DNA from: an uncultured Paraprevotella sp.
GTDB taxonomy: Bacteria > Bacteroidota > Bacteroidia > Bacteroidales > Bacteroidaceae
Assembly (NCBI GenBank): GCA_944320765.1
Contig: CALUIS010000013.1
Span: 1-64,000 of the forward strand
Length of the DNA: 64,000 nucleotides
Reading direction: 5' to 3'
Positions 1 to 64,000 of this stretch are shown piece by piece. The first letter of the stretch is position 1; each line of letters starts with the position of its first letter. The notes beneath the pieces were generated by a model that made no database searches, was not told where the DNA came from, and was given only the letters and a program-made list of their open reading frames with translations. Position numbers and translations under genes: made by a program.

Positions 1-39
1 GCAAGGCGGGAGAGTAGGTAGCCGCCCCTTTTAGAGAGT

Positions 40-78
40 GTCCCCCTTCCCGCAGGCGCGGGGAGGGGGACTTTTTTT
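40..78 (+). terminator. Rho-independent terminator of a gene left of the window
   Basis: A 12-bp stem (40-51 with 60-71, one G-T pair) with an 8-base loop is followed by seven T on the plus strand (72-78). The minus strand has no T run after the hairpin, so it should end a plus-strand transcript whose gene lies left of position 1. Bases 1-39 are too short to assign to a gene. Confidence 0.75.
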
Positions 79-125
79 GTGCCGTGTCCACGATTGTCCT
101 CCTGCAAGGCGGCGCAGTTTGTTGA

Positions 126-2039
126 TTATGCGGATGGGATTGTGAGGAAGCCGTCTTGGAGTATGAGGGTCTCCTCTTCGAGCATCTGATGCAGTATTTG
201 TGATACTCTCTCCTGGTCGATACCGTTGAACCGGATGTCGGATACCGGACATTCTTTCTTTTCCTTGACGATGGACAAGATGAGGGTTACGATGGAATCA
301 TTCTCTTCCGGCGAGTGTTTCCCGGACGTTTTTTCCTTGCAAATGTCGCACATGCCGCAATCTTGTGCGTCCGGTTCCCCGAAATAGTGCAAAAGGACCT
401 TGCTCCGGCAGAAGTCTGTTTCTTCCGCATAATGCAGCATGGCTTGGATGCGTTGTTTCAGGTTTTCTTTCCGGTCTTCATAAACCTCGGGCGGGAATGC
501 CAGACGTTCTTTTTCCACCCTTCTGCAGCGGAAGGTGACATAAGGGGTCTTTTTCCGTGGAATGTAATGAAGGATGCGTGTACGGTTGAGTGCCAGCAGA
601 TGATGGTATATTTGTTCTGGCGTGAGTTTTGACAGGCTGGCTATGCGACGCTCGTCAATAAAGACATAATCACTGAAGACCCCGCCATAGGTCCGCAGAA
701 TCCATTGGATCAGGAGTTCTTGCTCTTGTTCCAATTCATGGATCCGGTAGAGTTCATCCCTTCGGAGGAGGAAATGGATGCGGGACGCGTTTTCTTGTTC
801 TTCCGTATATTCGATGTATCCGGCCTGTGCCAGCAGGCGCAAGGCACTGTCTGTCTGTACGGGGAAGTGTTTGAAGTTGCGGCAGAACTCGTCCAAGTCA
901 AACTCTTTGGTCACGTTCAGCCCGTCTCCCATGGCCATTTGGTAGTAGTAGCAAAGGTGTTCGTAAATTTGACGTACGTCCTCTAATGCCGGGTAGGTGT
1001 CCGGAATCCGTCTCATGAGTTTGGTGCGGTCATTCCGTTGGTGGAGCAGGACGGCGTATGCCTGTTGCCCGTCGCGTCCGGCCCGTCCGGCTTCCTGGAA
1101 ATAGGCTTCGATGGAGTCCGGCAGGTCCAAATGTACGACCAGCCTCACATCCGGCTTGTCGATGCCCATGCCGAACGCGTTGGTGGCTGTCATGACTCTG
1201 GTTTGGCCTTTCTGCCACGAGCGTTGCCGTTCGTCTTTCTCCGCATGGTTCAGTCCTGCGTGGTAGAAGGTGGTGGTGAATCCGGCTGCCGCCAGTTGCC
1301 GGGCTGTTTCCCGTGCGTTGCGCCGGCTTCGCGTGTAGACGATGGCGGAACCTTGCACGCTGTTCAGGATGTGTACGAGTTCTCCGAACTTGTCTTCCGT
1401 ATGGCGTACAATATACGCCAGGTTTTTCCGTGCGAAACTCATCCGGAACACATTGTCTTCCCGGAATCCGAGCTGGCGCTGTATGTCCTTGACGACTTCC
1501 GGGGTCGCGGTGGCGGTCAGTGCCAGGACCGGCACTTCCGGCGGGAGGATGCTGCGGAATTCGGCGATACGGGTGTAGGACGGGCGGAAGTCATACCCCC
1601 ATTGCGAAATGCAATGTGCTTCGTCCACAGTGAGGAGGTTCACGTGCATGTGGCGCACTTTGGTCTGGAAGATTTCCGTGGCCAACCGTTCCGGGGAGAC
1701 ATAGAGGAACTTGTAGTTTCCGAAGATGCAGTTCTCCAATGTCACGATGATTTCCTCCCGTGAGAGGCCAGTATGGATGGCCGCTGCCTTGATGCCCCGT
1801 TTGCGGAGGTTGTCCACCTGGTCTTTCATCAGGGCGATAAGCGGCGTGACCACGATGCAGATGCCTTCCCGGCCCAGGGCAGGCACTTGGAACGTGACGG
1901 ACTTCCCGCCTCCCGTGGGCATAAGTCCCAGCGTGTCGCGTCCGTTTCCGACGCTTTCGATGATGTCGCGCTGGATGCCCCGGAAAGAGCCGTAGCCCCA
2001 GTACTTTTTCAGTATGGACAAATAGGTGTCTTCTTCCAT
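126..2039 (-). CDS. recQ: ATP-dependent DNA helicase RecQ
   Basis: A 637-residue superfamily 2 3'-5' helicase acting in recombinational repair and fork restart. Near the N-terminus it has the Walker A motif TGGGKS, then DEAH inside VDEAHCISQWGYDFRPSY, later GRAGRDG (motif VI). Near residues 540-570 lie the RecQ zinc cysteines (FCRS...DCGMCDIC), followed by a winged-helix region. After the winged helix there is only a short C-terminal segment (about 70 residues) that I do not recognise as a normal HRDC domain. The start lies 10 bp after the stop of recJ, so the two should be one transcript; recJ plus recQ is a functionally sensible pair (5' resection nuclease and helicase). Confidence 0.95.
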   Translation of the reverse strand: MEEDTYLSILKKYWGYGSFRGIQRDIIESVGNGRDTLGLMPTGGGKSVTFQVPALGREGICIVVTPLIALMKDQVDNLRKRGIKAAAIHTGLSREEIIVTLENCIFGNYKFLYVSPERLATEIFQTKVRHMHVNLLTVDEAHCISQWGYDFRPSYTRIAEFRSILPPEVPVLALTATATPEVVKDIQRQLGFREDNVFRMSFARKNLAYIVRHTEDKFGELVHILNSVQGSAIVYTRSRRNARETARQLAAAGFTTTFYHAGLNHAEKDERQRSWQKGQTRVMTATNAFGMGIDKPDVRLVVHLDLPDSIEAYFQEAGRAGRDGQQAYAVLLHQRNDRTKLMRRIPDTYPALEDVRQIYEHLCYYYQMAMGDGLNVTKEFDLDEFCRNFKHFPVQTDSALRLLAQAGYIEYTEEQENASRIHFLLRRDELYRIHELEQEQELLIQWILRTYGGVFSDYVFIDERRIASLSKLTPEQIYHHLLALNRTRILHYIPRKKTPYVTFRCRRVEKERLAFPPEVYEDRKENLKQRIQAMLHYAEETDFCRSKVLLHYFGEPDAQDCGMCDICKEKTSGKHSPEENDSIVTLILSIVKEKKECPVSDIRFNGIDQERVSQILHQMLEEETLILQDGFLTIPSA

Positions 2040-2049
2040 CTTCCCCGTG

Positions 2050-3774
2050 TCATTCTTGTTCCGTGGGGCGGATGTCCTCGATTTGCAGCTGCACCTCTCC
2101 CCGTTTGTGGGTGTTCTCTTCGATGGTGTAGCAGATGTCGAACGATCCTTTGGTCTTGATATAGCGGGCTTGTGAGCTTTGTCCGAAGGCGATGCCGTTC
2201 ATGACGTTGTTGCTCTTGTTGTCCACCAGTTCCAGTTTGATATGTTCCTGTTCCCGTCCCACCACCTTGCTGGTGCCATAGTCGTAGACGTGCAGCGTGC
2301 AGAACAGCGGCTTGGGGTTGTCGGGTCCGAACGGGTTGAACTTCTTCAGGTCGTGGAAGAACTTGTGTGTGATGTCCTTGAAGTCTATCTGCGCGTCGAT
2401 GTGCAGGATGGGCAAAGTCTGTTCGGGCAGGATATGTTTCTCCACGTATTCCTCGAAACGGCGGTGGAACTCCGGGACGTTCTCGATTTTCATGGAGAGC
2501 CCGGCCGCGTAGGTGTGTCCGCCGAAGTTCTCCAGCAGGTCGCGGCAGCTCTCGATGGCTTTGTAGACGTCGAATCCCGAGACGGAGCGTGCGGAGCCTG
2601 TGGCCAGGTTGTCCGTCCTTGTCAGCACTACCGACGGGCGGTAATAGATTTCCGTCAGCCGTGAGGCCACGATGCCGATGACCCCTTTGTGCCATTCTTC
2701 ATTGTAGATGACGATGGAGCGTTGCTCGTTTTGCCGGTCCAGTTTCTCCACGATGTGGTTGGCCTCTTCCGTCATGGACTTGTCCAGGTCCTTGCGCATG
2801 TCGTTGTAGTGGTTGATGCGTTCGGCCATTTCGTGGGCGGTGTGGTAGTCCTTCTCCACCAGCAAGGCCACGGCCTCTTTCCCGTTCTGTATGCGTCCGG
2901 AGGCGTTGATGCGCGGCCCTATCTTGAAGATGATGTCGCTGATGGTCAGCTCCCGTTCTCTCAGGCCGCAGATGTCGATGATCGTCTTCAGCCCGATGCT
3001 GGGGTTGGCGTTCAGCTGTTTCAGGCCGTGATAGGCCAGGATGCGGTTTTCTCCCATGATGGGGACGATGTCCGAGGCGATGCTCACGGCACAGAGGTCC
3101 AGCAGGGGGATGAGGTGGCAGAAGTCGATGCCGTTGCTTTGGGCGAAGGCCTGCATGAGCTTGAAGCCTACCCCGCATCCTGACAAGTGGGGATAGGGAT
3201 AGGTGGAGTCGAGGCGTTTGGCGTTGAGGACGGCCACAGCCGGCGGCAGCACCTCGTCGGGCACGTGGTGGTCGCAGATGATGAAGTCGATGCCTTTGTC
3301 GCGGGCGTATGCGATTTCATCGACGGCCTTGATGCCGCAGTCCAAAACAATGACGAGCCTGACCCCTGTCTCATAGGCGTAGTCTATGCCTTTGACCGAC
3401 ACTCCGTACCCTTCCTCGTAGCGGTCGGGGATGTAGTAGTCGATGTTGGAATAGTACTGCTGCAGGAACTTGTAGACCAAGGCCACGGCCGTGCATCCGT
3501 CCACGTCGTAGTCTCCATATACCAGAATCCGTTCTTTTCGTCCCAGCGCCTTGTTCAGACGCTCCACAGCCTTGTCCATGTCTTCAAACAGGAACGGGTC
3601 GTGCAGTTCCGTAAGCGAGGGGCGGAAGAACCTTTTGGCTTCCGCAACTGAAGTGATGCCGCGCTCAATCAGGAGCTGTCCCAGGATGGGGCTGATGTTC
3701 AGCTCCTTGGCCAACTTCTTAGCTGCTTCTGACTTTTCCGGTGTTGGAGGTTCTGATTTCCATTTGTAGTTCAT
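2050..3774 (-). CDS. recJ: Single-stranded-DNA-specific 5'-3' exonuclease RecJ
   Basis: A 574-residue DHH-family exonuclease for recombination and mismatch repair. Visible motifs are YGDYDVDG (motif I aspartates), DCG, ICDHHVPDE (the DHH signature), and the DHHA1-type GGHTYAAGLS. A C-terminal OB-like region follows (LHVYDYGTSKVVG...). The length is normal for the family. First gene of the recJ-recQ pair. Upstream I see only a weak -7-like box (TAACTTTA, minus strand, 3846-3853), so the promoter is not certain. Confidence 0.96.
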   Translation of the reverse strand: MNYKWKSEPPTPEKSEAAKKLAKELNISPILGQLLIERGITSVAEAKRFFRPSLTELHDPFLFEDMDKAVERLNKALGRKERILVYGDYDVDGCTAVALVYKFLQQYYSNIDYYIPDRYEEGYGVSVKGIDYAYETGVRLVIVLDCGIKAVDEIAYARDKGIDFIICDHHVPDEVLPPAVAVLNAKRLDSTYPYPHLSGCGVGFKLMQAFAQSNGIDFCHLIPLLDLCAVSIASDIVPIMGENRILAYHGLKQLNANPSIGLKTIIDICGLRERELTISDIIFKIGPRINASGRIQNGKEAVALLVEKDYHTAHEMAERINHYNDMRKDLDKSMTEEANHIVEKLDRQNEQRSIVIYNEEWHKGVIGIVASRLTEIYYRPSVVLTRTDNLATGSARSVSGFDVYKAIESCRDLLENFGGHTYAAGLSMKIENVPEFHRRFEEYVEKHILPEQTLPILHIDAQIDFKDITHKFFHDLKKFNPFGPDNPKPLFCTLHVYDYGTSKVVGREQEHIKLELVDNKSNNVMNGIAFGQSSQARYIKTKGSFDICYTIEENTHKRGEVQLQIEDIRPTEQE

Positions 3775-3872
3775 TTATATATTGTTTTCTTTTTATTCCA
3801 GCCTCGTGGCGTACGTCCGCGTACACGCGTCCGCACTTATTCATGTAAAGTTAGGAAAAAAATACAAGAAAA

Positions 3873-3906
3873 CCGCAGTTCCCTAATCTTTTTTGGGAAA
3901 CTGCGG
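3873..3906 (-). terminator. Terminator after the C1B peptidase gene
   Basis: An 11-12 bp stem (3873-3883 with 3895-3906, one bulged base). On the minus strand it is followed by a T-rich tract (TTTTCTTGTATTTTTTT), which fits the end of the pepP-C1 peptidase transcript, 50 bp after the stop codon. Confidence 0.75.
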
Positions 3907-3955
3907 CCGCTTTTTAATCTCTTTATGACAAAGGGGCTTTCTTGCCGCTGTCTTT

Positions 3956-5164
3956 TCAGTCGATTCCTAATTTCTTCCGGATGTCTTTCGGAAGGGCGTC
4001 CTTGTGTACCACGATGTTCATGGTCTTGTAGGCCACGAAGGCTTTTGAGGCGTACCAGATGCCTTTGTATTTGCCTGCCGCGCCCCATGAGTTCTTCACC
4101 ATGTAATATTCCTTGCCGTTCTGGTCCTTGGCGATGCCGTAGATTTGCATCCCGTGGTCGTCTGTCGTTTCCCAGTTGTCGTAGGCCGTCTGTCGCATCT
4201 CCTGGGTGACTTCCACTTCCGGCAACGGTTTGGAAGTCAGTTTCTTGACGATTTCCGCGCGCTTGGCGTTGTTGTTCAGCCCGAGCCAGCGTGCGGCATC
4301 CGAGCCTACCAGGTCCTCGGCCTGTTTCACGTCCGGCATGACGGCGATGCCGTCGCGGGTGAATCCGGTCTCGCTCACGTCCGATCCCCATGCGATGGTG
4401 TAGCCGTTCATGATGGCGTTGTCGAACACTTCCATCAGCTCGTCGATCGGAAGGTTGTACGACAGCGCCCAACGCCAGTTGTCCTGCACCTCGATGACGA
4501 ACGGCTTGTAGAACGGATGGTGGGTGTAGGAGGTCAGCGACACGTAGTCGTCCATGTTCAGGCCCAGCGACTGCATGTAGCTTTGCGGGGTGTATTCCTT
4601 GCCTTGGTAGGTGAACTTCTCGGGGCATTTGCCCAGGTAGGCGTCGTAGATGCCGCAGAAGGCTTGTTTCCACACCGGGGACAGCTTCTTGAGGTTGCTG
4701 GTGGCGAGGGCTTTGACAAAGGCCGTGGCCACGAGGTCCACTTCGTTGTGGTTGGGTAGCGTGTCGCCGTAGAGCGTGCCGGGTTCCGGCATGGCTTCTT
4801 GCGGCACGATGCCATAGTTCTGCATGCAGTAGATGACATCGTAGAAGCTCCCGCCTTGTGCGAACGACACGTCGCCATGGGTGCGTACGGTCTGTGCGGC
4901 GCGGTCTTCCATGGTCTTGTGCACCACGAACATCTCGCAGAGGTCATGCTCGCCCTTGCCCTGGCGGAGCAGTTCGGATTCAAAGAAAGAGAGTGTGCTG
5001 AAGCACCAGCAGGTGCCGCTTTGGTTCTGGTCCTTGATGGACGTGATGGGGTTTTCCTTCACCGTGGTGAAGACGAATCCGCTGTCTTTTTTTGCTTCGT
5101 TTTCTTTGGCCGTCGCCCCCAATGACAGGCAGGCCAAGGCCATCAGTAAGATTTGTTTTTTCAT
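3956..5164 (-). CDS. Secreted C1B-family aminopeptidase (bleomycin hydrolase / PepC type)
   Basis: A 402-residue papain-fold cysteine peptidase. The catalytic triad can be read: Cys in QSGTCWCFS, His in DDHGMQIYG, Asn in VKNSWGAAGKYKG. The open frame extends upstream to 5707, but that part is an arginine-rich antisense shadow of the next gene. The real start is the ATG at 5164, which begins a clear signal peptide (MKKQILLMALACLSLGATAK), so it acts in the periplasm or outside. It lies 35 bp after the Xaa-Pro peptidase gene and is probably co-transcribed. A role in peptide scavenging is inferred. Confidence 0.93.
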   Translation of the reverse strand: MKKQILLMALACLSLGATAKENEAKKDSGFVFTTVKENPITSIKDQNQSGTCWCFSTLSFFESELLRQGKGEHDLCEMFVVHKTMEDRAAQTVRTHGDVSFAQGGSFYDVIYCMQNYGIVPQEAMPEPGTLYGDTLPNHNEVDLVATAFVKALATSNLKKLSPVWKQAFCGIYDAYLGKCPEKFTYQGKEYTPQSYMQSLGLNMDDYVSLTSYTHHPFYKPFVIEVQDNWRWALSYNLPIDELMEVFDNAIMNGYTIAWGSDVSETGFTRDGIAVMPDVKQAEDLVGSDAARWLGLNNNAKRAEIVKKLTSKPLPEVEVTQEMRQTAYDNWETTDDHGMQIYGIAKDQNGKEYYMVKNSWGAAGKYKGIWYASKAFVAYKTMNIVVHKDALPKDIRKKLGID

Positions 5165-5199
5165 TCTTCTTGAAAGTTGGTAAAAATATGAATGGTTCG

Positions 5200-6603
5200 T
5201 TAGTGTTCCCTTTGCGCCATGAACGTTTCCACGTCGTCGAGGTGGTAGGGGATGCGTTCGCGGCCCAGCATCCGGCAGCCGTCGGCCGTGACGAGGATGT
5301 CGTCCTCGATGCGGATGCCGCCGAAGTCCTTGTAGGTCTCGAGCAGGTCGTAGTTGATGAAGTCCTTGTGCAGCCCCCGGCTTTTCCAGTCGTCTATCAG
5401 CGCGGGGATGAAGTAGATGCCCGGTTCGTCGGTCATCACCCAGCCTTCCTGCAGGCGGCGTCCGCAGCGCAGGCAGTTGGTGCCGAACTGGCCGGAGGGC
5501 CGCACTTCGTCGTCGAAGCCCACATATTGCTGCCCGAGGCCTTCCATGTCGTGCACGTCCATGCCCATCATGTGTCCCAGCCCGTGGGGGAAGAACATGG
5601 CGTGCGCCCCGTTGCGTACCGCCTCTTCCGTGTCTCCCTTCATCAGCCCCACTTCCTTCAGGCGGTCGGTCATGAGGCGTGCCACGCTGAAATGCACGTC
5701 CCACCATTTCACGCCGGGCCGCGCGATGTCCAGCACATGGTCGTGGCAGGCTTCCACGATGCTGTAGATTTCACGCTGGCGCGGGGTGAACTTCCCGTCG
5801 ATGGGCGTGGTGCGGGTATTGTCGGAGCAGTAGTTCCCGTTGGTCTCGGCCCCCGCGTCGCAGAGCATCAGCCTTCCGCCCTCCAAGGGGCGGGGAGAGG
5901 GGTAGCCGTGCATGATTTCGCCGTGCATGGAGAGGATGGTGGGGAAGCTGGGCATACAGCCTCTGGCCGACGCGATGCCGCTGATGATGCCCGCGATGTA
6001 TTGCTCGCTCACGCCGGGGCGGCACAGGCGCATGGCCGTGGTGTGCATCTCGTATCCGATGGCGCAGGCTTTCTCTATCTCCTCTATCTCGCCGGCGGAC
6101 TTGACCGCGCGCTGGTCGATGACCGCGCGGATGAGTTCCAGCGACGCCTCCTCGCGCTGGCGGGCGGGATGGATGCCGGTCAGGTCCATGAGCCGGATCA
6201 TCTGGTCGTGGCGGTAAGGCGGCAGGAAGTGTACCTTGCGGCCTTGGAAACGGGCGCGGTCCACCAGCTCGGCCAGCCGTGACATGGGCGCCCCTCCGTC
6301 CGCCCCGCATTGCTCGGCCATGTCGGCCACGCTGTCCACGGCGCCGAACCACACGATGTCGTCCATGTCGATGTCGTCGCCGATGAGGTATTCCCGGCCG
6401 TTGTCGATGTCAATCACTCCCACGAGTCCTTCGCGCTGCTGGCCGAAGAAGTAGAGGAAACTGCTGTCCTGGCGGAACTTGTAGGCGTTGGCCGGATAGT
6501 TGGCCGGAGCGTCGTTGTTGCCGAAGAGCAGCACCAGCCCGCTCCCGACCTGCCGTCTCAGCCGGTCGCGCCGGGCGACGTATGTCTCTTTGTCGAATAG
6601 CAT
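5200..6603 (-). CDS. pepP: Xaa-Pro aminopeptidase (M24B, PepP type)
   Basis: A 467-residue metallopeptidase that releases the residue before proline. It has an N-terminal creatinase-like domain, then the pita-bread fold with metal ligands Asp in LCDAGAETNG, Asp in CSDNTRT, His in HGLGHMMGMDVHD, Glu in DEPGIYF and Glu in IRIEDDILV. The ATG at 6645 adds 14 residues, but the predicted -7 box at 6643-6650 overlaps it, so I chose the ATG at 6603 (MLFDKETY). No signal peptide, so probably cytoplasmic, unlike its secreted neighbour. Confidence 0.93.
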   Translation of the reverse strand: MLFDKETYVARRDRLRRQVGSGLVLLFGNNDAPANYPANAYKFRQDSSFLYFFGQQREGLVGVIDIDNGREYLIGDDIDMDDIVWFGAVDSVADMAEQCGADGGAPMSRLAELVDRARFQGRKVHFLPPYRHDQMIRLMDLTGIHPARQREEASLELIRAVIDQRAVKSAGEIEEIEKACAIGYEMHTTAMRLCRPGVSEQYIAGIISGIASARGCMPSFPTILSMHGEIMHGYPSPRPLEGGRLMLCDAGAETNGNYCSDNTRTTPIDGKFTPRQREIYSIVEACHDHVLDIARPGVKWWDVHFSVARLMTDRLKEVGLMKGDTEEAVRNGAHAMFFPHGLGHMMGMDVHDMEGLGQQYVGFDDEVRPSGQFGTNCLRCGRRLQEGWVMTDEPGIYFIPALIDDWKSRGLHKDFINYDLLETYKDFGGIRIEDDILVTADGCRMLGRERIPYHLDDVETFMAQREH

Positions 6604-6642
6604 GATGAGGTTACGTTTGGATGAAACTTTTAATAAAGTATG

Positions 6643-6650
6643 CAAAAATA
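6643..6650 (-). promoter_or_regulatory. Bacteroidetes -7 box for pepP
   Basis: TATTTTTG on the minus strand, a full match to TAnnTTTG. A -33 TTTG at normal spacing is not seen. The predicted start near 6640 leaves a leader of about 35 nt before the ATG at 6603. Confidence 0.5.
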
Positions 6651-6701
6651 GGGATTTAAATTGGGATTTTGATTAACTTTACTCATTAATTTGAATTAAT
6701 T

Positions 6702-7562
6702 ATGGAGATTGGCAGACAGACCGGACTGGTTTTGGAGGGTGGAGGTATGCGCGGCGTCTTCACTTGCGGCGTGCTGGACTGGTTGCTGGACCACCGCATC
6801 GACTTCCCTTACACCGTGGGGGTGTCGGCCGGCGCATGTAACGGATTGTCCTACATGAGCCGTCAGCGCGGGCGGGCGAAGTACAGCAACATCGACATGC
6901 TGGAGAAGTATAAGTACATCGGGCTGAGGTATCTGTGGACTCAGCACAGCATCCTGGACCAGAAGCTGCTGTACCAGGATTTCCCGGAGCGGCTCGTGCC
7001 GTATGATTTCGAGGCTTACAAGGCGAATCCGGGGGTGTTCGAGATGGTGACCACGAACTGCCTCACCGGGCAGCCCAACTATTTGTCGGAGAAGTCGGAC
7101 TACAAGCGGCTGCTGCGCATCGCCAAGGCTTCCAGCAGCCTGCCGTACGTCTGTCCGGTGGTGCTGGTGGACCGTATGCCGATGCTGGACGGGGGGATTG
7201 TGGACTCCATTCCGGTGGAGCGTGCCATGTCGCTCGGGTACACGGGCAACGTGGTGGTGCTGACCCGCAACCGGGGGTACCGAAAGACCGCGCGGGACAT
7301 CCGCATCCCTTGGTTCGTCTACCGCCGCTTCCCGCGCCTGCGGGTGGCCTTGAGCCACCGTTGCGAATGTTATAACCGCCAGCTGGAAGAGGTGGAGCGG
7401 CTGGAGGACGAGGGGAAGATTCTCGTGGTCCGTCCGCAAGGGAAGCTCGAGGTGGACCGCCTGGAGGAGAACGTGGACAAGCTGAGGGCGCTGTACGAGG
7501 AAGGCTATGCCTGCGCCGGGAAAGTGCTGGGAGGCCTGACTTTTAATTTTGGACAAGGATGA
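6702..7562 (+). CDS. Patatin-like phospholipase (RssA/YjjU type)
   Basis: A 286-residue lipid acyl hydrolase with a Ser-Asp dyad. The oxyanion loop is GGGMRGVF near residue 12, the nucleophile elbow is GVSAG, and the catalytic Asp is in DGGIVDSIP. There is no signal peptide and no beta-barrel domain, so this is the cytoplasmic type. The 3' end overlaps the next gene by four bases (ATGA), which points to translational coupling. The substrate is not readable from sequence. Confidence 0.9.
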   Translation: MEIGRQTGLVLEGGGMRGVFTCGVLDWLLDHRIDFPYTVGVSAGACNGLSYMSRQRGRAKYSNIDMLEKYKYIGLRYLWTQHSILDQKLLYQDFPERLVPYDFEAYKANPGVFEMVTTNCLTGQPNYLSEKSDYKRLLRIAKASSSLPYVCPVVLVDRMPMLDGGIVDSIPVERAMSLGYTGNVVVLTRNRGYRKTARDIRIPWFVYRRFPRLRVALSHRCECYNRQLEEVERLEDEGKILVVRPQGKLEVDRLEENVDKLRALYEEGYACAGKVLGGLTFNFGQG

Positions 7563-7855
7563 TGGAAGGACAAGAGTTGCCGGACGGGCGGGAGAAGAAC
7601 CCGCACGTCTACAAACAGACGTACGGCGAGGAAGAGGTGGACGAGCTGCTCGCCTGGTTTGAGGACCGGAAGGACCGCCTGCCGCAAACGCTCCGGCTGA
7701 ACGAGTCCACCGTGAGTGAGGATTTGCCGCGCACGGTGGCGGCCTTGCTGGCCGTGCTGAAGAAGCACAAGGGAAAGCTTTCCGTGACGTTTTACGGCTA
7801 CATCTCCCATCTGGAGCTGGTCCGTCTGCGCCTGCGGGAGCAGGGCTGGGAGTGA
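7559..7855 (+). CDS. Small acidic/basic helical protein, DUF6965-like
   Basis: A 98-residue protein without signal peptide or membrane segment. The motif DELLAWFEDRKDRLPQTLRL followed by a helical segment resembles the small DUF6965 proteins of Bacteroidetes; I rely on pattern memory for that. It begins inside the stop codon of the patatin gene (ATGA overlap), so the two proteins are probably made together. Function unknown. Confidence 0.7.
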   Translation: MMEGQELPDGREKNPHVYKQTYGEEEVDELLAWFEDRKDRLPQTLRLNESTVSEDLPRTVAALLAVLKKHKGKLSVTFYGYISHLELVRLRLREQGWE

Positions 7856-7890
7856 ATGCTTATGGCGGGGGAGGAAAGGCAGGAGCGTGT

Positions 7891-7915
7891 CTTGACAAAG
7901 TGTCAGATTGTCAAG
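7891..7915. repeat. Short inverted repeat at the outer end of repeat copy A
   Basis: CTTGACA (7891-7897) and TGTCAAG (7909-7915) form a 7-bp stem 36 bp after the patatin operon. There is no T run, so it is not a standard terminator. The same TTGACA/TGTCAA words bound the other copies of the dispersed repeat. Confidence 0.5.
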
Positions 7916-8449
7916 GGCGGCGTCCCGTGGATGCCTTGTTCGCGCGGGCTGGCGGGGACGGGCGGAAATATGTGATTCTCGCGGGCTTGTGCCGAATCGT
8001 CCTGACGCGGGTTTGCCTTTTCCGGTTGCTTCCTGGCATCCGGGAACCCGTTCCGGGCGCACGGAATCCTTTCCCGTGTCAGCCGTATGGTGCCATGGGC
8101 GGCAATCTGTCATTTTGATTTTGTCAGCCTCCGCGTTCCATTTGGAGCGGAAAAGCCGTCCGAAGCCCCCTTTTTTACGGTTTTCAGCACTCCGGAAAAT
8201 CGCTTTGCGGCAAGAAATTTCCGTCTTTGCTGAGAGAATTTTCTTTCTTTGCTGAAAGAAATTCTGTTTTTGTCGCACAAGAACCGGTGCCTTTCCGGAG
8301 AAATGTAATATATGAGCATTTCTCCGCCCTTCCGGGGCTTTGTTTTTTAACAATTCTTCTCTGGATGGCTTTATGAAAGGAGGCCGGAACAATCCGGTTT
8401 AGCGGGTTTTGCTTTCATTTTGTCCGTGGATTGCCGATATTGCTTGACA
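7908..8449 (-). repeat. Dispersed intergenic repeat, copy A (reverse orientation, diverged)
   Basis: Read on the minus strand, this stretch shows the same ordered blocks as the copies at 34849-35364 and 59927-60442. These are a TTGTTAAAAA block, a stem-loop with GGAGAAATG/CATTTCTCC arms, a run of GAAATTTC / TTGCCGCAAAG words, the block AAGGGGGCTTCGGACGG, GGCTGACAC, and CCCGCGAGAATCACA near the end. It is about 540 bp, slightly longer than the other two. It has no credible gene. It sits between the 3' ends of convergent genes. Confidence 0.75.
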
Positions 8450-8488
8450 AACCGTCATTCCGGGGCGCAGGAGGACAGGGGAAAAAAA

Positions 8489-8512
8489 GACAGCCCCGCT
8501 CAGGGGGCTGTC
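8489..8512 (-). terminator. Terminator after mutB
   Basis: A perfect 9-bp stem, GACAGCCCC (8489-8497) with GGGGCTGTC (8504-8512). It is followed on the minus strand by seven T (8488-8482), 30 bp after the mutB stop. Confidence 0.85.
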
Positions 8513-8541
8513 CGATAGGTTGTCGTCATTTGATTTGGGAT

Positions 8542-10710
8542 TTATTCTTCCTTGTCGAGGAGGATCTTCATCATCTCGCAGGCTGCCTTGGCCACGGAAG
8601 TGCCCGGGCCGAAGATGGCGGCCACGCCGGTGCGGTAGAGGAAGTCGTAGTCCTGGGCGGGGATGACGCCGCCGGCGATGACCATGATGTCCTCGCGGCC
8701 CAGGCGCTTCAGCTCGTCGATGACTTGCGGGACGAGCGTCTTGTGCCCGGCGGCCAGCGAACTTACGCCGAGGATGTTCACGTCGTTCTCCACGGCTTCG
8801 CGCGCGGCTTCGGCCGGTGTCTGGAACAGCGGTCCCATGTCGACGTCGAAACCGCAGTCGGCATAACCCGTGGCACACACTTTCGCCCCTCGGTCGTGCC
8901 CGTCCTGTCCCATCTTGGCAATCATGATGCGCGGGCGGCGGCCCTCCTGCTTGGCGAACTCTTCCGTCAACTCGCACGCCCGTGCGAAGTCGGCGTCTTT
9001 TTGGCTTTCAGATGAATACACTTGTGAAATGGTTCTGATGACAGCTTTATACCGGCCCACGACAGCTTCGCAGGCATCCGAAATCTCTCCCAACGTGGCG
9101 CGTACGCCGGCAGCCTTCACGGCCAGGTCGAGCAGGTTGTGCCCGCTCTTCTTCCCGTCGTGCCATTCGCGGACGCACTCGGTGATGTCGGCCAGCGCTT
9201 TCTTCACGGCTTCGTTGTCGCGGGTGGCGCGGAGCTGCTTCAGGTGTTCCACCTGCTCGTTGCGCACGGCCGTGTTGTCCACCTCGAGGATGTCGATGGG
9301 GTCCTCGTGCGGCAGGCGGTACTTGTTCACGCCCACGATGGTCTGTGCGCCCGAGTCGATGCGGGCCTGCGTGCGTGCGGCCGCTTCCTCGATGCGCATC
9401 TTGGGCAGCCCGGTCTCGATGGCCTTGGCCATGCCGCCGAGCTTCTCGATTTCCTGGATGTGTTCCCAAGCCTTGTGCGCCAGCTCGTTGGTGAGCGTCT
9501 CCACGTAGTAGGAGCCGGCCCACGGGTCGATGTGCTTGCACACCTGCGTCTCGTTCTGGATGTAAATCTGCGTGTTGCGCGCGATGCGGGCGGAGAAGTC
9601 CGTCGGCAGGGCGATGGCCTCGTCCAGCGAGTTGGTGTGGAGCGACTGGGTGTGTCCCAGCACGGCGGCCATGGCCTCGATGCACGTGCGGCCCACGTTG
9701 TTGAACGGGTCCTGCTCGGTGAGCGACCAGCCGGAAGTCTGCGAGTGGGTGCGGAGCGCCATGGACTTCGGGTTCTTCGCGCCGAAGCTCTTCACAATCT
9801 TGGCCCACAGCATGCGTGCGGCCCTCATCTTGGCGATTTCCATGAAATGGTTCATGCCGATGGCCCAGAAGAAGGAGAGGCGCGGGGCGAAGGCGTCGAT
9901 GTCGATGCCGGCGTTCACGCCCGCACGGATGTAGTCGATACCGTCGGCCAGCGTGTAGGCCAGCTCGATGTCCGCCGTGGCCCCGGCTTCCTGCATGTGG
10001 TAGCCCGAGATGGAGATGGAGTTGAACTTCGGCATCTTCTGCGAGGTGTACTCGAAGATGTCGGCGATGATCTTCATGGAGAAGGCGGGCGGGTAGATGT
10101 ACGTGTTACGCACCATGAACTCCTTGAGGATGTCGTTCTGGATTGTTCCGGCCATTTCTTCCAACTGTGCGCCTTGTTCCAGCCCGGCGTTGATATAGAA
10201 GGCCAGCACGGGCAGCACGGCGCCGTTCATGGTCATGGACACCGACATCTTGCTCAAGGGGATGCCCTCGAAGAGCACCTTCATGTTCTCCAGCGAGCAG
10301 ATGGAGACGCCGGCCTTGCCCACGTCGCCCACCACGCGCTCGTTGTCCGGGTCGTAGCCCCGGTGCGTGGGCAGGTCGAAGGCCACGGAGAGGCCCTTTT
10401 GCCCGCTCGCCAGGTTGCGGCGGTAGAAGGCGTTGCTCTCCTCTGCGGTGGAGAACCCGGCGTATTGGCGGATGGTCCACGGGCGGAAGGGGTACATCAT
10501 GCTGTACGGGCCACGCAGGAACGGCGGGATGCCGGCGGCGAAGTCCAGGTGTTCCATGCCCTCCAGGTCTTCCTTGGTGTACACGGGTTGGATGTCAATC
10601 TGTTCCGGCGTCTTCCAGTTGGCGGTGATGCCGTTCTCCTTTTGCCAGTCCCGGCCGTTCTCGTGGGCGAAACCGGCGAATATGTCTATGTCTTTGAAAT
10701 TCTGTCTCAT
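8542..10710 (-). CDS. mutB: Methylmalonyl-CoA mutase, large (catalytic) subunit
   Basis: A 722-residue B12-dependent enzyme interconverting succinyl-CoA and (R)-methylmalonyl-CoA, the step toward propionate in Bacteroidales. The N-terminal TIM barrel carries the substrate region ([21 protein letters not shown], split across blocks). The C-terminal cobalamin-binding domain has [14 protein letters not shown] (the DxHxxG motif with the lower axial His) and ends in [15 protein letters not shown]. Its ATG overlaps the mutA stop by four bases (10707-10710), so the subunits are translationally coupled. Confidence 0.97.
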
Positions 10711-12614
10711 TTGATTCCCAATTTAGCGTTAAACTCTTTCAGTGTCTGGAGTTGGTCGACACGGACATGGATGAAGTTCTCTATGCCGGCGGCTTTCAGG
10801 TCGTCCATGCAGGCCGGCGCGCCGGCCACCACGAACATGGCGCGTCCGTCCAAAGCCTTGAAGGCCGGGATGGCATATTCGGCGTATTCGTCGTCGCTGG
10901 AGCAGAGTACCACGATGTCGGCACCGGCCTTCACGGCGGCTTCCACGCCTTCTTCCACGGTGGGGAATCCCAGGTTGTCTATCACTTTGTATCCCGCGCA
11001 GGCCAGGAAGTTGCAGCTGAACTGGGCGCGTGCCTGGCGCATGGCCAGGTTGCCGATGGTCAGCATGAAGGCCACGGGCTGCTTGGCGGCCTGTTCGGTC
11101 TGCAGGCGGAGTGCCTCGAAACCGGAGGCCAGTCGGCTGGTTTCCAGATGGGCGAACGGCTTCTCGCAGCCTTCGCCGTGGCCGTGGCAGCATCCGCAAG
11201 CCTCGAGCGGGCGTTTGCCTTCGCTCTTCTCGTTGAAGTTGGGGAATTGGTTCGTGCCCAGCAGGAACTCCTTGCGCTTGGCGGCGTCGGCATGGCGGGC
11301 GGCATCCGTGTCGTTGATGGCTTTCTGCACCGTGCCGGCCTTGGCTGCTGCCAGGAATCCGCCTTCGTCCTCCACGGCGAGGAAGAGTTTCCAAGCCTGT
11401 TCGGCCAGCGAGCGGGTGAGCTTCTCCACGAAGTAGGAGCCTCCGGCCACGTCCACGATCTTGTCGAAGTGGCTCTCTTCCTGTAGCAGGAGCTGCTGGT
11501 TGCGGGCGATGCGTTCGGCGAAGTCGTTCGGCGTCTCGTAAGGCGCGTCGAACGGCGTCACCACGATGGAGTCCACGTTGGCCAATGCGGCACTCATCGC
11601 TTCCGTCTGGCTGCGGAGCATGTTCACGTAGCTGTCGAAGACGGTCATGTTATAAGTGGTAGTGGTGGCGTTCACCTGCATCTTGCAGGCGCAGTTGCAG
11701 GACTTGTCCGCCCCCGTGTTCTCGCAGTCCTCACGCGGGCATACCGGGCCGTACTGCTTGACGATGTTGGCCCAGAGCATTCGTGCGGCGCGGAACTTGG
11801 CGATTTCCATGAAGTAGACGCCGCCGATGCCGAAGTTGAACTTGATTTTCTTGGCGGCCAGTGCGGCGGGGATGCCTGCCTCCACCATCTGTGCGAGGTA
11901 TTCGTTGCCCCATGCCAATGCGTAGCCCAGTTCCTGATAGGTGTAGGCGCCGGCGTCGCAGAGCGTGTCGGCGTTCACGCATACGCAGCGGAACTTGGGG
12001 AACGGGGCCAGCGTCTGCACCAGTCCGGCCAGCTGTCCCAGGAGCGGGGTGGTGTCCTTGCCTTTGGTGAGCATCTTCTGCACAGGGTCGAAGTTGACGC
12101 TGCCGGCCAGTGATTTCGGGTCGTAGCCTTTGCCGTTGAAGTAGTCCGCCAGCAGCCGGGCCAGCTCCACGGTATGGCCCTGGCACGTCTGGAAGTTCAG
12201 TTCCACCGCGTCGGCCTTGATGCCTTCGAGCAGGGTGGCGATGAATTCAGCACTTAGTTCCTTGCGGGGAATCTTGAAGCCCAGGGAGGTGACACCCTTG
12301 TCCAACAGGTCGAGCGCCTTGGCGTTGGCCTCGCGGGCGTCGGCCGCGTCGATGTTCTGGCGCACGTACCAGCGGTTATTGTCTTTCTTGTTGCCTCTCA
12401 CGTAGGGGAACTGTCCGGGCAGGGCGTCGGTCTGCGCCATGCCCTCAAGGTCTTCCTTGCGGTAGAACGGTTCCATGTTGAACCCCTCGTGGGTTCTCCA
12501 CACCATTTTTTTCTGATAATCCGCCCCTTTCAGGTCCGCCTGGATTTTGTCCATCCATTCCTGGCGGGTAGGCGCGGCAAAGTCAGAGAAAAGTTTTTCT
12601 TTACTATCTGCCAT
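10707..12614 (-). CDS. mutA: Methylmalonyl-CoA mutase, small subunit
   Basis: A 635-residue partner of MutB; the small subunit keeps the fold but lacks the DxHxxG cobalamin motif. The frame is open to 12758, but the start at 12614 (MADSKEKLF) fits the promoter 31 nt upstream and the family. Two cysteine-rich stretches are odd: around residues 290-308 (CPREDC...SCNCACK) and around 470-485 ([12 protein letters not shown]). They look like metal-binding insertions or a disulfide-rich loop; I do not know how common they are in the family. Confidence 0.94.
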
Positions 12615-12648
12615 GGTTTTACGGTTAAAAAGATTTCTATCAATCGAA

Positions 12649-12680
12649 CAAAAGTAGCAAAACTTTCGTAGAGGGGCAAA
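12649..12680 (-). promoter_or_regulatory. Promoter of mutA-mutB
   Basis: On the minus strand: TTTG (12680-12677), 20 bp, TACTTTTG (12656-12649). This is a full match to the Bacteroidetes primary-sigma consensus and predicts a start near 12645, leaving a leader of about 31 nt. Confidence 0.8.
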
Positions 12681-12720
12681 AAAATAAGGGGGAAAAACCC
12701 CGTTGTTGCCTTTTTTTGCG

Positions 12721-12728
12721 TACTTTTG
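12721..12728 (+). promoter_or_regulatory. -7 box for the AspT-type transporter
   Basis: TACTTTTG on the plus strand. TTG triplets lie at 12703-12708, closer than the usual 19-20 bp, so only the -7 element is convincing. It is divergent from the mutA promoter. Confidence 0.45.
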
Positions 12729-12785
12729 CGGACGGAATGAAAAAACTGCGAAATTCACTATCCATTAATTAATATAAAGAACGCG

Positions 12786-14477
12786 ATGAATTGGTTTGAG
12801 CAATTGCTGTTTGACACGAATTCCATTGCCCATATCGTCTTGTTGTACACGGCGGTGATTTCACTGGGAATCTATCTGGGGAAAATCAAGTTCTTCGGTA
12901 TTTCCTTGGGCGTGACATTCGTGTTGTTTGCCGGCATCCTGGCCGGGCATTTCGGCTTCACCGGGCCGGTGTCCACCTTGAATTTCCTGCAGGATTTCGG
13001 CTTGATTCTGTTTGTGTACTGCATCGGCCTGCAGGTGGGGCCGGGCTTTTTCGAGTCCTTCAAGAAAGGCGGGGTGACGCTGAACCTGCTGGCCACGGGA
13101 ATCGTGGTGCTGAACATCGCGGTGATGCTGGTGCTTTATTACTGCCTGTTCGACACGAGCGACCCGAACAACCTGCCGATGATGGTGGGCGTGCTTTGCG
13201 GGGCGGTGACGAACACCCCGGGTCTCGGTGCGGCCACCGAAGCCCTCACGCAGGTGTTCACGAACGGGCAGCCGTTGCCGCAGATCGCGTCCGGTTATGC
13301 TTGTGCCTATCCACTCGGGGTGGTGGGCATCATCGGGGCCACGATAGCCATCCGCTACATCTGCCGCGTCAAGCTGCAGGAGGAAGAGGAGGCCATACTG
13401 AAGCAGCAGGCCGAGAACCCGCACGCCAAGCCTCACCGGATGACGCTGAAGGTGGAGAATGCCGCGCTGAACGGCAAGACCTTGCTGCAGGTGCGCGACT
13501 TCCTGGGGCGGAATTACGTTTGTTCCCGTGCCTTGCATGAGGGGCATGTGAGCATCCCGACGCGTGACACGAAGTTTTATCTGGGCGACCATCTGTTCAT
13601 CACTTGCGCCGAGGATGACGCGGAGGCCATCAAGGCGTTCATCGGCCCGGAAGACTATGTGGACTGGGAAGAGCAGGACGTGCCGATGGTGTCGAGAAGC
13701 ATCGTGGTGACGCAGCCCAAGATGAACGGCAAGACTTTCGGACAGCTGCACTTCAGTTCGGTGTACGGAGTGAATGTGACGCGCATCTCCCGTTCGGGCA
13801 TGAACTTGTTCGCCGACCGCAACCTCCGGATGCAGGTGGGCGACAAGATCGTCGTGGTGGGACCGGAAGACGCGGTGGACCGCGTGGCTGCCTTGATGGG
13901 CAACTCCGTGAAGCGTCTGGACCATCCCAACTTGATTGCCATCTTCGTCGGTATCCTGGTGGGTATCATCTTCGGGAGCATTCCGTTCGCTTTCCCGGGA
14001 GTGCCGACCCCCGTGAAGCTGGGCCTGGCGGGCGGACCGTTGATTATCGCCATCCTTATCGGACGTTTCGGTTATAAGTTCCATATCGTGACATACGTAT
14101 CTACGGGGGCCAACTTCATGTTGCGCGAGTTCGGCCTGGCTTTGTTCCTGGCCAGCGTGGGCATCAAGGCGGGCGAGCATTTCGTGGAGACGGTGGTGGC
14201 CGGGGACGGGTTGACTTATGTATGGACGGGATTCCTGATTACGGTGATTCCGCTTCTGGTCATCGGTATTATCGCCCGGTTGAAATACAAGTTGAATTAC
14301 TTCACCATCATGGGCCTGATTGCGGGCAGCACGACCGACCCCCCGGCCTTGGCCTTTGCCAACCAGTCGTCCAACAGCGACGCGCCGGCGGTGGGTTATT
14401 CCACGGTCTACCCGCTGACGATGTTCCTGCGCATCCTGACGGCACAGCTGATCGTGCTACTGCTTTGTTCTGCGTAG
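12786..14477 (+). CDS. AspT/YidE-type transporter with two TrkA-C (RCK_C) domains
   Basis: A 563-residue inner-membrane protein of the aspartate:alanine exchanger (AAE) family. It has N- and C-terminal halves of about five or six membrane segments each (duplicated AspT/YidE motif; [20 protein letters not shown] in the first half, [16 protein letters not shown] in the second). Between them, about residues 210-370, are two RCK_C domains ([13 protein letters not shown]..., [15 protein letters not shown]...). The substrate is probably an amino or dicarboxylic acid, but this cannot be decided from sequence. It is a single-gene unit with its own terminator. Confidence 0.9.
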
Positions 14478-14514
14478 GGGAAGAGACACGGGACAGGATA
14501 ATTGCCATACGGAC

Positions 14515-14560
14515 GGGGACATGCCTTCAGGGAATGTCCCCGTCTGCGGTTTGGCCGCAG
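14515..14560 (+). terminator. Terminator region after the AspT-type gene
   Basis: Two hairpins in tandem: GGGGACAT (14515-14522) with ATGTCCCC (14534-14541), and CTGCGG (14544-14549) with CCGCAG (14555-14560). A T-rich stretch follows further on (14575-14584). Probably ends the transporter transcript. Confidence 0.6.
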
Positions 14561-14593
14561 CGTATGTGTAACAGTTCCTTTTTTGATGTTTTG

Positions 14594-14625
14594 TTTGCAT
14601 TTTTCCTTGGAAGGGCTTATCTTTG
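14594..14625 (+). promoter_or_regulatory. Promoter of the LRR surface protein gene
   Basis: TTTG (14594-14597), 20 bp, TATCTTTG (14618-14625): a full consensus match. The predicted start near 14629 lies downstream of the first possible ATG at 14623, so translation must start at 14671. Confidence 0.8.
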
Positions 14626-14670
14626 TCCCTGAGAGAGTTTTCGCGAATATTCACCTTAAATTTGCAGCTT

Positions 14671-17049
14671 ATGAAGACGGAACGACTCTTGGGACTTTTC
14701 CTTTTTCTATGGGGGGCATTTTGTGCGGACGTGCGGGCGGAAGGCACGCACGGGTATTTCACCACGACCCAAGCCGGTGAACTGGCCGGACTGATTGCCG
14801 CTTCGGCTTCCGACCGCTTGGACAGCCTGACGGTTTCCGGCCCGCTGGGAGGGGCGGATTTGGCGGTCATCGTGTCGGAGGAGGGCAAGCTGGCGGACCT
14901 GACGTATGTGGACCTGACGGGCGTGGAGTTGGTGGACGACGGGGAAGCCTACCGCGTGGTGTCGCCGGAAGCCATCGGCATGTACACCTGTTATTATTAC
15001 TATTCCGAGGACATCCGTTCGGAGAGCCATGCCCTGCAGCAGTGGACACGCGTCTATACGGACGATTTGTCGTATCTGTTTTTTGATATGGACCTACTGA
15101 CGGAGGTGCGTTTGCCCGCCGGGCTTCCTGCCATAGGTACGGGCACTTTCCGGAGTTGCAACTCGCTCCGGGCCGTCGGCTGGTCCGGAGCGTTGCAGAG
15201 TATCGGGGCGCAGGCCTTTGTCGGTTGTTCCAACCTGGCGTTGAGGTCGCGTACGTTGCAGGTAGGTGAAATCGGGAGCCGTGCGTTCTCCGGTTGCACT
15301 TCCTTGGCCGACACGCTTTGGCTGGAAGGTACGTCTATGGTGGCCGCCGAGGCGTTCTCCAATTGTGACGGGCTGGCCTGCGTTGTGGCCGACAAGGCGC
15401 TGGAGCGCGTGGGATACCGGGCTTTCATTAATTGCTTCGCATTGGATTCTTTGCTGTTGCCCGAAGGGTTGGCCCAGGTTGGGGAGGAGGCTTTCGCCGG
15501 TGTGCCTTGGTACGACCGCCGGCCTGTGGAAGACGGTGTGCGCTACGTGGGCGGTGTGGCCTATGAGCTGATGCCCGATGCCTTGTCCGGCGGCACGGTG
15601 ACGCTCCGCGAGGGGACATTGGGGGTGGCCGACAAATTCTTTGCCGGTTCCGCCCTGACGCATGTCAGTCTGCCTTCTTCTTTGCTGCACATCGGCGGGC
15701 ATGCATTCGAGAGTTGCTTTGATCTCACGTCGGTGGATTTGCCGGACGGACTGGAAAGTATCGGGGAATGGTGCTTTTTTAATTGTCCGCGTTTGTCGGA
15801 AATCAGCCTTCCCGCATCGTTGGCGGAGATTGGGACGTATGCGTTCAATGGTTGTACGGGTTTGTCGCGTGTGGCCTATGATGCCCCTCGTGCCGGAGGA
15901 GAGTATCTGTTTAGCGGTTGCAGCGGACTGACGGAGGTGACGCTCGGGCAGCCTGTCCGTGTCTTGCCCGCCGGGATTTTTAGTGGGTGTTCCGCCCTTC
16001 AGGCGGTGAAGGGTGGGGAAAACCTGGAAGAGATTGGGACGGATGCGTTCTATGGGACAGGCTTGTCCTCGTTTGTCTTTCCTTCCACGTTGCGTTTGCT
16101 GGGAAGTTCTGCGTTCGCCCGCACCGGTCTGACGGAAGTCGTCCTGCCGGAGTCTTTGGATAGTATCGGCGGTCATGTGTTTAGCGATTGCAAACTGGAA
16201 CGTCTGTCTGTGAATGGAAGCCCGGCGCGGATGGATGCGGGGGCGTTTTACGGATGCGAGGTTCAGCGGCTGGAGTGGAATGTGCCGGAGACGGAAGTGT
16301 CTTTCAGTTGGGGTATTGACTGCAAAGAGGCGGTCATCGGCAGCAACGTCCGTACATTGCCCGGCAATTTCTTGGGGAACTCCGATGTGGCATCCGTCAC
16401 GTTTGAGGCGCCTTCTTCGTTGTCCCTTTTGCCCGCCAAGGCTTTCTACGAATGCCGTTCGCTGGTGTCCGTCACTTTGCCTGCCGTGTTGGAGGAAATC
16501 CGCGCGTCTGCCTTCCAGGACTGTACGGGCTTGCAAGAGATGGAATTCCCGGAAGGCATGACCGCCATTGGCGAGAAAGCCTTCTACCGCTGCACGGGAC
16601 TGAAGCGTCTCGGCTTCCCCACCACCTTGGCTTCTATCGGCACGGAAGCCTTCAGCGAGTGTACGGGGCTGGAAGAGATTGACTGTCCCATCGTGCAACC
16701 TATACCTATTAATATTACGGAATTCTGGAACGTGCCTTCCACTTGTGTGCTGAACGTTCCCGAAGGAAGCCGGTTGGAATACGCGGATGCCACGCGTTGG
16801 AACGGATTTGATATCAAGGAAGTCTTTGTGTCAGTTCCGTCCGTAGAGTTGTACGGGGAACTCCGTTCGGTGGTCCGTCCGGAGCCGGGCGGCATGACGC
16901 TTACTCCGGTTGAGGGGCAGCGCGTGGCGGTCTACACGGTGGACGGACGTTGCATGCATGTGGGGACTGACGGCGCACAGTTGTCTCTTCCGTCGGGCAT
17001 CTATATCGTCCGGATTGGAGAACGTTCGTGGCGCGTGTTGGTGGAATGA
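14671..17049 (+). CDS. BspA-like leucine-rich-repeat surface protein
   Basis: A 792-residue exported protein with a signal peptide (MKTERLLGLFLFLWGAFCADVRA). It is filled from about residue 140 to 680 with LRR_5-type repeats of about 23 residues (pattern I-x-A-x-A-F-x-G-C-x-x-L-x-x-V-x-L-P-x-x-L, such as IGTYAFNGCTGLSRV and IGEKAFYRCTGLKRL). The C-terminus (VAVYTVDGRCMHVG...LPSGIYIVRIGERSWRVLV) has the shape of a type A Por-secretion sorting domain, so export to the surface is likely. BspA-like proteins bind host matrix or other bacteria; the ligand here is unknown. The ATG at 14671 is preferred over 14623 because of the signal peptide and the promoter position. Confidence 0.9.
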   Translation: MKTERLLGLFLFLWGAFCADVRAEGTHGYFTTTQAGELAGLIAASASDRLDSLTVSGPLGGADLAVIVSEEGKLADLTYVDLTGVELVDDGEAYRVVSPEAIGMYTCYYYYSEDIRSESHALQQWTRVYTDDLSYLFFDMDLLTEVRLPAGLPAIGTGTFRSCNSLRAVGWSGALQSIGAQAFVGCSNLALRSRTLQVGEIGSRAFSGCTSLADTLWLEGTSMVAAEAFSNCDGLACVVADKALERVGYRAFINCFALDSLLLPEGLAQVGEEAFAGVPWYDRRPVEDGVRYVGGVAYELMPDALSGGTVTLREGTLGVADKFFAGSALTHVSLPSSLLHIGGHAFESCFDLTSVDLPDGLESIGEWCFFNCPRLSEISLPASLAEIGTYAFNGCTGLSRVAYDAPRAGGEYLFSGCSGLTEVTLGQPVRVLPAGIFSGCSALQAVKGGENLEEIGTDAFYGTGLSSFVFPSTLRLLGSSAFARTGLTEVVLPESLDSIGGHVFSDCKLERLSVNGSPARMDAGAFYGCEVQRLEWNVPETEVSFSWGIDCKEAVIGSNVRTLPGNFLGNSDVASVTFEAPSSLSLLPAKAFYECRSLVSVTLPAVLEEIRASAFQDCTGLQEMEFPEGMTAIGEKAFYRCTGLKRLGFPTTLASIGTEAFSECTGLEEIDCPIVQPIPINITEFWNVPSTCVLNVPEGSRLEYADATRWNGFDIKEVFVSVPSVELYGELRSVVRPEPGGMTLTPVEGQRVAVYTVDGRCMHVGTDGAQLSLPSGIYIVRIGERSWRVLVE

Positions 17050-17062
17050 TTCTGTTTTTTTC

Positions 17063-17070
17063 TAACTTTG
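17063..17070 (+). promoter_or_regulatory. -7 box for the Rpn-type gene
   Basis: TAACTTTG in the 48-bp gap after the LRR gene. A TTG at 17038-17040 gives a 22-bp spacing, slightly long. The -33 element would lie inside the end of the LRR gene. Confidence 0.5.
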
Positions 17071-17097
17071 CAACTGTAAACAACAAAAGCAACCATT

Positions 17098-18000
17098 ATG
17101 GATGGAATGATGCAAGACAAATATATCCGCTTTGACTGGGCCATCAAGCGTCTGTTGCGCCAAAAGGCCAATTTCGGCGTGTTGGAAGGCTTCCTGACAG
17201 TCTTCTTGAATGAACCCATCACCATTGTGGAAATTCTGGAGAGCGAGGGGAATCAGGCTTCGGAAGATGACAAGTTCAACCGGGTGGACATCAAAGCCCG
17301 CAACAGCAAGGGGGAAATCATCCTTATAGAAGTACAGAACACCCGTGAGCTGTACTATCTGGAACGCATCCTCTACGGTGTGGCCAAGGCCATCACGGAG
17401 CATATCAGTCTGGGCGAATCCTACCGCGAGGTGAAGAAGGTCTATTCCATCAGTATCTTGTATTTTGATTTGGGGGTAGGCAGCGACTACGTCTACCATG
17501 GGCAGAACAATTTCGTGGGAGTACACACGCACGACTTGCTGAAAATCCATACGAAAGAACAGCAGGCCATTGTGTCCCGTCTTCCTTCCGAGATTTTTCC
17601 GGAGTACATTCTGATTCGGGTCAATGAGTTTGATAAAGTGGCAGTCACACCGTTGGAAGAGTGGGTGCGTTACTTGAAGTATGGAGTCATCTCTCCTGAA
17701 ACGACTGCACCTGGTTTGGGGGAAGCGCGGGAGAAACTGAAATATTACTCGATGACAGACCAAGAACGCCGGGCGTACGACGAGCATTTGAATGCCGTCA
17801 TGATTCAAAACGATGTGTTGAATACGGCGAAAATGGAGGGTCGTGCTGAGGGTCGTGCAGAAGGTCGTGCAGAAGGTCGTGCAGAAGGCCAGCAGGAGGA
17901 ACGTGTGAAGAACGCCAGCAATCTGAAGAATTTGGGCGTGTCTCTTGAGGTGATTGCCCAAGCCACAGGGCTGAGCTTGGAGGAGGTGGAACAACTTTGA
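17098..18000 (+). CDS. Rpn-family PD-(D/E)XK nuclease / transposase-like protein
   Basis: A 300-residue protein of the recombination-promoting nuclease (Rpn / PDDEXK_2 'transposase-31-like') type. The catalytic motif reads as RVDIKARNSKGEIILIEVQNT (Asp ... Glu-x-Gln). The C-terminal part carries four to five copies of a GRAE tetrapeptide from a 12-bp tandem repeat (about 17838-17889) and ends in a short helical domain (LKNLGVSLEVIAQATGLSLEEVEQL), as is usual for the family. No inverted repeats flank it, so it is not an insertion sequence. Such proteins are linked to RecA-independent recombination or phage defence; its role here is unknown. Confidence 0.88.
   Translation: MDGMMQDKYIRFDWAIKRLLRQKANFGVLEGFLTVFLNEPITIVEILESEGNQASEDDKFNRVDIKARNSKGEIILIEVQNTRELYYLERILYGVAKAITEHISLGESYREVKKVYSISILYFDLGVGSDYVYHGQNNFVGVHTHDLLKIHTKEQQAIVSRLPSEIFPEYILIRVNEFDKVAVTPLEEWVRYLKYGVISPETTAPGLGEAREKLKYYSMTDQERRAYDEHLNAVMIQNDVLNTAKMEGRAEGRAEGRAEGRAEGQQEERVKNASNLKNLGVSLEVIAQATGLSLEEVEQL
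17838..17889 (+). repeat. 12-bp tandem repeat inside the Rpn gene
   Basis: The unit GGTCGTGCAGAA (first copy GGTCGTGCTGAG, last copy GGTCGTGCAGAAGGCC) is repeated about four times and encodes Gly-Arg-Ala-Glu. Copy number can change by slippage without shifting the frame. Confidence 0.85.
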
Positions 18001-18041
18001 TGTGATTTCCAAGTCTCCGGAGGAACGGTATGTGTTTGACA

Positions 18042-18076
18042 AAAATCCCCGCAGGTTTGAAGCCTGCGGGGATTTT
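18042..18076. terminator. Bidirectional terminator between the Rpn gene and nifJ
   Basis: A perfect 14-bp stem (18042-18055 with 18063-18076) that begins with AAAA and ends with TTTT. It therefore has a T run in both directions and serves both convergent genes. Confidence 0.9.
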
Positions 18077-18099
18077 ATAATTACAAGACAGGGCGCGGT

Positions 18100-21000
18100 T
18101 TATTCGCTCCAGTCCATCTTAGTCATGCGCACGTAGCTCTGGTAACGCTTCTTGGCCATTTCCTCGCAAGCGTTGAAGAGGTCGGCGGCTTCGGCCGGGT
18201 ATTGCTTCATGACAGAAGCAAAGCGGACCTCACCTTTCAGGTAGTCTTGGAAACCATCCCAGTTCGGCTCCTTCGAGTCGAGTGAGAACGGGTTCTTGCC
18301 CTCGGCTTCCAAGGCCGGGTTGAAGCGCCACAAGTGCCAGTAACCGCACTTCACGGCTGCTTCTTCCTCTGCCTGAGACTTGCCCATGCCCTTCTTCAGA
18401 CCGTGGTTGATACACGGAGCGTAAGCGATGATGATGGACGGGCCGGGATAAGCTTCGGCTTCGCGGATAGCCTTCAGGCACTGTGCGTGGTCGGCACCCA
18501 TGGCAATCTGTGCCACATAAACGTAGCCGTAAGTGGTGGCAATCATACCCAGGTCTTTCTTGCGCACACGCTTGCCGGAAGCGGCGAACTTGGCGATGGC
18601 GCCGAGCGGGGTTGCCTTGGAAGACTGGCCGCCCGTGTTGGAGTATACCTCCGTGTCGAGTACGAGGATGTTCACGTCTTCGCCCGATGCGATGACATGG
18701 TCCAGACCTCCGTAGCCGATGTCGTAGGAAGCGCCGTCGCCACCGATGATCCACTGGCTGCGTTTTACCAGATAGTGGGACAGTTCGGACAGCTTCGCGC
18801 AGTTCGGGCAACCAGCAGCCTTTCCGGCCTCGATGAGCGGGAGCAGCTTGCCGGCGGCAGCCTTGCTGGCATCGGCATCGTTCATGCCGTCAATCCATTC
18901 CTGAGCAGCAGCCTTGAAGTCGGCCGGCGTGCCTTCGGCAGCGATGGCTTCTTCTAAAATCGCTTTGATGCGGGCGCGCATCTTCTTGTTGGCCAAGGCC
19001 ATACCCATGCCGTATTCGCAGAAGTCCTCGAACAGGGAGTTCGCCCAAGCAGGACCTTGTCCCTTCTCGTTCGTCGTGTACGGCGTGGAAGGAATGGAAC
19101 CGGAGTAGATAGAAGAACAACCCGTGGCGTTGGACACGATTTCGCGGTCGCCGAAGAGCTGGGAAATCAGCTTCACATACGGAGTCTCGCCGCAGCCCGA
19201 GCAAGCGCCCGAGAATTCGAAGAGCGGAGTGGCGAACTGTGAGTTCTTCGGATTGCTCTTGATGTCCACCAAGTCCTGCTTGCTTTTCACGTTCTTCACG
19301 CAGTAATCCCAGTTGGCAGCTTCGTCGAGTTCCTGCTCCAGCGGCACCATCGTGAGGGCCTTGCCCAGTTTCGGGTTGCCCGGGCAGACATCGGCACAGT
19401 TGCCGCAGCCCAAGCAGTCCATGACGCTCACCTGGATGCGGAAGTTCATGCCCTTCATGGCGGCAGGAGCCTTCATCTCAATGCTTGCCGCGTTGAGGCC
19501 TTTGACTTCTTCAGCGTCGAGAACGAACGGACGGATGGCGGCGTGAGGACAAACGTAGGCGCACTTGTTGCACTGGATACAGTTCTCAGGCGTCCAAGTC
19601 GGAACGAAAGTGGCCACACCGCGCTTCTCGTATGCGGCAGTGCCTTGCGGCCAAGTGCCGTCTTCGATACCCTTGAAGGCGGAAACCTTCAGCAGGTCGC
19701 CGTCCTGTGCGTTGATGGGGCGCACCACTTCGTTGATGAATGCGGGGTCGTCGTTGGCTTGTGCGGGTTCGGCTTCGAGCGTAGCCCATGCCGGGTCGAC
19801 GGCCAGCTCCTTGTATTCGCCACCGCGGTCAACGGCTGCATAGTTCTTGTCCACCACATCTTGGCCCTTCTTGCCATAGGACTTCACGATGAACTTCTTC
19901 ATCTGTTCTACGGCCAAATCCACGGGGATGACGCCGGTGATGCGGAAGAAAGCAGATTGGAGAATGGTGTTGGTGCGGTTGCCCAGCCCGATTTCCTGTG
20001 CGATCTTCGTGGCGTTGATGTAGTAAACCTTGATGTTGTTCTTGGCAAAGTAAGCCTTCACGCGGTTCGGCAAGTTGTTGGCCAGCTCTTCGCCTTCCCA
20101 AATCGTATTCAGCAAGAAGGTGCCGTTCTTCTTCAAGCCGCGGGTCACGTCGTACATGTGCAGGTAAGCCTGTACGTGGCAAGCCACGAAGTTCGGCGTG
20201 TTCACCAAATAAGTGGAACGGATGGGAGAGTCGCCGAAGCGCAGGTGCGAGCAAGTGAAACCGCCGGACTTCTTGGAGTCGTAAGAGAAGTAGGCCTGGC
20301 AGTGCTTGTTCGTGTTGTCGCCGATGATTTTCACGGAGTTCTTGTTGGCCCCCACCGTACCGTCGGCCCCCAAGCCGTAGAACTTGGCTTCGAACATGCC
20401 TTCGCCGCCCACGGCGATTTCCTCTCCTTGCGGGAGCGAAGTGAAGGTCACGTCGTCGATGATGCCCACGGTGAACTGGTTCTTCGGTTCCGGAAGGGCG
20501 AGGTTCTCATACACGGCCAGAATCTGTGCCGGAGTGGTGTCGTTCGAGCCGAGACCGTAGCGTCCGCCTACGATGACGGGGGCGTCGGCCTTGCCGTAGA
20601 AGCATTCCTTCACGTCCAGGTACAGCGGTTCGCCGTTGGCGCCCGGTTCTTTCGTGCGGTCCAGGACGGCAATCTTCTTGGCGCTGGCCGGAACTGCAGC
20701 CAAGAAGTGCTTGGCCGAGAACGGACGGTAGAGGTGTACGGCCACCAAGCCCACCTTTTCGCCCTTGGCGGCCAGGTAGTCGATGGTCTCGCGGATAGCT
20801 TCGGTCACGGAACCCATGGCGATGATGACGCGGTCGGCATCCTCAGCTCCATAGTAAGAGAACAGGCCGTACTTGCGTCCCGTAATCTCGGAAATCTTGT
20901 TCATGTAGTCTTCCACGATGGCGGGTACTGCATCATAGTACGGGTTGCAGGACTCGCGGTGGGTGAAGAACGTGTCAGGGTTCTCGGCCATGCCTCGTGC

Positions 21001-21648
21001 CACGGGATGTTCGGGCGAGAGGGCGCGGTGGCGGAATTCGGACAAAGCTTCCTGGTCCACGAGCGGGGCGAGGTCGTCGTTCTCCAGCATTTCAATCTTC
21101 TGAATCTCGTGTGAGGTGCGGAAACCGTCGAAGAAGTTCAGGAACGGCACGCGGCTCTTGATGGTGGACAAATGGGCCACGCCGGCCAAATCCATCACTT
21201 CCTGCACCGAACCTTCGCACAACATGGCGAAGCCGGTCTGACGGCAGGACATGACATCCTGATGGTCGCCGAAGATGCACAAGGAGTGTGAAGCCAGCGT
21301 GCGTGCGGAAACATGGAACACGCACGGGAGCAGTTCGCCTGCGATCTTGTACATGTTCGGAATCATCAGCAGCAAGCCTTGGGATGCCGTATAGGTGGTG
21401 GTCAGCGCACCGGCCTGCAGAGAACCGTGTACGGCACCGGCAGCACCGCCTTCCGACTGCATTTCCTGTACCAGCACCGTCTCGCCGAAGATGTTCTTGC
21501 GGCCCTGTGCGGCCCATTCGTCCACGTACTCAGCCATCGTGGACGACGGAGTGATGGGGTAGATGGCTGCAACCTCGGAGAACATATACGAGATATGCGC
21601 TGCGGCCTGGTTGCCATCACAAGTGATAAACTTCTTTTCTTTTGCCAT
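18100..21648 (-). CDS. nifJ: Pyruvate:ferredoxin (flavodoxin) oxidoreductase, single-chain
   Basis: A 1182-residue fused enzyme converting pyruvate and CoA to acetyl-CoA, CO2 and reduced ferredoxin in anaerobic metabolism. Domains in order: pyrimidine-binding domain with YPITPSSTMAEYVDEWAAQG, gamma-type domain, two [4Fe-4S] ferredoxin motifs (CIQCNKCAYVCP and CLGCGNCADVCP), then the TPP domain with cluster-binding CSGCGETPYVKL and GDGASYDIGYGG...LDTEVYSNTGGQSSKATP. All key residues are present and the length is standard. Single-gene unit; I see no clear consensus promoter in the 50 bp upstream. Confidence 0.97.
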   Translation of the reverse strand: MAKEKKFITCDGNQAAAHISYMFSEVAAIYPITPSSTMAEYVDEWAAQGRKNIFGETVLVQEMQSEGGAAGAVHGSLQAGALTTTYTASQGLLLMIPNMYKIAGELLPCVFHVSARTLASHSLCIFGDHQDVMSCRQTGFAMLCEGSVQEVMDLAGVAHLSTIKSRVPFLNFFDGFRTSHEIQKIEMLENDDLAPLVDQEALSEFRHRALSPEHPVARGMAENPDTFFTHRESCNPYYDAVPAIVEDYMNKISEITGRKYGLFSYYGAEDADRVIIAMGSVTEAIRETIDYLAAKGEKVGLVAVHLYRPFSAKHFLAAVPASAKKIAVLDRTKEPGANGEPLYLDVKECFYGKADAPVIVGGRYGLGSNDTTPAQILAVYENLALPEPKNQFTVGIIDDVTFTSLPQGEEIAVGGEGMFEAKFYGLGADGTVGANKNSVKIIGDNTNKHCQAYFSYDSKKSGGFTCSHLRFGDSPIRSTYLVNTPNFVACHVQAYLHMYDVTRGLKKNGTFLLNTIWEGEELANNLPNRVKAYFAKNNIKVYYINATKIAQEIGLGNRTNTILQSAFFRITGVIPVDLAVEQMKKFIVKSYGKKGQDVVDKNYAAVDRGGEYKELAVDPAWATLEAEPAQANDDPAFINEVVRPINAQDGDLLKVSAFKGIEDGTWPQGTAAYEKRGVATFVPTWTPENCIQCNKCAYVCPHAAIRPFVLDAEEVKGLNAASIEMKAPAAMKGMNFRIQVSVMDCLGCGNCADVCPGNPKLGKALTMVPLEQELDEAANWDYCVKNVKSKQDLVDIKSNPKNSQFATPLFEFSGACSGCGETPYVKLISQLFGDREIVSNATGCSSIYSGSIPSTPYTTNEKGQGPAWANSLFEDFCEYGMGMALANKKMRARIKAILEEAIAAEGTPADFKAAAQEWIDGMNDADASKAAAGKLLPLIEAGKAAGCPNCAKLSELSHYLVKRSQWIIGGDGASYDIGYGGLDHVIASGEDVNILVLDTEVYSNTGGQSSKATPLGAIAKFAASGKRVRKKDLGMIATTYGYVYVAQIAMGADHAQCLKAIREAEAYPGPSIIIAYAPCINHGLKKGMGKSQAEEEAAVKCGYWHLWRFNPALEAEGKNPFSLDSKEPNWDGFQDYLKGEVRFASVMKQYPAEAADLFNACEEMAKKRYQSYVRMTKMDWSE

Positions 21649-21697
21649 AATAGTAATTAATATTACGAGATTAAACTACAATTTCTTTATATCTCTC

Positions 21698-22876
21698 TTA
21701 GTATAAGAAGCCGAATAGCCAGACGGGAATCTCGTTTCCTCGTCCGATTTCTATCCCGTCACGGGCGTAGAAGATGTCCGGCATGTGTTTACGTCCTTCG
21801 TTCGGGCTGATTTTGAACCTCAGCTCTTCATCCACCAGGAACGAGATGTCCTTGTCTCCCTTGTCCACTTTATGGTCTTTCCATGCCGTGTTCTGGAAGA
21901 AGGTTTCCAGGATGTCTTTCCGGTCCAGCCTGCACGGGTAGATGACATACATCAGGTTGCTGTTGTGCATCATGATTTTGGCCGGTTTCTTGGGGAATGT
22001 CTCGCCTTTCTTGTAGATCATGTTGATGAGCCGTGCGTCCGCCAGATACTTGATGTAGTTCATGACCGTGGCGCGGGACGTATGGATGTCTTCCGCCAGT
22101 TGGCTGACGTTGGGGGTCACCGGGCTGTCCACCGCGAGCAAATATAGCAATTTTTTGATTTTCGTCAAATATTTCAGCTCGATTTGTTTGATGAGGAGGA
22201 TGTCCACTTCGAGCATCATGTTCATCGTCTTGAGCAGATTCTCCGAAAAGTTTCGCTTTTCGAGGAAAAAGGGATAGAAACCGTGGTGCAGGTAGTCTTG
22301 GAAATACTTCAGCGGGCTGGCTTTGGGCAGGATTTCCCGTACGATTTGCTCGTGGCGGTGCAAAATGTCATCGAGCGTGTAAGGGTGGAGGTTGTTGCCC
22401 GTCTGCAGGTTGAGGAACTCACGGAAGGAGAACCCCCGCAGGTTGTAGGACTTGACGATGCCGTTCAGTTCCGGGTTTTCTGTCTTCAGCCGCATGACGG
22501 AAGAGCCGGTGAATACGATTTTCAGTCCCGGAAGCGTGTCGTAGCACTTGCGCAGGTCGGAACTCCAGTCCGGTTGCTTGAACACCTGGTCGATGAGCAG
22601 TACTTTTCCGCCGGCGTGGTAGAACTCCGTGGCGAACTCGGCGATGCCTTTGCCTTGGAAATAGAAGTTGTTCAGGTTGATGTACAGGCAGTCGCGGTTT
22701 TCCGTGCGGAAATGTTCTTTGGCGTATTGCAGGAGGAAAGTGGTCTTTCCCACGCCCCGGGTGCCTTTGATTCCTATCAGACGGTCGTTCCAGTCAATCT
22801 CGTCCATGAGGGCGCGACGGACCGGAGCGTTGGTATGCTCCACGAGATAGGCGTGTGTTCTGAAGAAAGACTCCAT
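21698..22876 (-). CDS. AAA ATPase of the AAA_14/DUF4143 type
   Basis: A 392-residue P-loop ATPase with Walker A GTRGVGKTTFL near residue 37 and a Walker B-like stretch VLLIDQVF near 94. A sensor-like VFTGSSVMRL follows. The C-terminal half has a winged helix (VSQLAEDIHTSRATVMNYIKYLADARLI) and a DUF4143-like nuclease-fold remnant. These proteins are common in gut Bacteroidales and of unknown function. No signal peptide. It has its own promoter, divergent from the next gene. Confidence 0.85.
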   Translation of the reverse strand: MESFFRTHAYLVEHTNAPVRRALMDEIDWNDRLIGIKGTRGVGKTTFLLQYAKEHFRTENRDCLYINLNNFYFQGKGIAEFATEFYHAGGKVLLIDQVFKQPDWSSDLRKCYDTLPGLKIVFTGSSVMRLKTENPELNGIVKSYNLRGFSFREFLNLQTGNNLHPYTLDDILHRHEQIVREILPKASPLKYFQDYLHHGFYPFFLEKRNFSENLLKTMNMMLEVDILLIKQIELKYLTKIKKLLYLLAVDSPVTPNVSQLAEDIHTSRATVMNYIKYLADARLINMIYKKGETFPKKPAKIMMHNSNLMYVIYPCRLDRKDILETFFQNTAWKDHKVDKGDKDISFLVDEELRFKISPNEGRKHMPDIFYARDGIEIGRGNEIPVWLFGFLY

Positions 22877-22898
22877 TTCCGATGCTTGATACGATTTG

Positions 22899-22929
22899 CA
22901 AAGATAGTGTAAAACCTAATAAATGCAAA
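22899..22929 (-). promoter_or_regulatory. Promoter of the AAA ATPase gene
   Basis: On the minus strand: TTTG (22929-22926), 19 bp, TATCTTTG (22906-22899). Full match; the start should be near 22896, with a leader of about 20 nt. Its -33 element lies only 6 bp from the -33 element of the divergent promoter. Confidence 0.8.
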
Positions 22930-22935
22930 GTAGAG

Positions 22936-22966
22936 TTGGCAAAATATTTCCTTTTTCCTAAATTTG
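22936..22966 (+). promoter_or_regulatory. Promoter of the ATP-grasp-like gene, leaderless mRNA predicted
   Basis: TTG (22936-22938), 20 bp, TAAATTTG (22959-22966). With the -7 box centred at 22962-22963, the transcript should begin at about 22970, that is at or within a base or two of the ATG at 22971. Confidence 0.75.
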
Positions 22967-22970
22967 TGGC

Positions 22971-24203
22971 ATGGAGTGGCATATTTTCAATCCGGAGAAC
23001 GATTTGGCGTTGGCTTGTTTCAGTCCGTATTTCATTCCGCCGCGTTCGGCCCGGCAGATGGCTGATGATTTGTCGGCCTTGCCGGCTTGGTGGGCGTGTG
23101 CGGGGGATACGGTTTGTGTGGGTCGTCCGGATGGAGTTCGGCAATGGGCTGAGGCAAATGACGTAGGGTTGCCTCCGTTGGAATGGACGGATGGGGAGTG
23201 TCTTCCGGTAGAGGCGGAAGTGTCTCCGTGGGGCTGGAGCCCTTTACTGGTGCGCCGGTTGGTTTTGGCCGGAGTAAATCCGGCAATCTTGCCGGACGAG
23301 GAGATGTTGCGCCGTTTCCGTGAGGAGGGCAGCCGTCACCGTGCGGTGGATTTGTTGGCTTGGTTGCGTGGCACTGGTTCTACTGTCGGTCGACGGTGGG
23401 GAGACTGGTTATGCGGTGAGTCTTTCTATTGTACGGATGAGGCCGGAATTGCCCGTCTGTTGTCGTATTATCCCCGGACGATACTGAAGGCTCCTTGGTC
23501 GGGTAGTGGAAAAGGGTTACGGTTGGGGCAGGGTTGCTATCAGCCGCCGCTTTCCGGATGGTGCCGTCGGGTGCTGCGTGAGCAAGGAGGTGTGGTGGTG
23601 GAACCTCTATATAATAAGGTGTATGATTTTGCCATGGAGTTCCATTCCGATGGACAAGGAGGGGTTACCTACGAAGGGCTTTCCCGATTCTTCACGACCG
23701 TACGTGGCACGTATGCTGGAAACCGGGTTGTATCGGAAGAGGAGCATATCCGTTGGTTGACTTCCTTTGTCCCTTATGCTTTATGGGAGACGTTGAGGGA
23801 TGACCTGACGCTTTATTTTTCCCACGTGTTGGACGGTGGTTACCGTGGCCCTTTCGGGGTGGACATGATGTTGTGTCGGAGGGAAGGACATGAAACCTTG
23901 TTCCTTCATCCTTGTGTGGAGGTGAATCTCCGACGTACGATGGGACATGTGGCCGCCAGTCTGGCGCGTTTCCTTGCTCCGGGAATAGAAGCTCGTTTCG
24001 GCATTGATTATTGTGCGGAGGAGGGGAACTTGTTGGCCGACCAGGAACGGAAGATGCGGGAGAGGCCTTGGCGGATGACGGAAGGCAAGCTGTCAGCCGG
24101 CTATCTGCCGCTGACGCCTGTTATTCCTTCTTCGTGTTACCGTGCGGCTTTGTGGGTGGTACCGTCATCTCCGGCTAAGGCTCTACCTTCTCCGGTAGGG
24201 TGA
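22971..24203 (+). CDS. Conserved Bacteroidetes protein, ATP-grasp-like
   Basis: A 410-residue cytoplasmic protein beginning WHIFNPENDLALA, a start typical of a conserved hypothetical family of Bacteroidetes. The middle has features of an ATP-grasp fold: TILKAPWSGSGKGLRLG (nucleotide-binding lysine and glycine-rich loop), VVVEPLYNKVYDFAMEF, and GPFGVDMMLC...VEVNLRRTMGHVA (metal-binding Glu/Asn-x-Arg). The substrate and reaction are unknown. Its 3' end overlaps the convergent phosphatase gene by 29 bp. The ATG at 22971 is required because the conserved motif starts there. Confidence 0.8.
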   Translation: MEWHIFNPENDLALACFSPYFIPPRSARQMADDLSALPAWWACAGDTVCVGRPDGVRQWAEANDVGLPPLEWTDGECLPVEAEVSPWGWSPLLVRRLVLAGVNPAILPDEEMLRRFREEGSRHRAVDLLAWLRGTGSTVGRRWGDWLCGESFYCTDEAGIARLLSYYPRTILKAPWSGSGKGLRLGQGCYQPPLSGWCRRVLREQGGVVVEPLYNKVYDFAMEFHSDGQGGVTYEGLSRFFTTVRGTYAGNRVVSEEEHIRWLTSFVPYALWETLRDDLTLYFSHVLDGGYRGPFGVDMMLCRREGHETLFLHPCVEVNLRRTMGHVAASLARFLAPGIEARFGIDYCAEEGNLLADQERKMRERPWRMTEGKLSAGYLPLTPVIPSSCYRAALWVVPSSPAKALPSPVG

Positions 24204-25464
24204 TACGTTTTACCGTATCCATCCAATATTGGCGCACATCTGTCCAATGGTAGAATGGAGCCACATTAGTTTTGACCGGCAAAGTGGCCGGGCGTTCGTT
24301 CAGGAGTGGGAGTACCAGAATATCCTTGTTTTCGGTCTTGCGGTAGAAAATCAGTTGGACATTACCGCACATGGGGATGAGGCGGTAGGTACGGTAAGTA
24401 TCAGCAATACGTTGCCAGTCCGTGGTGGCCGTCTGGAGACGGTTCATTCCCATCAGGGTGGCCAACGGCGCCAGATTGGTATCGTGCCCATATCGGAGGG
24501 TGACATTGTTCCGACCCGAGGCGATGACCGTGTCGGCTGTGGTGACGAAGTTTTCCAGCAGGTTGCGTTCCAAGGTGTACATACAACCGTCGCTCAGCGG
24601 TGAGGCGCCTTTTTCGTAATACCATTCGAAGTTGTTGCGTTGCCACAAGTTATAACGTTCCTCGTCGGTGAAGAGAAAACTCAGATCCGGTTGGCCGTAG
24701 CTGCTTTGGCTGATGCCATGCAGCTCGAACAGGTCTGCCATCAGTCCGGCAGGGTCGCTGATATGGTCGGTCACGTAAGCCGAATCGTTGAACAACTGGT
24801 TCATCAGTCTTTCCGGATGGATGTATATGCTGTCTGCCGCATGGTAGACCGAATCGATGTTCTCCAGATGCATGGCCTCGAACAGCGGGTTCTTGTATTT
24901 GATGTAGTAAGCATCGTGTTCGCTGGTTTCTGTCGTGATGTTCAACTGGGGATTCAGTCCTTTCAGTTCCACACAAGCGGCTGCCATGGAGAGGAATGCG
25001 CGGGTCTTATAGGTTGAGCGGGCGTCCACATGCGTGCCATTGGTGAACACTTCCGGATAATGGCTCACCATGCGGCGTACCAGTCCGCGGTGTTGTTCTG
25101 CTCCTTTGGGGGTCAGTTCTCCGTATCGGCCTTCTGCCTCTTGTCGCAGTCCGGCCACCACTTTCAGGGCGCGTTTGCCATCGGGTGTAAGCACGTCCGC
25201 TTCATCGGCCTCCAACAGGATGTTCAAAGACTTGTCATATTTCTTTTGTTTGGTCAGGTAGCGTGAGCCGTGTCGTGCGAAGGCGGAGATATAAAAAGGC
25301 TGATAACCTTTGGGGGCTTGGACGGGAGTGTATTCCGGTGCCTCGTATGCGTAGTACTTCCCGGCGGCCAAGGCCGGATGGGCTTGGATTTCCTCCCTTG
25401 CACTTTGTGCGGTGGTGGTCAAGGCCATTACGGCACAAGAAAGGAATGTGATAATTCTTCTCAT
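24175..25464 (-). CDS. Secreted histidine acid phosphatase (branch 2, phytase/MINPP-like)
   Basis: A 429-residue phosphatase with signal peptide (MRRIITFLSCAVMALTTTAQS). The phosphohistidine motif is ISAFARHGSRYLTK near residue 65 and the proton donor lies in RYGHDTNLAPLATLMG near residue 325. Branch 2 enzymes of Bacteroidales include inositol polyphosphate phosphatases; whether this one acts on phytate or a sugar phosphate is open. It acts in the periplasm. Monocistronic, with 3' overlap of 29 bp with the opposite gene. Confidence 0.88.
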   Translation of the reverse strand: MRRIITFLSCAVMALTTTAQSAREEIQAHPALAAGKYYAYEAPEYTPVQAPKGYQPFYISAFARHGSRYLTKQKKYDKSLNILLEADEADVLTPDGKRALKVVAGLRQEAEGRYGELTPKGAEQHRGLVRRMVSHYPEVFTNGTHVDARSTYKTRAFLSMAAACVELKGLNPQLNITTETSEHDAYYIKYKNPLFEAMHLENIDSVYHAADSIYIHPERLMNQLFNDSAYVTDHISDPAGLMADLFELHGISQSSYGQPDLSFLFTDEERYNLWQRNNFEWYYEKGASPLSDGCMYTLERNLLENFVTTADTVIASGRNNVTLRYGHDTNLAPLATLMGMNRLQTATTDWQRIADTYRTYRLIPMCGNVQLIFYRKTENKDILVLPLLNERPATLPVKTNVAPFYHWTDVRQYWMDTVKRITLPEKVEP

Positions 25465-25492
25465 GATGAAATACGTGTTACGTTTGACGGAG

Positions 25493-25500
25493 CAAAGTTA
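25493..25500 (-). promoter_or_regulatory. -7 box of the phosphatase gene
   Basis: TAACTTTG on the minus strand, 29 bp before the ATG. No -33 TTTG at normal spacing. Confidence 0.5.
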
Positions 25501-25640
25501 GAATTTTGTGGCTGATGGTGATGCGTTCCGGCTGATGATAATGCATCGGTTTTGAATAATGTAACGGATTTGTAGTAAAGTCGAAACGTTGTTACGGCAG
25601 ATTGCAGCCCAAAGTACGGAGGTATCCGTTTGAGACCGGT

Positions 25641-26129
25641 TCATCTTTTCTGATAGGCGATTCGTGGGCTTTCCCGAGTGTAGATAATGCCGCACTTCTG
25701 GAAACCGTTGTCTTCCAATAATTTTTGCATGATGAGATTGTCGGCGTGAGTGTCTGCTCTCAGATTGTTGTGCCGGGCAAAGCACCAGGCGATGCACTGT
25801 CGGGCCACACCTTTCACTCTTCCGTTGGAGGCCAGCCGATGGATGACCCCGTAGCGGGTCTGGTCCAACCAAGCTCCTTCAATATGGGTGTAGGTGGGAT
25901 CTTCACCGACAGAGAAACAGAAAGTGCCCGCCACTTCGCCGTCCGGTCCTTCACAGACGAAACAATGTCCTTGGCTGATTTCATGTAAAATCAGCTCTGC
26001 CGAGGGGTAGCCGTCTTCCCATTGATGGGGATTCCCCTGTTCCCGCATGAAAGCTTTGGCATGGGCGAAGATGCTCATCAGCACGTCCAAGTCTTCCGGG
26101 CGGGCTGCTCTGATACGAAGTTCATTCAT
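25641..26129 (-). CDS. GNAT-family N-acetyltransferase
   Basis: A 162-residue protein with the GNAT layout. It begins LRIRAARPEDLDVLMSIFAHA, has the central beta strand CFVCEGPDGEVAGTFCFSVG, the acetyl-CoA pyrophosphate region RLASNGRVKGVARQCIAW, and ends NLIMQKLLEDNGFQKCGIIY. Substrate unknown. The ATG at 26129 is chosen; an in-frame ATG at 26138 is also possible. Both overlap the end of the preceding gene, so this is the last gene of a three-gene unit with the DUF2007-like gene and the GHL10 glycosidase. Confidence 0.88.
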   Translation of the reverse strand: MNELRIRAARPEDLDVLMSIFAHAKAFMREQGNPHQWEDGYPSAELILHEISQGHCFVCEGPDGEVAGTFCFSVGEDPTYTHIEGAWLDQTRYGVIHRLASNGRVKGVARQCIAWCFARHNNLRADTHADNLIMQKLLEDNGFQKCGIIYTRESPRIAYQKR

Positions 26130-26556
26130 GGCGGTCATCCCCTCCTTTCTCCCGTCCCACGGGCTGGTCGAAGCGTGCGCCGCAGTCCCGGCACACGTAT
26201 TCCCAGTGCGCCGTGCCCGGAGGGGCCATGGCCAGCAGGCTGAGTGCGGCGGCGGCATAAGCTCTCAGGCGGTGTCCTTTTTTGAGGGTGAATCTGATGT
26301 TTGGGGAATGGCAGCAGGGACAGTATTTCAGCTGTTCCGGTATCATCTGGTTCCGTTCGAGGAGGGCCATGGCCCGTTCGTAGTCGTCCTCATAGACGAG
26401 GATGTCCACGCCCGTGATGGTCGGAGTAAGTCCGCGCAGGACGTTGGACGCGTTCTCGTTGTGCAGCACGGAGGCGATGCCTTCGTTCTCCAATGCCCCT
26501 TGTATGACGTGGGCCTTGAAGGGGTCTTCGCAGGTGATGAGTCTGACGGTTCTCAT
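26122..26556 (-). CDS. DUF2007-like signal-transducing protein with zinc ribbon
   Basis: A 144-residue protein. Residues 1-70 (VRLITCEDPFKAHVIQGALENEGIASVLHNEN...DILVYEDDYERAMALL) match the DUF2007 small domain, which resembles PII-like ferredoxin folds. The C-terminal part has two CxxC pairs (CPCCHSPNI and CRDCGARF) around a hydrophobic stretch (AAAALSLLAMAPPG), suggesting a zinc ribbon and possible membrane contact. The frame is open upstream into the next gene; I use the ATG at 26556 where the domain begins. It lies 13 bp after the GHL10 gene and overlaps the GNAT gene. Confidence 0.8.
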   Translation of the reverse strand: MRTVRLITCEDPFKAHVIQGALENEGIASVLHNENASNVLRGLTPTITGVDILVYEDDYERAMALLERNQMIPEQLKYCPCCHSPNIRFTLKKGHRLRAYAAAALSLLAMAPPGTAHWEYVCRDCGARFDQPVGREKGGDDRHE

Positions 26557-26569
26557 AAGCGGGTCGGTT

Positions 26570-28291
26570 TTATCGGATAAAGAAGCCAATGGGGACGGAA
26601 CGCCCCTTCTTCCCCAGCGTCCGCACCTGGTAGATGCCTCGTGGCAGGGAGGCGATGTCGAGCCGGCGGCTGTAGGGGGCCGTGCGGACGATGCGCCCGA
26701 ACAGGTCCACGACGGCCACATAGGGCGCGTCGTCTTGTGCGGGAAGGGGGAGCGTGGCGGAGTCGTGCGGCAGGAAGCCTTGCGGTGTTTCCGAGTTCCT
26801 GAAGATGCCGGTGGCCAGCTGCGCGGGTGCGCTTTCCCGTCCGTAGCGGTCCATGGCCGTGACCGCGAAGCACACGTTGTGCAAGGCGCAGAACACGCCG
26901 TTTATGGGCAGGCTGCAGGAGTCCAGGCTGGCGGCTATCAGGTTCCGTCCCGAAGAGATGTCCACAGGACAGGTCTGTGAGGCATAGACGTTGTACCGCA
27001 TTCCGGCGTCGTGCGGCACGGAGTCCCACCGGAGCGTGTAGCGCGATGCCTCGTGGCATTCCCGCAGGTTTCCGGGCGCGGCGGGGGGCTGTCCGTCCGG
27101 GTGGGGGCATTCGGCGGGAAGGGCCGGCCCGGGGTAGTACACGTCCTTCAGGAAGTCGGCGAGTCCTTTGTGGTTGTCGTCCAGATAGGCGTAGCGGAAG
27201 TAAGCCTGCCCGCCCAGCCCCAGGGTGCGGATGAAGGACAGCTCGCGAGTGATGTCTTCCAGCGGCCAGTCCTTCTCTTTCGGGCTGAGGAAGTAGATGC
27301 CCAGTCCCGGCACCACGGGCCGTCCGTTGTCGTTCTCCTTCCAGTCGATGGCGAAGGGGTAGAAATGGTTGTCGCGGAAGTACATCATGGGGAACAGCAT
27401 GTCCTGTATGCCTTCGCGCAGCCAGCCTTGCGCGTCCTGGTGGACGGCGGAGTAGGCGTTCCACCCGTAAGAAGAGTAGCGGCTGAGGTCGCCGGATTTT
27501 CCGATGGGGGACGAGCTGACCTTGACCCAGGGCTTGACCGCCTTGACCGCTTGGTACACCTCCCGCACGCAGCGGGTCATGTTGTCCCGCCTCCATCCGG
27601 CCTTGTCGCGTTTCTGCCCGTATTTCCGGTACGAGGCGCGGTCGTTGAACTTCGCGGCGTTCTCCGGATAGCGGATATAGTCGAGGTGGATGCCGTCCAC
27701 GTCGTAGTTCTGTGCGATTTCGCGGCAGAGGGATGCCAGGTAGGCGGCTGTCCCCGGCTGTCCCGGGTCCAGGTACCAGCTGTCGCCGTGGCGGACGCAA
27801 AGCTCCGGATGGGTCTTCAGCACGGACCGCGGCCCCATGTGCCGGGCGGCTGCGGTCTTGAAACAGGGGATGGCCACCATCCACGCGTGCAGTTCCATTC
27901 CCCTCCGGTGGCATTCGTCGATGGCGAAGGCCAGCGGGTCATAGCCCGGCGCGCGTCCCGGGACGCCCGTCAGGCAACCGTCCCATGGTTCGATGGCCGA
28001 GGGGTAGATGACGCTGCCGCGCACGCGGGTCTGCAGCAGGACGGTGTTGATGCGCAGTTCCTGCAGGCGGTCCAGGATGTGGCGCAGCTCTTCCTTTTGT
28101 GCCTCGATGCCGGCGGGGGAGGCCGCTTTGGCCTTGGGCCAGTCCAGGCTGCTGTAGGTCGTGAGCCACACGGCCCGTGTCTCCCGTTTGGGAGGTTCGG
28201 TCAGGCCGGCTGTTTGGGCGGACGCATGGGTCAGGCTGTTTGCTACACCTATTATAATATATAGGGCGAAGGCGGACCATAGCCTTTTCAT
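26570..28291 (-). CDS. Secreted glycosyl-hydrolase-like 10 (GHL10, DUF187) protein
   Basis: A 573-residue protein with signal peptide (residues 1-24) and a TIM-barrel GHL10 domain. The domain begins TRAVWLTTYSSLDWP and continues through VLLQTRVRGSVIYPSAIEPW, YDVDGIHLDYIRYPE and SSSPIGKSGD, which are standard family blocks. A fibronectin-like region follows (residues 405-500). The C-terminus VAVVDLFGRIVRTA...LPRGIYQVRTLGKKG looks like a Por-secretion-type tail, so surface display is possible. Likely substrate is a peptidoglycan- or glycan-related polysaccharide, not decided here. Confidence 0.88.
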   Translation of the reverse strand: MKRLWSAFALYIIIGVANSLTHASAQTAGLTEPPKRETRAVWLTTYSSLDWPKAKAASPAGIEAQKEELRHILDRLQELRINTVLLQTRVRGSVIYPSAIEPWDGCLTGVPGRAPGYDPLAFAIDECHRRGMELHAWMVAIPCFKTAAARHMGPRSVLKTHPELCVRHGDSWYLDPGQPGTAAYLASLCREIAQNYDVDGIHLDYIRYPENAAKFNDRASYRKYGQKRDKAGWRRDNMTRCVREVYQAVKAVKPWVKVSSSPIGKSGDLSRYSSYGWNAYSAVHQDAQGWLREGIQDMLFPMMYFRDNHFYPFAIDWKENDNGRPVVPGLGIYFLSPKEKDWPLEDITRELSFIRTLGLGGQAYFRYAYLDDNHKGLADFLKDVYYPGPALPAECPHPDGQPPAAPGNLRECHEASRYTLRWDSVPHDAGMRYNVYASQTCPVDISSGRNLIAASLDSCSLPINGVFCALHNVCFAVTAMDRYGRESAPAQLATGIFRNSETPQGFLPHDSATLPLPAQDDAPYVAVVDLFGRIVRTAPYSRRLDIASLPRGIYQVRTLGKKGRSVPIGFFIR

Positions 28292-28317
28292 AGGGCATAT
28301 TCTGTTTGGTTGTCTTG

Positions 28318-28325
28318 CAAAGTTA
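28318..28325 (-). promoter_or_regulatory. -7 box of the GHL10 operon
   Basis: TAACTTTG on the minus strand, about 23 bp from the predicted start of transcription to the ATG. No clear -33 element. Confidence 0.5.
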
Positions 28326-28388
28326 AGCTTTTCGGGCTATAAAATGAAAGTTTCGGGGATAAATGCGGCGGTTTACGATACAATTTAT

Positions 28389-28396
28389 TATTTTTG
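28389..28396 (+). promoter_or_regulatory. -7 box of cstA
   Basis: TATTTTTG on the plus strand. It covers the upstream ATG at 28394, so the mRNA should not contain that codon, which supports translation from 28421. Confidence 0.5.
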
Positions 28397-28420
28397 CGTG
28401 ATTTTAATAATCCGTTTGAT

Positions 28421-29863
28421 ATGATTACATTTTGCGTTGCGTTGTTGCTGCTGGTGCTGGGGTACGTGGTGTATGGCGCGGTGGTCGAGAGGATTTTCGG
28501 TGCCGACCCTTCCCGCAAGACCCCTTGCTACACGATGGCCGACGGAGTGGACTACACTCCGATGCCGACTTGGAAGGTCTTTCTCATCCAGTTCCTGAAC
28601 ATCGCCGGGACGGGACCCATCTTCGGTGCCATCCTGGGCATCCTTTACGGGCCGTCGGCTTACTTGTGGATCGTGCTGGGCTGCATCTTCGGCGGTGCGG
28701 TGCACGACTACCTTTCGGGCATGATTTCCCTGCGGAAGAACGGGGCGAGCCTGCCCGAGCTGGTGGGGGACGAGCTGGGACGCGGCATCCGTCTGGTGAT
28801 GCGCGTCTTCTCGCTGGTGCTGATGGTGTTGGTGGGCACGGTGTTCGTCACCACACCGGCCGGCCTGCTGGCCTCCCTCACGGAGGGCTGGGGCGTGTGG
28901 GGCAGCCAGATGTTCTGGAGCGTCGTGATTTTCGTGTACTACATCCTGGCCACGCTGTTGCCCATCGACGCGCTCATCGGGCGCATCTATCCCATCTTCG
29001 GTTTCGCCCTGCTGTTCATGGCGGTGGGCGTGATGTGGGGCATTTTCACCCAGGACGGCTGGATGCCGGAAATCACGTCTGCTTTCGAGAACCACCATCC
29101 CAACAAGGAACTGTCCGTCTTCCCCATGTTGTTCATCACCATTGCCTGCGGGGCCATCAGCGGTTTCCATGCCACGCAGAGCCCGATGATGGCGCGTTGC
29201 ATGAAGAACGAGAGGCTGGGCCGGAGGGTCTTCTACGGGGCGATGATTACGGAGGGCGTGGTGGCCTTGATTTGGGCGGCCGCGGCCATCAAGTTCGCCG
29301 GGAGCTACGAGGCGTTGGCCAGGCTGATGGCGCCGGACGGCAATTCCAACCCCGCCATCGTGGTGAACGCCATCTGCCAGAACTGGATGGGCGCGTTCGG
29401 GGCGGTGCTGGCCATCCTCGGCGTGGTGGCGGCCCCGGTCACCTCGGGCGACACGGCTTTCCGCAGCGCCCGTCTGATCACGGCCGACTTCCTGCACTAC
29501 AAGCAAAGCACCGTCTGGCGCCGTCTGGCCGTCTCCCTGCCGCTTTTTGTCATCGCCGCAGTGTTAATGAATATCAACTTCGACATATTGTGGCGGTATT
29601 TTGCGTGGTTTAACCAGACTTTGTCTATCTTTACGCTCTGGGCGGTCACGGTATGGCTGGCGCGCAAGCGGAAGAACTTCTATATCTCGCTGTTCCCGGC
29701 CTTGTTCATGACGGCGGTCTGCACCAGTTATATCCTGGTGGCGCCCGAAGGCTTCAGCCTGCCCCATGCGCCGAGCTGCGCGGCGGGAGTCGTGGTGTCG
29801 GCCCTGCTGCTGGCCTTGTTCGTCCGGTGGCACGTGCGGATGAGGAAGGCCTTGGCGGAGTGA
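28421..29863 (+). CDS. cstA: Carbon starvation protein A family transporter
   Basis: A 480-residue inner-membrane protein with about 13 hydrophobic segments. Diagnostic CstA blocks are visible: GVDYTPMPTWKVFLIQFLNIAGTGPIFGAILG near the N-terminus, GAVHDYLSGMISLRKNG, and ISGFHATQSPMMARCM. Members import peptides or pyruvate. This is the short form found in Bacteroidetes (Escherichia coli CstA is about 700 residues). It stands alone between the divergent GHL10 promoter and the small barrel gene. Confidence 0.93.
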   Translation: MITFCVALLLLVLGYVVYGAVVERIFGADPSRKTPCYTMADGVDYTPMPTWKVFLIQFLNIAGTGPIFGAILGILYGPSAYLWIVLGCIFGGAVHDYLSGMISLRKNGASLPELVGDELGRGIRLVMRVFSLVLMVLVGTVFVTTPAGLLASLTEGWGVWGSQMFWSVVIFVYYILATLLPIDALIGRIYPIFGFALLFMAVGVMWGIFTQDGWMPEITSAFENHHPNKELSVFPMLFITIACGAISGFHATQSPMMARCMKNERLGRRVFYGAMITEGVVALIWAAAAIKFAGSYEALARLMAPDGNSNPAIVVNAICQNWMGAFGAVLAILGVVAAPVTSGDTAFRSARLITADFLHYKQSTVWRRLAVSLPLFVIAAVLMNINFDILWRYFAWFNQTLSIFTLWAVTVWLARKRKNFYISLFPALFMTAVCTSYILVAPEGFSLPHAPSCAAGVVVSALLLALFVRWHVRMRKALAE

Positions 29864-29909
29864 CGGAATACGAATATTAATATTAATCAAAGATAAGAGT
29901 GTTGCATAT

Positions 29910-30386
29910 ATGAAGAAAATCATGCTTTCTTTGCTGCTGCTGATGGCGGCAGTGAGTGCGAACGCACAGTTTGAGAAGGGAACCACGTATGTTTCGGCTT
30001 CGACCACCGGCCTGGGGCTTTCCTATAGTTCGAGCGAGAAGTTCAACTTCGGCATGGAGTTCAACGGCGGTTACTTCCTGCAGAAGGCCTGGATGCTCTA
30101 CGGGACCTTAGGCTACGACCACACGCGCTACACCGACCATTTCCAAATCGGGGCGGGAGGCCGTTACTATTTCACGCAGAACGGGGTCTACATGGGCATC
30201 GGCCTGCAATACGAACACGCCACGAAGAGCATCAACAACGTGCAGCTTTGTCCCGAGGTGGGCTATGCCTTCTTCGTGAACCATTTCATCACGATTGAGC
30301 CGGCGGTGTACTACCACATGAGCCTGAACGACTTCTCGGACGGCAGCAAGGTGGGCCTCAAGATAGGCCTGGGCTTCTACTTCTGA
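29910..30386 (+). CDS. Small outer membrane beta-barrel protein
   Basis: A 158-residue protein with signal peptide (MKKIMLSLLLLMAAVSANAQ). It then has eight or so alternating beta strands ending in an aromatic residue (...SKVGLKIGLGFYF), the usual C-terminus recognised by the BAM machinery. Glycine and tyrosine are abundant. It is most likely an eight-stranded OmpX/OmpW-size barrel, whose function cannot be read. It lies 46 bp after cstA and could be co-transcribed. Confidence 0.8.
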   Translation: MKKIMLSLLLLMAAVSANAQFEKGTTYVSASTTGLGLSYSSSEKFNFGMEFNGGYFLQKAWMLYGTLGYDHTRYTDHFQIGAGGRYYFTQNGVYMGIGLQYEHATKSINNVQLCPEVGYAFFVNHFITIEPAVYYHMSLNDFSDGSKVGLKIGLGFYF

Positions 30387-30400
30387 TGAGGCGGGAGCGG

Positions 30401-30416
30401 GGGCGTTTTGACGCCC
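30401..30416 (+). terminator. GC hairpin after the small barrel gene
   Basis: GGGCGT (30401-30406) with ACGCCC (30411-30416) and a 4-base loop, 15 bp after the stop. No T run follows, so termination here is only a possibility. Confidence 0.35.
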
Positions 30417-30422
30417 GCAGGG

Positions 30423-30558
30423 CTGCTCCGCCTGAAAGGGGAGCTGTCGCGGAGCGACTGAGGGGTTTCACATCAACGGGGCATACTTTCAGCGTGTGCA
30501 TTCGTGGGCGTGAGACCCCTCAGGCCTTTCAGGCCAGCCCCCCTTTCAGGCGGGGCAG
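30423..30558. repeat. Long imperfect inverted repeat, 44-bp arms
   Basis: The arm at 30423-30466 and the reverse complement of 30515-30558 have the same length. They agree except for two single bases and an 11-base inner block, which in each arm is itself a small hairpin (TCGCGGAGCGA versus GCCTGAAAGGC). The 48-bp centre keeps extra pairing next to the arms (CAC/GTG). A third partial copy of the CTTTCAGGCGGGG word lies at 30594-30607. Non-coding; resembles a REP/BIME-like palindromic unit. Confidence 0.8.
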
Positions 30559-30599
30559 TTGCTTCTTGCCGGTTTTGCCCCATCCAGGTATGCCTTTCA

Positions 30600-30834
30600 G
30601 GCGGGGTGGTCTTCCTCGCGGCTTCCTCCTTTCCCCGCAGTTTCCTTCCCCTCCTTTTTCCGGGCTTCTTTTCCTTGCGCTTCTTTGTTCTGCTGCGCTT
30701 TTTTTGTCCGTCATTTGCGGCTTTAAGTTTTTTTAAGGAAAAAAGTCGGGCTTTCTTTGTGCATTTCGGGGGGCTTGTTCGTAATAGTACATAGAAAGGG
30801 GGAAATAATTCAATAACCTAAAAACTAAAAACAA
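30600..30834. other. Pyrimidine-rich intergenic stretch before the large secreted protein
   Basis: From about 30605 to 30712 the plus strand is strongly biased to C and T. A short A/T hairpin (CTTTAAG...TTAAGG, about 30720-30738) and an AT-rich leader follow before the ATG at 30835. Open frames here are phenylalanine/leucine-rich on one strand and lysine/arginine-rich on the other, as expected from composition alone. I see no consensus promoter. Confidence 0.5.
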
Positions 30835-33800
30835 ATGAAAAGTAAGTTACTTTTTGCGGCGGCTCTCGTGGCCGCCGGCGTGGTCGGGACGCAGGCCGTC
30901 CGGCTCGCAAACAGTAGTTGGTCTTTGCAACTACTTGAAAATCAGCAATTGGGGAGGGTAAATCCGCTTGCGGCGGATGAGGCGGAAGCCCGTGACGTGC
31001 AGGCCCTTTCCTATGAGGGGGAAGCTGTGGTTTCCGGACAAGTCTATTATCTGTACAACGTGGGTGCCGGGAAGTTCCTCGAAGGCGGCAGCGATTTTGG
31101 CACGTTCGCAACCTTTGCTGAAATTGGCGTTCCCATCACTTTCACTTCGGTAGGGGACAACCTTTATACCTTGAATACGGGAATGGGTTCGGGCTTCCTG
31201 AATGCAGAGGGATGGATGGACCAGACGGCGGATAAAGCCAACCTGACGTTGACACCGGTGGACGGAAAGGAGAATGTCTATAATTTGGGTACGGGTACAG
31301 CCTATTTTGGCTATGACGGTTCCGCCGCCAAGATGTCTGTAAACGTTTCTGACGCATCTTCCGACAACGCCCAATGGATTCTGGTTTCCAAAAGCCAGCG
31401 TGAAGGAAAGCTGGCGCAGGCCACGGCGGAATCCGGCGTGGACGCTTCCTTCTTCATCGCCAACCCGAACTTCTCACGCAATGTCAATCCTTTTGGGTGG
31501 ACAAATGACAACAATGTATGCGGCCAGCTTGGCAACGATGACGATAAGCTGATGGAGATTTACAATCAGAAAGATGCGAACTTCTATCAGTCTCTCAGCG
31601 GACTTCCCAATGGCGTGTATGTAGTTTCCTGCTTAGGATTTTACCGGAACGGTGACGCGCAACCGGCGGCAGACAGCAAGACCAATAATGCCGAAGTTAT
31701 CAATTCTTATTTGTATGCCGGGAGCAACCAAACACCGCTGGCTTCCATTTTTGAGGGATTTGGCAAGACAACGGCAGGGACTATGGAGGTTACTTTGAAC
31801 GGTGAAAAAGGGAATATCCCGACCTGGCCAGCTGAGGCTGCTACGGACTTCCGTGCCGGGATTTATCCTCGCACGGAAGTGGAAGCCATCGTGACGGACG
31901 GGACATTGACTTTGGGTATCCGCAAGTCCGCCCTGACAACAAACGACTGGACGATTTTCGACTCTTTCCGCTTGGCGTATTACGGCGTCGGTGACATCAG
32001 TGAATATGCGGCGATCTTGACCGCGAGAGTGAACGAGGCACATGCGTTGGCCGATGCGGTGGAAGGACAGGTGCCGACGGCATACGTGAATTCATTAGAC
32101 GCTGTACAGGACCAGACATGTTCCACAATAGAAGAGTATTCAACCGCCATCAATGGAATCACAAGCTTGATTTCGGAAGTGAATACAGCCAAGGACGGTT
32201 TTGCCGGCTTCCTTTCCATGAAAGGATATGCGGAGACTGTGAACACTGCGTTCGCAGGCTCTGATGAAGTCAAGGCAACGTTGGCCACGGCAGTGGAGAA
32301 TGCCAGCACGGCGGCTTTCGGTTCCACCGATGCTGCGGTTTGGGCAGCACAGACGGATGCCATCCTGGCTGCATGCAAGGCATATTATGAGGCGGCAGAA
32401 GGTGTGGTTGCAGACGGCGTGACGAATTTCGATGTGGCTCAGCTCTGTGCCGTGAACCCGGGGTTTGATGGTGAAGACCCGTTGGCCGGTTGGACGAGGA
32501 ACATCGAGCCTGCACGTACAGACCTGGGCATGCCGTATTACGACAACAATTTCGGTTGGTTGGACTTCTATCAGGAAGTTTCAGTTCCCAACGGGCTTTA
32601 CATGGTGTCAATCCAAGGGCAGGCCGGCATTGGCGGTCGCGTAAACATGTATGCGACGAGCAGCAATGGCAGCAGCGAGGTCGGCCTGCGGGAGATTATG
32701 GGCTGGATGCAAGACGGGGACACGAAATATGCGGAAGTCGCCCCGGTTTGGGCGGCAGACCCTGAATCTGGCAGGTTCAATACCGGGAATGTCCTGGTTG
32801 CGGACGGAAAAATCAGAATGGGCGTGAAGATGGTAGGGCAAGGTCCTCACGGAAACCTCTACTTGTTCTTCGACAACTTCCGTCTGGTGCGTGTCAGCGA
32901 TGGTTTGAATGAAGTCAAGGCGTTGTATGGAGCCTTGAAAACCGAAGTGGAAGGTCTGGACCAGAGTGGTTTGTCGTCAGGGGTGGCTCAAGCGTTGAAC
33001 GAGGCTTTGGCTCTTCCGGTGACGACCGCGTCAGAATATTATGCGGCTTACGATGCTTTGCGGAAAGCTATGGATTATAAGGGGGCCGCTTCAGATTTGG
33101 CTACGGATATGGAGGCGTTGTTGGCTGCGTGTCAGGGTTATTTGGACTATTCTACCAGCAACGAGGAGGACAGTAAGGCTTTGACCGCCGCAATGGAGGA
33201 AGCTGAAGGCTATGAAAGCCTCACGACGGCAGAAGCCGTCACGGCCGCTTACGACAAGTTGGCTGATGCGGCCCGTTCGTTTGTCACGATTGCCGCTCCT
33301 ACCGAAGAACAAGGGTTTGATGTGACCATCTTGTATCTGACGAATCCGGATGTGACAGGCATGACTAAGGCTGCGGTTTCTTCTTTCGGATGGGTTTCTT
33401 GCACTAATTCCTGGAGCAATAATTTCAATAACAACAATGACCCCAGCCAGTTCTATGAGAGTTATCAAAGCGGCGGAGGGTTCGCTGCCGGAACTTGGGT
33501 CTTGTATCAGACTGTGAATCTTCCTGCCGGAAATTACAAGATGACGTTGCAAGCATTTGGACAGAATGCTAATGGGGCGGGGTCTTTTGATGGTGATACT
33601 CCGATAGGTTTGAAAGCTTCTGTCTATGCGGGCGATGTGAAGGGCGATGCTGTGGCTGACGGTAAGACATTGGATAATGTTTACAGCGTGTCTTTTGCAC
33701 AGGCTTCGTTGAAAGATGTTCAGTTGGGTATGAGGGCCGATGAAGGTAACGGTGCCAATTGGATGGGCTGTAATAATATGAAGCTGTACAAGATGCAGAA

Positions 33801-34551
33801 TGAGGCGGTTGAATTGAACGAAGCCAACGCTTACAGCGTCACTTCCGACACTTACGCCGACGTGATGATGACCCGCGCCATGTCCGCCAAACTGGACGGC
33901 GAAGAGACCGCCAAGTGGAACACCTTCTGCGTACCGTTCGACATGACGGCAGAGCAGCTGACAGCCAATAAGATTACCAAGGTGGTTCAGCTGACAGCAG
34001 CAGAGACAACGGCAGACAACGGCATCAACCTGACATCCGAGGAAGTGACGGACGGCGTGAAGGCCGGCGTTCCTTATCTCGTACAGGTGAGCGAGGATGT
34101 GACGGAAATCACGGCTGAAGGCGTGTATGTCACCGCTGCCGCTCCTGCCGCACAGACCATCGGCACGGCCGGCGACTACACTGTGGCCATGACGGGCAAC
34201 TATTCCGCACAGAACGTTCCGACGAATGCCTACTTCATCAGCAACAACACGTTCTACGTGGCCGACGCTGAGGCCACGGTGCCCCTGAAGGGCTTCCGCG
34301 CCTATATCACCCTGACGGACGATAGCGGCGAACCGGCTCAGGCCAACGTTCGCACCATCAGCATCGACGGCAACACGGCTGGCGACGGCACGACGGGCAT
34401 CGAGGGCGTGTCCGGCGAAACGGCCGACCAGCTGGTTGACGTGTACACGCTCAGCGGCGTGAAGGTGAAGGGCGGCGTGAAGGCTTCCGAGGCCTTGGAC
34501 GGCCTGCAGCGCGGCGTCTACATCGTGAACGGCAAGAAAATCATCAAGTAA
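30835..34551 (+). CDS. Large secreted multi-module surface protein
   Basis: A 1238-residue exported protein. After the signal peptide comes a beta-trefoil-like region (about 65-185; YYLYNVGAGKFLEGG...AQWILVSKSQRE). Then come three carbohydrate-binding-like jelly-roll modules (about 205-385, 540-695, 840-990), each starting near a NPxF/NPD motif and ending in a DNFRL/NNMKLYK strand. Alanine-rich helical spacers that look like FIVAR-type linkers lie between them. The C-terminal 250 residues hold a beta domain and the tail VYTLSGVKVKGG...LQRGVYIVNGKKIIK, a Por-secretion-like end. No catalytic domain is recognisable; glycan binding or adhesion is inferred. Confidence 0.85.
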   Translation: MKSKLLFAAALVAAGVVGTQAVRLANSSWSLQLLENQQLGRVNPLAADEAEARDVQALSYEGEAVVSGQVYYLYNVGAGKFLEGGSDFGTFATFAEIGVPITFTSVGDNLYTLNTGMGSGFLNAEGWMDQTADKANLTLTPVDGKENVYNLGTGTAYFGYDGSAAKMSVNVSDASSDNAQWILVSKSQREGKLAQATAESGVDASFFIANPNFSRNVNPFGWTNDNNVCGQLGNDDDKLMEIYNQKDANFYQSLSGLPNGVYVVSCLGFYRNGDAQPAADSKTNNAEVINSYLYAGSNQTPLASIFEGFGKTTAGTMEVTLNGEKGNIPTWPAEAATDFRAGIYPRTEVEAIVTDGTLTLGIRKSALTTNDWTIFDSFRLAYYGVGDISEYAAILTARVNEAHALADAVEGQVPTAYVNSLDAVQDQTCSTIEEYSTAINGITSLISEVNTAKDGFAGFLSMKGYAETVNTAFAGSDEVKATLATAVENASTAAFGSTDAAVWAAQTDAILAACKAYYEAAEGVVADGVTNFDVAQLCAVNPGFDGEDPLAGWTRNIEPARTDLGMPYYDNNFGWLDFYQEVSVPNGLYMVSIQGQAGIGGRVNMYATSSNGSSEVGLREIMGWMQDGDTKYAEVAPVWAADPESGRFNTGNVLVADGKIRMGVKMVGQGPHGNLYLFFDNFRLVRVSDGLNEVKALYGALKTEVEGLDQSGLSSGVAQALNEALALPVTTASEYYAAYDALRKAMDYKGAASDLATDMEALLAACQGYLDYSTSNEEDSKALTAAMEEAEGYESLTTAEAVTAAYDKLADAARSFVTIAAPTEEQGFDVTILYLTNPDVTGMTKAAVSSFGWVSCTNSWSNNFNNNNDPSQFYESYQSGGGFAAGTWVLYQTVNLPAGNYKMTLQAFGQNANGAGSFDGDTPIGLKASVYAGDVKGDAVADGKTLDNVYSVSFAQASLKDVQLGMRADEGNGANWMGCNNMKLYKMQNEAVELNEANAYSVTSDTYADVMMTRAMSAKLDGEETAKWNTFCVPFDMTAEQLTANKITKVVQLTAAETTADNGINLTSEEVTDGVKAGVPYLVQVSEDVTEITAEGVYVTAAAPAAQTIGTAGDYTVAMTGNYSAQNVPTNAYFISNNTFYVADAEATVPLKGFRAYITLTDDSGEPAQANVRTISIDGNTAGDGTTGIEGVSGETADQLVDVYTLSGVKVKGGVKASEALDGLQRGVYIVNGKKIIK

Positions 34552-34576
34552 TCAACTTTAAAAAGGTAAGAAAAAT

Positions 34577-34753
34577 ATGGAAAAGAAAGTATATGTGTCT
34601 CCCGTGGTGGAGGCGGTGCAGGTGGAAGCCTGCGACATGATGGCGCAGTCCGTGGTTTCCGACAGCCTCGGCATCGACTTTGGCGGCGACGCTTCCGTCA
34701 AGGAGATTTTCGAGGCCGACGGCAACAAGAACGGCGGCTGGGACATCTGGTAA
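34577..34753 (+). CDS. 58-residue peptide ending in GGWDIW
   Basis: A short gene starting 25 bp after the large surface protein and ending just before a strong terminator. The N-terminal half (MEKKVYVSPVVEAVQVEACDMM, split: MEKKVYVSPVVEAV, then QVEACDMMAQSV) looks like a recurrent class of short Bacteroidetes peptides that begin M-[EK]-K-x-Y-x-x-P-x-V-E-x-V. There is no hydrophobic signal sequence. The tail ADGNKNGGWDIW is encoded by 39 bp that differ at a single base from the end of the gene at 40455-40886. Function unknown; a small acidic, cleavable or exported peptide is conceivable. Confidence 0.75.
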   Translation: MEKKVYVSPVVEAVQVEACDMMAQSVVSDSLGIDFGGDASVKEIFEADGNKNGGWDIW

Positions 34754-34779
34754 TATAGGATGCCGGATGGAATTTGTGA

Positions 34780-34811
34780 GCGGCTGCCCCGGAAGGGGTG
34801 GCCGCTTTTTT
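34780..34811 (+). terminator. Terminator after the 58-residue peptide gene
   Basis: An 11-bp GC-rich stem (34780-34790 with 34795-34805), GGAA loop, then six T (34806-34811). Ends the large-protein/peptide transcript. Confidence 0.9.
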
Positions 34812-34848
34812 GGGTATGACGTTTTGTAGGCCGTTTATGGAGGTTTGC

Positions 34849-35364
34849 TGTCAAAAGGAAAGCGTAAGGAGGAATTTGCTATACCTTCCCATTCGCGGAA
34901 CGGGGCCGTCTGGACGGGAAATGTTAAAAATGGGCGGAAAACGGGGCGGAGAAATGCAATATACGAGCATTTCTCCGCCCCGTCCCGTTTTTTTGTGCGG
35001 CAAAAATGGAATTTCTTTGCTGAAAGAAATTTCTTTCTTGCCGCAAAGACGGAAATTTCTTGCCGCAAAGCGGTTTTCCTGCGTGTGGGAAGCGGGGAAA
35101 AAGGGGGCTTCGGGCGGTTTTCCGCTTCCAGACGGGGCGCGGCGGCGCACAAAATGCAAGTGACGGATTGTCGCCCGTAAGGCGGGACGGCTGACGCACG
35201 TGGTGATGCCGTCCGCATGGCGCGGGTTTCCGGCGGTCAGGATGTCGGCGGAAAGGGCGGATTCCTGTCATACTGTCCCGCCGCAAGGCCGCGAGAATCG
35301 CGTATTTCCGTCCGCCCCCGCCTTGCGTCCCGGATGCGGCAGCCATGCGCGGCCGTTTTTGACA
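34849..35364 (+). repeat. Dispersed intergenic repeat, copy B
   Basis: 516 bp bounded by TGTCAAAA (34849-34856) and TTTTGACA (35357-35364). Inside are a perfect stem-loop with arms containing GGAGAAATGC/GCATTTCTCC (about 34945-34982), a run of GAAATTTC and TTGCCGCAAAG words (34995-35071), GGGGGCTTCGGGCGG (about 35103-35117), and GCGAGAATCGCG near the right end. The same blocks occur in the same order in copy C at nearly the same offsets. Non-coding. Confidence 0.85.
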
Positions 35365-35492
35365 AAATGCCATCCGGTTACATTCTTCCGCCTCCCGCCT
35401 CCATCCGCTTACAGTTTGCACGTCCTTTCTTTCCGCAAGGTGTCAAATTGAAAGTAAGGAATAATTTTTGTGTAAAAATGAAACCGTTTTTG

Positions 35493-35523
35493 TTTGATGC
35501 GTTTGCAGATTGTTCTAACTTTG
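35493..35523 (+). promoter_or_regulatory. Promoter of the ammonium operon
   Basis: TTTG (35493-35496), 19 bp, TAACTTTG (35516-35523). Full match; predicted start near 35527, leaving a leader of about 105 nt before the ATG at 35635, long enough for regulation. No sigma-54 site is seen. Confidence 0.8.
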
Positions 35524-35634
35524 CAGCAAAAAAAAGCAAAATGATTCTTTATGGATTGTTTTAGCGGCAAAATGAAATCCGACTGCAGCGGATGGGAATG
35601 AAACGGAGTTGTGAACATTAAAAAGTATGAAAGA

Positions 35635-36369
35635 ATGGGAACAAGGTTACAAAAGTCAGTGTTTTTGGGATTGACGGCAGTCCTGCTTCCGGCGGCAGCC
35701 GCGGCGCAGGACAAGGTGGAGGCCTCCGTGGGGGCCGATCTGGTGAGCGGTTACATCTGGCGCGGCCAGGAGCTGGGCGACGTCAGCATCCAGCCTTCGG
35801 CTTCCGTGTCGTGGAAAGGGCTGTCGCTGACGGCCTGGGGGTCGGCCAGCTGGGGGCGCGAGTACGCCAAGGAGTTCGACCTGACGCTGGGCTACGCCGT
35901 GAAGGGCTTCAGCGTGTCGGTGACGGACTACAGCTTTAGCAAGGGCGCGAACTTCAAGACGGGGGCGGACATCGACGGGAAGTATTTCCACTTCGGCAGC
36001 TGGTCCACCCTGCATGTCTACGAGGCCCAGGTGGGGTATGACTTCGGCTTCCTGGCCGTGAACTGGTACACGAACATCGGCGGCAACGACGGGCGGAAGT
36101 CGGACGGCAAGCGGGCCTACTCGTCCTACCTTTCCCTCTCCGCGCCTTTCAGCTGGGCGGGACTGGACTGGAACGCGGCGGTGGGGGCCACGCCGTGGGA
36201 GACCTCTTTCTATAACGGCGGGTCGAACGGGTTCGCGGTGTCCGAGGTGAGCCTGCAGGCGGCGAAGTCCATCCGGATTACCGAACGGTACTCCCTGCCG
36301 CTGTTCGCCAAGGTGATATGGAACCCGGCGATGGAGCGCGGCTTCTTCGTGGCCGGCATGAGTTTTTGA
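35635..36369 (+). CDS. Outer membrane beta-barrel protein heading the ammonium operon
   Basis: A 244-residue protein with signal peptide (MGTRLQKSVFLGLTAVLLPAAAAAQ), followed by regular amphipathic beta strands rich in Trp, Tyr and Gly (SGYIWRGQELGDVSIQPSASVSWKGL, given in part: SGYIWRGQELG) and ending in GFFVAGMSF. The 'YIWRG' start is typical of TorF-like putative porins. A GTG at 35611 is also open, but the ATG at 35635 gives the better signal peptide. It lies 77 bp before glnK in a clear operon, so a role in passing ammonium or small nitrogen compounds is inferred. Confidence 0.82.
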   Translation: MGTRLQKSVFLGLTAVLLPAAAAAQDKVEASVGADLVSGYIWRGQELGDVSIQPSASVSWKGLSLTAWGSASWGREYAKEFDLTLGYAVKGFSVSVTDYSFSKGANFKTGADIDGKYFHFGSWSTLHVYEAQVGYDFGFLAVNWYTNIGGNDGRKSDGKRAYSSYLSLSAPFSWAGLDWNAAVGATPWETSFYNGGSNGFAVSEVSLQAAKSIRITERYSLPLFAKVIWNPAMERGFFVAGMSF

Positions 36370-36446
36370 CGTTTTGGCAAGGTGGGAAGATTGCCGGAAG
36401 GATAACTAAGAAGAAAAGAAGGTTAGGATTTTAAAAGGTAAAGGTT

Positions 36447-36803
36447 ATGAAAAAGATTGAAGCGATTATCCGCAGGACCAAGTTCGACGACGTGAAGGAA
36501 GCCTTGCTGGCGGCCGACATCGAATGGTTCTCCTACTACGAGGTGCGCGGCGTGGGCAAGATGCGCGAGGCGCGCATCTACCGCGGCGTGGCCTACGACA
36601 CCAGCTCCATCGAGCGCGTGCTGCTCAACATCGTGGTGCGCGACAAGAACGTGGAGAAGACGGTGCAGGCCGTGATGAAGGCGGCCCGCACCGGCGACAT
36701 CGGCGACGGGCGCATCTTCGTCATCCCCGTGGAGGACTCCGTCCGCATCCGCACGGGCGAGCGGGGCGACATCGCGCTCTACAACGCGGAGCAGGAGAAG
36801 TGA
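36447..36803 (+). CDS. glnK: Nitrogen regulatory protein PII (GlnK type)
   Basis: A 118-residue PII protein that binds ATP/ADP and 2-oxoglutarate and gates the AmtB channel. The start MKKIEAIIRRTKFDDVKEAL is typical. The T-loop reads VRGVGKMREARIYRGVAYDTSS, with a tyrosine at the place of the uridylylated Tyr51. The B-loop TGDIGDGRIFV and the C-terminal RTGERGDIAL are intact. It is followed by amtB after 53 bp, the usual pairing. Confidence 0.94.
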   Translation: MKKIEAIIRRTKFDDVKEALLAADIEWFSYYEVRGVGKMREARIYRGVAYDTSSIERVLLNIVVRDKNVEKTVQAVMKAARTGDIGDGRIFVIPVEDSVRIRTGERGDIALYNAEQEK

Positions 36804-36856
36804 CGGGCGTCGCGTGTGAAAAGACTTATTGAAGAACATTTAAAAAACGGAAGATT

Positions 36857-38116
36857 ATGGATACTCATTTGATATTGGATTCAGGTAACACGGCGTGGAT
36901 GATCGTGGCCACGTTGTTGGTGTTTATGATGACGATTCCCGGCATCGCGCTGTTCTACGGCGGGCTGATGCGGCGCAAGAACATGCTGAGCGTCGTGATG
37001 CAGAGCCTGGCCATCGCCGGGGTGGTCAGCATCCTCTGGATGGTGTTCGGCTACAGCTTCGCCTTCGGCACGGGCTTCGAGGGCGGCTCTTTCTTCAAAT
37101 ACGGCATCGGCGGGCTGGACAAGGTGATGCTACACGGCATCGGCTTGGACACGCTGACGGCCACGGGCATCCCGGAACTGATTTTCGTGCTGTTCCAGTG
37201 CATGTTCGCCCTGATTACGCCGGCCTTGATCCTGGGCGCGTTCGCCGAGCGGGTCAAGTTCTCCGGCTTCCTGCTCTTCACGGTGCTGTGGAGCGTGCTG
37301 GTCTACATGCCGATGGCCCACTGGGTGTGGGGCGGCGGCTTCCTGATGGAGATGGGGGCCGTGGACTTCGCCGGCGGCACGGTGGTGCATATCAACGCCG
37401 GGGTGGCCGCACTGGTCATGGCCCTGATGGTGGGCAAGCGCAGTGACTACCGCGCGGGTCATCCCATCACGCCGCACAACATCCCCATCGTGTTCCTGGG
37501 CACGGCCCTCCTGTGGCTGGGCTGGTTCGGTTTCAACGCCGGCAGCGGGCTTGCCGCCGACGGCCTGGCGGCCAACGCTTTCCTGGTGACCCATATCGCC
37601 ACTTGCGCGGCGGCGGTCACTTGGGCGGCCATTGACTTTTGCGTCAACAAGAAAGCCACTACCGTGGGGGCCTGCACGGGTGCCGTGGCCGGTCTGGTGG
37701 CCATCACGCCTGCGGCCGGGTCGGTGGACCTCGTGGGTGCCTTGTGCATCGGTGTGATTACCTCCGCTATCTGCTTCTGGATGGTGGCCTTCGTGAAGCC
37801 TAAGTTCGGCTACGATGACGCGCTCGACGCTTTCGGCGTGCATGGCGTGGGCGGTATCCTCGGGTCTGTCCTGACGGGCGTGTTCGCCACCCAGTTCGTC
37901 ACGGGCGAAGGCGGCGTGGAAGGCGCGCTCTACGGCGACTGGCACCAGTTGTGGATCCAGGTGCTCGCCACGCTCATCTCCATCGTGTTCAGCGCGGTGA
38001 TGACGTTCATCCTGTTCAAGGTGACGGACAAGCTGGTGGGCATCCGCGTGGACAAGCGCGTGGAGGAGGAAGGCCTGGACATCTACGAACACGGGGAGTC
38101 GGCCTACGACCTGTAA
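36857..38116 (+). CDS. amtB: Ammonium transporter AmtB
   Basis: A 419-residue inner-membrane channel with 11 predicted membrane segments. Family blocks are GIALFYGGLMRRKNMLSVVMQ, FVLFQCMFALITPALILGAFAERVKF (in part), HWVWGGGFL, GGTVVHINAGVAALV (pore His), GWFGFNAGSGLA and DALDAFGVHGVGGILG (second pore His). It begins without a long signal peptide, but the first segment (MIVATLLVFMMTIPG) is in place. Middle of the ammonium operon. Confidence 0.97.
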   Translation: MDTHLILDSGNTAWMIVATLLVFMMTIPGIALFYGGLMRRKNMLSVVMQSLAIAGVVSILWMVFGYSFAFGTGFEGGSFFKYGIGGLDKVMLHGIGLDTLTATGIPELIFVLFQCMFALITPALILGAFAERVKFSGFLLFTVLWSVLVYMPMAHWVWGGGFLMEMGAVDFAGGTVVHINAGVAALVMALMVGKRSDYRAGHPITPHNIPIVFLGTALLWLGWFGFNAGSGLAADGLAANAFLVTHIATCAAAVTWAAIDFCVNKKATTVGACTGAVAGLVAITPAAGSVDLVGALCIGVITSAICFWMVAFVKPKFGYDDALDAFGVHGVGGILGSVLTGVFATQFVTGEGGVEGALYGDWHQLWIQVLATLISIVFSAVMTFILFKVTDKLVGIRVDKRVEEEGLDIYEHGESAYDL

Positions 38117-38173
38117 CGGATTCGTTTGTTTTGGGAAACAGTTTAATCACAGTCAAAATACTTAGGTAAGATT

Positions 38174-40363
38174 ATGTCAGATTTGAGATTCAGAGTCGTG
38201 GAACAGGCGTTCCACGCGAAAGCCAAGGAAGTGGACGTGCCGAAGGAACGTCCGAGTGAATACTTCGGCAAGTATGTGTTCAACCGCGAGAAGATGTTCA
38301 AGTATCTTCCCAAAAAAGTGTACGACAAGCTCGTGGACGCGATGGACAACGGGGCGGCCCTGGACCGCAGCATCGCCGACGAGGTGGCCGCAGGCATGAA
38401 GCGCTGGGCCATGGAACTGGGGGTGACGCACTACACCCACTGGTTCCAGCCGCTCACCGAAGGCACGGCGGAGAAGCACGACGCGTTCGTGGAGCATGAC
38501 GGCAAGGGCGGGATGCTGGAAGAGTTCTCGGGCAAGCTGCTCGTGCAGCAGGAGCCGGACGCCTCCTCCTTCCCCAACGGCGGCATCCGCAACACGTTCG
38601 AGGCCCGCGGCTACAGTGCGTGGGACCCCTCCTCGCCCGTGTTCGTGGTGGATGACACGCTTTGCATCCCCACCATCTTCATCGCCTACACCGGCGAGTC
38701 GCTCGACTACAAGGCACCCCTGCTGAAAGCCCTCAGCGCGGTGGACAAGGCCGCCACGGAGGTGTGCCGCTATTTCGACCCGGCAGTGAAGCGCGTGTAT
38801 GCCTATCTGGGATGGGAGCAGGAATACTTCCTGGTGGACGAAGGCTTGTATGCCGCCCGCCCGGACCTGTTGCTCACGGGGCGCACCCTGATGGGGCATG
38901 AGGCCTCGAAGAACCAGCAGCTGGAGGACCACTATTTCGGGGCGATTCCCACCCGCGTGGCCGCTTTCATGAAGGACCTGGAAATCCAGGCTTTGGAACT
39001 GGGCATCCCGGTGAAGACGCGCCACAACGAGGTGGCCCCGAACCAGTTCGAGCTGGCGCCCATCTTCGAGGAGTGCAACCTGGCGGTGGACCACAACATG
39101 CTGATCATGTCCCTGATGCGCAAGGTGGCGCGGACGCACGGCTTCCGCGTGCTGCTCCACGAGAAGCCCTTCAAGGGCGTGAACGGCTCGGGCAAGCACA
39201 ACAACTGGTCGCTCGGCACGGACACCGGCGTGCTGCTGATGGCACCGGGCAAGACGGCGGAGGAGAACCTGCGCTTCATCACGTTCATCGTGAACACGCT
39301 GATGGCCGTCTACCGCCACAACGGGCTGCTGAAGGCTTCCATCATGAGCGCCACCAACGCCCACCGGCTGGGGGCCAACGAGGCGCCTCCCGCCATCATC
39401 TCCTCGTTCCTGGGCGACCAGCTGAGCCGCGTGCTCGACCATCTGGAGGTCAGTCCGGAAGAAGACCTGGTGTCCTTGGGCGGCAAGCACGGCCTGAAGC
39501 TGGACATCCCGCAGATTCCTGAGCTGCTCATCGACAACACCGACCGCAACCGCACGTCGCCTTTCGCCTTTACGGGCAACCGCTTCGAGTTCCGCGCCGT
39601 GGGGTCGGAGGCCAACTGCGCCAGCGCCATGATCGCGCTGAACGCCGCGCTGGCCGAGCAGTTGGCGGAGTTCAAGGCCGAGGTGGACGGCCTGATGGCA
39701 GCGGGCGAGGCCAAGGAGGCCGCCCTCATCCAGGTCATCCGCAAGTACATCAAGCTTTGCAAGCCCATCCGTTTCGACGGCAACGGCTACAGCGACGAGT
39801 GGAAGGCTGAGGCCGAGCGGCGCGGGCTGGACTGCGAGACCAGCTGCCCGGTGATTTTCGACAACTACCTCAAGCCGGAGAGCGTCGCCATGTTCGAGAA
39901 GACGGGCGTGATGACGAAAGTGGAGCTGGAGGCCCGCAACGAAGTGAAGTGGGAGACCTACACCAAGAAGATACAAATCGAGGCCCGCGTGCTGGGCGAC
40001 CTGGCCATGAACCACATCGTGCCGGTGGCCGTCGAGTACCAGAGCAAGCTGATTGACAATGTGTACAAGATGAAAGGGTTGTTCAGCGAGGAGGAGGCCG
40101 CCAGGTTGTCGGCCGAGAACCTGGCCATCATCCGCGAGATTGCCGAGCGCACGGCTTTCATCAAGGAGCATGTGGACGCGATGGTCAACGCCCGCAAGGT
40201 GGCCAACAAGATTGAAGGCGAAAGGGCGAAGGCCGTGGCCTACCACGACACCATCGCCCCGATGCTGGAAGAGATCCGTTACCACATCGACAAGTTGGAA
40301 CTGATTGTGGATGACACGATGTGGACTTTGCCTAAGTATCGTGAATTACTGTTTATTCGTTAA
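38174..40363 (+). CDS. glnN: Type III glutamine synthetase
   Basis: A 729-residue GSIII enzyme making glutamine from glutamate, ammonia and ATP. The length and blocks such as LGWEQEYFLVDEGLY, RHNEVAPNQFELAPIFEE, GVNGSGKHNNWSLGTDTG and NRTSPFAFTGNRFEFRAVGSEAN (in part) are those of the Bacteroides-type enzyme, different from GSI. The frame ends 35 bp before the bidirectional hairpin. Last gene of the ammonium operon. Confidence 0.97.
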   Translation: MSDLRFRVVEQAFHAKAKEVDVPKERPSEYFGKYVFNREKMFKYLPKKVYDKLVDAMDNGAALDRSIADEVAAGMKRWAMELGVTHYTHWFQPLTEGTAEKHDAFVEHDGKGGMLEEFSGKLLVQQEPDASSFPNGGIRNTFEARGYSAWDPSSPVFVVDDTLCIPTIFIAYTGESLDYKAPLLKALSAVDKAATEVCRYFDPAVKRVYAYLGWEQEYFLVDEGLYAARPDLLLTGRTLMGHEASKNQQLEDHYFGAIPTRVAAFMKDLEIQALELGIPVKTRHNEVAPNQFELAPIFEECNLAVDHNMLIMSLMRKVARTHGFRVLLHEKPFKGVNGSGKHNNWSLGTDTGVLLMAPGKTAEENLRFITFIVNTLMAVYRHNGLLKASIMSATNAHRLGANEAPPAIISSFLGDQLSRVLDHLEVSPEEDLVSLGGKHGLKLDIPQIPELLIDNTDRNRTSPFAFTGNRFEFRAVGSEANCASAMIALNAALAEQLAEFKAEVDGLMAAGEAKEAALIQVIRKYIKLCKPIRFDGNGYSDEWKAEAERRGLDCETSCPVIFDNYLKPESVAMFEKTGVMTKVELEARNEVKWETYTKKIQIEARVLGDLAMNHIVPVAVEYQSKLIDNVYKMKGLFSEEEAARLSAENLAIIREIAERTAFIKEHVDAMVNARKVANKIEGERAKAVAYHDTIAPMLEEIRYHIDKLELIVDDTMWTLPKYRELLFIR

Positions 40364-40398
40364 CGGAAGGATTCTCTATTTGTTGGTTATTCAATGAA

Positions 40399-40430
40399 GA
40401 AGCCGGGACGCCGTGAGGCGTTCCGGCTTC
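40399..40430. terminator. Convergent terminator between glnN and the GH127 operon
   Basis: A 14-bp stem (40399-40412 with 40417-40430, one mismatch) and a 4-base loop between convergent genes. T runs are weak on both sides. Confidence 0.7.
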
Positions 40431-40454
40431 GCCGTGTGTGCGGGTTTCCTGGTT

Positions 40455-40886
40455 TTACCAGATGTCCCAGCCGCCGTCCTTGTTGCCGTCGGCCGTCGGC
40501 ACGCAGTATGTGGCCGCTTTCCCGTTGGTGTTGAAGCCGTTGAACCACCAGATGACATGGTCTGTGGATGCGATGCCCGTGGCCTCCACGAGGAACCAGT
40601 CCTGGGTGTTGTAGATGTGGTACTTGTCGTCGTTCTCCTTTTTCATCGCGAACGCGACGTTGTGCTTCCCCCCGTCGTTGGTCGTGCTGCCTTGGATGGT
40701 GAGAGTGTTGGCGGTTTCGTCATAGGAGAAGTTCGCTTGCGGCGCACGGGCGTCGTCGCAGGAGATGTAGTCCTCGCAGTTGAAGCGATAATGTTCTTGT
40801 GCCGCAATCTGGTTGGCGGCCAGTCCGAGCACGCTGAGCGTGAAATACCGGAGCAACCGGCGTGATGGATTTGCTGTTAGTTTCAT
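40455..40886 (-). CDS. Small secreted protein: stand-alone copy of the GH127 C-terminal module
   Basis: A 143-residue exported protein with signal peptide (residues 1 to about 29, ending NQIAAQ). The mature part (YRFNCEDYISCDD...NTLTIQGSTTN...VIWWFNGFNT...GGWDIW) aligns along its whole length with residues of about 819-925 of the upstream enzyme. The shared pattern is Y-x-F-x-C, AxxxNTLxxxG, NDxxxxI, LVxxTxxxS, xxWWxNGxN and WDI. It lies 50 bp after that gene, so the two are co-transcribed. The domain is unnamed to me; by its beta-strand pattern it could bind a glycan. The tail is shared with the 58-residue peptide at 34577. Confidence 0.82.
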   Translation of the reverse strand: MKLTANPSRRLLRYFTLSVLGLAANQIAAQEHYRFNCEDYISCDDARAPQANFSYDETANTLTIQGSTTNDGGKHNVAFAMKKENDDKYHIYNTQDWFLVEATGIASTDHVIWWFNGFNTNGKAATYCVPTADGNKDGGWDIW

Positions 40887-40936
40887 GATGCTTTTGTTTA
40901 TAGGTTAATTGTTAAAGTGTCTTGTGGGGTATCCGC

Positions 40937-43900
40937 CTATTTCCGGACGGTCTTCTTGCCGCCGATGATGTAGATGCCTTGCGGCAGGTCCTGCAGGTCC
41001 GAGGCGTCGCGTGCGCCGCTTTTCATCCTGACCCCTCCGAGGGTGTAGACATCGTGGGCCTGGCCGGCGGAAAGGACGGGGCGGATGCCTGTGGGCAGCG
41101 GGTCGAACGAGACGGCCACGCGGCTCACTTTTGCCAGGTCCTCTTCCGTGAGTTGGACGTAGAAGTTCAGCCCCTTGACCGGATCAGCTGCGGGATGGGC
41201 CTTGAACTCCCCGTCCTGATAGGTATAGGTGCCGGCCTCCACGGCCTTTTGGCAGAAGGTGCCTTGTACGGACACATTGCCGGTGGTGAGCGGGGCCGGT
41301 TCCTCCGTGGCGTAGGAGCGGACGGCGGACAGTTCCATGCGGTCCATGTCGCTGAGGCTTTCCACCAGATAGGGCTTGCCAGTCTCGATCAGGTCGGCGT
41401 CCTCAAAATACAGGGTCAGTGTGCCGTCCTCGGAGAACACCAGTCCGCTGTAGGCTTTGATGTCCGTGAAGTAGTCCGCGCATAAGCTGCGGCTCATCTG
41501 GAACGGGAAGCACAGGGGAGTCCATTCGCCAGCCTTGAAAGCTTTGTCGACAAGCGCGTTACGGAAGGTGCGGGTGGCCTGGAACTCCGTGGCGGTCTCG
41601 CTGAACCGGTTGGTTTTCATGGTCTCCGCCAGTTCCGGGTATTTGTCGAGGGCTTGTCCGAGGGAGTAGAAGCCGATGTCCGTCAGCACGGCGGAGCCGT
41701 CCGCCGCCGAGGAGGTGAGGCCGAAGAGCGTGCTGCACGCCTTGTCGTGGTTCGAGAGGCCGATGCTGTCGCCCTGCATGTAGTCGGTCAGCCCGCTTTG
41801 GGTGATGTCCCAGATGATGGTGGACGTTCCATTGTCGTCCGTGGTCTGGTAGGTGGGGGCCACTTGCGAGCCATGGTTGGCACCGTTCAGCCACCAGAGG
41901 TAGGAGAGTCCGCTGCCCGTCTTCAGGGAGGTGCCTCTGACGAGCAGGTATTTCTGGTCGCCCGTGACGTAGCACGAGTCGTTCTGGTATTTGCTGATTT
42001 GCACGGCGATGTCGTTGTTCCCGCCCTTGCCATACACCTTGAGGGTGTTGGCCACGCGGTCGTATTCGATGCTGTTCACCCGTGCCGCGTCGCCTGACAC
42101 CCAATGGGTGCAGACGAATTGGTAGGGCTGGGGAAAGCGGTAGTCTTTCAGCAGGCGGAGGTAATAGATGCCCGGCGTGGGCGTGCTTCCCGTGGCGGCG
42201 AACTTCACGGTGATTTCCTTCAGGACGTTGCCCTCGCTGTCTTTCAGCATCTCTTCGGGAATCAGGTATTCCATGTTGTAGAAGCCGGTGAAGTCTTTCT
42301 TCTCCAGTGTGATCCGCTTGAATTCCTTGTCATTGATATAGATGGTGCAGACCCGTCCGGCATCCGCGCTGTGATAACGGCACATCAGGGAGACGTTCTC
42401 GCTTACGCCTTGGGTGGAGAACACATAGCTGAACCATTTGCCCGACAAGGCGTCGATGTAGAACTCACCGGAGTAAGAGCCTTTCTCGAAGTCGCCTTGC
42501 AGCACGTGTCCGGCATCGCTCTGCTGCTCGCCGGTAGCGATGAAGTCCAGGGTGCGGTCCTGCAGGGCCTGGGTGGCCTGCTCTTCGGCGATGACCTCAT
42601 CCTTGATGCCGTCCCATTCCGCTTCTGTCATCTGGTTCCAGTACATCATGTAGCGGCATTCGTGGATGGTGAAGAAGGGGCGCAGCACAAGGCCGGCGAA
42701 ACGGTCGCTGTTGTAAAGGCCCGCCTTGATCTTGAAGTGCAGTTGGCTCTGGTCCACCATTTCCACGGAGTCCAGCACATCCTCGCGCTCGCCGATGAGC
42801 ATGGGGGCGGAGGTCAGGCTCAGCTGTGCGCCGTTGGACGGGCAGTGGTCCATGCGGCCCTCGCCGGCGAACTGCCCGGTCAGGTTCTCCGTGCCGGTCT
42901 CCGCGCCCAGCAGGACGGGGCCGTAGCGGAAGGCCACATAGCTGTCGTAATTGGGGCAGGCCACGAGTTCCAACGCCATGGGGAAGTCCACTTCTATCTT
43001 GTCCCCGGCAGCCCACGTGCGGCTGATGCAGGCATAGCTTCCCGGTGTGGAGGCCACGTCCTGTGCCGTGCCGTTCACGGTGACTTTATAGCCCTCCTTG
43101 CACCACGAGGGATGGCGCACGGCCAGCACGTATTCGCCCGGCTGGTCCACGGTCAGCACGGTCTTCTCCCCATACGGGAATCCGGTTTCCTGGGTCAGGG
43201 CGAAATGCTCGTTCTTCAAGCTGCTGGCCATGAAGAGGTTGACGAAAAGCGTGTCGTTCTCCGGCGAGTGCGCGTAGACGAACTCGCCGTACTTGCTGTG
43301 GTTCTCCATGCCCGTGCCCACGCAGCACCACATGCCTTGGTTCACTTGCGAGTACATGCGGTAGTGTTGCGGCCTCATGCTGGTGAAGTACACGTAGCCT
43401 CCGGTGTGCGGGTTCTGGGTGGAGAGGATATGGTTCAGCATGGCGTATTCATAGAAGTCGGCATACTTGGCGTCCTGGTCGTCCGCAAAGAGGTCTTCGG
43501 TCAGTTTCAACATGTTGTTCGTGTTGCAGCTTTCCGGGCCGTCGGGGTTGGTGATGTATTCCGAGCTTCGCGAGGCGGGCAGGAAGTGTTCGCTGATGCT
43601 GTTGCCGCCGAGGGCCACGGTGCGGTGTTCCACCACCTCGGTCCAGAAGTTGTGGGCGGCGTTGCGGTAGTCGGCTGTCTCCTCGTCCTCCTGCGCGATG
43701 CGGGCGAATCCGATGTATTTGGGCACCTGGGTGTTGGCGTGCTTGTTGTCCAGGAACGTGGTGTTCACCGTCTGCATGTTGTCAATCATCGTCCGGTGGG
43801 AGAAACGCTTGGCTGCTTCCAGGTATTTCTCCTCGCCCGTCATCCGGTAGGCATCGGCGTACATCTCGTTGACGCCTCCATGTTCCGTGTCCAGGATGCT

Positions 43901-44581
43901 CTGCAGGGTGGCGTCGTTGATGTTGGAGATGAGGTTGACGCCCCAGTCGCACAGCTTCAGGAAACAGGCTTTGGCTTTTTCGTTTCCGCCATAGACGTAA
44001 GCGTCGCGCAGCCCGGCGTAGACCTTGTGCATGACATAGAGGGGTACGTTGCCCCGGTTGTTGTTGTAAGCCGTCAGGTTGCCCCGGTAGATGCCTGTCC
44101 AGACGTTGTTGTCCGGCAGGCCGCCGATGTAGCCGTAGAGGCCGTCGGTGTTGTCGTCGAACACGCGCTGGCAAGAGTCCATCATGTCCACCATGTAGTC
44201 CATGCGTTCCTTCATCTTGGCCCGCGTGTCCTCATCCTTCGAGGCGGCGTAGGCCAAGGCCAGGGCGGAAAGATAATGGCCGCCCACGTGGCCGTCCAAC
44301 CGGAAGTTGCCGGAACCCCAGTTCTGGAAGTTCGGATGCTGTCGCTCCCAGTCCGTGAAACCGGCCTGGCGGAAGAACGGCGTGAGCAGCCGGTCCACAT
44401 CATACTCCAGAAGCGTTTGGTCGTTCAGTTCCATGGCTTGCTTGAAGACTCCGTCGCCGAGTGTGACCTCTTGCAGGTCGAAGAGCCGGGGGTAGAGTTT
44501 GCTTTGCGCTGCGGCCTCATGGTCCGGGGCGAGCAGCAGGCACGCTGAGAACAGCGCGATGTAGGTTTTTCTGTGTCTCAT
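40937..44581 (-). CDS. Secreted GH127-type beta-L-arabinofuranosidase with extra C-terminal modules
   Basis: A 1214-residue exported enzyme. After the signal peptide, residues of about 25-650 are the (alpha/alpha)6 DUF1680/GH127 domain: GGHYLSALALAYAAS, EHGGVNEMYADAYRMTGEEKYL (in part), ALGGNSISEHF with the likely acid/base Glu near 331, PESCNTNNMLKL (metal-ligand Glu and Cys near 350), and GMWCCVGTGMENHSKYGEF with the Cys pair near 417 that in HypBA1 holds zinc and the nucleophile. GH146 is the alternative. Then come a jelly-roll region, the module copied in the next gene, and a tail LPQGIYIIGGKKTVRK of the Por-secretion type. Start at 44581, because the -7 box lies over the earlier ATG's leader. 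Confidence 0.9.
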   Translation of the reverse strand: MRHRKTYIALFSACLLLAPDHEAAAQSKLYPRLFDLQEVTLGDGVFKQAMELNDQTLLEYDVDRLLTPFFRQAGFTDWERQHPNFQNWGSGNFRLDGHVGGHYLSALALAYAASKDEDTRAKMKERMDYMVDMMDSCQRVFDDNTDGLYGYIGGLPDNNVWTGIYRGNLTAYNNNRGNVPLYVMHKVYAGLRDAYVYGGNEKAKACFLKLCDWGVNLISNINDATLQSILDTEHGGVNEMYADAYRMTGEEKYLEAAKRFSHRTMIDNMQTVNTTFLDNKHANTQVPKYIGFARIAQEDEETADYRNAAHNFWTEVVEHRTVALGGNSISEHFLPASRSSEYITNPDGPESCNTNNMLKLTEDLFADDQDAKYADFYEYAMLNHILSTQNPHTGGYVYFTSMRPQHYRMYSQVNQGMWCCVGTGMENHSKYGEFVYAHSPENDTLFVNLFMASSLKNEHFALTQETGFPYGEKTVLTVDQPGEYVLAVRHPSWCKEGYKVTVNGTAQDVASTPGSYACISRTWAAGDKIEVDFPMALELVACPNYDSYVAFRYGPVLLGAETGTENLTGQFAGEGRMDHCPSNGAQLSLTSAPMLIGEREDVLDSVEMVDQSQLHFKIKAGLYNSDRFAGLVLRPFFTIHECRYMMYWNQMTEAEWDGIKDEVIAEEQATQALQDRTLDFIATGEQQSDAGHVLQGDFEKGSYSGEFYIDALSGKWFSYVFSTQGVSENVSLMCRYHSADAGRVCTIYINDKEFKRITLEKKDFTGFYNMEYLIPEEMLKDSEGNVLKEITVKFAATGSTPTPGIYYLRLLKDYRFPQPYQFVCTHWVSGDAARVNSIEYDRVANTLKVYGKGGNNDIAVQISKYQNDSCYVTGDQKYLLVRGTSLKTGSGLSYLWWLNGANHGSQVAPTYQTTDDNGTSTIIWDITQSGLTDYMQGDSIGLSNHDKACSTLFGLTSSAADGSAVLTDIGFYSLGQALDKYPELAETMKTNRFSETATEFQATRTFRNALVDKAFKAGEWTPLCFPFQMSRSLCADYFTDIKAYSGLVFSEDGTLTLYFEDADLIETGKPYLVESLSDMDRMELSAVRSYATEEPAPLTTGNVSVQGTFCQKAVEAGTYTYQDGEFKAHPAADPVKGLNFYVQLTEEDLAKVSRVAVSFDPLPTGIRPVLSAGQAHDVYTLGGVRMKSGARDASDLQDLPQGIYIIGGKKTVRK

Positions 44582-44627
44582 CCTTTGTGGTATTTTGTAA
44601 AATGTAAAGCCCGAAGAAGGCAACAGG

Positions 44628-44635
44628 CAAAAGTA
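44628..44635 (-). promoter_or_regulatory. -7 box of the GH127 operon
   Basis: TACTTTTG on the minus strand; predicted start near 44624 excludes the ATG at 44623 and supports 44581. No -33 TTTG at normal spacing, as might be expected for an activator-dependent promoter. Confidence 0.5.
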
Positions 44636-44764
44636 AGGTGAATCGCGTCAATGACAGGGGGCAATAGTGGGCAATTAGGGGCTTTTATTGTGTTTTGGCG
44701 GATTTGTCTCCCCTTTTTGACGCAAAATGTCCCCCTCCGTGGGCTTCCGCTCGTGCAAAATGTG

Positions 44765-44772
44765 TATTTTTG
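44765..44772 (+). promoter_or_regulatory. -7 box of the regulator gene
   Basis: TATTTTTG on the plus strand, about 12-15 nt of leader before the ATG at 44791. The -33 side is weak. It is divergent from the GH127 -7 box, with about 130 bp between them for operators. Confidence 0.5.
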
Positions 44773-44790
44773 CGGAGAGAAAACACATGG

Positions 44791-47607
44791 ATGATGAAAT
44801 GCTTTTTCCTGATACTGTCTTTTTGCCTGTGCGCGGTTTGTGGCCGGGCAGTGCCGGTGGAGATGACGGACATTCCCGCACTCCAACGGTTGCCGGTGAA
44901 CGCCATCCACCGTATCTATCAGGACCGTGAGGGTTACATCTGGTATGGGACGGTGAACGGACTGTGCCGGGACGACGGTTACCAGGTCCAGGTGTTCCGT
45001 TCGGATTTCAACCGGCGCGGGCTGCTGGCCAACAACTTGGTGGAGTGCATCACGGAGGACGGGGACGGCTGCATCTGGTTCGGGACGGACAAGGGCGCTT
45101 ACAGGATGAGCAAGCGGGACTACCGGGTCGAGCCGGTGAGGCATCCGCTGCTGGACGGGCGGATGGTGCGCCAGATGTACCGGACGAAGGACGGGAGCGT
45201 GTGGATTTCCGTGTCGGGGTCCCTCCTGCGCTATCGTGACCACCGTCTGTTGAAGGTGTATCCCACACGGAATGACTCCGTGTCCACGTATGTCTATGGC
45301 TTTTGCGAAGGACGCGGTGGGGAAATCCTGCTGCTGTATTCCAACGGGCTGATTCACCGTCTGGACACCGTACAGGATGAGCCTGTGCCACTGCCGGACG
45401 GAAATCTCCGTCACAATTTCAGTGCCATCGTGCAGGATGCGGAACAGGACTATTACTGGCTCGCCACGTGGGGTAGCGGGATTTACCGCTTTTCACCTTC
45501 GGCTCCTCCGGACTCCATGTTCGTGCGCCAGAATACGGAAGGAAGCGCGGTGGGCGACTCGCCCATATTATATATGGTAAGAGACGACCGGCACAAAAGG
45601 ATATGGACGACGACCTTGGTCGGCCTGCAGGCCTACGACAGTGGGGACGGGAGATTGCGTCCTTGCCGTGTGGAGACGGACCGCCCGCTGACGCACGTGA
45701 TGCTGAACGACGTGATGCTGGACCGCCGCGGCGACTTGTGGGTGTCGGCCTTCGACATGCCGAGTTTCATCCTGCATTCCGATGCGGACGCTCCCGAACG
45801 GCTTCCGTTGCCGGAGCTTCGGCCTGAGGGGCATTTCCAACCGGCGGTGATGGCTTTGCATGATGACGGCGACGGGACGTTTTGGATGTTTCTGGAGCGT
45901 ACGGGCTTGTTCCTGTACGACCAAAAGACCGGGCGTACGTCCAGCCATTGGGATTTTCCGTCCACTTCTTCTTTGCCGTTCAACTTGGTCAAGCAGATAA
46001 CGGCCAGCCGTATGCCCCATGCCGTATGGGTCGTGCCGGATTTCTCCTTGAAGGCTTTCCGGCTGGTGCGTGAGGGAATGCGGATGCGCCTGTCGGATGT
46101 GGTGGACCTTAAAGCCGGCCATCCGGAACAGGGTTATATCACGTCCTTGTATGAAAGCGGGGACGGGAAGACGCTGTGGATGGGTACGGACCGGGGAGCG
46201 GTACGCTATGACCTGCGTGGCAAGAAGGTGGAACGATGTTATGAGATAGGCCATGTGACCGCCTTCTCCCCGTCCGCAAGCGGCATATTGTGGGCGGCCA
46301 CCAACAACAAGGGGCTGTATTCGCTCCGCCCGGAAGGCATCTGGTTTCGCTATCTGTTCCGGCAGGCTTTGTCGTCTTTGGCCTGTGCCGCCGACGGCAC
46401 GTTGTGGATGGGGAGCGAGGAGGGCGACCTGCTCTCGTTCAATCCGGAGAACCGGACGGTGCGGAGCTATAACCGTACTTGCCGATTGGAAGGCGATATG
46501 GTGAACCGTGTGGTGACGGACGAGTTCGGGCATGTGTGGGTGGGGATGAACAATATGGTGATGGAGCTGAACCCCAAGAACGGTTCTTACCGCGAGTATC
46601 TCACCTCGGACGGTTCCATGGGGCTGTGGCGCGTCATTCCTACGGCCTTGTGCGTGGCCCATGACGGGCGTATCTGTTTCGGCGGCATATCCGGTATCTG
46701 CCGTTTCACCCCATCCAACGCGTTGGACCGTGCGGCGGAACCGGCGCGTGTGGCGGTGACGGACATCCGTGCGGACCGCCGTTCCCTGATTTTCGGGAAC
46801 GAAGGGGAAGCCTGCCGTGTGGATTCCGTGGTCGATGTCCGGTCGGACGTGGCCCGTCTGGAAATCAGCTTTTCTTCCCTGCACCACCGTCTGGCCCATA
46901 AAATCCGGTATGCCTACCGGCTGGGAGGGATAGACGAGGCATGGCAATATACGGGCGAGGGACAGAACACGGCCGTCTACAGCCGTCTGCCCAAGGGGGA
47001 ATACGCTTTTGAGGTGAAGGCGACGGATGAGAACGGGCAGTGGAGCCATGAGGTGACGAGGCTCAGGCTTCACCGGCTTCCGGCATGGTATGAGACTTTC
47101 TGGGCCTATGGGCTGTATGTCCTCATCGGCTTGGGCGGTATGGGCTGGGCCGCGTACGCCTACAGCCGGCGGCTGAAACGGAAGAACGAGGAGTTGTGGG
47201 CCGACAGCACCGAGCTGGTGAGGATGAGGGACTATCTGAACCAGACCTCGCATGGAGAAGACGAGACGGAAAAGCTCGACCGTCTTCTGACCGAAAAGGC
47301 GGTGAAGGTGGTGGAAGCGCATCTCCGGGAACCGGACTTCGACGTGCAGAAGCTGGCGGAGGGCATGAACATGTCCCGTTCCACCTTGTCGCGCAAGCTG
47401 AAGGCCGTCACCGGCGACACCCCCTTGGATTTCATCCGGCGCATCAAGATGAAGCACGCCTGCCGTATGCTGGAAGACCCGGGGCGCAACGTGTCCGAAG
47501 TGGCGGCCGACCTGGGATTCCAAAACCGCAAGTATTTCACCGCCTGCTTCAAGGAGCAGTTCGGCGTGACCCCGAGCGAGTACCAAAAGAACGCACGGTG
47601 TAGGTGA
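44791..47607 (+). CDS. Membrane-bound one-component regulator: Reg_prop, Y_Y_Y, AraC
   Basis: About 938 residues. A signal peptide or anchor (MMKCFFLILSFCLCAVCG) leads into a periplasmic two-bladed propeller sensor with many Reg_prop repeats (IYQDREGYIWYGTVNGLCR, CIWFGTDKGAYRM, ILWAATNNKGLYSL, HVWVGMNNMVMEL). A Y_Y_Y domain follows (about 680-765), then one membrane segment near 769-792, a short linker, and an AraC-type HTH (about 845-935; SRSTLSRKLKAVTGDTPLDF, VSEVAADLGFQNRKYFTACF). It lacks the histidine kinase and receiver of hybrid two-component systems, so a periplasmic glycan signal should reach DNA directly. Divergent from the GH127 operon, its likely target. Confidence 0.9.
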   Translation: MMKCFFLILSFCLCAVCGRAVPVEMTDIPALQRLPVNAIHRIYQDREGYIWYGTVNGLCRDDGYQVQVFRSDFNRRGLLANNLVECITEDGDGCIWFGTDKGAYRMSKRDYRVEPVRHPLLDGRMVRQMYRTKDGSVWISVSGSLLRYRDHRLLKVYPTRNDSVSTYVYGFCEGRGGEILLLYSNGLIHRLDTVQDEPVPLPDGNLRHNFSAIVQDAEQDYYWLATWGSGIYRFSPSAPPDSMFVRQNTEGSAVGDSPILYMVRDDRHKRIWTTTLVGLQAYDSGDGRLRPCRVETDRPLTHVMLNDVMLDRRGDLWVSAFDMPSFILHSDADAPERLPLPELRPEGHFQPAVMALHDDGDGTFWMFLERTGLFLYDQKTGRTSSHWDFPSTSSLPFNLVKQITASRMPHAVWVVPDFSLKAFRLVREGMRMRLSDVVDLKAGHPEQGYITSLYESGDGKTLWMGTDRGAVRYDLRGKKVERCYEIGHVTAFSPSASGILWAATNNKGLYSLRPEGIWFRYLFRQALSSLACAADGTLWMGSEEGDLLSFNPENRTVRSYNRTCRLEGDMVNRVVTDEFGHVWVGMNNMVMELNPKNGSYREYLTSDGSMGLWRVIPTALCVAHDGRICFGGISGICRFTPSNALDRAAEPARVAVTDIRADRRSLIFGNEGEACRVDSVVDVRSDVARLEISFSSLHHRLAHKIRYAYRLGGIDEAWQYTGEGQNTAVYSRLPKGEYAFEVKATDENGQWSHEVTRLRLHRLPAWYETFWAYGLYVLIGLGGMGWAAYAYSRRLKRKNEELWADSTELVRMRDYLNQTSHGEDETEKLDRLLTEKAVKVVEAHLREPDFDVQKLAEGMNMSRSTLSRKLKAVTGDTPLDFIRRIKMKHACRMLEDPGRNVSEVAADLGFQNRKYFTACFKEQFGVTPSEYQKNARCR

Positions 47608-49816
47608 CGGTTTTTCCGGCTTTCACCTTTACTTTGTGTTTCCAGCCCGGGAAAGCGTTGTCACCCAACGGCATCCGGGCTTCCTCTTCGTTTTCGGACA
47701 GAATCGTGACCTCCGCGTCGAAAGCCGTGGGGTTCGTGATGCCCAATACGGTTTTCCCGGACGTGTTCTTTATGATGCGGGCTTTTACGTGGTCGAACAC
47801 GTACAGCTCGTTCCGCTCCGGGCGGAGGTAGATGCCGGGGATTTCCAGGGCCATCAGCGCACCGTTCGTCTCGTTCCACCCCGTCTCCCAGCCGTCGGCG
47901 CGGGAACCACGGTGGTCCGCGTCGCAATAAGTGAGGCGTTCTGAAATTTTTCCGTTGGACTGTATGCCTTCGGCGTGGGCGTGGATGATGTCGCGCAGCA
48001 GTTCGGCATAAAGCGTGTCGCCCGTGGCGCGGTAGAGCTTGAACAAGGCATCGCCCGACTGGGTGCAGAAGCCCGGTGCGCCGTGCTTGTTCTGTGTGCT
48101 GGCCCATACGGCCCCCGTCAGGTTGGCATCCAACCGGGCCAGCGGCGTGTCCTCCGGCAGGCGGTAGTCGAACGAGACGGTCCATGTGGCGCAAAGGTGG
48201 GCCAGGTCGCGGGACTGTCGCAGGTATTCTTCTTTCCCGGTCGCTTCGTACAGTGTCATGAGGGAGGTCATGAGGGCGGCGGCTGTTTCCGAATCGGCAT
48301 TCTGCAGGATGTCGCCGCATCCGCCCGAGGTGAACCCGCGTATGGCGAAGTCGCGGTAGAGGGCATCGGCGGCCTCTTCGGCCACCTGCAGGTAGTGCGG
48401 TTGATGGTAGTATGCTGCCGCAAGGGCCAGCCCGCCTATGGCCATAGCCCCGCCGGACGTGCCATAGACTGCCACTTTGCCCGTCTCCACATGCACGTAA
48501 TTGCCCCAAGTACCTTCTTCTTCCCAAGTGCGGACAAAGGCATCGGCCAGCCGCCGCACGTCCTGTTCCCATTCCGGGCGGATGGCTTTTCCATGCCCTG
48601 TCTTGTGCATCAGGCCGAACTGCTTCACCATCCAATAAAGCACATCCCCGTTTCGGCGGGTCAGGCCTATGCCCGGCACCACGGCGGCCGCGTCGCGGGG
48701 GAGAACCTTGCCGTCCGGCTGCAGGATGTCGTAGTAATATCCGCTCTGCCCTTGGCCTTGGGGCAAGGCGAAACTGAACGTGCGGCTCACGCGCCGCAGG
48801 TGTTCCTCGTCGCCGATGGCCAGCATGGGGTAGGTGTTGATTAGTCCGCCAATCCAACCATAGGACATCCAGTCCGCCGATTCCGGGCGGTAGAACTCCA
48901 CGCTGTCTTTCCGGTAGTAGCGTGCGTCAATGTTGCGTTCCATGATTTCCCGCACGCGGCTCATCGGGACGAGGTCGCGCGGGGCATCGCAGGGGATGTG
49001 GCTCTTGCGTTGCCGCATGAAGCGGGCCAGCAGTTCCGGCACATTCCGGCAGGGATAGGTGAGCCGTGTCACCCGGATGACAATCTCGTCGCCTTCCTTC
49101 ACGGACAGGCCGCGGTCGGGACTTTCGGTAAAGCCGATGAACTGGGGTTTCTTTTCCCGGACACCGGGGGCGCTGATGACCAGCGAGGCCAAGCTCCGGT
49201 CTGCCGACTCTTCCACGATGAGGCCGTGGTCCAGCAGTTGGCCGTTCCGTTCGATGCCTTGGTCCGTGAGCAGGAGAACTCCCTCCTCCTTGTTTCGGTC
49301 GAGAAAGGCGATGGCCGGTGTGGCGGCGTTGCAGACGCTGACCTCCAGCAGCGACGGGCTGCCGAAGTCGGGTGAGAGTTGGGGAATGGGGTTGGAGGTC
49401 AGGGCCAGGTCGCGGCGGTCATAGTCCGAAGGGTCGAGCCCCGTGGCATAGTTGCGGTTCACGATGCGTTGCCGGTTGCCGTTGTAGACGGATGCTGGAA
49501 TCATCACGTAATTGTCGCTCGTCCAACGGTAGCGGTCGAAAGCCACGGCCACTCCCGCTTCCGGCATGTCCTTCAGTGCTTTGAAGCGGAACACGAAGAG
49601 CGTGCCGTCCGGTACGGCACGCTCTTCCGTGGTGACGCTCCAGCTGTCGGAGGAGGCGTCGATATTCTGCAGATGGATAAGCCTTTCCGCCTGATAGCGG
49701 CAGTCCAGCAGCCGGATTTCCCGTGTCTCGTCCGGTGTGGCCGGCAGCCATTTCTGTGCCGACGCGTCAAGGGGGAGCAGGCATAACACATACCTTGTCA
49801 ATCGTTTGAGGTTCAT
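47549..49816 (-). CDS. Secreted toroid-type glycosidase-like protein, family unassigned
   Basis: A 755-residue exported protein with signal peptide (MNLKRLTRYVLCLLPLDASAQ). Residues of about 30-260 form a beta domain. The central and C-terminal part (GGAMAIGGLALAAAYYHQPHYLQVAEEA, TAAALMTSLMTLYEATGKEEYL, GDALFKLYRATGDTLYAELLRDII, each split) has repeated paired helices with tyrosine-leucine ends, as in (alpha/alpha)6-barrel hydrolases. The end has a small beta domain. Position beside the GH127 gene and regulator suggests the same polysaccharide. The last 59 bp lie antisense to the end of the regulator gene, so the C-terminal residues (FGTRSGSRRTAP) may be non-functional. Confidence 0.7.
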   Translation of the reverse strand: MNLKRLTRYVLCLLPLDASAQKWLPATPDETREIRLLDCRYQAERLIHLQNIDASSDSWSVTTEERAVPDGTLFVFRFKALKDMPEAGVAVAFDRYRWTSDNYVMIPASVYNGNRQRIVNRNYATGLDPSDYDRRDLALTSNPIPQLSPDFGSPSLLEVSVCNAATPAIAFLDRNKEEGVLLLTDQGIERNGQLLDHGLIVEESADRSLASLVISAPGVREKKPQFIGFTESPDRGLSVKEGDEIVIRVTRLTYPCRNVPELLARFMRQRKSHIPCDAPRDLVPMSRVREIMERNIDARYYRKDSVEFYRPESADWMSYGWIGGLINTYPMLAIGDEEHLRRVSRTFSFALPQGQGQSGYYYDILQPDGKVLPRDAAAVVPGIGLTRRNGDVLYWMVKQFGLMHKTGHGKAIRPEWEQDVRRLADAFVRTWEEEGTWGNYVHVETGKVAVYGTSGGAMAIGGLALAAAYYHQPHYLQVAEEAADALYRDFAIRGFTSGGCGDILQNADSETAAALMTSLMTLYEATGKEEYLRQSRDLAHLCATWTVSFDYRLPEDTPLARLDANLTGAVWASTQNKHGAPGFCTQSGDALFKLYRATGDTLYAELLRDIIHAHAEGIQSNGKISERLTYCDADHRGSRADGWETGWNETNGALMALEIPGIYLRPERNELYVFDHVKARIIKNTSGKTVLGITNPTAFDAEVTILSENEEEARMPLGDNAFPGWKHKVKVKAGKTVTYTVRSFGTRSGSRRTAP

Positions 49817-49867
49817 AAGACGGTTCTTTTTTATGGGCGTGAACCAGGCAGGGTTGTGTTGGTCCTG

Positions 49868-49899
49868 CAAACATAGTCAATTTGCGGCTTTTCTACAAA
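49868..49899 (-). promoter_or_regulatory. Promoter of the toroid glycosidase-like gene
   Basis: On the minus strand: TTTG (49899-49896), 20 bp, TATGTTTG (49875-49868). Full match, leader of about 48 nt. The -33 element is 18 bp from the end of dapL. Confidence 0.8.
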
Positions 49900-49916
49900 T
49901 GTTCAGGCGTGTTTCT

Positions 49917-51152
49917 TTATTTTCCCCAAGTCTTGATGCGCCGCATGGCCTCCACGCAGTCCTCCCGCTGGCCGAAAGCGGTGAGGCGCAGGTAGCCCTC
50001 GCCGCTGGGACCGAAGCCCACGCCCGGCGTGCCTACCACGTTCACTTCGTAGAGCAGTTGCTCGAAGAACCTCCACGACCCCATTCCGTCCGGCGTCTTG
50101 AGCCAGATGTAGGGCGCGTTCACCCCACCGTAGACGGTGAAGCCAGCGGTTTGCAGCCCCTCGCGCATGATGCGGGCGTTCTCCATATAGTAATCGATGG
50201 TGGCCTTCACCTGCTTCTTGCCTTCCGGGGTATAGATAGCCTCCGCTCCACGCTGGGTGATGTAGCTGGTGCCGTTGAACTTGGTGCATTGTCGGCGGTT
50301 CCACAACGGGTTGAGCGGCACGCGCTCTTCCCCGTCCAGCTTGAAGGCCGTCACCTCCTTGGGTACCACGGTGTAGCCGCAGCGCACGCCCGTGAAGCCC
50401 GCCGTCTTGGAGAAGCTCCGGAACTCGATGGCGCAACGCTTCGCCCCGCGTATCTCATAGATGGAATGCGGCACGTCCGGCTCGCGGATGTAAGCCTCGT
50501 AGGCCGCGTCGAAGAAGATGAGCGTGTCGTTGGCCAGCGCGTAGTCCACCCATTTCTTCAGTTCCGCCTTGGTCAGCGTGGTGCCGGTCGGGTTGTTGGG
50601 GTAGCAGAGGTAGATGATGTCCACGCGCTGGTCGGGCAGCGGCGGGATGAAATGGTTCTCGGCCGTGCAGGGCAGATAGGTGACGTTGCTCCACCGTCCG
50701 TCCGGTTTCAGGTCGCCGGCCCGTCCGCACATGACGTTGCTGTCGATGTAGACGGGGTAGATGGGGTCGGTCACGGCCATGCTGTTGTCCCAGCGGAGGA
50801 GTTCCCCGATGTTCCCCGTGTCGCTCTTTGCCCCGTCGTTGATGAAGATTTCCGACGGGCTGAGGTTGATGCCCCGAGGTGCGAAGTCATTTTTGAGGAT
50901 GGCCTCGATGAGGAAGTCGTAGCCTTGTTCGGGGCCGTAGCCGTGGAAGGTCTTTCCGTCCGCCATCTCGTCCACGGCACGGTGCATGGCCTCGATGCAC
51001 GCCGGAGGCAGCGGGCGGGTGACATCCCCGATGCCCAGTCGGATGAGCTGTTTGCCCGGGTGGGTCACCTTGAAGGCGTTCACTTTCTTCGCGATGTCCG
51101 AGAAAAGGTAGCTTCCCGGAAGTTTAAGGAAATGTTCGTTGACTAATGCCAT
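49917..51152 (-). CDS. dapL: LL-diaminopimelate aminotransferase
   Basis: A 411-residue fold-type I PLP enzyme making LL-diaminopimelate from tetrahydrodipicolinate and glutamate in one step. The start ([23 protein letters not shown]) and blocks [27 protein letters not shown]-like ([18 protein letters not shown]) and [19 protein letters not shown] (PLP lysine) are those of the DapL family. This means lysine/meso-DAP is made by the aminotransferase route rather than through succinylated intermediates. Last gene of the gltB operon, 21 bp after dapF. Confidence 0.96.
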
Positions 51153-51173
51153 AAGTTTTCTTGTATTTGTCGG

Positions 51174-51980
51174 TTAAGATAAAGTTTCTATCGTGCCGCT
51201 GAAGACTTCCACGGCGGGGCCGGTCATGCGGACTCGTCCGTCGGCCTTGCTCCATTCGATGGAGAGCGTGCCGCCGTCCATGATGATGTCCGCCTGCCTG
51301 TCGGTCCGGCGGGAGAAGGCGGCTGCCACGGCGGTGGCGCAGGCGCCCGTCCCGCAGGCCATGGTGATGCCCGAACCCCGTTCCCACACGCGCATCCGGA
51401 TGCTTCCGTCGGGGCGGACGTGGGCGAATTCCACATTGACGCGGTGCGGGAAGAGGGGGTGGCGTTCCAATGCCGGTCCCACGGCGGGCAGGTCTACGGC
51501 CTCCGCGTCGTCCACGAAAAGGACCAGATGCGGGTTCCCCATGTCCACGGTGATGCCTTCGTGCGGGGTGCAGGCCGTTCCGAGGTCCACGGTGCGGATG
51601 CCGTCCGGCATACCCATGTCCACCGTGACCGTCTCCACCCTGCCGTCCATCACGTGCAGGTGCAGCGTCTTGATGCCCGAGAGCGTGTCGAGCGTGAGGT
51701 CCGTCCGGTCCGTCAGTCCGTGTTCGTAGACATACTTGCCGATGCAGCGGCTGGCGTTGCCGCACATGCGGGCTTCCGACCCGTCGGCGTTGAAGATGCG
51801 CATACTGAAGTCAGCCCGTTCCGAAGGGCCTATCAGTACCAGGCCGTCGCTGCCGATGCCCGTGTGCGGGCGGCTCCATGCTACGGCGAGCTGTTCGGGA
51901 TGAGGCAAGGGATTCCGGGTCGTGTCGACATAGATGTAGTCGTTGCCCGCCCCTTGCATTTTGGTGAATGGGATTCTCAT
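51174..51980 (-). CDS. dapF: Diaminopimelate epimerase
   Basis: A 268-residue PLP-independent epimerase converting LL- to meso-diaminopimelate. The two catalytic cysteines are in [13 protein letters not shown] and [16 protein letters not shown], and the start [17 protein letters not shown] is typical. It feeds both lysine and cell-wall synthesis. Lies between asnB (13 bp) and dapL (21 bp), so it and DapL are made together as the two consecutive steps. Confidence 0.96.
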
Positions 51981-51993
51981 GATGTTCCGGTTT

Positions 51994-53718
51994 TTATTCT
52001 TGATACGCCTCCTCGTGTACGCCGCTCACGGCCCGTCCGCTGGGTTCGTTCCGGCCTTTGAAAGAGGCGTCCCAGGCCAAAGCCTCGGCCGTGGAGCAAG
52101 CCACGCTGGGCACGCTGGGCACGCTGCGGGCCGCGCTCTCGCTGGGGAAGTATTCCTCGAAGATGCTGCGGTAATAATATTCCTCCTTGTTCATCGGCGG
52201 GTTAACGGGGAAACGCTCGGCGGCATGCGCCATCTGCTCGTCCGTGACGGCTTGGGCGGTGATGTCCTTCAGCGTGTCGATCCAGCTGTAGCCCACGCCG
52301 TCGCTGAACTGCTCCTTCTGCCGCCAAGCCACACTTTCGGGCAGGAGGCCGGAGAAGGCGTCGCGCACGACTTTCTTCTCGATGGTCTTGCCCGGACACA
52401 TCTTGACCGCCGGGTTGAGGCGCATGGCCACGTCGAGGAATTCCTTGTCGAGGAAAGGCACGCGGCCTTCCACGCCCCACGCCGAGAGCGACTTGTTGGC
52501 CCTGAGGCAGTCGTATAGGTGGAGTTTGGAAAGCTTGCGCACCGTCTCTTCGTGGAAGGCGCGCGCGTCCGGTGCCTTGTGGAAATAAAGGTAACCGCCG
52601 AACACCTCGTCCGCGCCCTCGCCGCTCAGCACCATCTTGATGCCCATGCTCTTGATGACGCGGGCCAGAAGGTACATGGGCGTGGAGGCCCGCACGGTGG
52701 TCACGTCATACGTCTCGATGTAATAGATGACGTCGCGCACGGCATCCAGTCCCTCCTGGATGGTGTAGTGGATTTCGTGGTGTACCGTGCCGATATGTTC
52801 CGCCACCTCGCGGGCCTTGGCCAGGTCCGGCGAGCCTTCCAGGCCCACGGCGAAACTATGCAGCTGCGGCCACCAGGCCTCTTTCTGCCCGTCGGTCTCT
52901 ATGCGGCGGCTGGCAAACTGCCGCGCCACGGCCGAGATGACCGAACTGTCCAGCCCGCCGGAGAGCAGCACGCCGTAGGGCACATCGCTCATCAGCTGGC
53001 GGCGCACGGCAGCTTCGAGCGCGTCGCGTACGGCCCGGACTTGGACGGCGTAGCTGTCCTCTTCCGGGGACGTGACGGTGGCGTTGGCGGCCCGTGGCGT
53101 GTAGTTGTCCTTCACGGCCTCATACTCCATCCAGTCGCGGTGGTACCAGCGGGTCGTCTTCCCGTCCTTGCTCCAGTAGTAATGCCCGGGGAGGAACGGC
53201 TCGTACGTGTCGCAGAAACCTTCGAGGGCTTTCAGCTCGCTGGCGCAATAGACGCGGCCTTCCCGGTCGTGTCCGATGTAGAGGGGGATGACACCGATGG
53301 GGTCGCGGGCGATGAGGAAGGCGTCCTGCTCCTCATCGTAGAGCGCGAAGGCGAAGATGCCGTTCAGGTCCTCCAGGAAGGCGGTGCCTTTGTCGCGGTA
53401 GAGCGCGAGGATGACCTCGCAGTCGCTTCCCGTCTGGAAGTCGTAGCGTCCGGCATACCGCGCACGGATGTCGCGGTGGTTGTAAATCTCGCCGTTCACG
53501 GCCAGAACCTGTTTCCTGTCCGGGGAGTAGAGCGGCTGCCCGCCGCTTTGAGGGTCCACGATTGAGAGCCGCTCGTGGCAAAGTATGGCACTCTTGCCAC
53601 AATAGATGCCGCTCCAGTCCGGTCCGCGGTGGCGTATCTTCTTGGACATGGCCAGTGCTTTCCGGCGCAGTTCAGGCGTTTGTTCCTTGATATTGAAAAT
53701 GGCTGTAATTCCACACAT
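51994..53718 (-). CDS. asnB: Asparagine synthase B (glutamine-hydrolysing)
   Basis: A 574-residue enzyme with an N-terminal Ntn glutaminase domain (MCGITAIFN, nucleophile Cys2; [26 protein letters not shown]) and a C-terminal synthetase domain ([15 protein letters not shown], the PP-loop; [20 protein letters not shown], in part). The C-terminal tail (residues of about 550-574, rich in Ser, Val and Glu) is longer than in E. coli AsnB. Lies 13 bp after gltD in the operon. Confidence 0.96.
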
Positions 53719-53731
53719 GATGTCTGTCTTT

Positions 53732-55075
53732 TTAGGGTTGGAGATATTGGTCGATGTCGGCGGCGGCTTTCCGTCCGCCGGCGATGCAGCGCACGACGAG
53801 GCTGGCTCCCGTGGCGGCGTCGCCCGCCACGAACACGTTCGCGGGGAATTCCGGTTGCTTGGGACGGAGGAAGCCCATGGCCAGCAGGACGAGGTCGGCG
53901 GGGATGACTTCCGTCCGGCCCGTGGGCTTCATTACCGGACGGCCTCCGTCCGGTGCGGGAATCCATTCCACCTCTTCCACTTCCACGCCGCAGACCCTCC
54001 CGTCTTCCGTGCCGATGAACCGTTTCGAGTTCAGGCACCAGCGGCGCACGCAGCCTTCCTCGTGGCTGGAGCTGGTTTTCAGCACCACCGGCCACTGCGG
54101 CCACGGCGTGGCCGGATTGTGCCCGACGGGCGGTTTGGGCATGATTTCAATCTGGGTGACATCCACCGCTCCCTGGCGGTGGCTCGTGCCGATGCAGTCG
54201 CTTCCCGTGTCGCCTCCGCCGATGACCAGCACGCGCTTGCCCTTGGCGGTGACGCGCTCGTCCTTGCTGAAGGTCTGTCCCGCCAGCACGCGGTTCTGCT
54301 GTGCCAGCATCTCAAGGGCCAGGTGGATGCCTTTCAGCCCACGCCCGGGGATGTCCAGGTCCCGTGCCTGGGGGGTGCCGGTGCAGACGCAGTAGGCCTC
54401 GAACCCTTCGGGGAGGTGTTCCACGTCGACGGGCGTGCTGGTCTTGAAGGCGATGCCTTCCGCCTCCATCACCGCGATGCGGCGGTCGATGATGGCCTTG
54501 TTCAGCTTGAAGTTGGGGATGCCGAACCGTAGCAGTCCGCCGATGTATTCGTCCTTTTCAAATACCGTCACGGCATATCCCTTCAGGTTCAGTTGGTTGG
54601 CGGCGGCCAGCCCGGCAGGCCCCGAACCGATGACGGCCACGCTTATCCCGTTGCGGCGGATGGTGCGTGGCTGCACGAAGCCTTCCCTGAAGGCCGCCTC
54701 CACGATGGCCGCCTCGTCCTCGCGGATGGTGACGGGGGCGTCGAGGGTCAGTTTCAGCACGCAGCTCTTCTCGCACAAGGCCGGACAGACGCGCCCCGTG
54801 AATTCAGGAAAGTCGTTCGTGGCGTTCAATATCTCGTACGCCTCTTTCCACTTCCCCTTGTAGAGCGCGTCCTGGAATTCGGGCGGGCGGTTGCCCAGGG
54901 GGCAGGCCCAGTGGCAGAAAGGCACGCCGCAGTCCATGCAGCGCGAGGCCTGCTGCTTCCGTTCGCCGGTGTTGAGGGTTTGTTCCACTTCTCCGTAGTC
55001 GTTGATGCGGTCGTGTACCGGACGGTATCCGGCTTCCTGCCGCGGTATGGTGAGGAATGCTTTAGGGTTTCCCAT
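53732..55075 (-). CDS. gltD: Glutamate synthase, small (beta) subunit
   Basis: A 447-residue flavoprotein that takes electrons from NADPH for glutamate synthase. N-terminal cysteine-rich cluster region (CMDCGVPFCHWACPLGN and RVCPALCEKSCV), then FAD-binding GSGPAGLAAANQLNLKG and YIGGLLRFGIPNFKL, and the NADPH-binding GGGDTGSDCIGTS. The C-terminus VFVAGDAATGASLVVRCIAGG is typical. Lies 34 bp after gltB. Confidence 0.96.
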   Translation of the reverse strand: MGNPKAFLTIPRQEAGYRPVHDRINDYGEVEQTLNTGERKQQASRCMDCGVPFCHWACPLGNRPPEFQDALYKGKWKEAYEILNATNDFPEFTGRVCPALCEKSCVLKLTLDAPVTIREDEAAIVEAAFREGFVQPRTIRRNGISVAVIGSGPAGLAAANQLNLKGYAVTVFEKDEYIGGLLRFGIPNFKLNKAIIDRRIAVMEAEGIAFKTSTPVDVEHLPEGFEAYCVCTGTPQARDLDIPGRGLKGIHLALEMLAQQNRVLAGQTFSKDERVTAKGKRVLVIGGGDTGSDCIGTSHRQGAVDVTQIEIMPKPPVGHNPATPWPQWPVVLKTSSSHEEGCVRRWCLNSKRFIGTEDGRVCGVEVEEVEWIPAPDGGRPVMKPTGRTEVIPADLVLLAMGFLRPKQPEFPANVFVAGDAATGASLVVRCIAGGRKAAADIDQYLQP

Positions 55076-55109
55076 TTTGTCGTTATGTTTTTAAGTTGTC
55101 GTGAATTGG

Positions 55110-58100
55110 TTAATAATCCCGTTGCACGTCGGCAATCTTCTGCTGCAGCTTGCGCATCTGCTCTTCGGCCAGCACCCGCTTGTATTCGATGGGGGTCACC
55201 TGGATGAACTCCTCCACGTAGCGCGGCCATTCGTCCAGCATCGTGCGGGCCAGCTTGGAACCCGTGTAGAGGTAGTGCTGGCGGATGAGTTCGTGCAGTT
55301 CCTTGCGCGAGGCGGAGTCTTCCAGCAGGGAGAGTTCCACCATCTCCATGTTGCAGAAATAGTCGAACGTGTGGTTCTTGTCCCAGACGTAGGCCACGCC
55401 GCCGCTCATTCCCGCGGCGAAGTTGCGGCCCGTCTCGCCCAGCACGACCACCCGTCCGCCGGTCATGTATTCGCAGCAATGGTCGCCCGTGCCTTCCACC
55501 ACGGCGATGGCACCCGAGTTGCGCACGGCGAAGCGTTCGCCCACCCGTCCGTTGATGTAGACCTCGCCGCTTGTGGCGCCGTATAATATGGTATTGCCCG
55601 CGATGGTGTTGTTCTCCGCCTCGAAGTCCGAGCGGACGGGAGGCTGCACGGAGATGTGTCCGCCGCTCAGCCCTTTGCCCAGGTAGTCGTTCGCCTCGCC
55701 TTCGAGCTTGAAGCTGATGCCGTGTGCCAGGAAGGCGCCGAAGCTCTGTCCGGCCGAGCCTTTGAATTTCACGTTGAGGGTCTGTTCCGGCAGTCCGGCG
55801 TTGCCGTAGCGTGCGGCCACGGCCCCCGAGAGCATGGCACCCACGGAACGGTCGGTGTTGGCGATGGCATATTCCAGCGACATTTCTTTCTTCTGTTCGA
55901 TGGCGTCGTGGGCGGCGGCCAGGATTTCCACGTCTTTCACGTGTTCGATGTCGTGGTGCTGGTCGGTCGTGTGGTGGATGTCGGCATCGTTCTCCACCTT
56001 GTGCAGCAGGCGGCCGAAGTCGAGCAGGGCGGTCTTCGTGTCCTTCTCGCGCGGCTTGATGTCTATCAGGTCGGTGCGTCCCACGATGTCCTCCAGCCGC
56101 GTGAATCCCATCTCGGCCAGATACTCGCGCACTTCCTGTGCCAGGAAGCGGAAGTAGTTCACCACATATTTATAATGCCCGCGGAAGTGTTCGCGCAGCC
56201 TGGGATCTTGCGTGGCCACGCCTACGGGGCAGAGGTTCGTGTGGCATTTGCGCATCATCACGCAGCCCAGCACGATCAGGGCCGTCGTGCCGAAGCCGAA
56301 CTCCTCCGCTCCGAGCAGGGCCATGCTGATGATATCCCGCCCGGTCTTGAGCTGCCCGTCGGTCTGCAGGCGCACCTTTCCGCGCAGCCCGTTGAGCACC
56401 AACGTCTGTTGCGTCTCGCTCAGGCCGATTTCGGGCGGGATTCCCGCGTAGCGCATGGACGAGGCCGGAGAGGCCCCCGTGCCGCCTTCCGCGCCGGAGA
56501 TGACGATGAGGTCGGCCTTGGCCTTGGCCACGCCGGCGGCGATGGTGCCCACGCCGCTTTCGGCCACCAGCTTCACGCTGATCTTGGCTTTCGGGTTGAC
56601 ATTCTTCAGGTCGAAGATCAGCTGTGCCAGGTCCTCGATGGAGTAGATGTCGTGGTGGGGCGGGGGGGAGATGAGCGAGATGCCCGGGATGGAGTGGCGG
56701 GTCTTGGCGATGACCTCGTCCACCTTGAAGCCGGGGAGCTGCCCGCCTTCGCCCGGTTTCGCGCCTTGTGCCACCTTGATTTGTATTTCCTCGGCGTTGA
56801 CGAGGTATTCCGCTGTCACGCCGAAACGCCCCGAGGCAATCTGCTTGGTCTTGCTGTTCAGCGAGATGCCGTCGTGGCTCTCATGGAAACGGTCGCTGTC
56901 CTCGCCGCCCTCGCCGGTGTTGCTTCTCGCGCCCAGCTCGTTCATGGCCAGGGCCAACGCCTCGTGGGCTTCCTTGCTGATGGCGCCGAACGACATGGCT
57001 CCCGTGACGAAATGGCGGACGATGTCTTCCACCGGTTCCACCCGGTCGATGTCAATCGGGTTACGCTTGAAGCTGAAGAAGTCGCGCAGGAAGATGGGGC
57101 GGTCCTTCTCGTCCGCCAGGCGGGTGAATTCCTTGAACTTCTTGTAGCTGCCCGTGCGGGTGGCCAGCTGGAGCGTGGAGATGGTTTCCGGGTTCCAGGC
57201 ATGGCGCTCGCCGTCCTTGCGGTAGGAGAACAGCCCGATGTGCGGGAGCAGGCCGTCCGTCTCTTCCGGGCCGAAGCCTGCCGCGTGGAATGCGGCATAG
57301 TCCCGTGCGATTTCTTCCAGGCGGATGCCGCCGATGGTGGATGTGGCAGTGCCGAAATAAGCCTTGAGCAGCTCCTCGCCCAGTCCCACGGCCTCGAAAA
57401 TCTTGGCCCCGCGGTAGGAGCGGATGGTGCTGATGCCCATCTTGCTCATGATTTTGTAGAGGCCCTTGCAGACGGCCTTGATGTAGTTCTTTTCCGCCGT
57501 CTCGTAGTTCATCTGTATTTCCCCCCGCTTCACCAGGTCGTCCAGCACGGCGAACGCCATGTAAGGATTGATGGCGCTGGCCCCGTAGCCCAGCAGCAGG
57601 GCGGCGTGCATCACCTCGCGGATTTCGCCGCTCTCCACCACCAAGGCGGTCTGCACCCGCTTCTGGACGGAAATCAAATGGTGGTGCACCGCACTGACAG
57701 CCAGTAGCGAAGGGATGGCCGCATGGGTGGAATCCACGCCACGGTCGGAGAGGATGATATAGTTCACCCCGTTGTCCACCGACGCTTCGGCTTTTCGGCA
57801 CAAGTCGTCCAAGGCTTCCTGCAGGGCGGCTTTTCCGCGGGCTGCCTCGAATGTGATAGAGAGCTTCACGGTGTTGAAGCCTTTATACCGGATGTTGCAG
57901 AGGATGTCCAGCTGCGTGTTGGTCAGCACGGGATGGGGCAGGCGCACCATCTTGCAGTGCGTCTCGCTGGGTTGCAGGATGTTCATGCCCACGGCCCCGA
58001 TATATTCGGTGAGCGACATGACCAGTTCCTCGCGGATGGGGTCGATGGCCGGGTTCGTCACCTGGGCGAATTGCTGCCGGAAGTAGTTGAACAACAGCTG

Positions 58101-59633
58101 CGGCCTGTCCGACAGCACGGCCAGCGGCGTGTCGTTTCCCATGGAGGCCGTGGGTTCCGCCCCGTTTGCGGCCATAGGCATGAGGGTGCGTTCGATGTCC
58201 TCGCGGGTGTAGCCGAAGGTGCGGAGCCGCCGGCCGTAGTCCGGCACGCTGTTTTCCGCTTTCCGTCCGCTCCGCAGGGTGTCCAGCTCGATGCGGTTGG
58301 CGGACAGCCACTGGCGGTAGGGCTTGGCGGAGGCCAGCTGCTCCTTCAGCTCGCCATCGTAATAGATGCGGCCTTCCTGCGTGTCCACCAGCAGGATCTT
58401 GCCCGGCTGGAGCCGTCCTTTTTCCTTGATGTCGCCCGGCTCGAAGGGGATGACCCCCGCTTCGCTGGCCACGACCATCATGTCGTTTTTCGTGATGAGG
58501 TAGCGGGCCGGACGGAGGCCGTTGCGGTCGAGCATCCCGCCGGCATAGCGCCCGTCGCTGAACAGCAGGGCGGCCGGCCCGTCCCATGGCTCCATCAGGA
58601 TGGAGTGGTATTCGTAGAATGCCTTCAGGTCTTCGCTGATGGGGTTCTTGTCGTTGAACGATTCCGGGACGAGCATGGCCATGGCGTGCGGCAGGCTCAG
58701 TCCGGACATGACGAAGAACTCCAGCGCGTTGTCCAATGAGGCGCTGTCGCTCATGCCGGGCTGCAGGATGGGGCGTATCTGCCGGATGTCGCCCAGGGCG
58801 GGCGTGGAAAGCACGCTCTCGCGGGCTTCCATCCAGCCCCGGTTGCCCCGGATGGTGTTGATTTCCCCGTTGTGGGCCAGCAGCCGGAACGGTTGGGCCA
58901 GGCTCCATGTGGGGAACGTGTTGGTGCTGAACCGGGAATGCACCAGTGCCAGCCCGCTGGTGAAATACGGTTGGGTGAGGTCCGTGAAGTATTCCCGCAC
59001 TTGCGTGGACGACAGCATCCCTTTGTAGATGATATTCTTGCTTGACAGCGAGACGATATAAAAGTCTTTGTGGCGCACTTGGCGTTCTATCCTTTTCCGG
59101 ATGAGATAGAGGCTTCGTTCCAGATTGCCCGTATGCGACGCCCCCGTGACGAACACCTGCTTGATGTCCGGTTCGGTGGCGGCCGCGTCTTTTCCCAGAA
59201 TCTCGGAACGCACCGGCACGTTGCGCAAGTGCATGAGGTTCAACCCTTCGCGCTCAATCTCTTCTATCATCACGCTCAGGATGCGGGCTTGTTCCTTTTC
59301 CTCCTTGGGAAGGAACACCAGCCCCGTGCCGTATTTTCCTTTTTCCGGCACGGGTATGCCTTGCAGCAGGATGAACTCGTGGGGAATCTGGAGCATGATG
59401 CCGGCCCCGTCGCCCGTCTTGTTGTCCGCTCCTTCCGCGCCGCGGTGCTTCATGTTCTCCAGCACTTTCAGTGCCGCGTCCACGAGTTCGTGCGATTTGT
59501 TCCCGTGGATGTTCACAATCATTCCCACGCCGCAGGCGTCGTGTTCGTTTGCCGCGTCATACAGGCCGGCTTGTGCGTCGGCCCGGCGTGGTCGTTCTTC
59601 TTCTTTTGCTTTGATAAAAAGTTTTCTTTTCAT
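55110..59633 (-). CDS. gltB: Glutamate synthase, large (alpha) subunit
   Basis: A 1507-residue enzyme. After a propeptide of 33 residues, Cys34 in EHDACGVGM is the Ntn glutaminase nucleophile. Then come the central domain, the FMN-binding synthase domain (TGAMSFGAISKEAHEALA, RSNTGEGGEDSDRF), the [3Fe-4S] motif CVMMRKCHTNLCPVGVATQ, and the GXGXG beta-helix repeat domain (GEVYINGRVGERFAVRNSGAIAVVEGTGDHC in part, GRVVVLGETGRNFAAGMSGG). Together with GltD it makes glutamate from 2-oxoglutarate and glutamine, completing the GS/GOGAT route whose GS lies in the operon at 35.6-40.4 kb. Confidence 0.97.
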   Translation of the reverse strand: MKRKLFIKAKEEERPRRADAQAGLYDAANEHDACGVGMIVNIHGNKSHELVDAALKVLENMKHRGAEGADNKTGDGAGIMLQIPHEFILLQGIPVPEKGKYGTGLVFLPKEEKEQARILSVMIEEIEREGLNLMHLRNVPVRSEILGKDAAATEPDIKQVFVTGASHTGNLERSLYLIRKRIERQVRHKDFYIVSLSSKNIIYKGMLSSTQVREYFTDLTQPYFTSGLALVHSRFSTNTFPTWSLAQPFRLLAHNGEINTIRGNRGWMEARESVLSTPALGDIRQIRPILQPGMSDSASLDNALEFFVMSGLSLPHAMAMLVPESFNDKNPISEDLKAFYEYHSILMEPWDGPAALLFSDGRYAGGMLDRNGLRPARYLITKNDMMVVASEAGVIPFEPGDIKEKGRLQPGKILLVDTQEGRIYYDGELKEQLASAKPYRQWLSANRIELDTLRSGRKAENSVPDYGRRLRTFGYTREDIERTLMPMAANGAEPTASMGNDTPLAVLSDRPQLLFNYFRQQFAQVTNPAIDPIREELVMSLTEYIGAVGMNILQPSETHCKMVRLPHPVLTNTQLDILCNIRYKGFNTVKLSITFEAARGKAALQEALDDLCRKAEASVDNGVNYIILSDRGVDSTHAAIPSLLAVSAVHHHLISVQKRVQTALVVESGEIREVMHAALLLGYGASAINPYMAFAVLDDLVKRGEIQMNYETAEKNYIKAVCKGLYKIMSKMGISTIRSYRGAKIFEAVGLGEELLKAYFGTATSTIGGIRLEEIARDYAAFHAAGFGPEETDGLLPHIGLFSYRKDGERHAWNPETISTLQLATRTGSYKKFKEFTRLADEKDRPIFLRDFFSFKRNPIDIDRVEPVEDIVRHFVTGAMSFGAISKEAHEALALAMNELGARSNTGEGGEDSDRFHESHDGISLNSKTKQIASGRFGVTAEYLVNAEEIQIKVAQGAKPGEGGQLPGFKVDEVIAKTRHSIPGISLISPPPHHDIYSIEDLAQLIFDLKNVNPKAKISVKLVAESGVGTIAAGVAKAKADLIVISGAEGGTGASPASSMRYAGIPPEIGLSETQQTLVLNGLRGKVRLQTDGQLKTGRDIISMALLGAEEFGFGTTALIVLGCVMMRKCHTNLCPVGVATQDPRLREHFRGHYKYVVNYFRFLAQEVREYLAEMGFTRLEDIVGRTDLIDIKPREKDTKTALLDFGRLLHKVENDADIHHTTDQHHDIEHVKDVEILAAAHDAIEQKKEMSLEYAIANTDRSVGAMLSGAVAARYGNAGLPEQTLNVKFKGSAGQSFGAFLAHGISFKLEGEANDYLGKGLSGGHISVQPPVRSDFEAENNTIAGNTILYGATSGEVYINGRVGERFAVRNSGAIAVVEGTGDHCCEYMTGGRVVVLGETGRNFAAGMSGGVAYVWDKNHTFDYFCNMEMVELSLLEDSASRKELHELIRQHYLYTGSKLARTMLDEWPRYVEEFIQVTPIEYKRVLAEEQMRKLQQKIADVQRDY

Positions 59634-59688
59634 TGCTTTTTCTGCCTATATGTATCGATATTCTTTCTTTTGCTGTCTATTTGTTTTG

Positions 59689-59696
59689 CAAAAATA
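59689..59696 (-). promoter_or_regulatory. -7 box of the gltB operon
   Basis: TATTTTTG on the minus strand; leader of about 50 nt to the ATG at 59633. A -33 TTTG at standard distance is not visible, which could mean activation by a nitrogen regulator. Confidence 0.5.
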
Positions 59697-59926
59697 CAAA
59701 TCTTATTTCAAAATGCCGCATCGTCCGTGCGTGTTTTTCGCAAAAAAGATTCTGTTTTTGTGGTTCCGGTGTCAATCTTGCGCTATTTCGTCCCTCCAGA
59801 TGACAAAACAGCGCATATTGGCTTTGAAAAGTGAGCTTCTGAAACGAGAGCGGGACGGTAGGAATTTCGTGGGGAGGAATCTCCAGCCGCGCAGGTGCCG
59901 GAATGTCGCCAAATCCCGGGATTTCC

Positions 59927-60442
59927 TGTCAAAAAGGAAGGTTTTCCGCCAGATTCCGCGTCCGTGCGGTGGGGCGGCAAGGCGGAAACAGGTGCCGAAT
60001 TGTTAAAAAACAGGCGCGGGAACTGTCCGTATGGAGCATTTCTCCGCCTTGGCGGGCGTTTTCGTGCGGCAAAAACGGAATTTCTTTGCTGAAAGAAATT
60101 TCTTTCTTGCCGCAAGGACGCAAATTTCTTGCCGCAAAGAAATTCCCGGGAGTGTGGAAAGCGGGGAAAAGCGGGGCTTCGGGCCGGTTTTTCCTTCTGG
60201 TTGGAGGCCGCCCGCGTGCGAGACCCATTTGTCCTTTTGCCGGCTTTTTCCTTCACGGGCTGACGCGTGGACGGCATCCGTCCGCACGGCATCCCGCAGC
60301 GGGCGGCAAAGTGTCGCGGGAACCCGGCTTCCGGCTTTCATCCTGCATTTCCGCAGGCCCGCGAGGTTCGCGCATTTTCGCCCGCGCCCGTCCTTGCGCC
60401 CGTCCGCGCGATTCTCGCGGGGCTGGTTTTGACGTTTTGACA
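59927..60442 (+). repeat. Dispersed intergenic repeat, copy C
   Basis: 516 bp from TGTCAAAA (59927-59934) to TTTTGACA (60435-60442), the same length as copy B. Shared blocks in order: TTGTTAAAAA, GCATTTCTCCGCC (left arm of the stem-loop has decayed here), GTGCGGCAAAAA, GAAATTTC/TTGCCGCAA words, GGGGCTTCGGGC, GGCTGACGC, a GCGAG-TTCGC palindrome, and TTTTGACAAAATG. It lies between gltB and the small RNA candidate. Non-coding. Confidence 0.85.
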
Positions 60443-60499
60443 AAATGGTATGTTGGCACTTCCGCCGCTTGCCGTGCTTCGGGGCCGCCGGGACGGGGC

Positions 60500-60604
60500 A
60501 AAAAAATATCCCGTCTCTGTCCAGAGGCGGGATACAAAAACACAAAAACTAAACTAAACTTTTAACTAAGCTATCCTTTAAAGTTTCACAACTTTATTTG
60601 TTCG
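60500..60604 (-). ncRNA. Candidate stand-alone small RNA, about 105 nt
   Basis: The segment has its own promoter (60608-60638) and ends at a Rho-independent terminator. It is AT-rich compared with the rest of the window. The 5' half can fold: AAACTTTAA pairs with TTAAAAGTTT across the loop AGGATAGCTTAG. It has no open frame with a credible start. The gap between the aroC stop and the promoter (about 60 bp) and the promoter itself argue against it being just the 3' end of the aroC mRNA, though read-through may add to it. Confidence 0.55.
60507..60534 (-). terminator. Terminator of the small RNA candidate / aroC transcript
   Basis: 12-bp stem (60507-60518 with 60523-60534, one G-T pair), 4-base loop, followed on the minus strand by seven T (60506-60500). 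Confidence 0.88.
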
Positions 60605-60607
60605 GCT

Positions 60608-60638
60608 CAAAGGTACTCCTTTTTGGGGAACTCTCCAA
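60608..60638 (-). promoter_or_regulatory. Promoter of the small RNA candidate
   Basis: On the minus strand: TTG (60638-60636), 20 bp, TACCTTTG (60615-60608). Matches the Bacteroidetes consensus, predicted start near 60604. No gene follows before the terminator. Confidence 0.65.
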
Positions 60639-60698
60639 GCGGAATCTATAAAAGGACGCTTTTTTTCTACGAAAAAGAACATTTTTTCCGCCTTCGGG

Positions 60699-61775
60699 TC
60701 AAAGACGGACGGTCTTGTCCAGCAGATAGTAGTCCAACACGGTCATGGCGGCCATGGCTTCTACGATGGGGACTGCGCGGGGGAGGACGCACGGGTCGTG
60801 GCGCCCGCGGGCTTTTAAGGTGGTGGGAGTGCCGTCCAGCGTGACGGTCTCTTGTTCCATGAGAAGGGTGGCCACCGGTTTGAACGCCACCCTGAAGTAG
60901 ATGTCCTCGCCGTTGCTGATGCCTCCTTGTATGCCTCCGCTGTGGTTGGTGCGTGTCCCGATTCTGCCGTCCTTGAGGATGAAGGCGTCGTTCTGTTCGC
61001 TTCCGCGTTGGCTTGCCCCGGCGAATCCCAAGCCGTATTCAAAACCTTTCACGGCATTGATGCCCAACATGGCTCCGCCCAATGCGGCGTGGAACTTTCC
61101 GAATACCGGTTCCCCCAATCCTGCGGGGCAGTGCTTGATGACTCCCGTGATGACTCCCCCGACGGTGTCGCCTTGTGCTTTCACCTCGGCAATCAGACGT
61201 TCCATTTCGGCCGCTTTTTGAGGGTCCGGACAGCGTACGGGATTGCTTTCAACCAAGGACGGGTCGTAGTGGGTATAATCTTGTTCCAAGGAGATGGGAC
61301 CCACTTGGGACGTGTAGGCGTAAACCTCCACTCCGATTTGCCGGAGGGCCAGCTTGGCCAGGGCGCCTCCCACGCAGCGGGCGATGGTCTCGCGGGCGGA
61401 AGAACGCCCGCCGCCCGCGTGGTCGCGGATGCCGTATTTCCGGGTATACGTGAAATCGGCATGTGACGGGCGGAAAAGGTTCCGTATGTTGTCGTAGTCG
61501 TTGGAATGCTGGTTGGTGTTGCGGACCAGGAAGCCGATGGGGCATCCGGTGGACTGGCCTTCGAACACGCCGGAGAGCAGTTCCACCCGGTCCGCTTCCT
61601 TGCGGGGCGTGGTGATGCTGCTTTGTCCCGGCCTTCTCCGGTCGAGTTCATGTTGGATGAAGTCCATGTCGATGCCTATGCCGGCGGGGAATCCGTCGAT
61701 GACTCCCCCCACGCCCGGTCCGTGGCTTTCCCCGAAAGATGTCAGGCGGAAAATATGGCCGAATGTGTTGCTCAT
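60699..61775 (-). CDS. aroC: Chorismate synthase
   Basis: A 358-residue enzyme making chorismate from EPSP, with a reduced flavin cofactor. Signature blocks are present: [20 protein letters not shown] at the N-terminus, [36 protein letters not shown] (the second signature), and [17 protein letters not shown] (third). Complete. It starts 30 bp after slyD and is likely in one transcript with it. Confidence 0.97.
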
Positions 61776-61805
61776 ATATACCTATTATATATAGGGCCGG
61801 TTGTT

Positions 61806-62402
61806 TTAATGGCAGTGCCCGCAACCGCCTTCGTGGTGGTGTCCGTCACATCCGCAGTCGTCATCGCATCCGCCGCAGCTGTCGCATCCGCAACCGCAAC
61901 CGCCTTCGCCGCTCAGCATGTTGAGCATGCCCTGGATCTCGTCTTTTGTGGCATCGCGGTTTTCTGTCACCTCCCCGATGAAGTTCAGGGCTTTCCCGGC
62001 CAGAGGGTGGTTCAGGTCCACGGTGACGGTGTCGGCCTTCACCTCGGCGATGGTGCCGTTGAAGCGCGCGCCGTCGGCGTTCATCAAGGGGACCACGCTG
62101 CCCGGGTAGATATGCTCGCTGTCGAAGTGTCCGTTGATCTTGAAGACGTCCTTGTTCACTTCGATGACGCGTTCTTGTTCATATTCGCCGTAGGCTTCTT
62201 CCACGGAGAGGGTGAAATCGAACTTGTCGCCCTTCTTCAGCGGCTTGATTTGCGCCTCGAAGGCATCCAGGGTGGTTCCCATGTCTGAGATGAACTGGAA
62301 GGGGTGCTCCACGGGGGCTTTCTCCACCAGTTCCCGCTTGCCGTCGAAGTCCGTGTAGAGTTCGTAAGCCACGGTGATGTACTTGTTCGGTGTCGTATCC
62401 AT
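61806..62402 (-). CDS. slyD: FKBP-type peptidyl-prolyl isomerase, SlyD type
   Basis: A 198-residue cytoplasmic isomerase and chaperone. FKBP strands are split by the insert-in-flap domain as in SlyD (VAYELYTDFDGKRELVEKAP, FQFISDMGTTLDAFEAQI, EEAYGEYEQERVIEV, NHPLAGKALNFIGEV). The last 30 residues are a metal-binding tail of Cys, His and Gly (GCGCGCDSCGGCDDDCGC..., HHHEGGCGHCH). This fits nickel or zinc binding, as in E. coli SlyD. Confidence 0.94.
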   Translation of the reverse strand: MDTTPNKYITVAYELYTDFDGKRELVEKAPVEHPFQFISDMGTTLDAFEAQIKPLKKGDKFDFTLSVEEAYGEYEQERVIEVNKDVFKINGHFDSEHIYPGSVVPLMNADGARFNGTIAEVKADTVTVDLNHPLAGKALNFIGEVTENRDATKDEIQGMLNMLSGEGGCGCGCDSCGGCDDDCGCDGHHHEGGCGHCH

Positions 62403-62438
62403 ACGTGTATCTTTGTTATGTTAAGTTGATAAGAGATG

Positions 62439-62446
62439 CAAAGTTA
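62439..62446 (-). promoter_or_regulatory. -7 box of slyD-aroC
   Basis: TAACTTTG on the minus strand, leader of about 33 nt. A CAAAA on the plus strand at 62470 gives a 23-bp spacing, longer than usual. Confidence 0.5.
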
Positions 62447-62657
62447 CGACAAATCTTCGGAATAAGGAACAAAAGTCCGGAAGAAGAAATGGGGATGTGC
62501 GGATTTTGGGCGGCGGATAAGTTCCGGATTCTGTGCTTCGTGTGCTTTTTTGATGATAAACTGAAACGAAAAGGCGGCGCTTGCTGCCATTTTTTCATGT
62601 GAGACGGGCGTTTTGCTGTCTGTTATTCAGCCCTATCTCGTTTTTGTCCCCCTTTTT

Positions 62658-62689
62658 TTTGCCTAATATGAAAAAAGAGGTTAAATTTG
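62658..62689 (+). promoter_or_regulatory. Promoter of ilvD
   Basis: TTTG (62658-62661, at the end of an eight-T run), 20 bp, TAAATTTG (62682-62689). Full match, predicted start near 62693 and a leader of about 43 nt, too short for a classical attenuator. Confidence 0.8.
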
Positions 62690-62735
62690 CAACCTAAGAG
62701 GCGTTGAAAGGAAAAGATATAAAAACACGATAGAG

Positions 62736-64000
62736 ATGAAACATCAATTGCGTAGTGCGCAGAGCACTGAAGGCCGCCGTATGGCGGGAGCCCGCGCCTT
62801 GTGGGTAGCCAACGGCATGAAACGTGAACAGTTTGGGAAACCCATCATAGCCATAGCGAATTCCTTTACCCAGTTCGTACCGGGGCATACCCACCTGCAT
62901 GACATCGGGCAGATGGTGAAGGCCGAGATTGAAAAACTGGGCTGCTATGCGGCCGAGTTCAACACGATAGCCATTGACGACGGCATCGCGATGGGGCATG
63001 ACGGCATGTTGTATTCCCTGCCGTCGCGCGACATCATTGCCGACAGCGTGGAATATATGGTGAACGCCCATAAGGCGGACGCGCTGGTCTGCATTTCCAA
63101 TTGCGACAAGATTACCCCGGGTATGCTGATGGCGGCCATGCGCTTGAACATTCCCACTGTTTTTGTTTCCGGCGGACCGATGGAGGCGCATAAGGTGAAC
63201 GGGGAGAATGCCGACCTGATCACGGCGATGATCAAAGGGGCCGACACGTCGGTGAGCGACGAGGAGATGGCGAAGATCGAGGCCTGCGCCTGTCCGGGGT
63301 GCGGCAGCTGCTCGGGCATGTTCACTGCCAATTCGATGAACAGCCTGACGGAGGCCATCGGGTTGTCCTTGCCGGGCAACGGCACGGTGCTGGCCACGCA
63401 TGTCAACCGCGTGCGGCTCTTCGAGGACGCGGCGCGGCTGATTGTGAAGAACGCCTATAAATATTACGAGGAGGGCGACGAGAGCGTGCTGCCGAGGAGC
63501 ATCGCCACGCGGCAGGCTTTCCTGAACGCCATGACGCTGGACATCGCCATGGGCGGCTCGTCCAACACGGTGCTCCACCTGCTGGCCGTGGCCAACGAGG
63601 CCGGGGTGGACTTCAGGATGGCGGATATCGACGCGCTGAGCCGCAAGGTGCCTTGTTTGTGCAAGCTGGCCCCGAACACGCAGAAATATTCCATCCAGGA
63701 ATGCAACCGTGCGGGCGGCATCCTTAATATATTAGGGGAACTGTCCAAGGCCGGGCTGCTGGACACGTCTTGCAAGCGCGTGAACGGGCATACGCTGAGC
63801 GAGGACATCGAGAGGTACAGCATCATGGGAGAGACGGTGGATGCGGAGGCCATGCGCATCTACAGCAGTGCGCCCGGCGGCGTGTTCAGCAACAAGATGG
63901 GTTCGCAGGACAAAGTGTACGAGAGCTTGGACAAGGACCGTGCCACGGGATGCATCCGCGACGTGGAACACGCCTACAGCAAGGACGGCGGACTGGCCAT
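62736..64000 (+). CDS. ilvD: Dihydroxy-acid dehydratase, 3' end outside the window
   Basis: The first 421 codons of an IlvD/Edd-family enzyme for isoleucine and valine synthesis (dehydration of 2,3-dihydroxy acids, Fe-S dependent). The frame starts [20 protein letters not shown] and stays open to the last base. Blocks: [37 protein letters not shown] (cluster Cys), [29 protein letters not shown] (two cluster Cys in CPGCGSC), [17 protein letters not shown]. About 180-190 residues are missing compared with full-length enzymes. Other ilv genes probably follow. Confidence 0.96.

Follow-up and report, generated by a model that had tools for sequence, protein, structure and literature searches.

A gene for a small RNA (sRNA) of about 100 nt very probably lies downstream of aroC in an uncultured Paraprevotella. 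The RNA is, judged by its sequence, a distant and hitherto unlisted relative of Bacteroides BTnc049, divergent within this known kind of sRNA. The gene is located in the window (the whole 64-kb stretch of DNA that was analysed), which comes from a 2.93-Mb genome that is assembled in 48 contigs and 99.98% complete. It is carried on the minus strand, with aroC on one side and gltB on the other. An earlier note on this DNA had proposed an independent sRNA with its own promoter and terminator, and this layout is supported by Rfam homology, by the conservation of its parts and by the occurrence of homologues behind two different upstream genes. The features are:

61775-60699, minus strand (60699-61775 in forward numbering): aroC, chorismate synthase, upstream neighbour of the sRNA (Pfam PF01264 and synteny)
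60636..60638, minus strand: -33 promoter element TTG (sequence; conserved in an 11-species alignment)
60608..60615, minus strand: -7 promoter box TACCTTTG (TAnnTTTG; sequence and conservation in homologues)
60500..60602, minus strand: sRNA, about 100 nt (RF04179/BTnc049 match and conservation)
60579..60596, minus strand: 5′ hairpin UAAAGUU-GUGA-AACUUUA with a GNRA tetraloop (fold centroid and covariation)
60539..60569, minus strand: near-invariant unpaired core UUAGUUAAAAGUUUAGUUUAGUUUUUGUGUU (alignments A1 and A2)
60500..60535, minus strand: intrinsic terminator, a hairpin of 12 pairs and one mismatch followed by seven T (fold)
55110-59633, minus strand: gltB, next gene downstream on the same strand

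The promoter and the Rfam alignment would place the 5′ end of the RNA somewhere within 60599-60604, and the T run would set its 3′ end. The body of the RNA (60532-60602) has a G+C content of 22.5% versus 58.5% across the window, a level reached by just 0.07% of 71-nt windows, in agreement with its earlier description as AT-rich in a GC-rich region. Folded as a whole, the RNA has an energy that is only mildly out of line with shuffled sequences (z -1.4 to -1.9). The body had also been said to contain no open frame. This holds insofar as none spans it, and fails for frames with TTG/GTG starts at 60545/60543 that cross the terminator leftwards; nothing suggests that these are genes.

Relationship to BTnc049

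An Infernal-type search, proposed in the earlier note as a check, yielded a match to RF04179 (BTnc049) at 60601-60499 of the minus strand in a permissive Rfam scan, with 62.9 bits over model positions 1-111. Its E-value is 9.4e-11 locally and 2.0e-10 genome-wide, and it is the top match of the genome, the runner-up scoring 26 bits. The gathering score of RF04179 is 81.9 bits; a scan of the window at gathering thresholds gave no match, and by the Rfam rule the sRNA is therefore not called a member. The match is a significant one, full-length in sequence and structure, and the family's 5′ hairpin, conserved core and terminator are all present. The two RNAs share a 5′ hairpin with a GUGA loop, a UUAGUUAA...UUUAGUUUAGUUUUUGUGUU core and a terminator in the same order. 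They differ by two added A residues in the core, a U replacing a C and another terminator in the window sRNA, and also in their surroundings: the window sRNA stands behind aroC, whereas BTnc049 stands behind LytTR, the Bacteroides neighbourhood. The window sequence could form the outer ACAGA/UUUGU pairing of the model, here as ACAAA/UUUGU; judged by eye, many Prevotella have not kept it.

The RF04179 threshold was passed by five of the 15 loci scanned, only those from Bacteroides and Phocaeicola; the entry is fitted to Bacteroides-like sequences. BTnc049 is not mentioned by name in the literature searched and thus offers no function to lean on, and no Prevotella sRNA map was found there either. 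BTnc201 (MasB, RF04177) is alike in its length of about 100 nt, a hairpin containing GUGA and a U/G-rich stretch ahead of the terminator, but the RF04177 match reaches only 20.1 bits, where the cut-off is 105, so that the window sRNA is not a member of that family. The window scan also returned a PyrR match of 25.6 bits (cut-off 54), which was judged to be due to chance.

Promoter

The minus-strand promoter proposed earlier was recovered, with TTG at 60638-60636 and the box TACCTTTG at 60615-60608, separated by 20 nt. The pattern alone is unremarkable (TTG-N19..21-TAnnTTTG occurs 11 times in the 64-kb window); what makes it convincing is its conservation in relatives. Across 11 aligned Paraprevotella, conservation extends over the -7 box and a large part of the -33 region; the latter reads GCTTGGA in the window and GTTTGGA or ATTTGGA in most Paraprevotella relatives. 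Among the matches listed, 132 of 136 loci have TAnnTTTG within 110 nt upstream of the core, where shuffles lead to an expectation of 11.9, and it mostly lies 52-59 nt before the core.

Further upstream (60640-60690), GTAGAAAAAAA and GTAGATT blocks are conserved in most of the 11 Paraprevotella, with the GTAGAAAAAAA block standing directly after aroC. This region might be an UP-like element or a regulator site.

RNA structure

The 5′ hairpin is conserved and shows compensatory changes. In 60 sequences, 93.4% of the cells of its five pairs are paired, and its covariation score of 0.470 exceeds both the 0.211 of shuffles and the values obtained when the pairing is slid, which reach at most 0.063. 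All four nucleotides are used as the N of its GNRA loop across homologues: a simple search of the 136 loci listed found GUGA in 86, GAGA in 4, GGGA in 4 and GCGA in 3. A long A/T hairpin with the loop AGGATAGCTTAG, which the earlier note had drawn in the body, is absent from the predicted centroid and is not conserved; with 56.2% of cells paired and a covariation score of 0.032 versus 0.031 in shuffles, it was rejected.

Between the hairpin and the terminator lies the almost C-free core, whose consensus is UUAGUUAA(AA)GUYUAGUUUAGUUUUUGUGUU and which is a candidate seed or protein-binding stretch. It is identical in the 11 Paraprevotella genomes of the alignment, whereas the surrounding spacer varies, and these loci were found by the Rfam covariance model and not by the core pattern. 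From locus L029 onwards, the 3′ 21 nt of the core were fixed by the search pattern, so that this part of the invariance reflects the choice of loci; TTAGTTAA, which lies outside the pattern, is nearly invariant too. The core is altered in some Paraprevotella (L020, L021 and L022).

The terminator with seven T, as first described, is borne out by folding: a hairpin of 12 pairs at 60535-60506 runs into a T run at 60506-60500. Its sequence varies among homologues, and its pairs show compensatory changes on both sides (alignment A1). A simple terminator scanner run over the window missed it, probably owing to a mismatch within the stem.

Distribution and genomic neighbourhood

Conservation of the block among related genomes, a further check named in the earlier note, is extensive. 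The RF04179 search found homologues in 23 of 61 relatives' genomes, all from the same GTDB family. The core DNA pattern matched at least 119 stretches, from Bacteroides, Phocaeicola, Mediterranea, Prevotella and its segregates, Alloprevotella, Paraprevotella or organisms named to a higher rank only. A covariance model built from 60 sequences (R1) matches 179 of 298 sampled genomes of the family, almost always in single copy, and two of 296 genomes in a phylum-wide sample, both in the same family. About 40% of the family sample, including Paraprevotella G008 and G016, gave no match to R1 in a search run with stricter filters, by which weak matches may be lost. The RNA is carried by eight of ten near-complete Paraprevotella in this sample. 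Phocaeicola vulgatus NC_009614 has a second core-plus-terminator copy (L113) whose 5′ part is without the GUGA hairpin, possibly a truncated paralogue. One locus, L088, has no clear terminator and looks like a chance pattern match.

The neighbourhood was counted at 107 pattern loci among the matches listed, each with at least 400 nt of upstream sequence. At 82 of these 107 loci, aroC ends no more than 600 nt upstream on the same strand, the median distance to the core being 121 nt; at 16 a LytTR response regulator gene takes its place, and at nine neither gene is found. The aroC side comprises Prevotella, Paraprevotella and Alloprevotella, and the LytTR side Bacteroides, Phocaeicola and Mediterranea. 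For example, the order in Bacteroides xylanisolvens is histidine kinase, LytTR regulator, RNA and integrase. In Alloprevotella tannerae (L136), aroC is on the opposite side of the RNA in reversed orientation. The neighbours thus vary while the RNA is kept, which argues that it is not merely a tail of aroC.

These data bear on three readings in which the locus would not be an sRNA gene of its own. The RNA could be just the terminator or 3′ end of the aroC transcript, that is, a 3′ UTR that is possibly processed. In most genomes of the Prevotella side, it does follow aroC on the same strand at a distance of about 120 nt, and read-through from aroC into its terminator is likely. However, a conserved promoter separates the two, aroC is not upstream at 25 of the 107 loci listed (16 of them behind LytTR), and the arrangement in L136 differs, so this origin is very unlikely. 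It is scarcely credible that the RNA is a leader or attenuator of gltB, which is on the same strand: the distance of about 870 nt is too great, gltB is adjacent in some Paraprevotella only, and elsewhere other genes follow, such as an opposite-strand gene (L036) or the Bacteroides integrase (L037). A chance AT-rich stretch resembling a promoter and a terminator would fit the 11 occurrences of the promoter pattern in the window and the modest folding z-score, but it is contradicted by homology and by conservation in well over 100 genomes and can be regarded as practically negligible.

An interspersed intergenic repeat is present in the window at 60034-60216, 34965-35147 and 8151-8322, with a length of 183 nt and 80% identity between direct copies, the inverted copy having 172 nt and 71%. 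One copy occupies the gap of about 870 nt between the sRNA and gltB; the same gap is about 285 nt in the relative G007.

Proposed mode of action

Transcription of the sRNA would start from a housekeeping-type Bacteroidota promoter of its own, located in the spacer 3′ of aroC, and would stop at an intrinsic terminator that also belongs to the gene. Sequence and conservation both point to such a promoter and terminator, as expected of a trans-acting sRNA. The 5′ GNRA hairpin may protect and present the RNA, while the almost C-free unpaired core would use a short seed to pair with mRNAs, probably close to their translation starts, and thereby lower their expression. Homology, conservation of the promoter, hairpin, core and terminator are seen directly in the computed comparisons; expression in the source organism, the role of the hairpin, mRNA pairing, repression and the targets are predicted. 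Taken whole, a stand-alone, BTnc049-homologous sRNA gene whose core pairs with mRNAs to repress them is the likely explanation.

Action in trans through the core is plausible as the most likely mechanism by analogy with GibS, FopS, MasB and BatR. These characterised Bacteroides sRNAs all repress: GibS, FopS and BatR bind close to translation starts, MasB about 40 nt inside the coding region (PMC7366714, PMC11697453, PMC10861873, PMC10994844). FopS and GibS of B. thetaiotaomicron resemble the window sRNA in having an intrinsic terminator and an unpaired seed and in acting at translation starts, and FopS is also alike in its sigma-ABfr promoter (PMC11697453). FopS, however, is about 65-70 nt long, occurs in 14 copies, has a single-stranded 5′ end and is bound by RbpB (PMC11697453), whereas the window sRNA is about 100 nt long, single-copy and begins with a hairpin, and its genome encodes no RRM_1 protein.

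The search for targets was made in the genus Paraprevotella with long core-complementary sites (16-21 nt), a length at which seeds of 7-10 nt escape, and gave no excess over a reversed-pattern control. A single complementary site recurs (G012, G014 and G015); it is inside a coding end, away from the translation start, in a frame that we take to resemble dnaX.

RRM_1 proteins are known binders and helpers of sRNAs in Bacteroides (B. thetaiotaomicron). The domain (PF00076) was found in 25 of 121 genomes overall, with one to four in several other genera of the family, and in none of ten near-complete Paraprevotella, the source genome included; the RRM_1 protein expected alongside an RbpB-associated sRNA is thus missing. 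Since eight of the ten carry the RNA, it is independent of an RbpB-type helper there.

Instead of an mRNA seed, the core could be the site at which a protein or the ribosome binds and is thereby titrated or guided. The core is almost invariant over about 30 nt, which exceeds the usual length of a seed, it is unpaired and composed of U, G and A only, and no surplus of complementary sites was found; another conserved RNA-like element of the source genome carries a similar UUUGUGUUUGUGUUG stretch ahead of its terminator. Against this, we know of no protein that binds such a core, RRM_1 is absent from the ten Paraprevotella, and the complementarity search covered long matches only and would miss seeds of 7-10 nt. 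Such a binding site is considered unlikely. A related and quite unlikely reading is that the RNA is a widely conserved, RRM-independent core regulator of the family whose invariant 30-nt C-free stretch works otherwise than by ordinary antisense pairing, for instance through contact with an undescribed RNA-binding protein or with the translation machinery.

The sRNA gene is a defined, single-copy locus that is easy to delete and suits the study of sRNA action in Bacteroidota without RRM_1. The BTnc049-type RNA spreads over Prevotella, Paraprevotella and Alloprevotella with a fixed place behind aroC, more widely than the Rfam entry suggests, and this range offers a way to correct the boundaries of RF04179.

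A second RNA-like element

Another sRNA-like element was noticed on the plus strand at L003 1501-1591 (G000:C20:46274-46364), and also in L023, L025, L026 and L027. In it, a stretch of 37 nt (AATAGTTTTGTCGTGTTTTATTTTGTGTTTGTGTTGT) that is the same in five Paraprevotella genomes precedes a GC-rich terminator. Its Rfam matches are weak (BTnc049 26 bits, BTnc201 21 bits). TAnnTTTG was not seen there, and a TATGTGAATAG-like block is conserved upstream. In the source genome, the element lies 3′ of a gene that, judged by reading, is galE-like.
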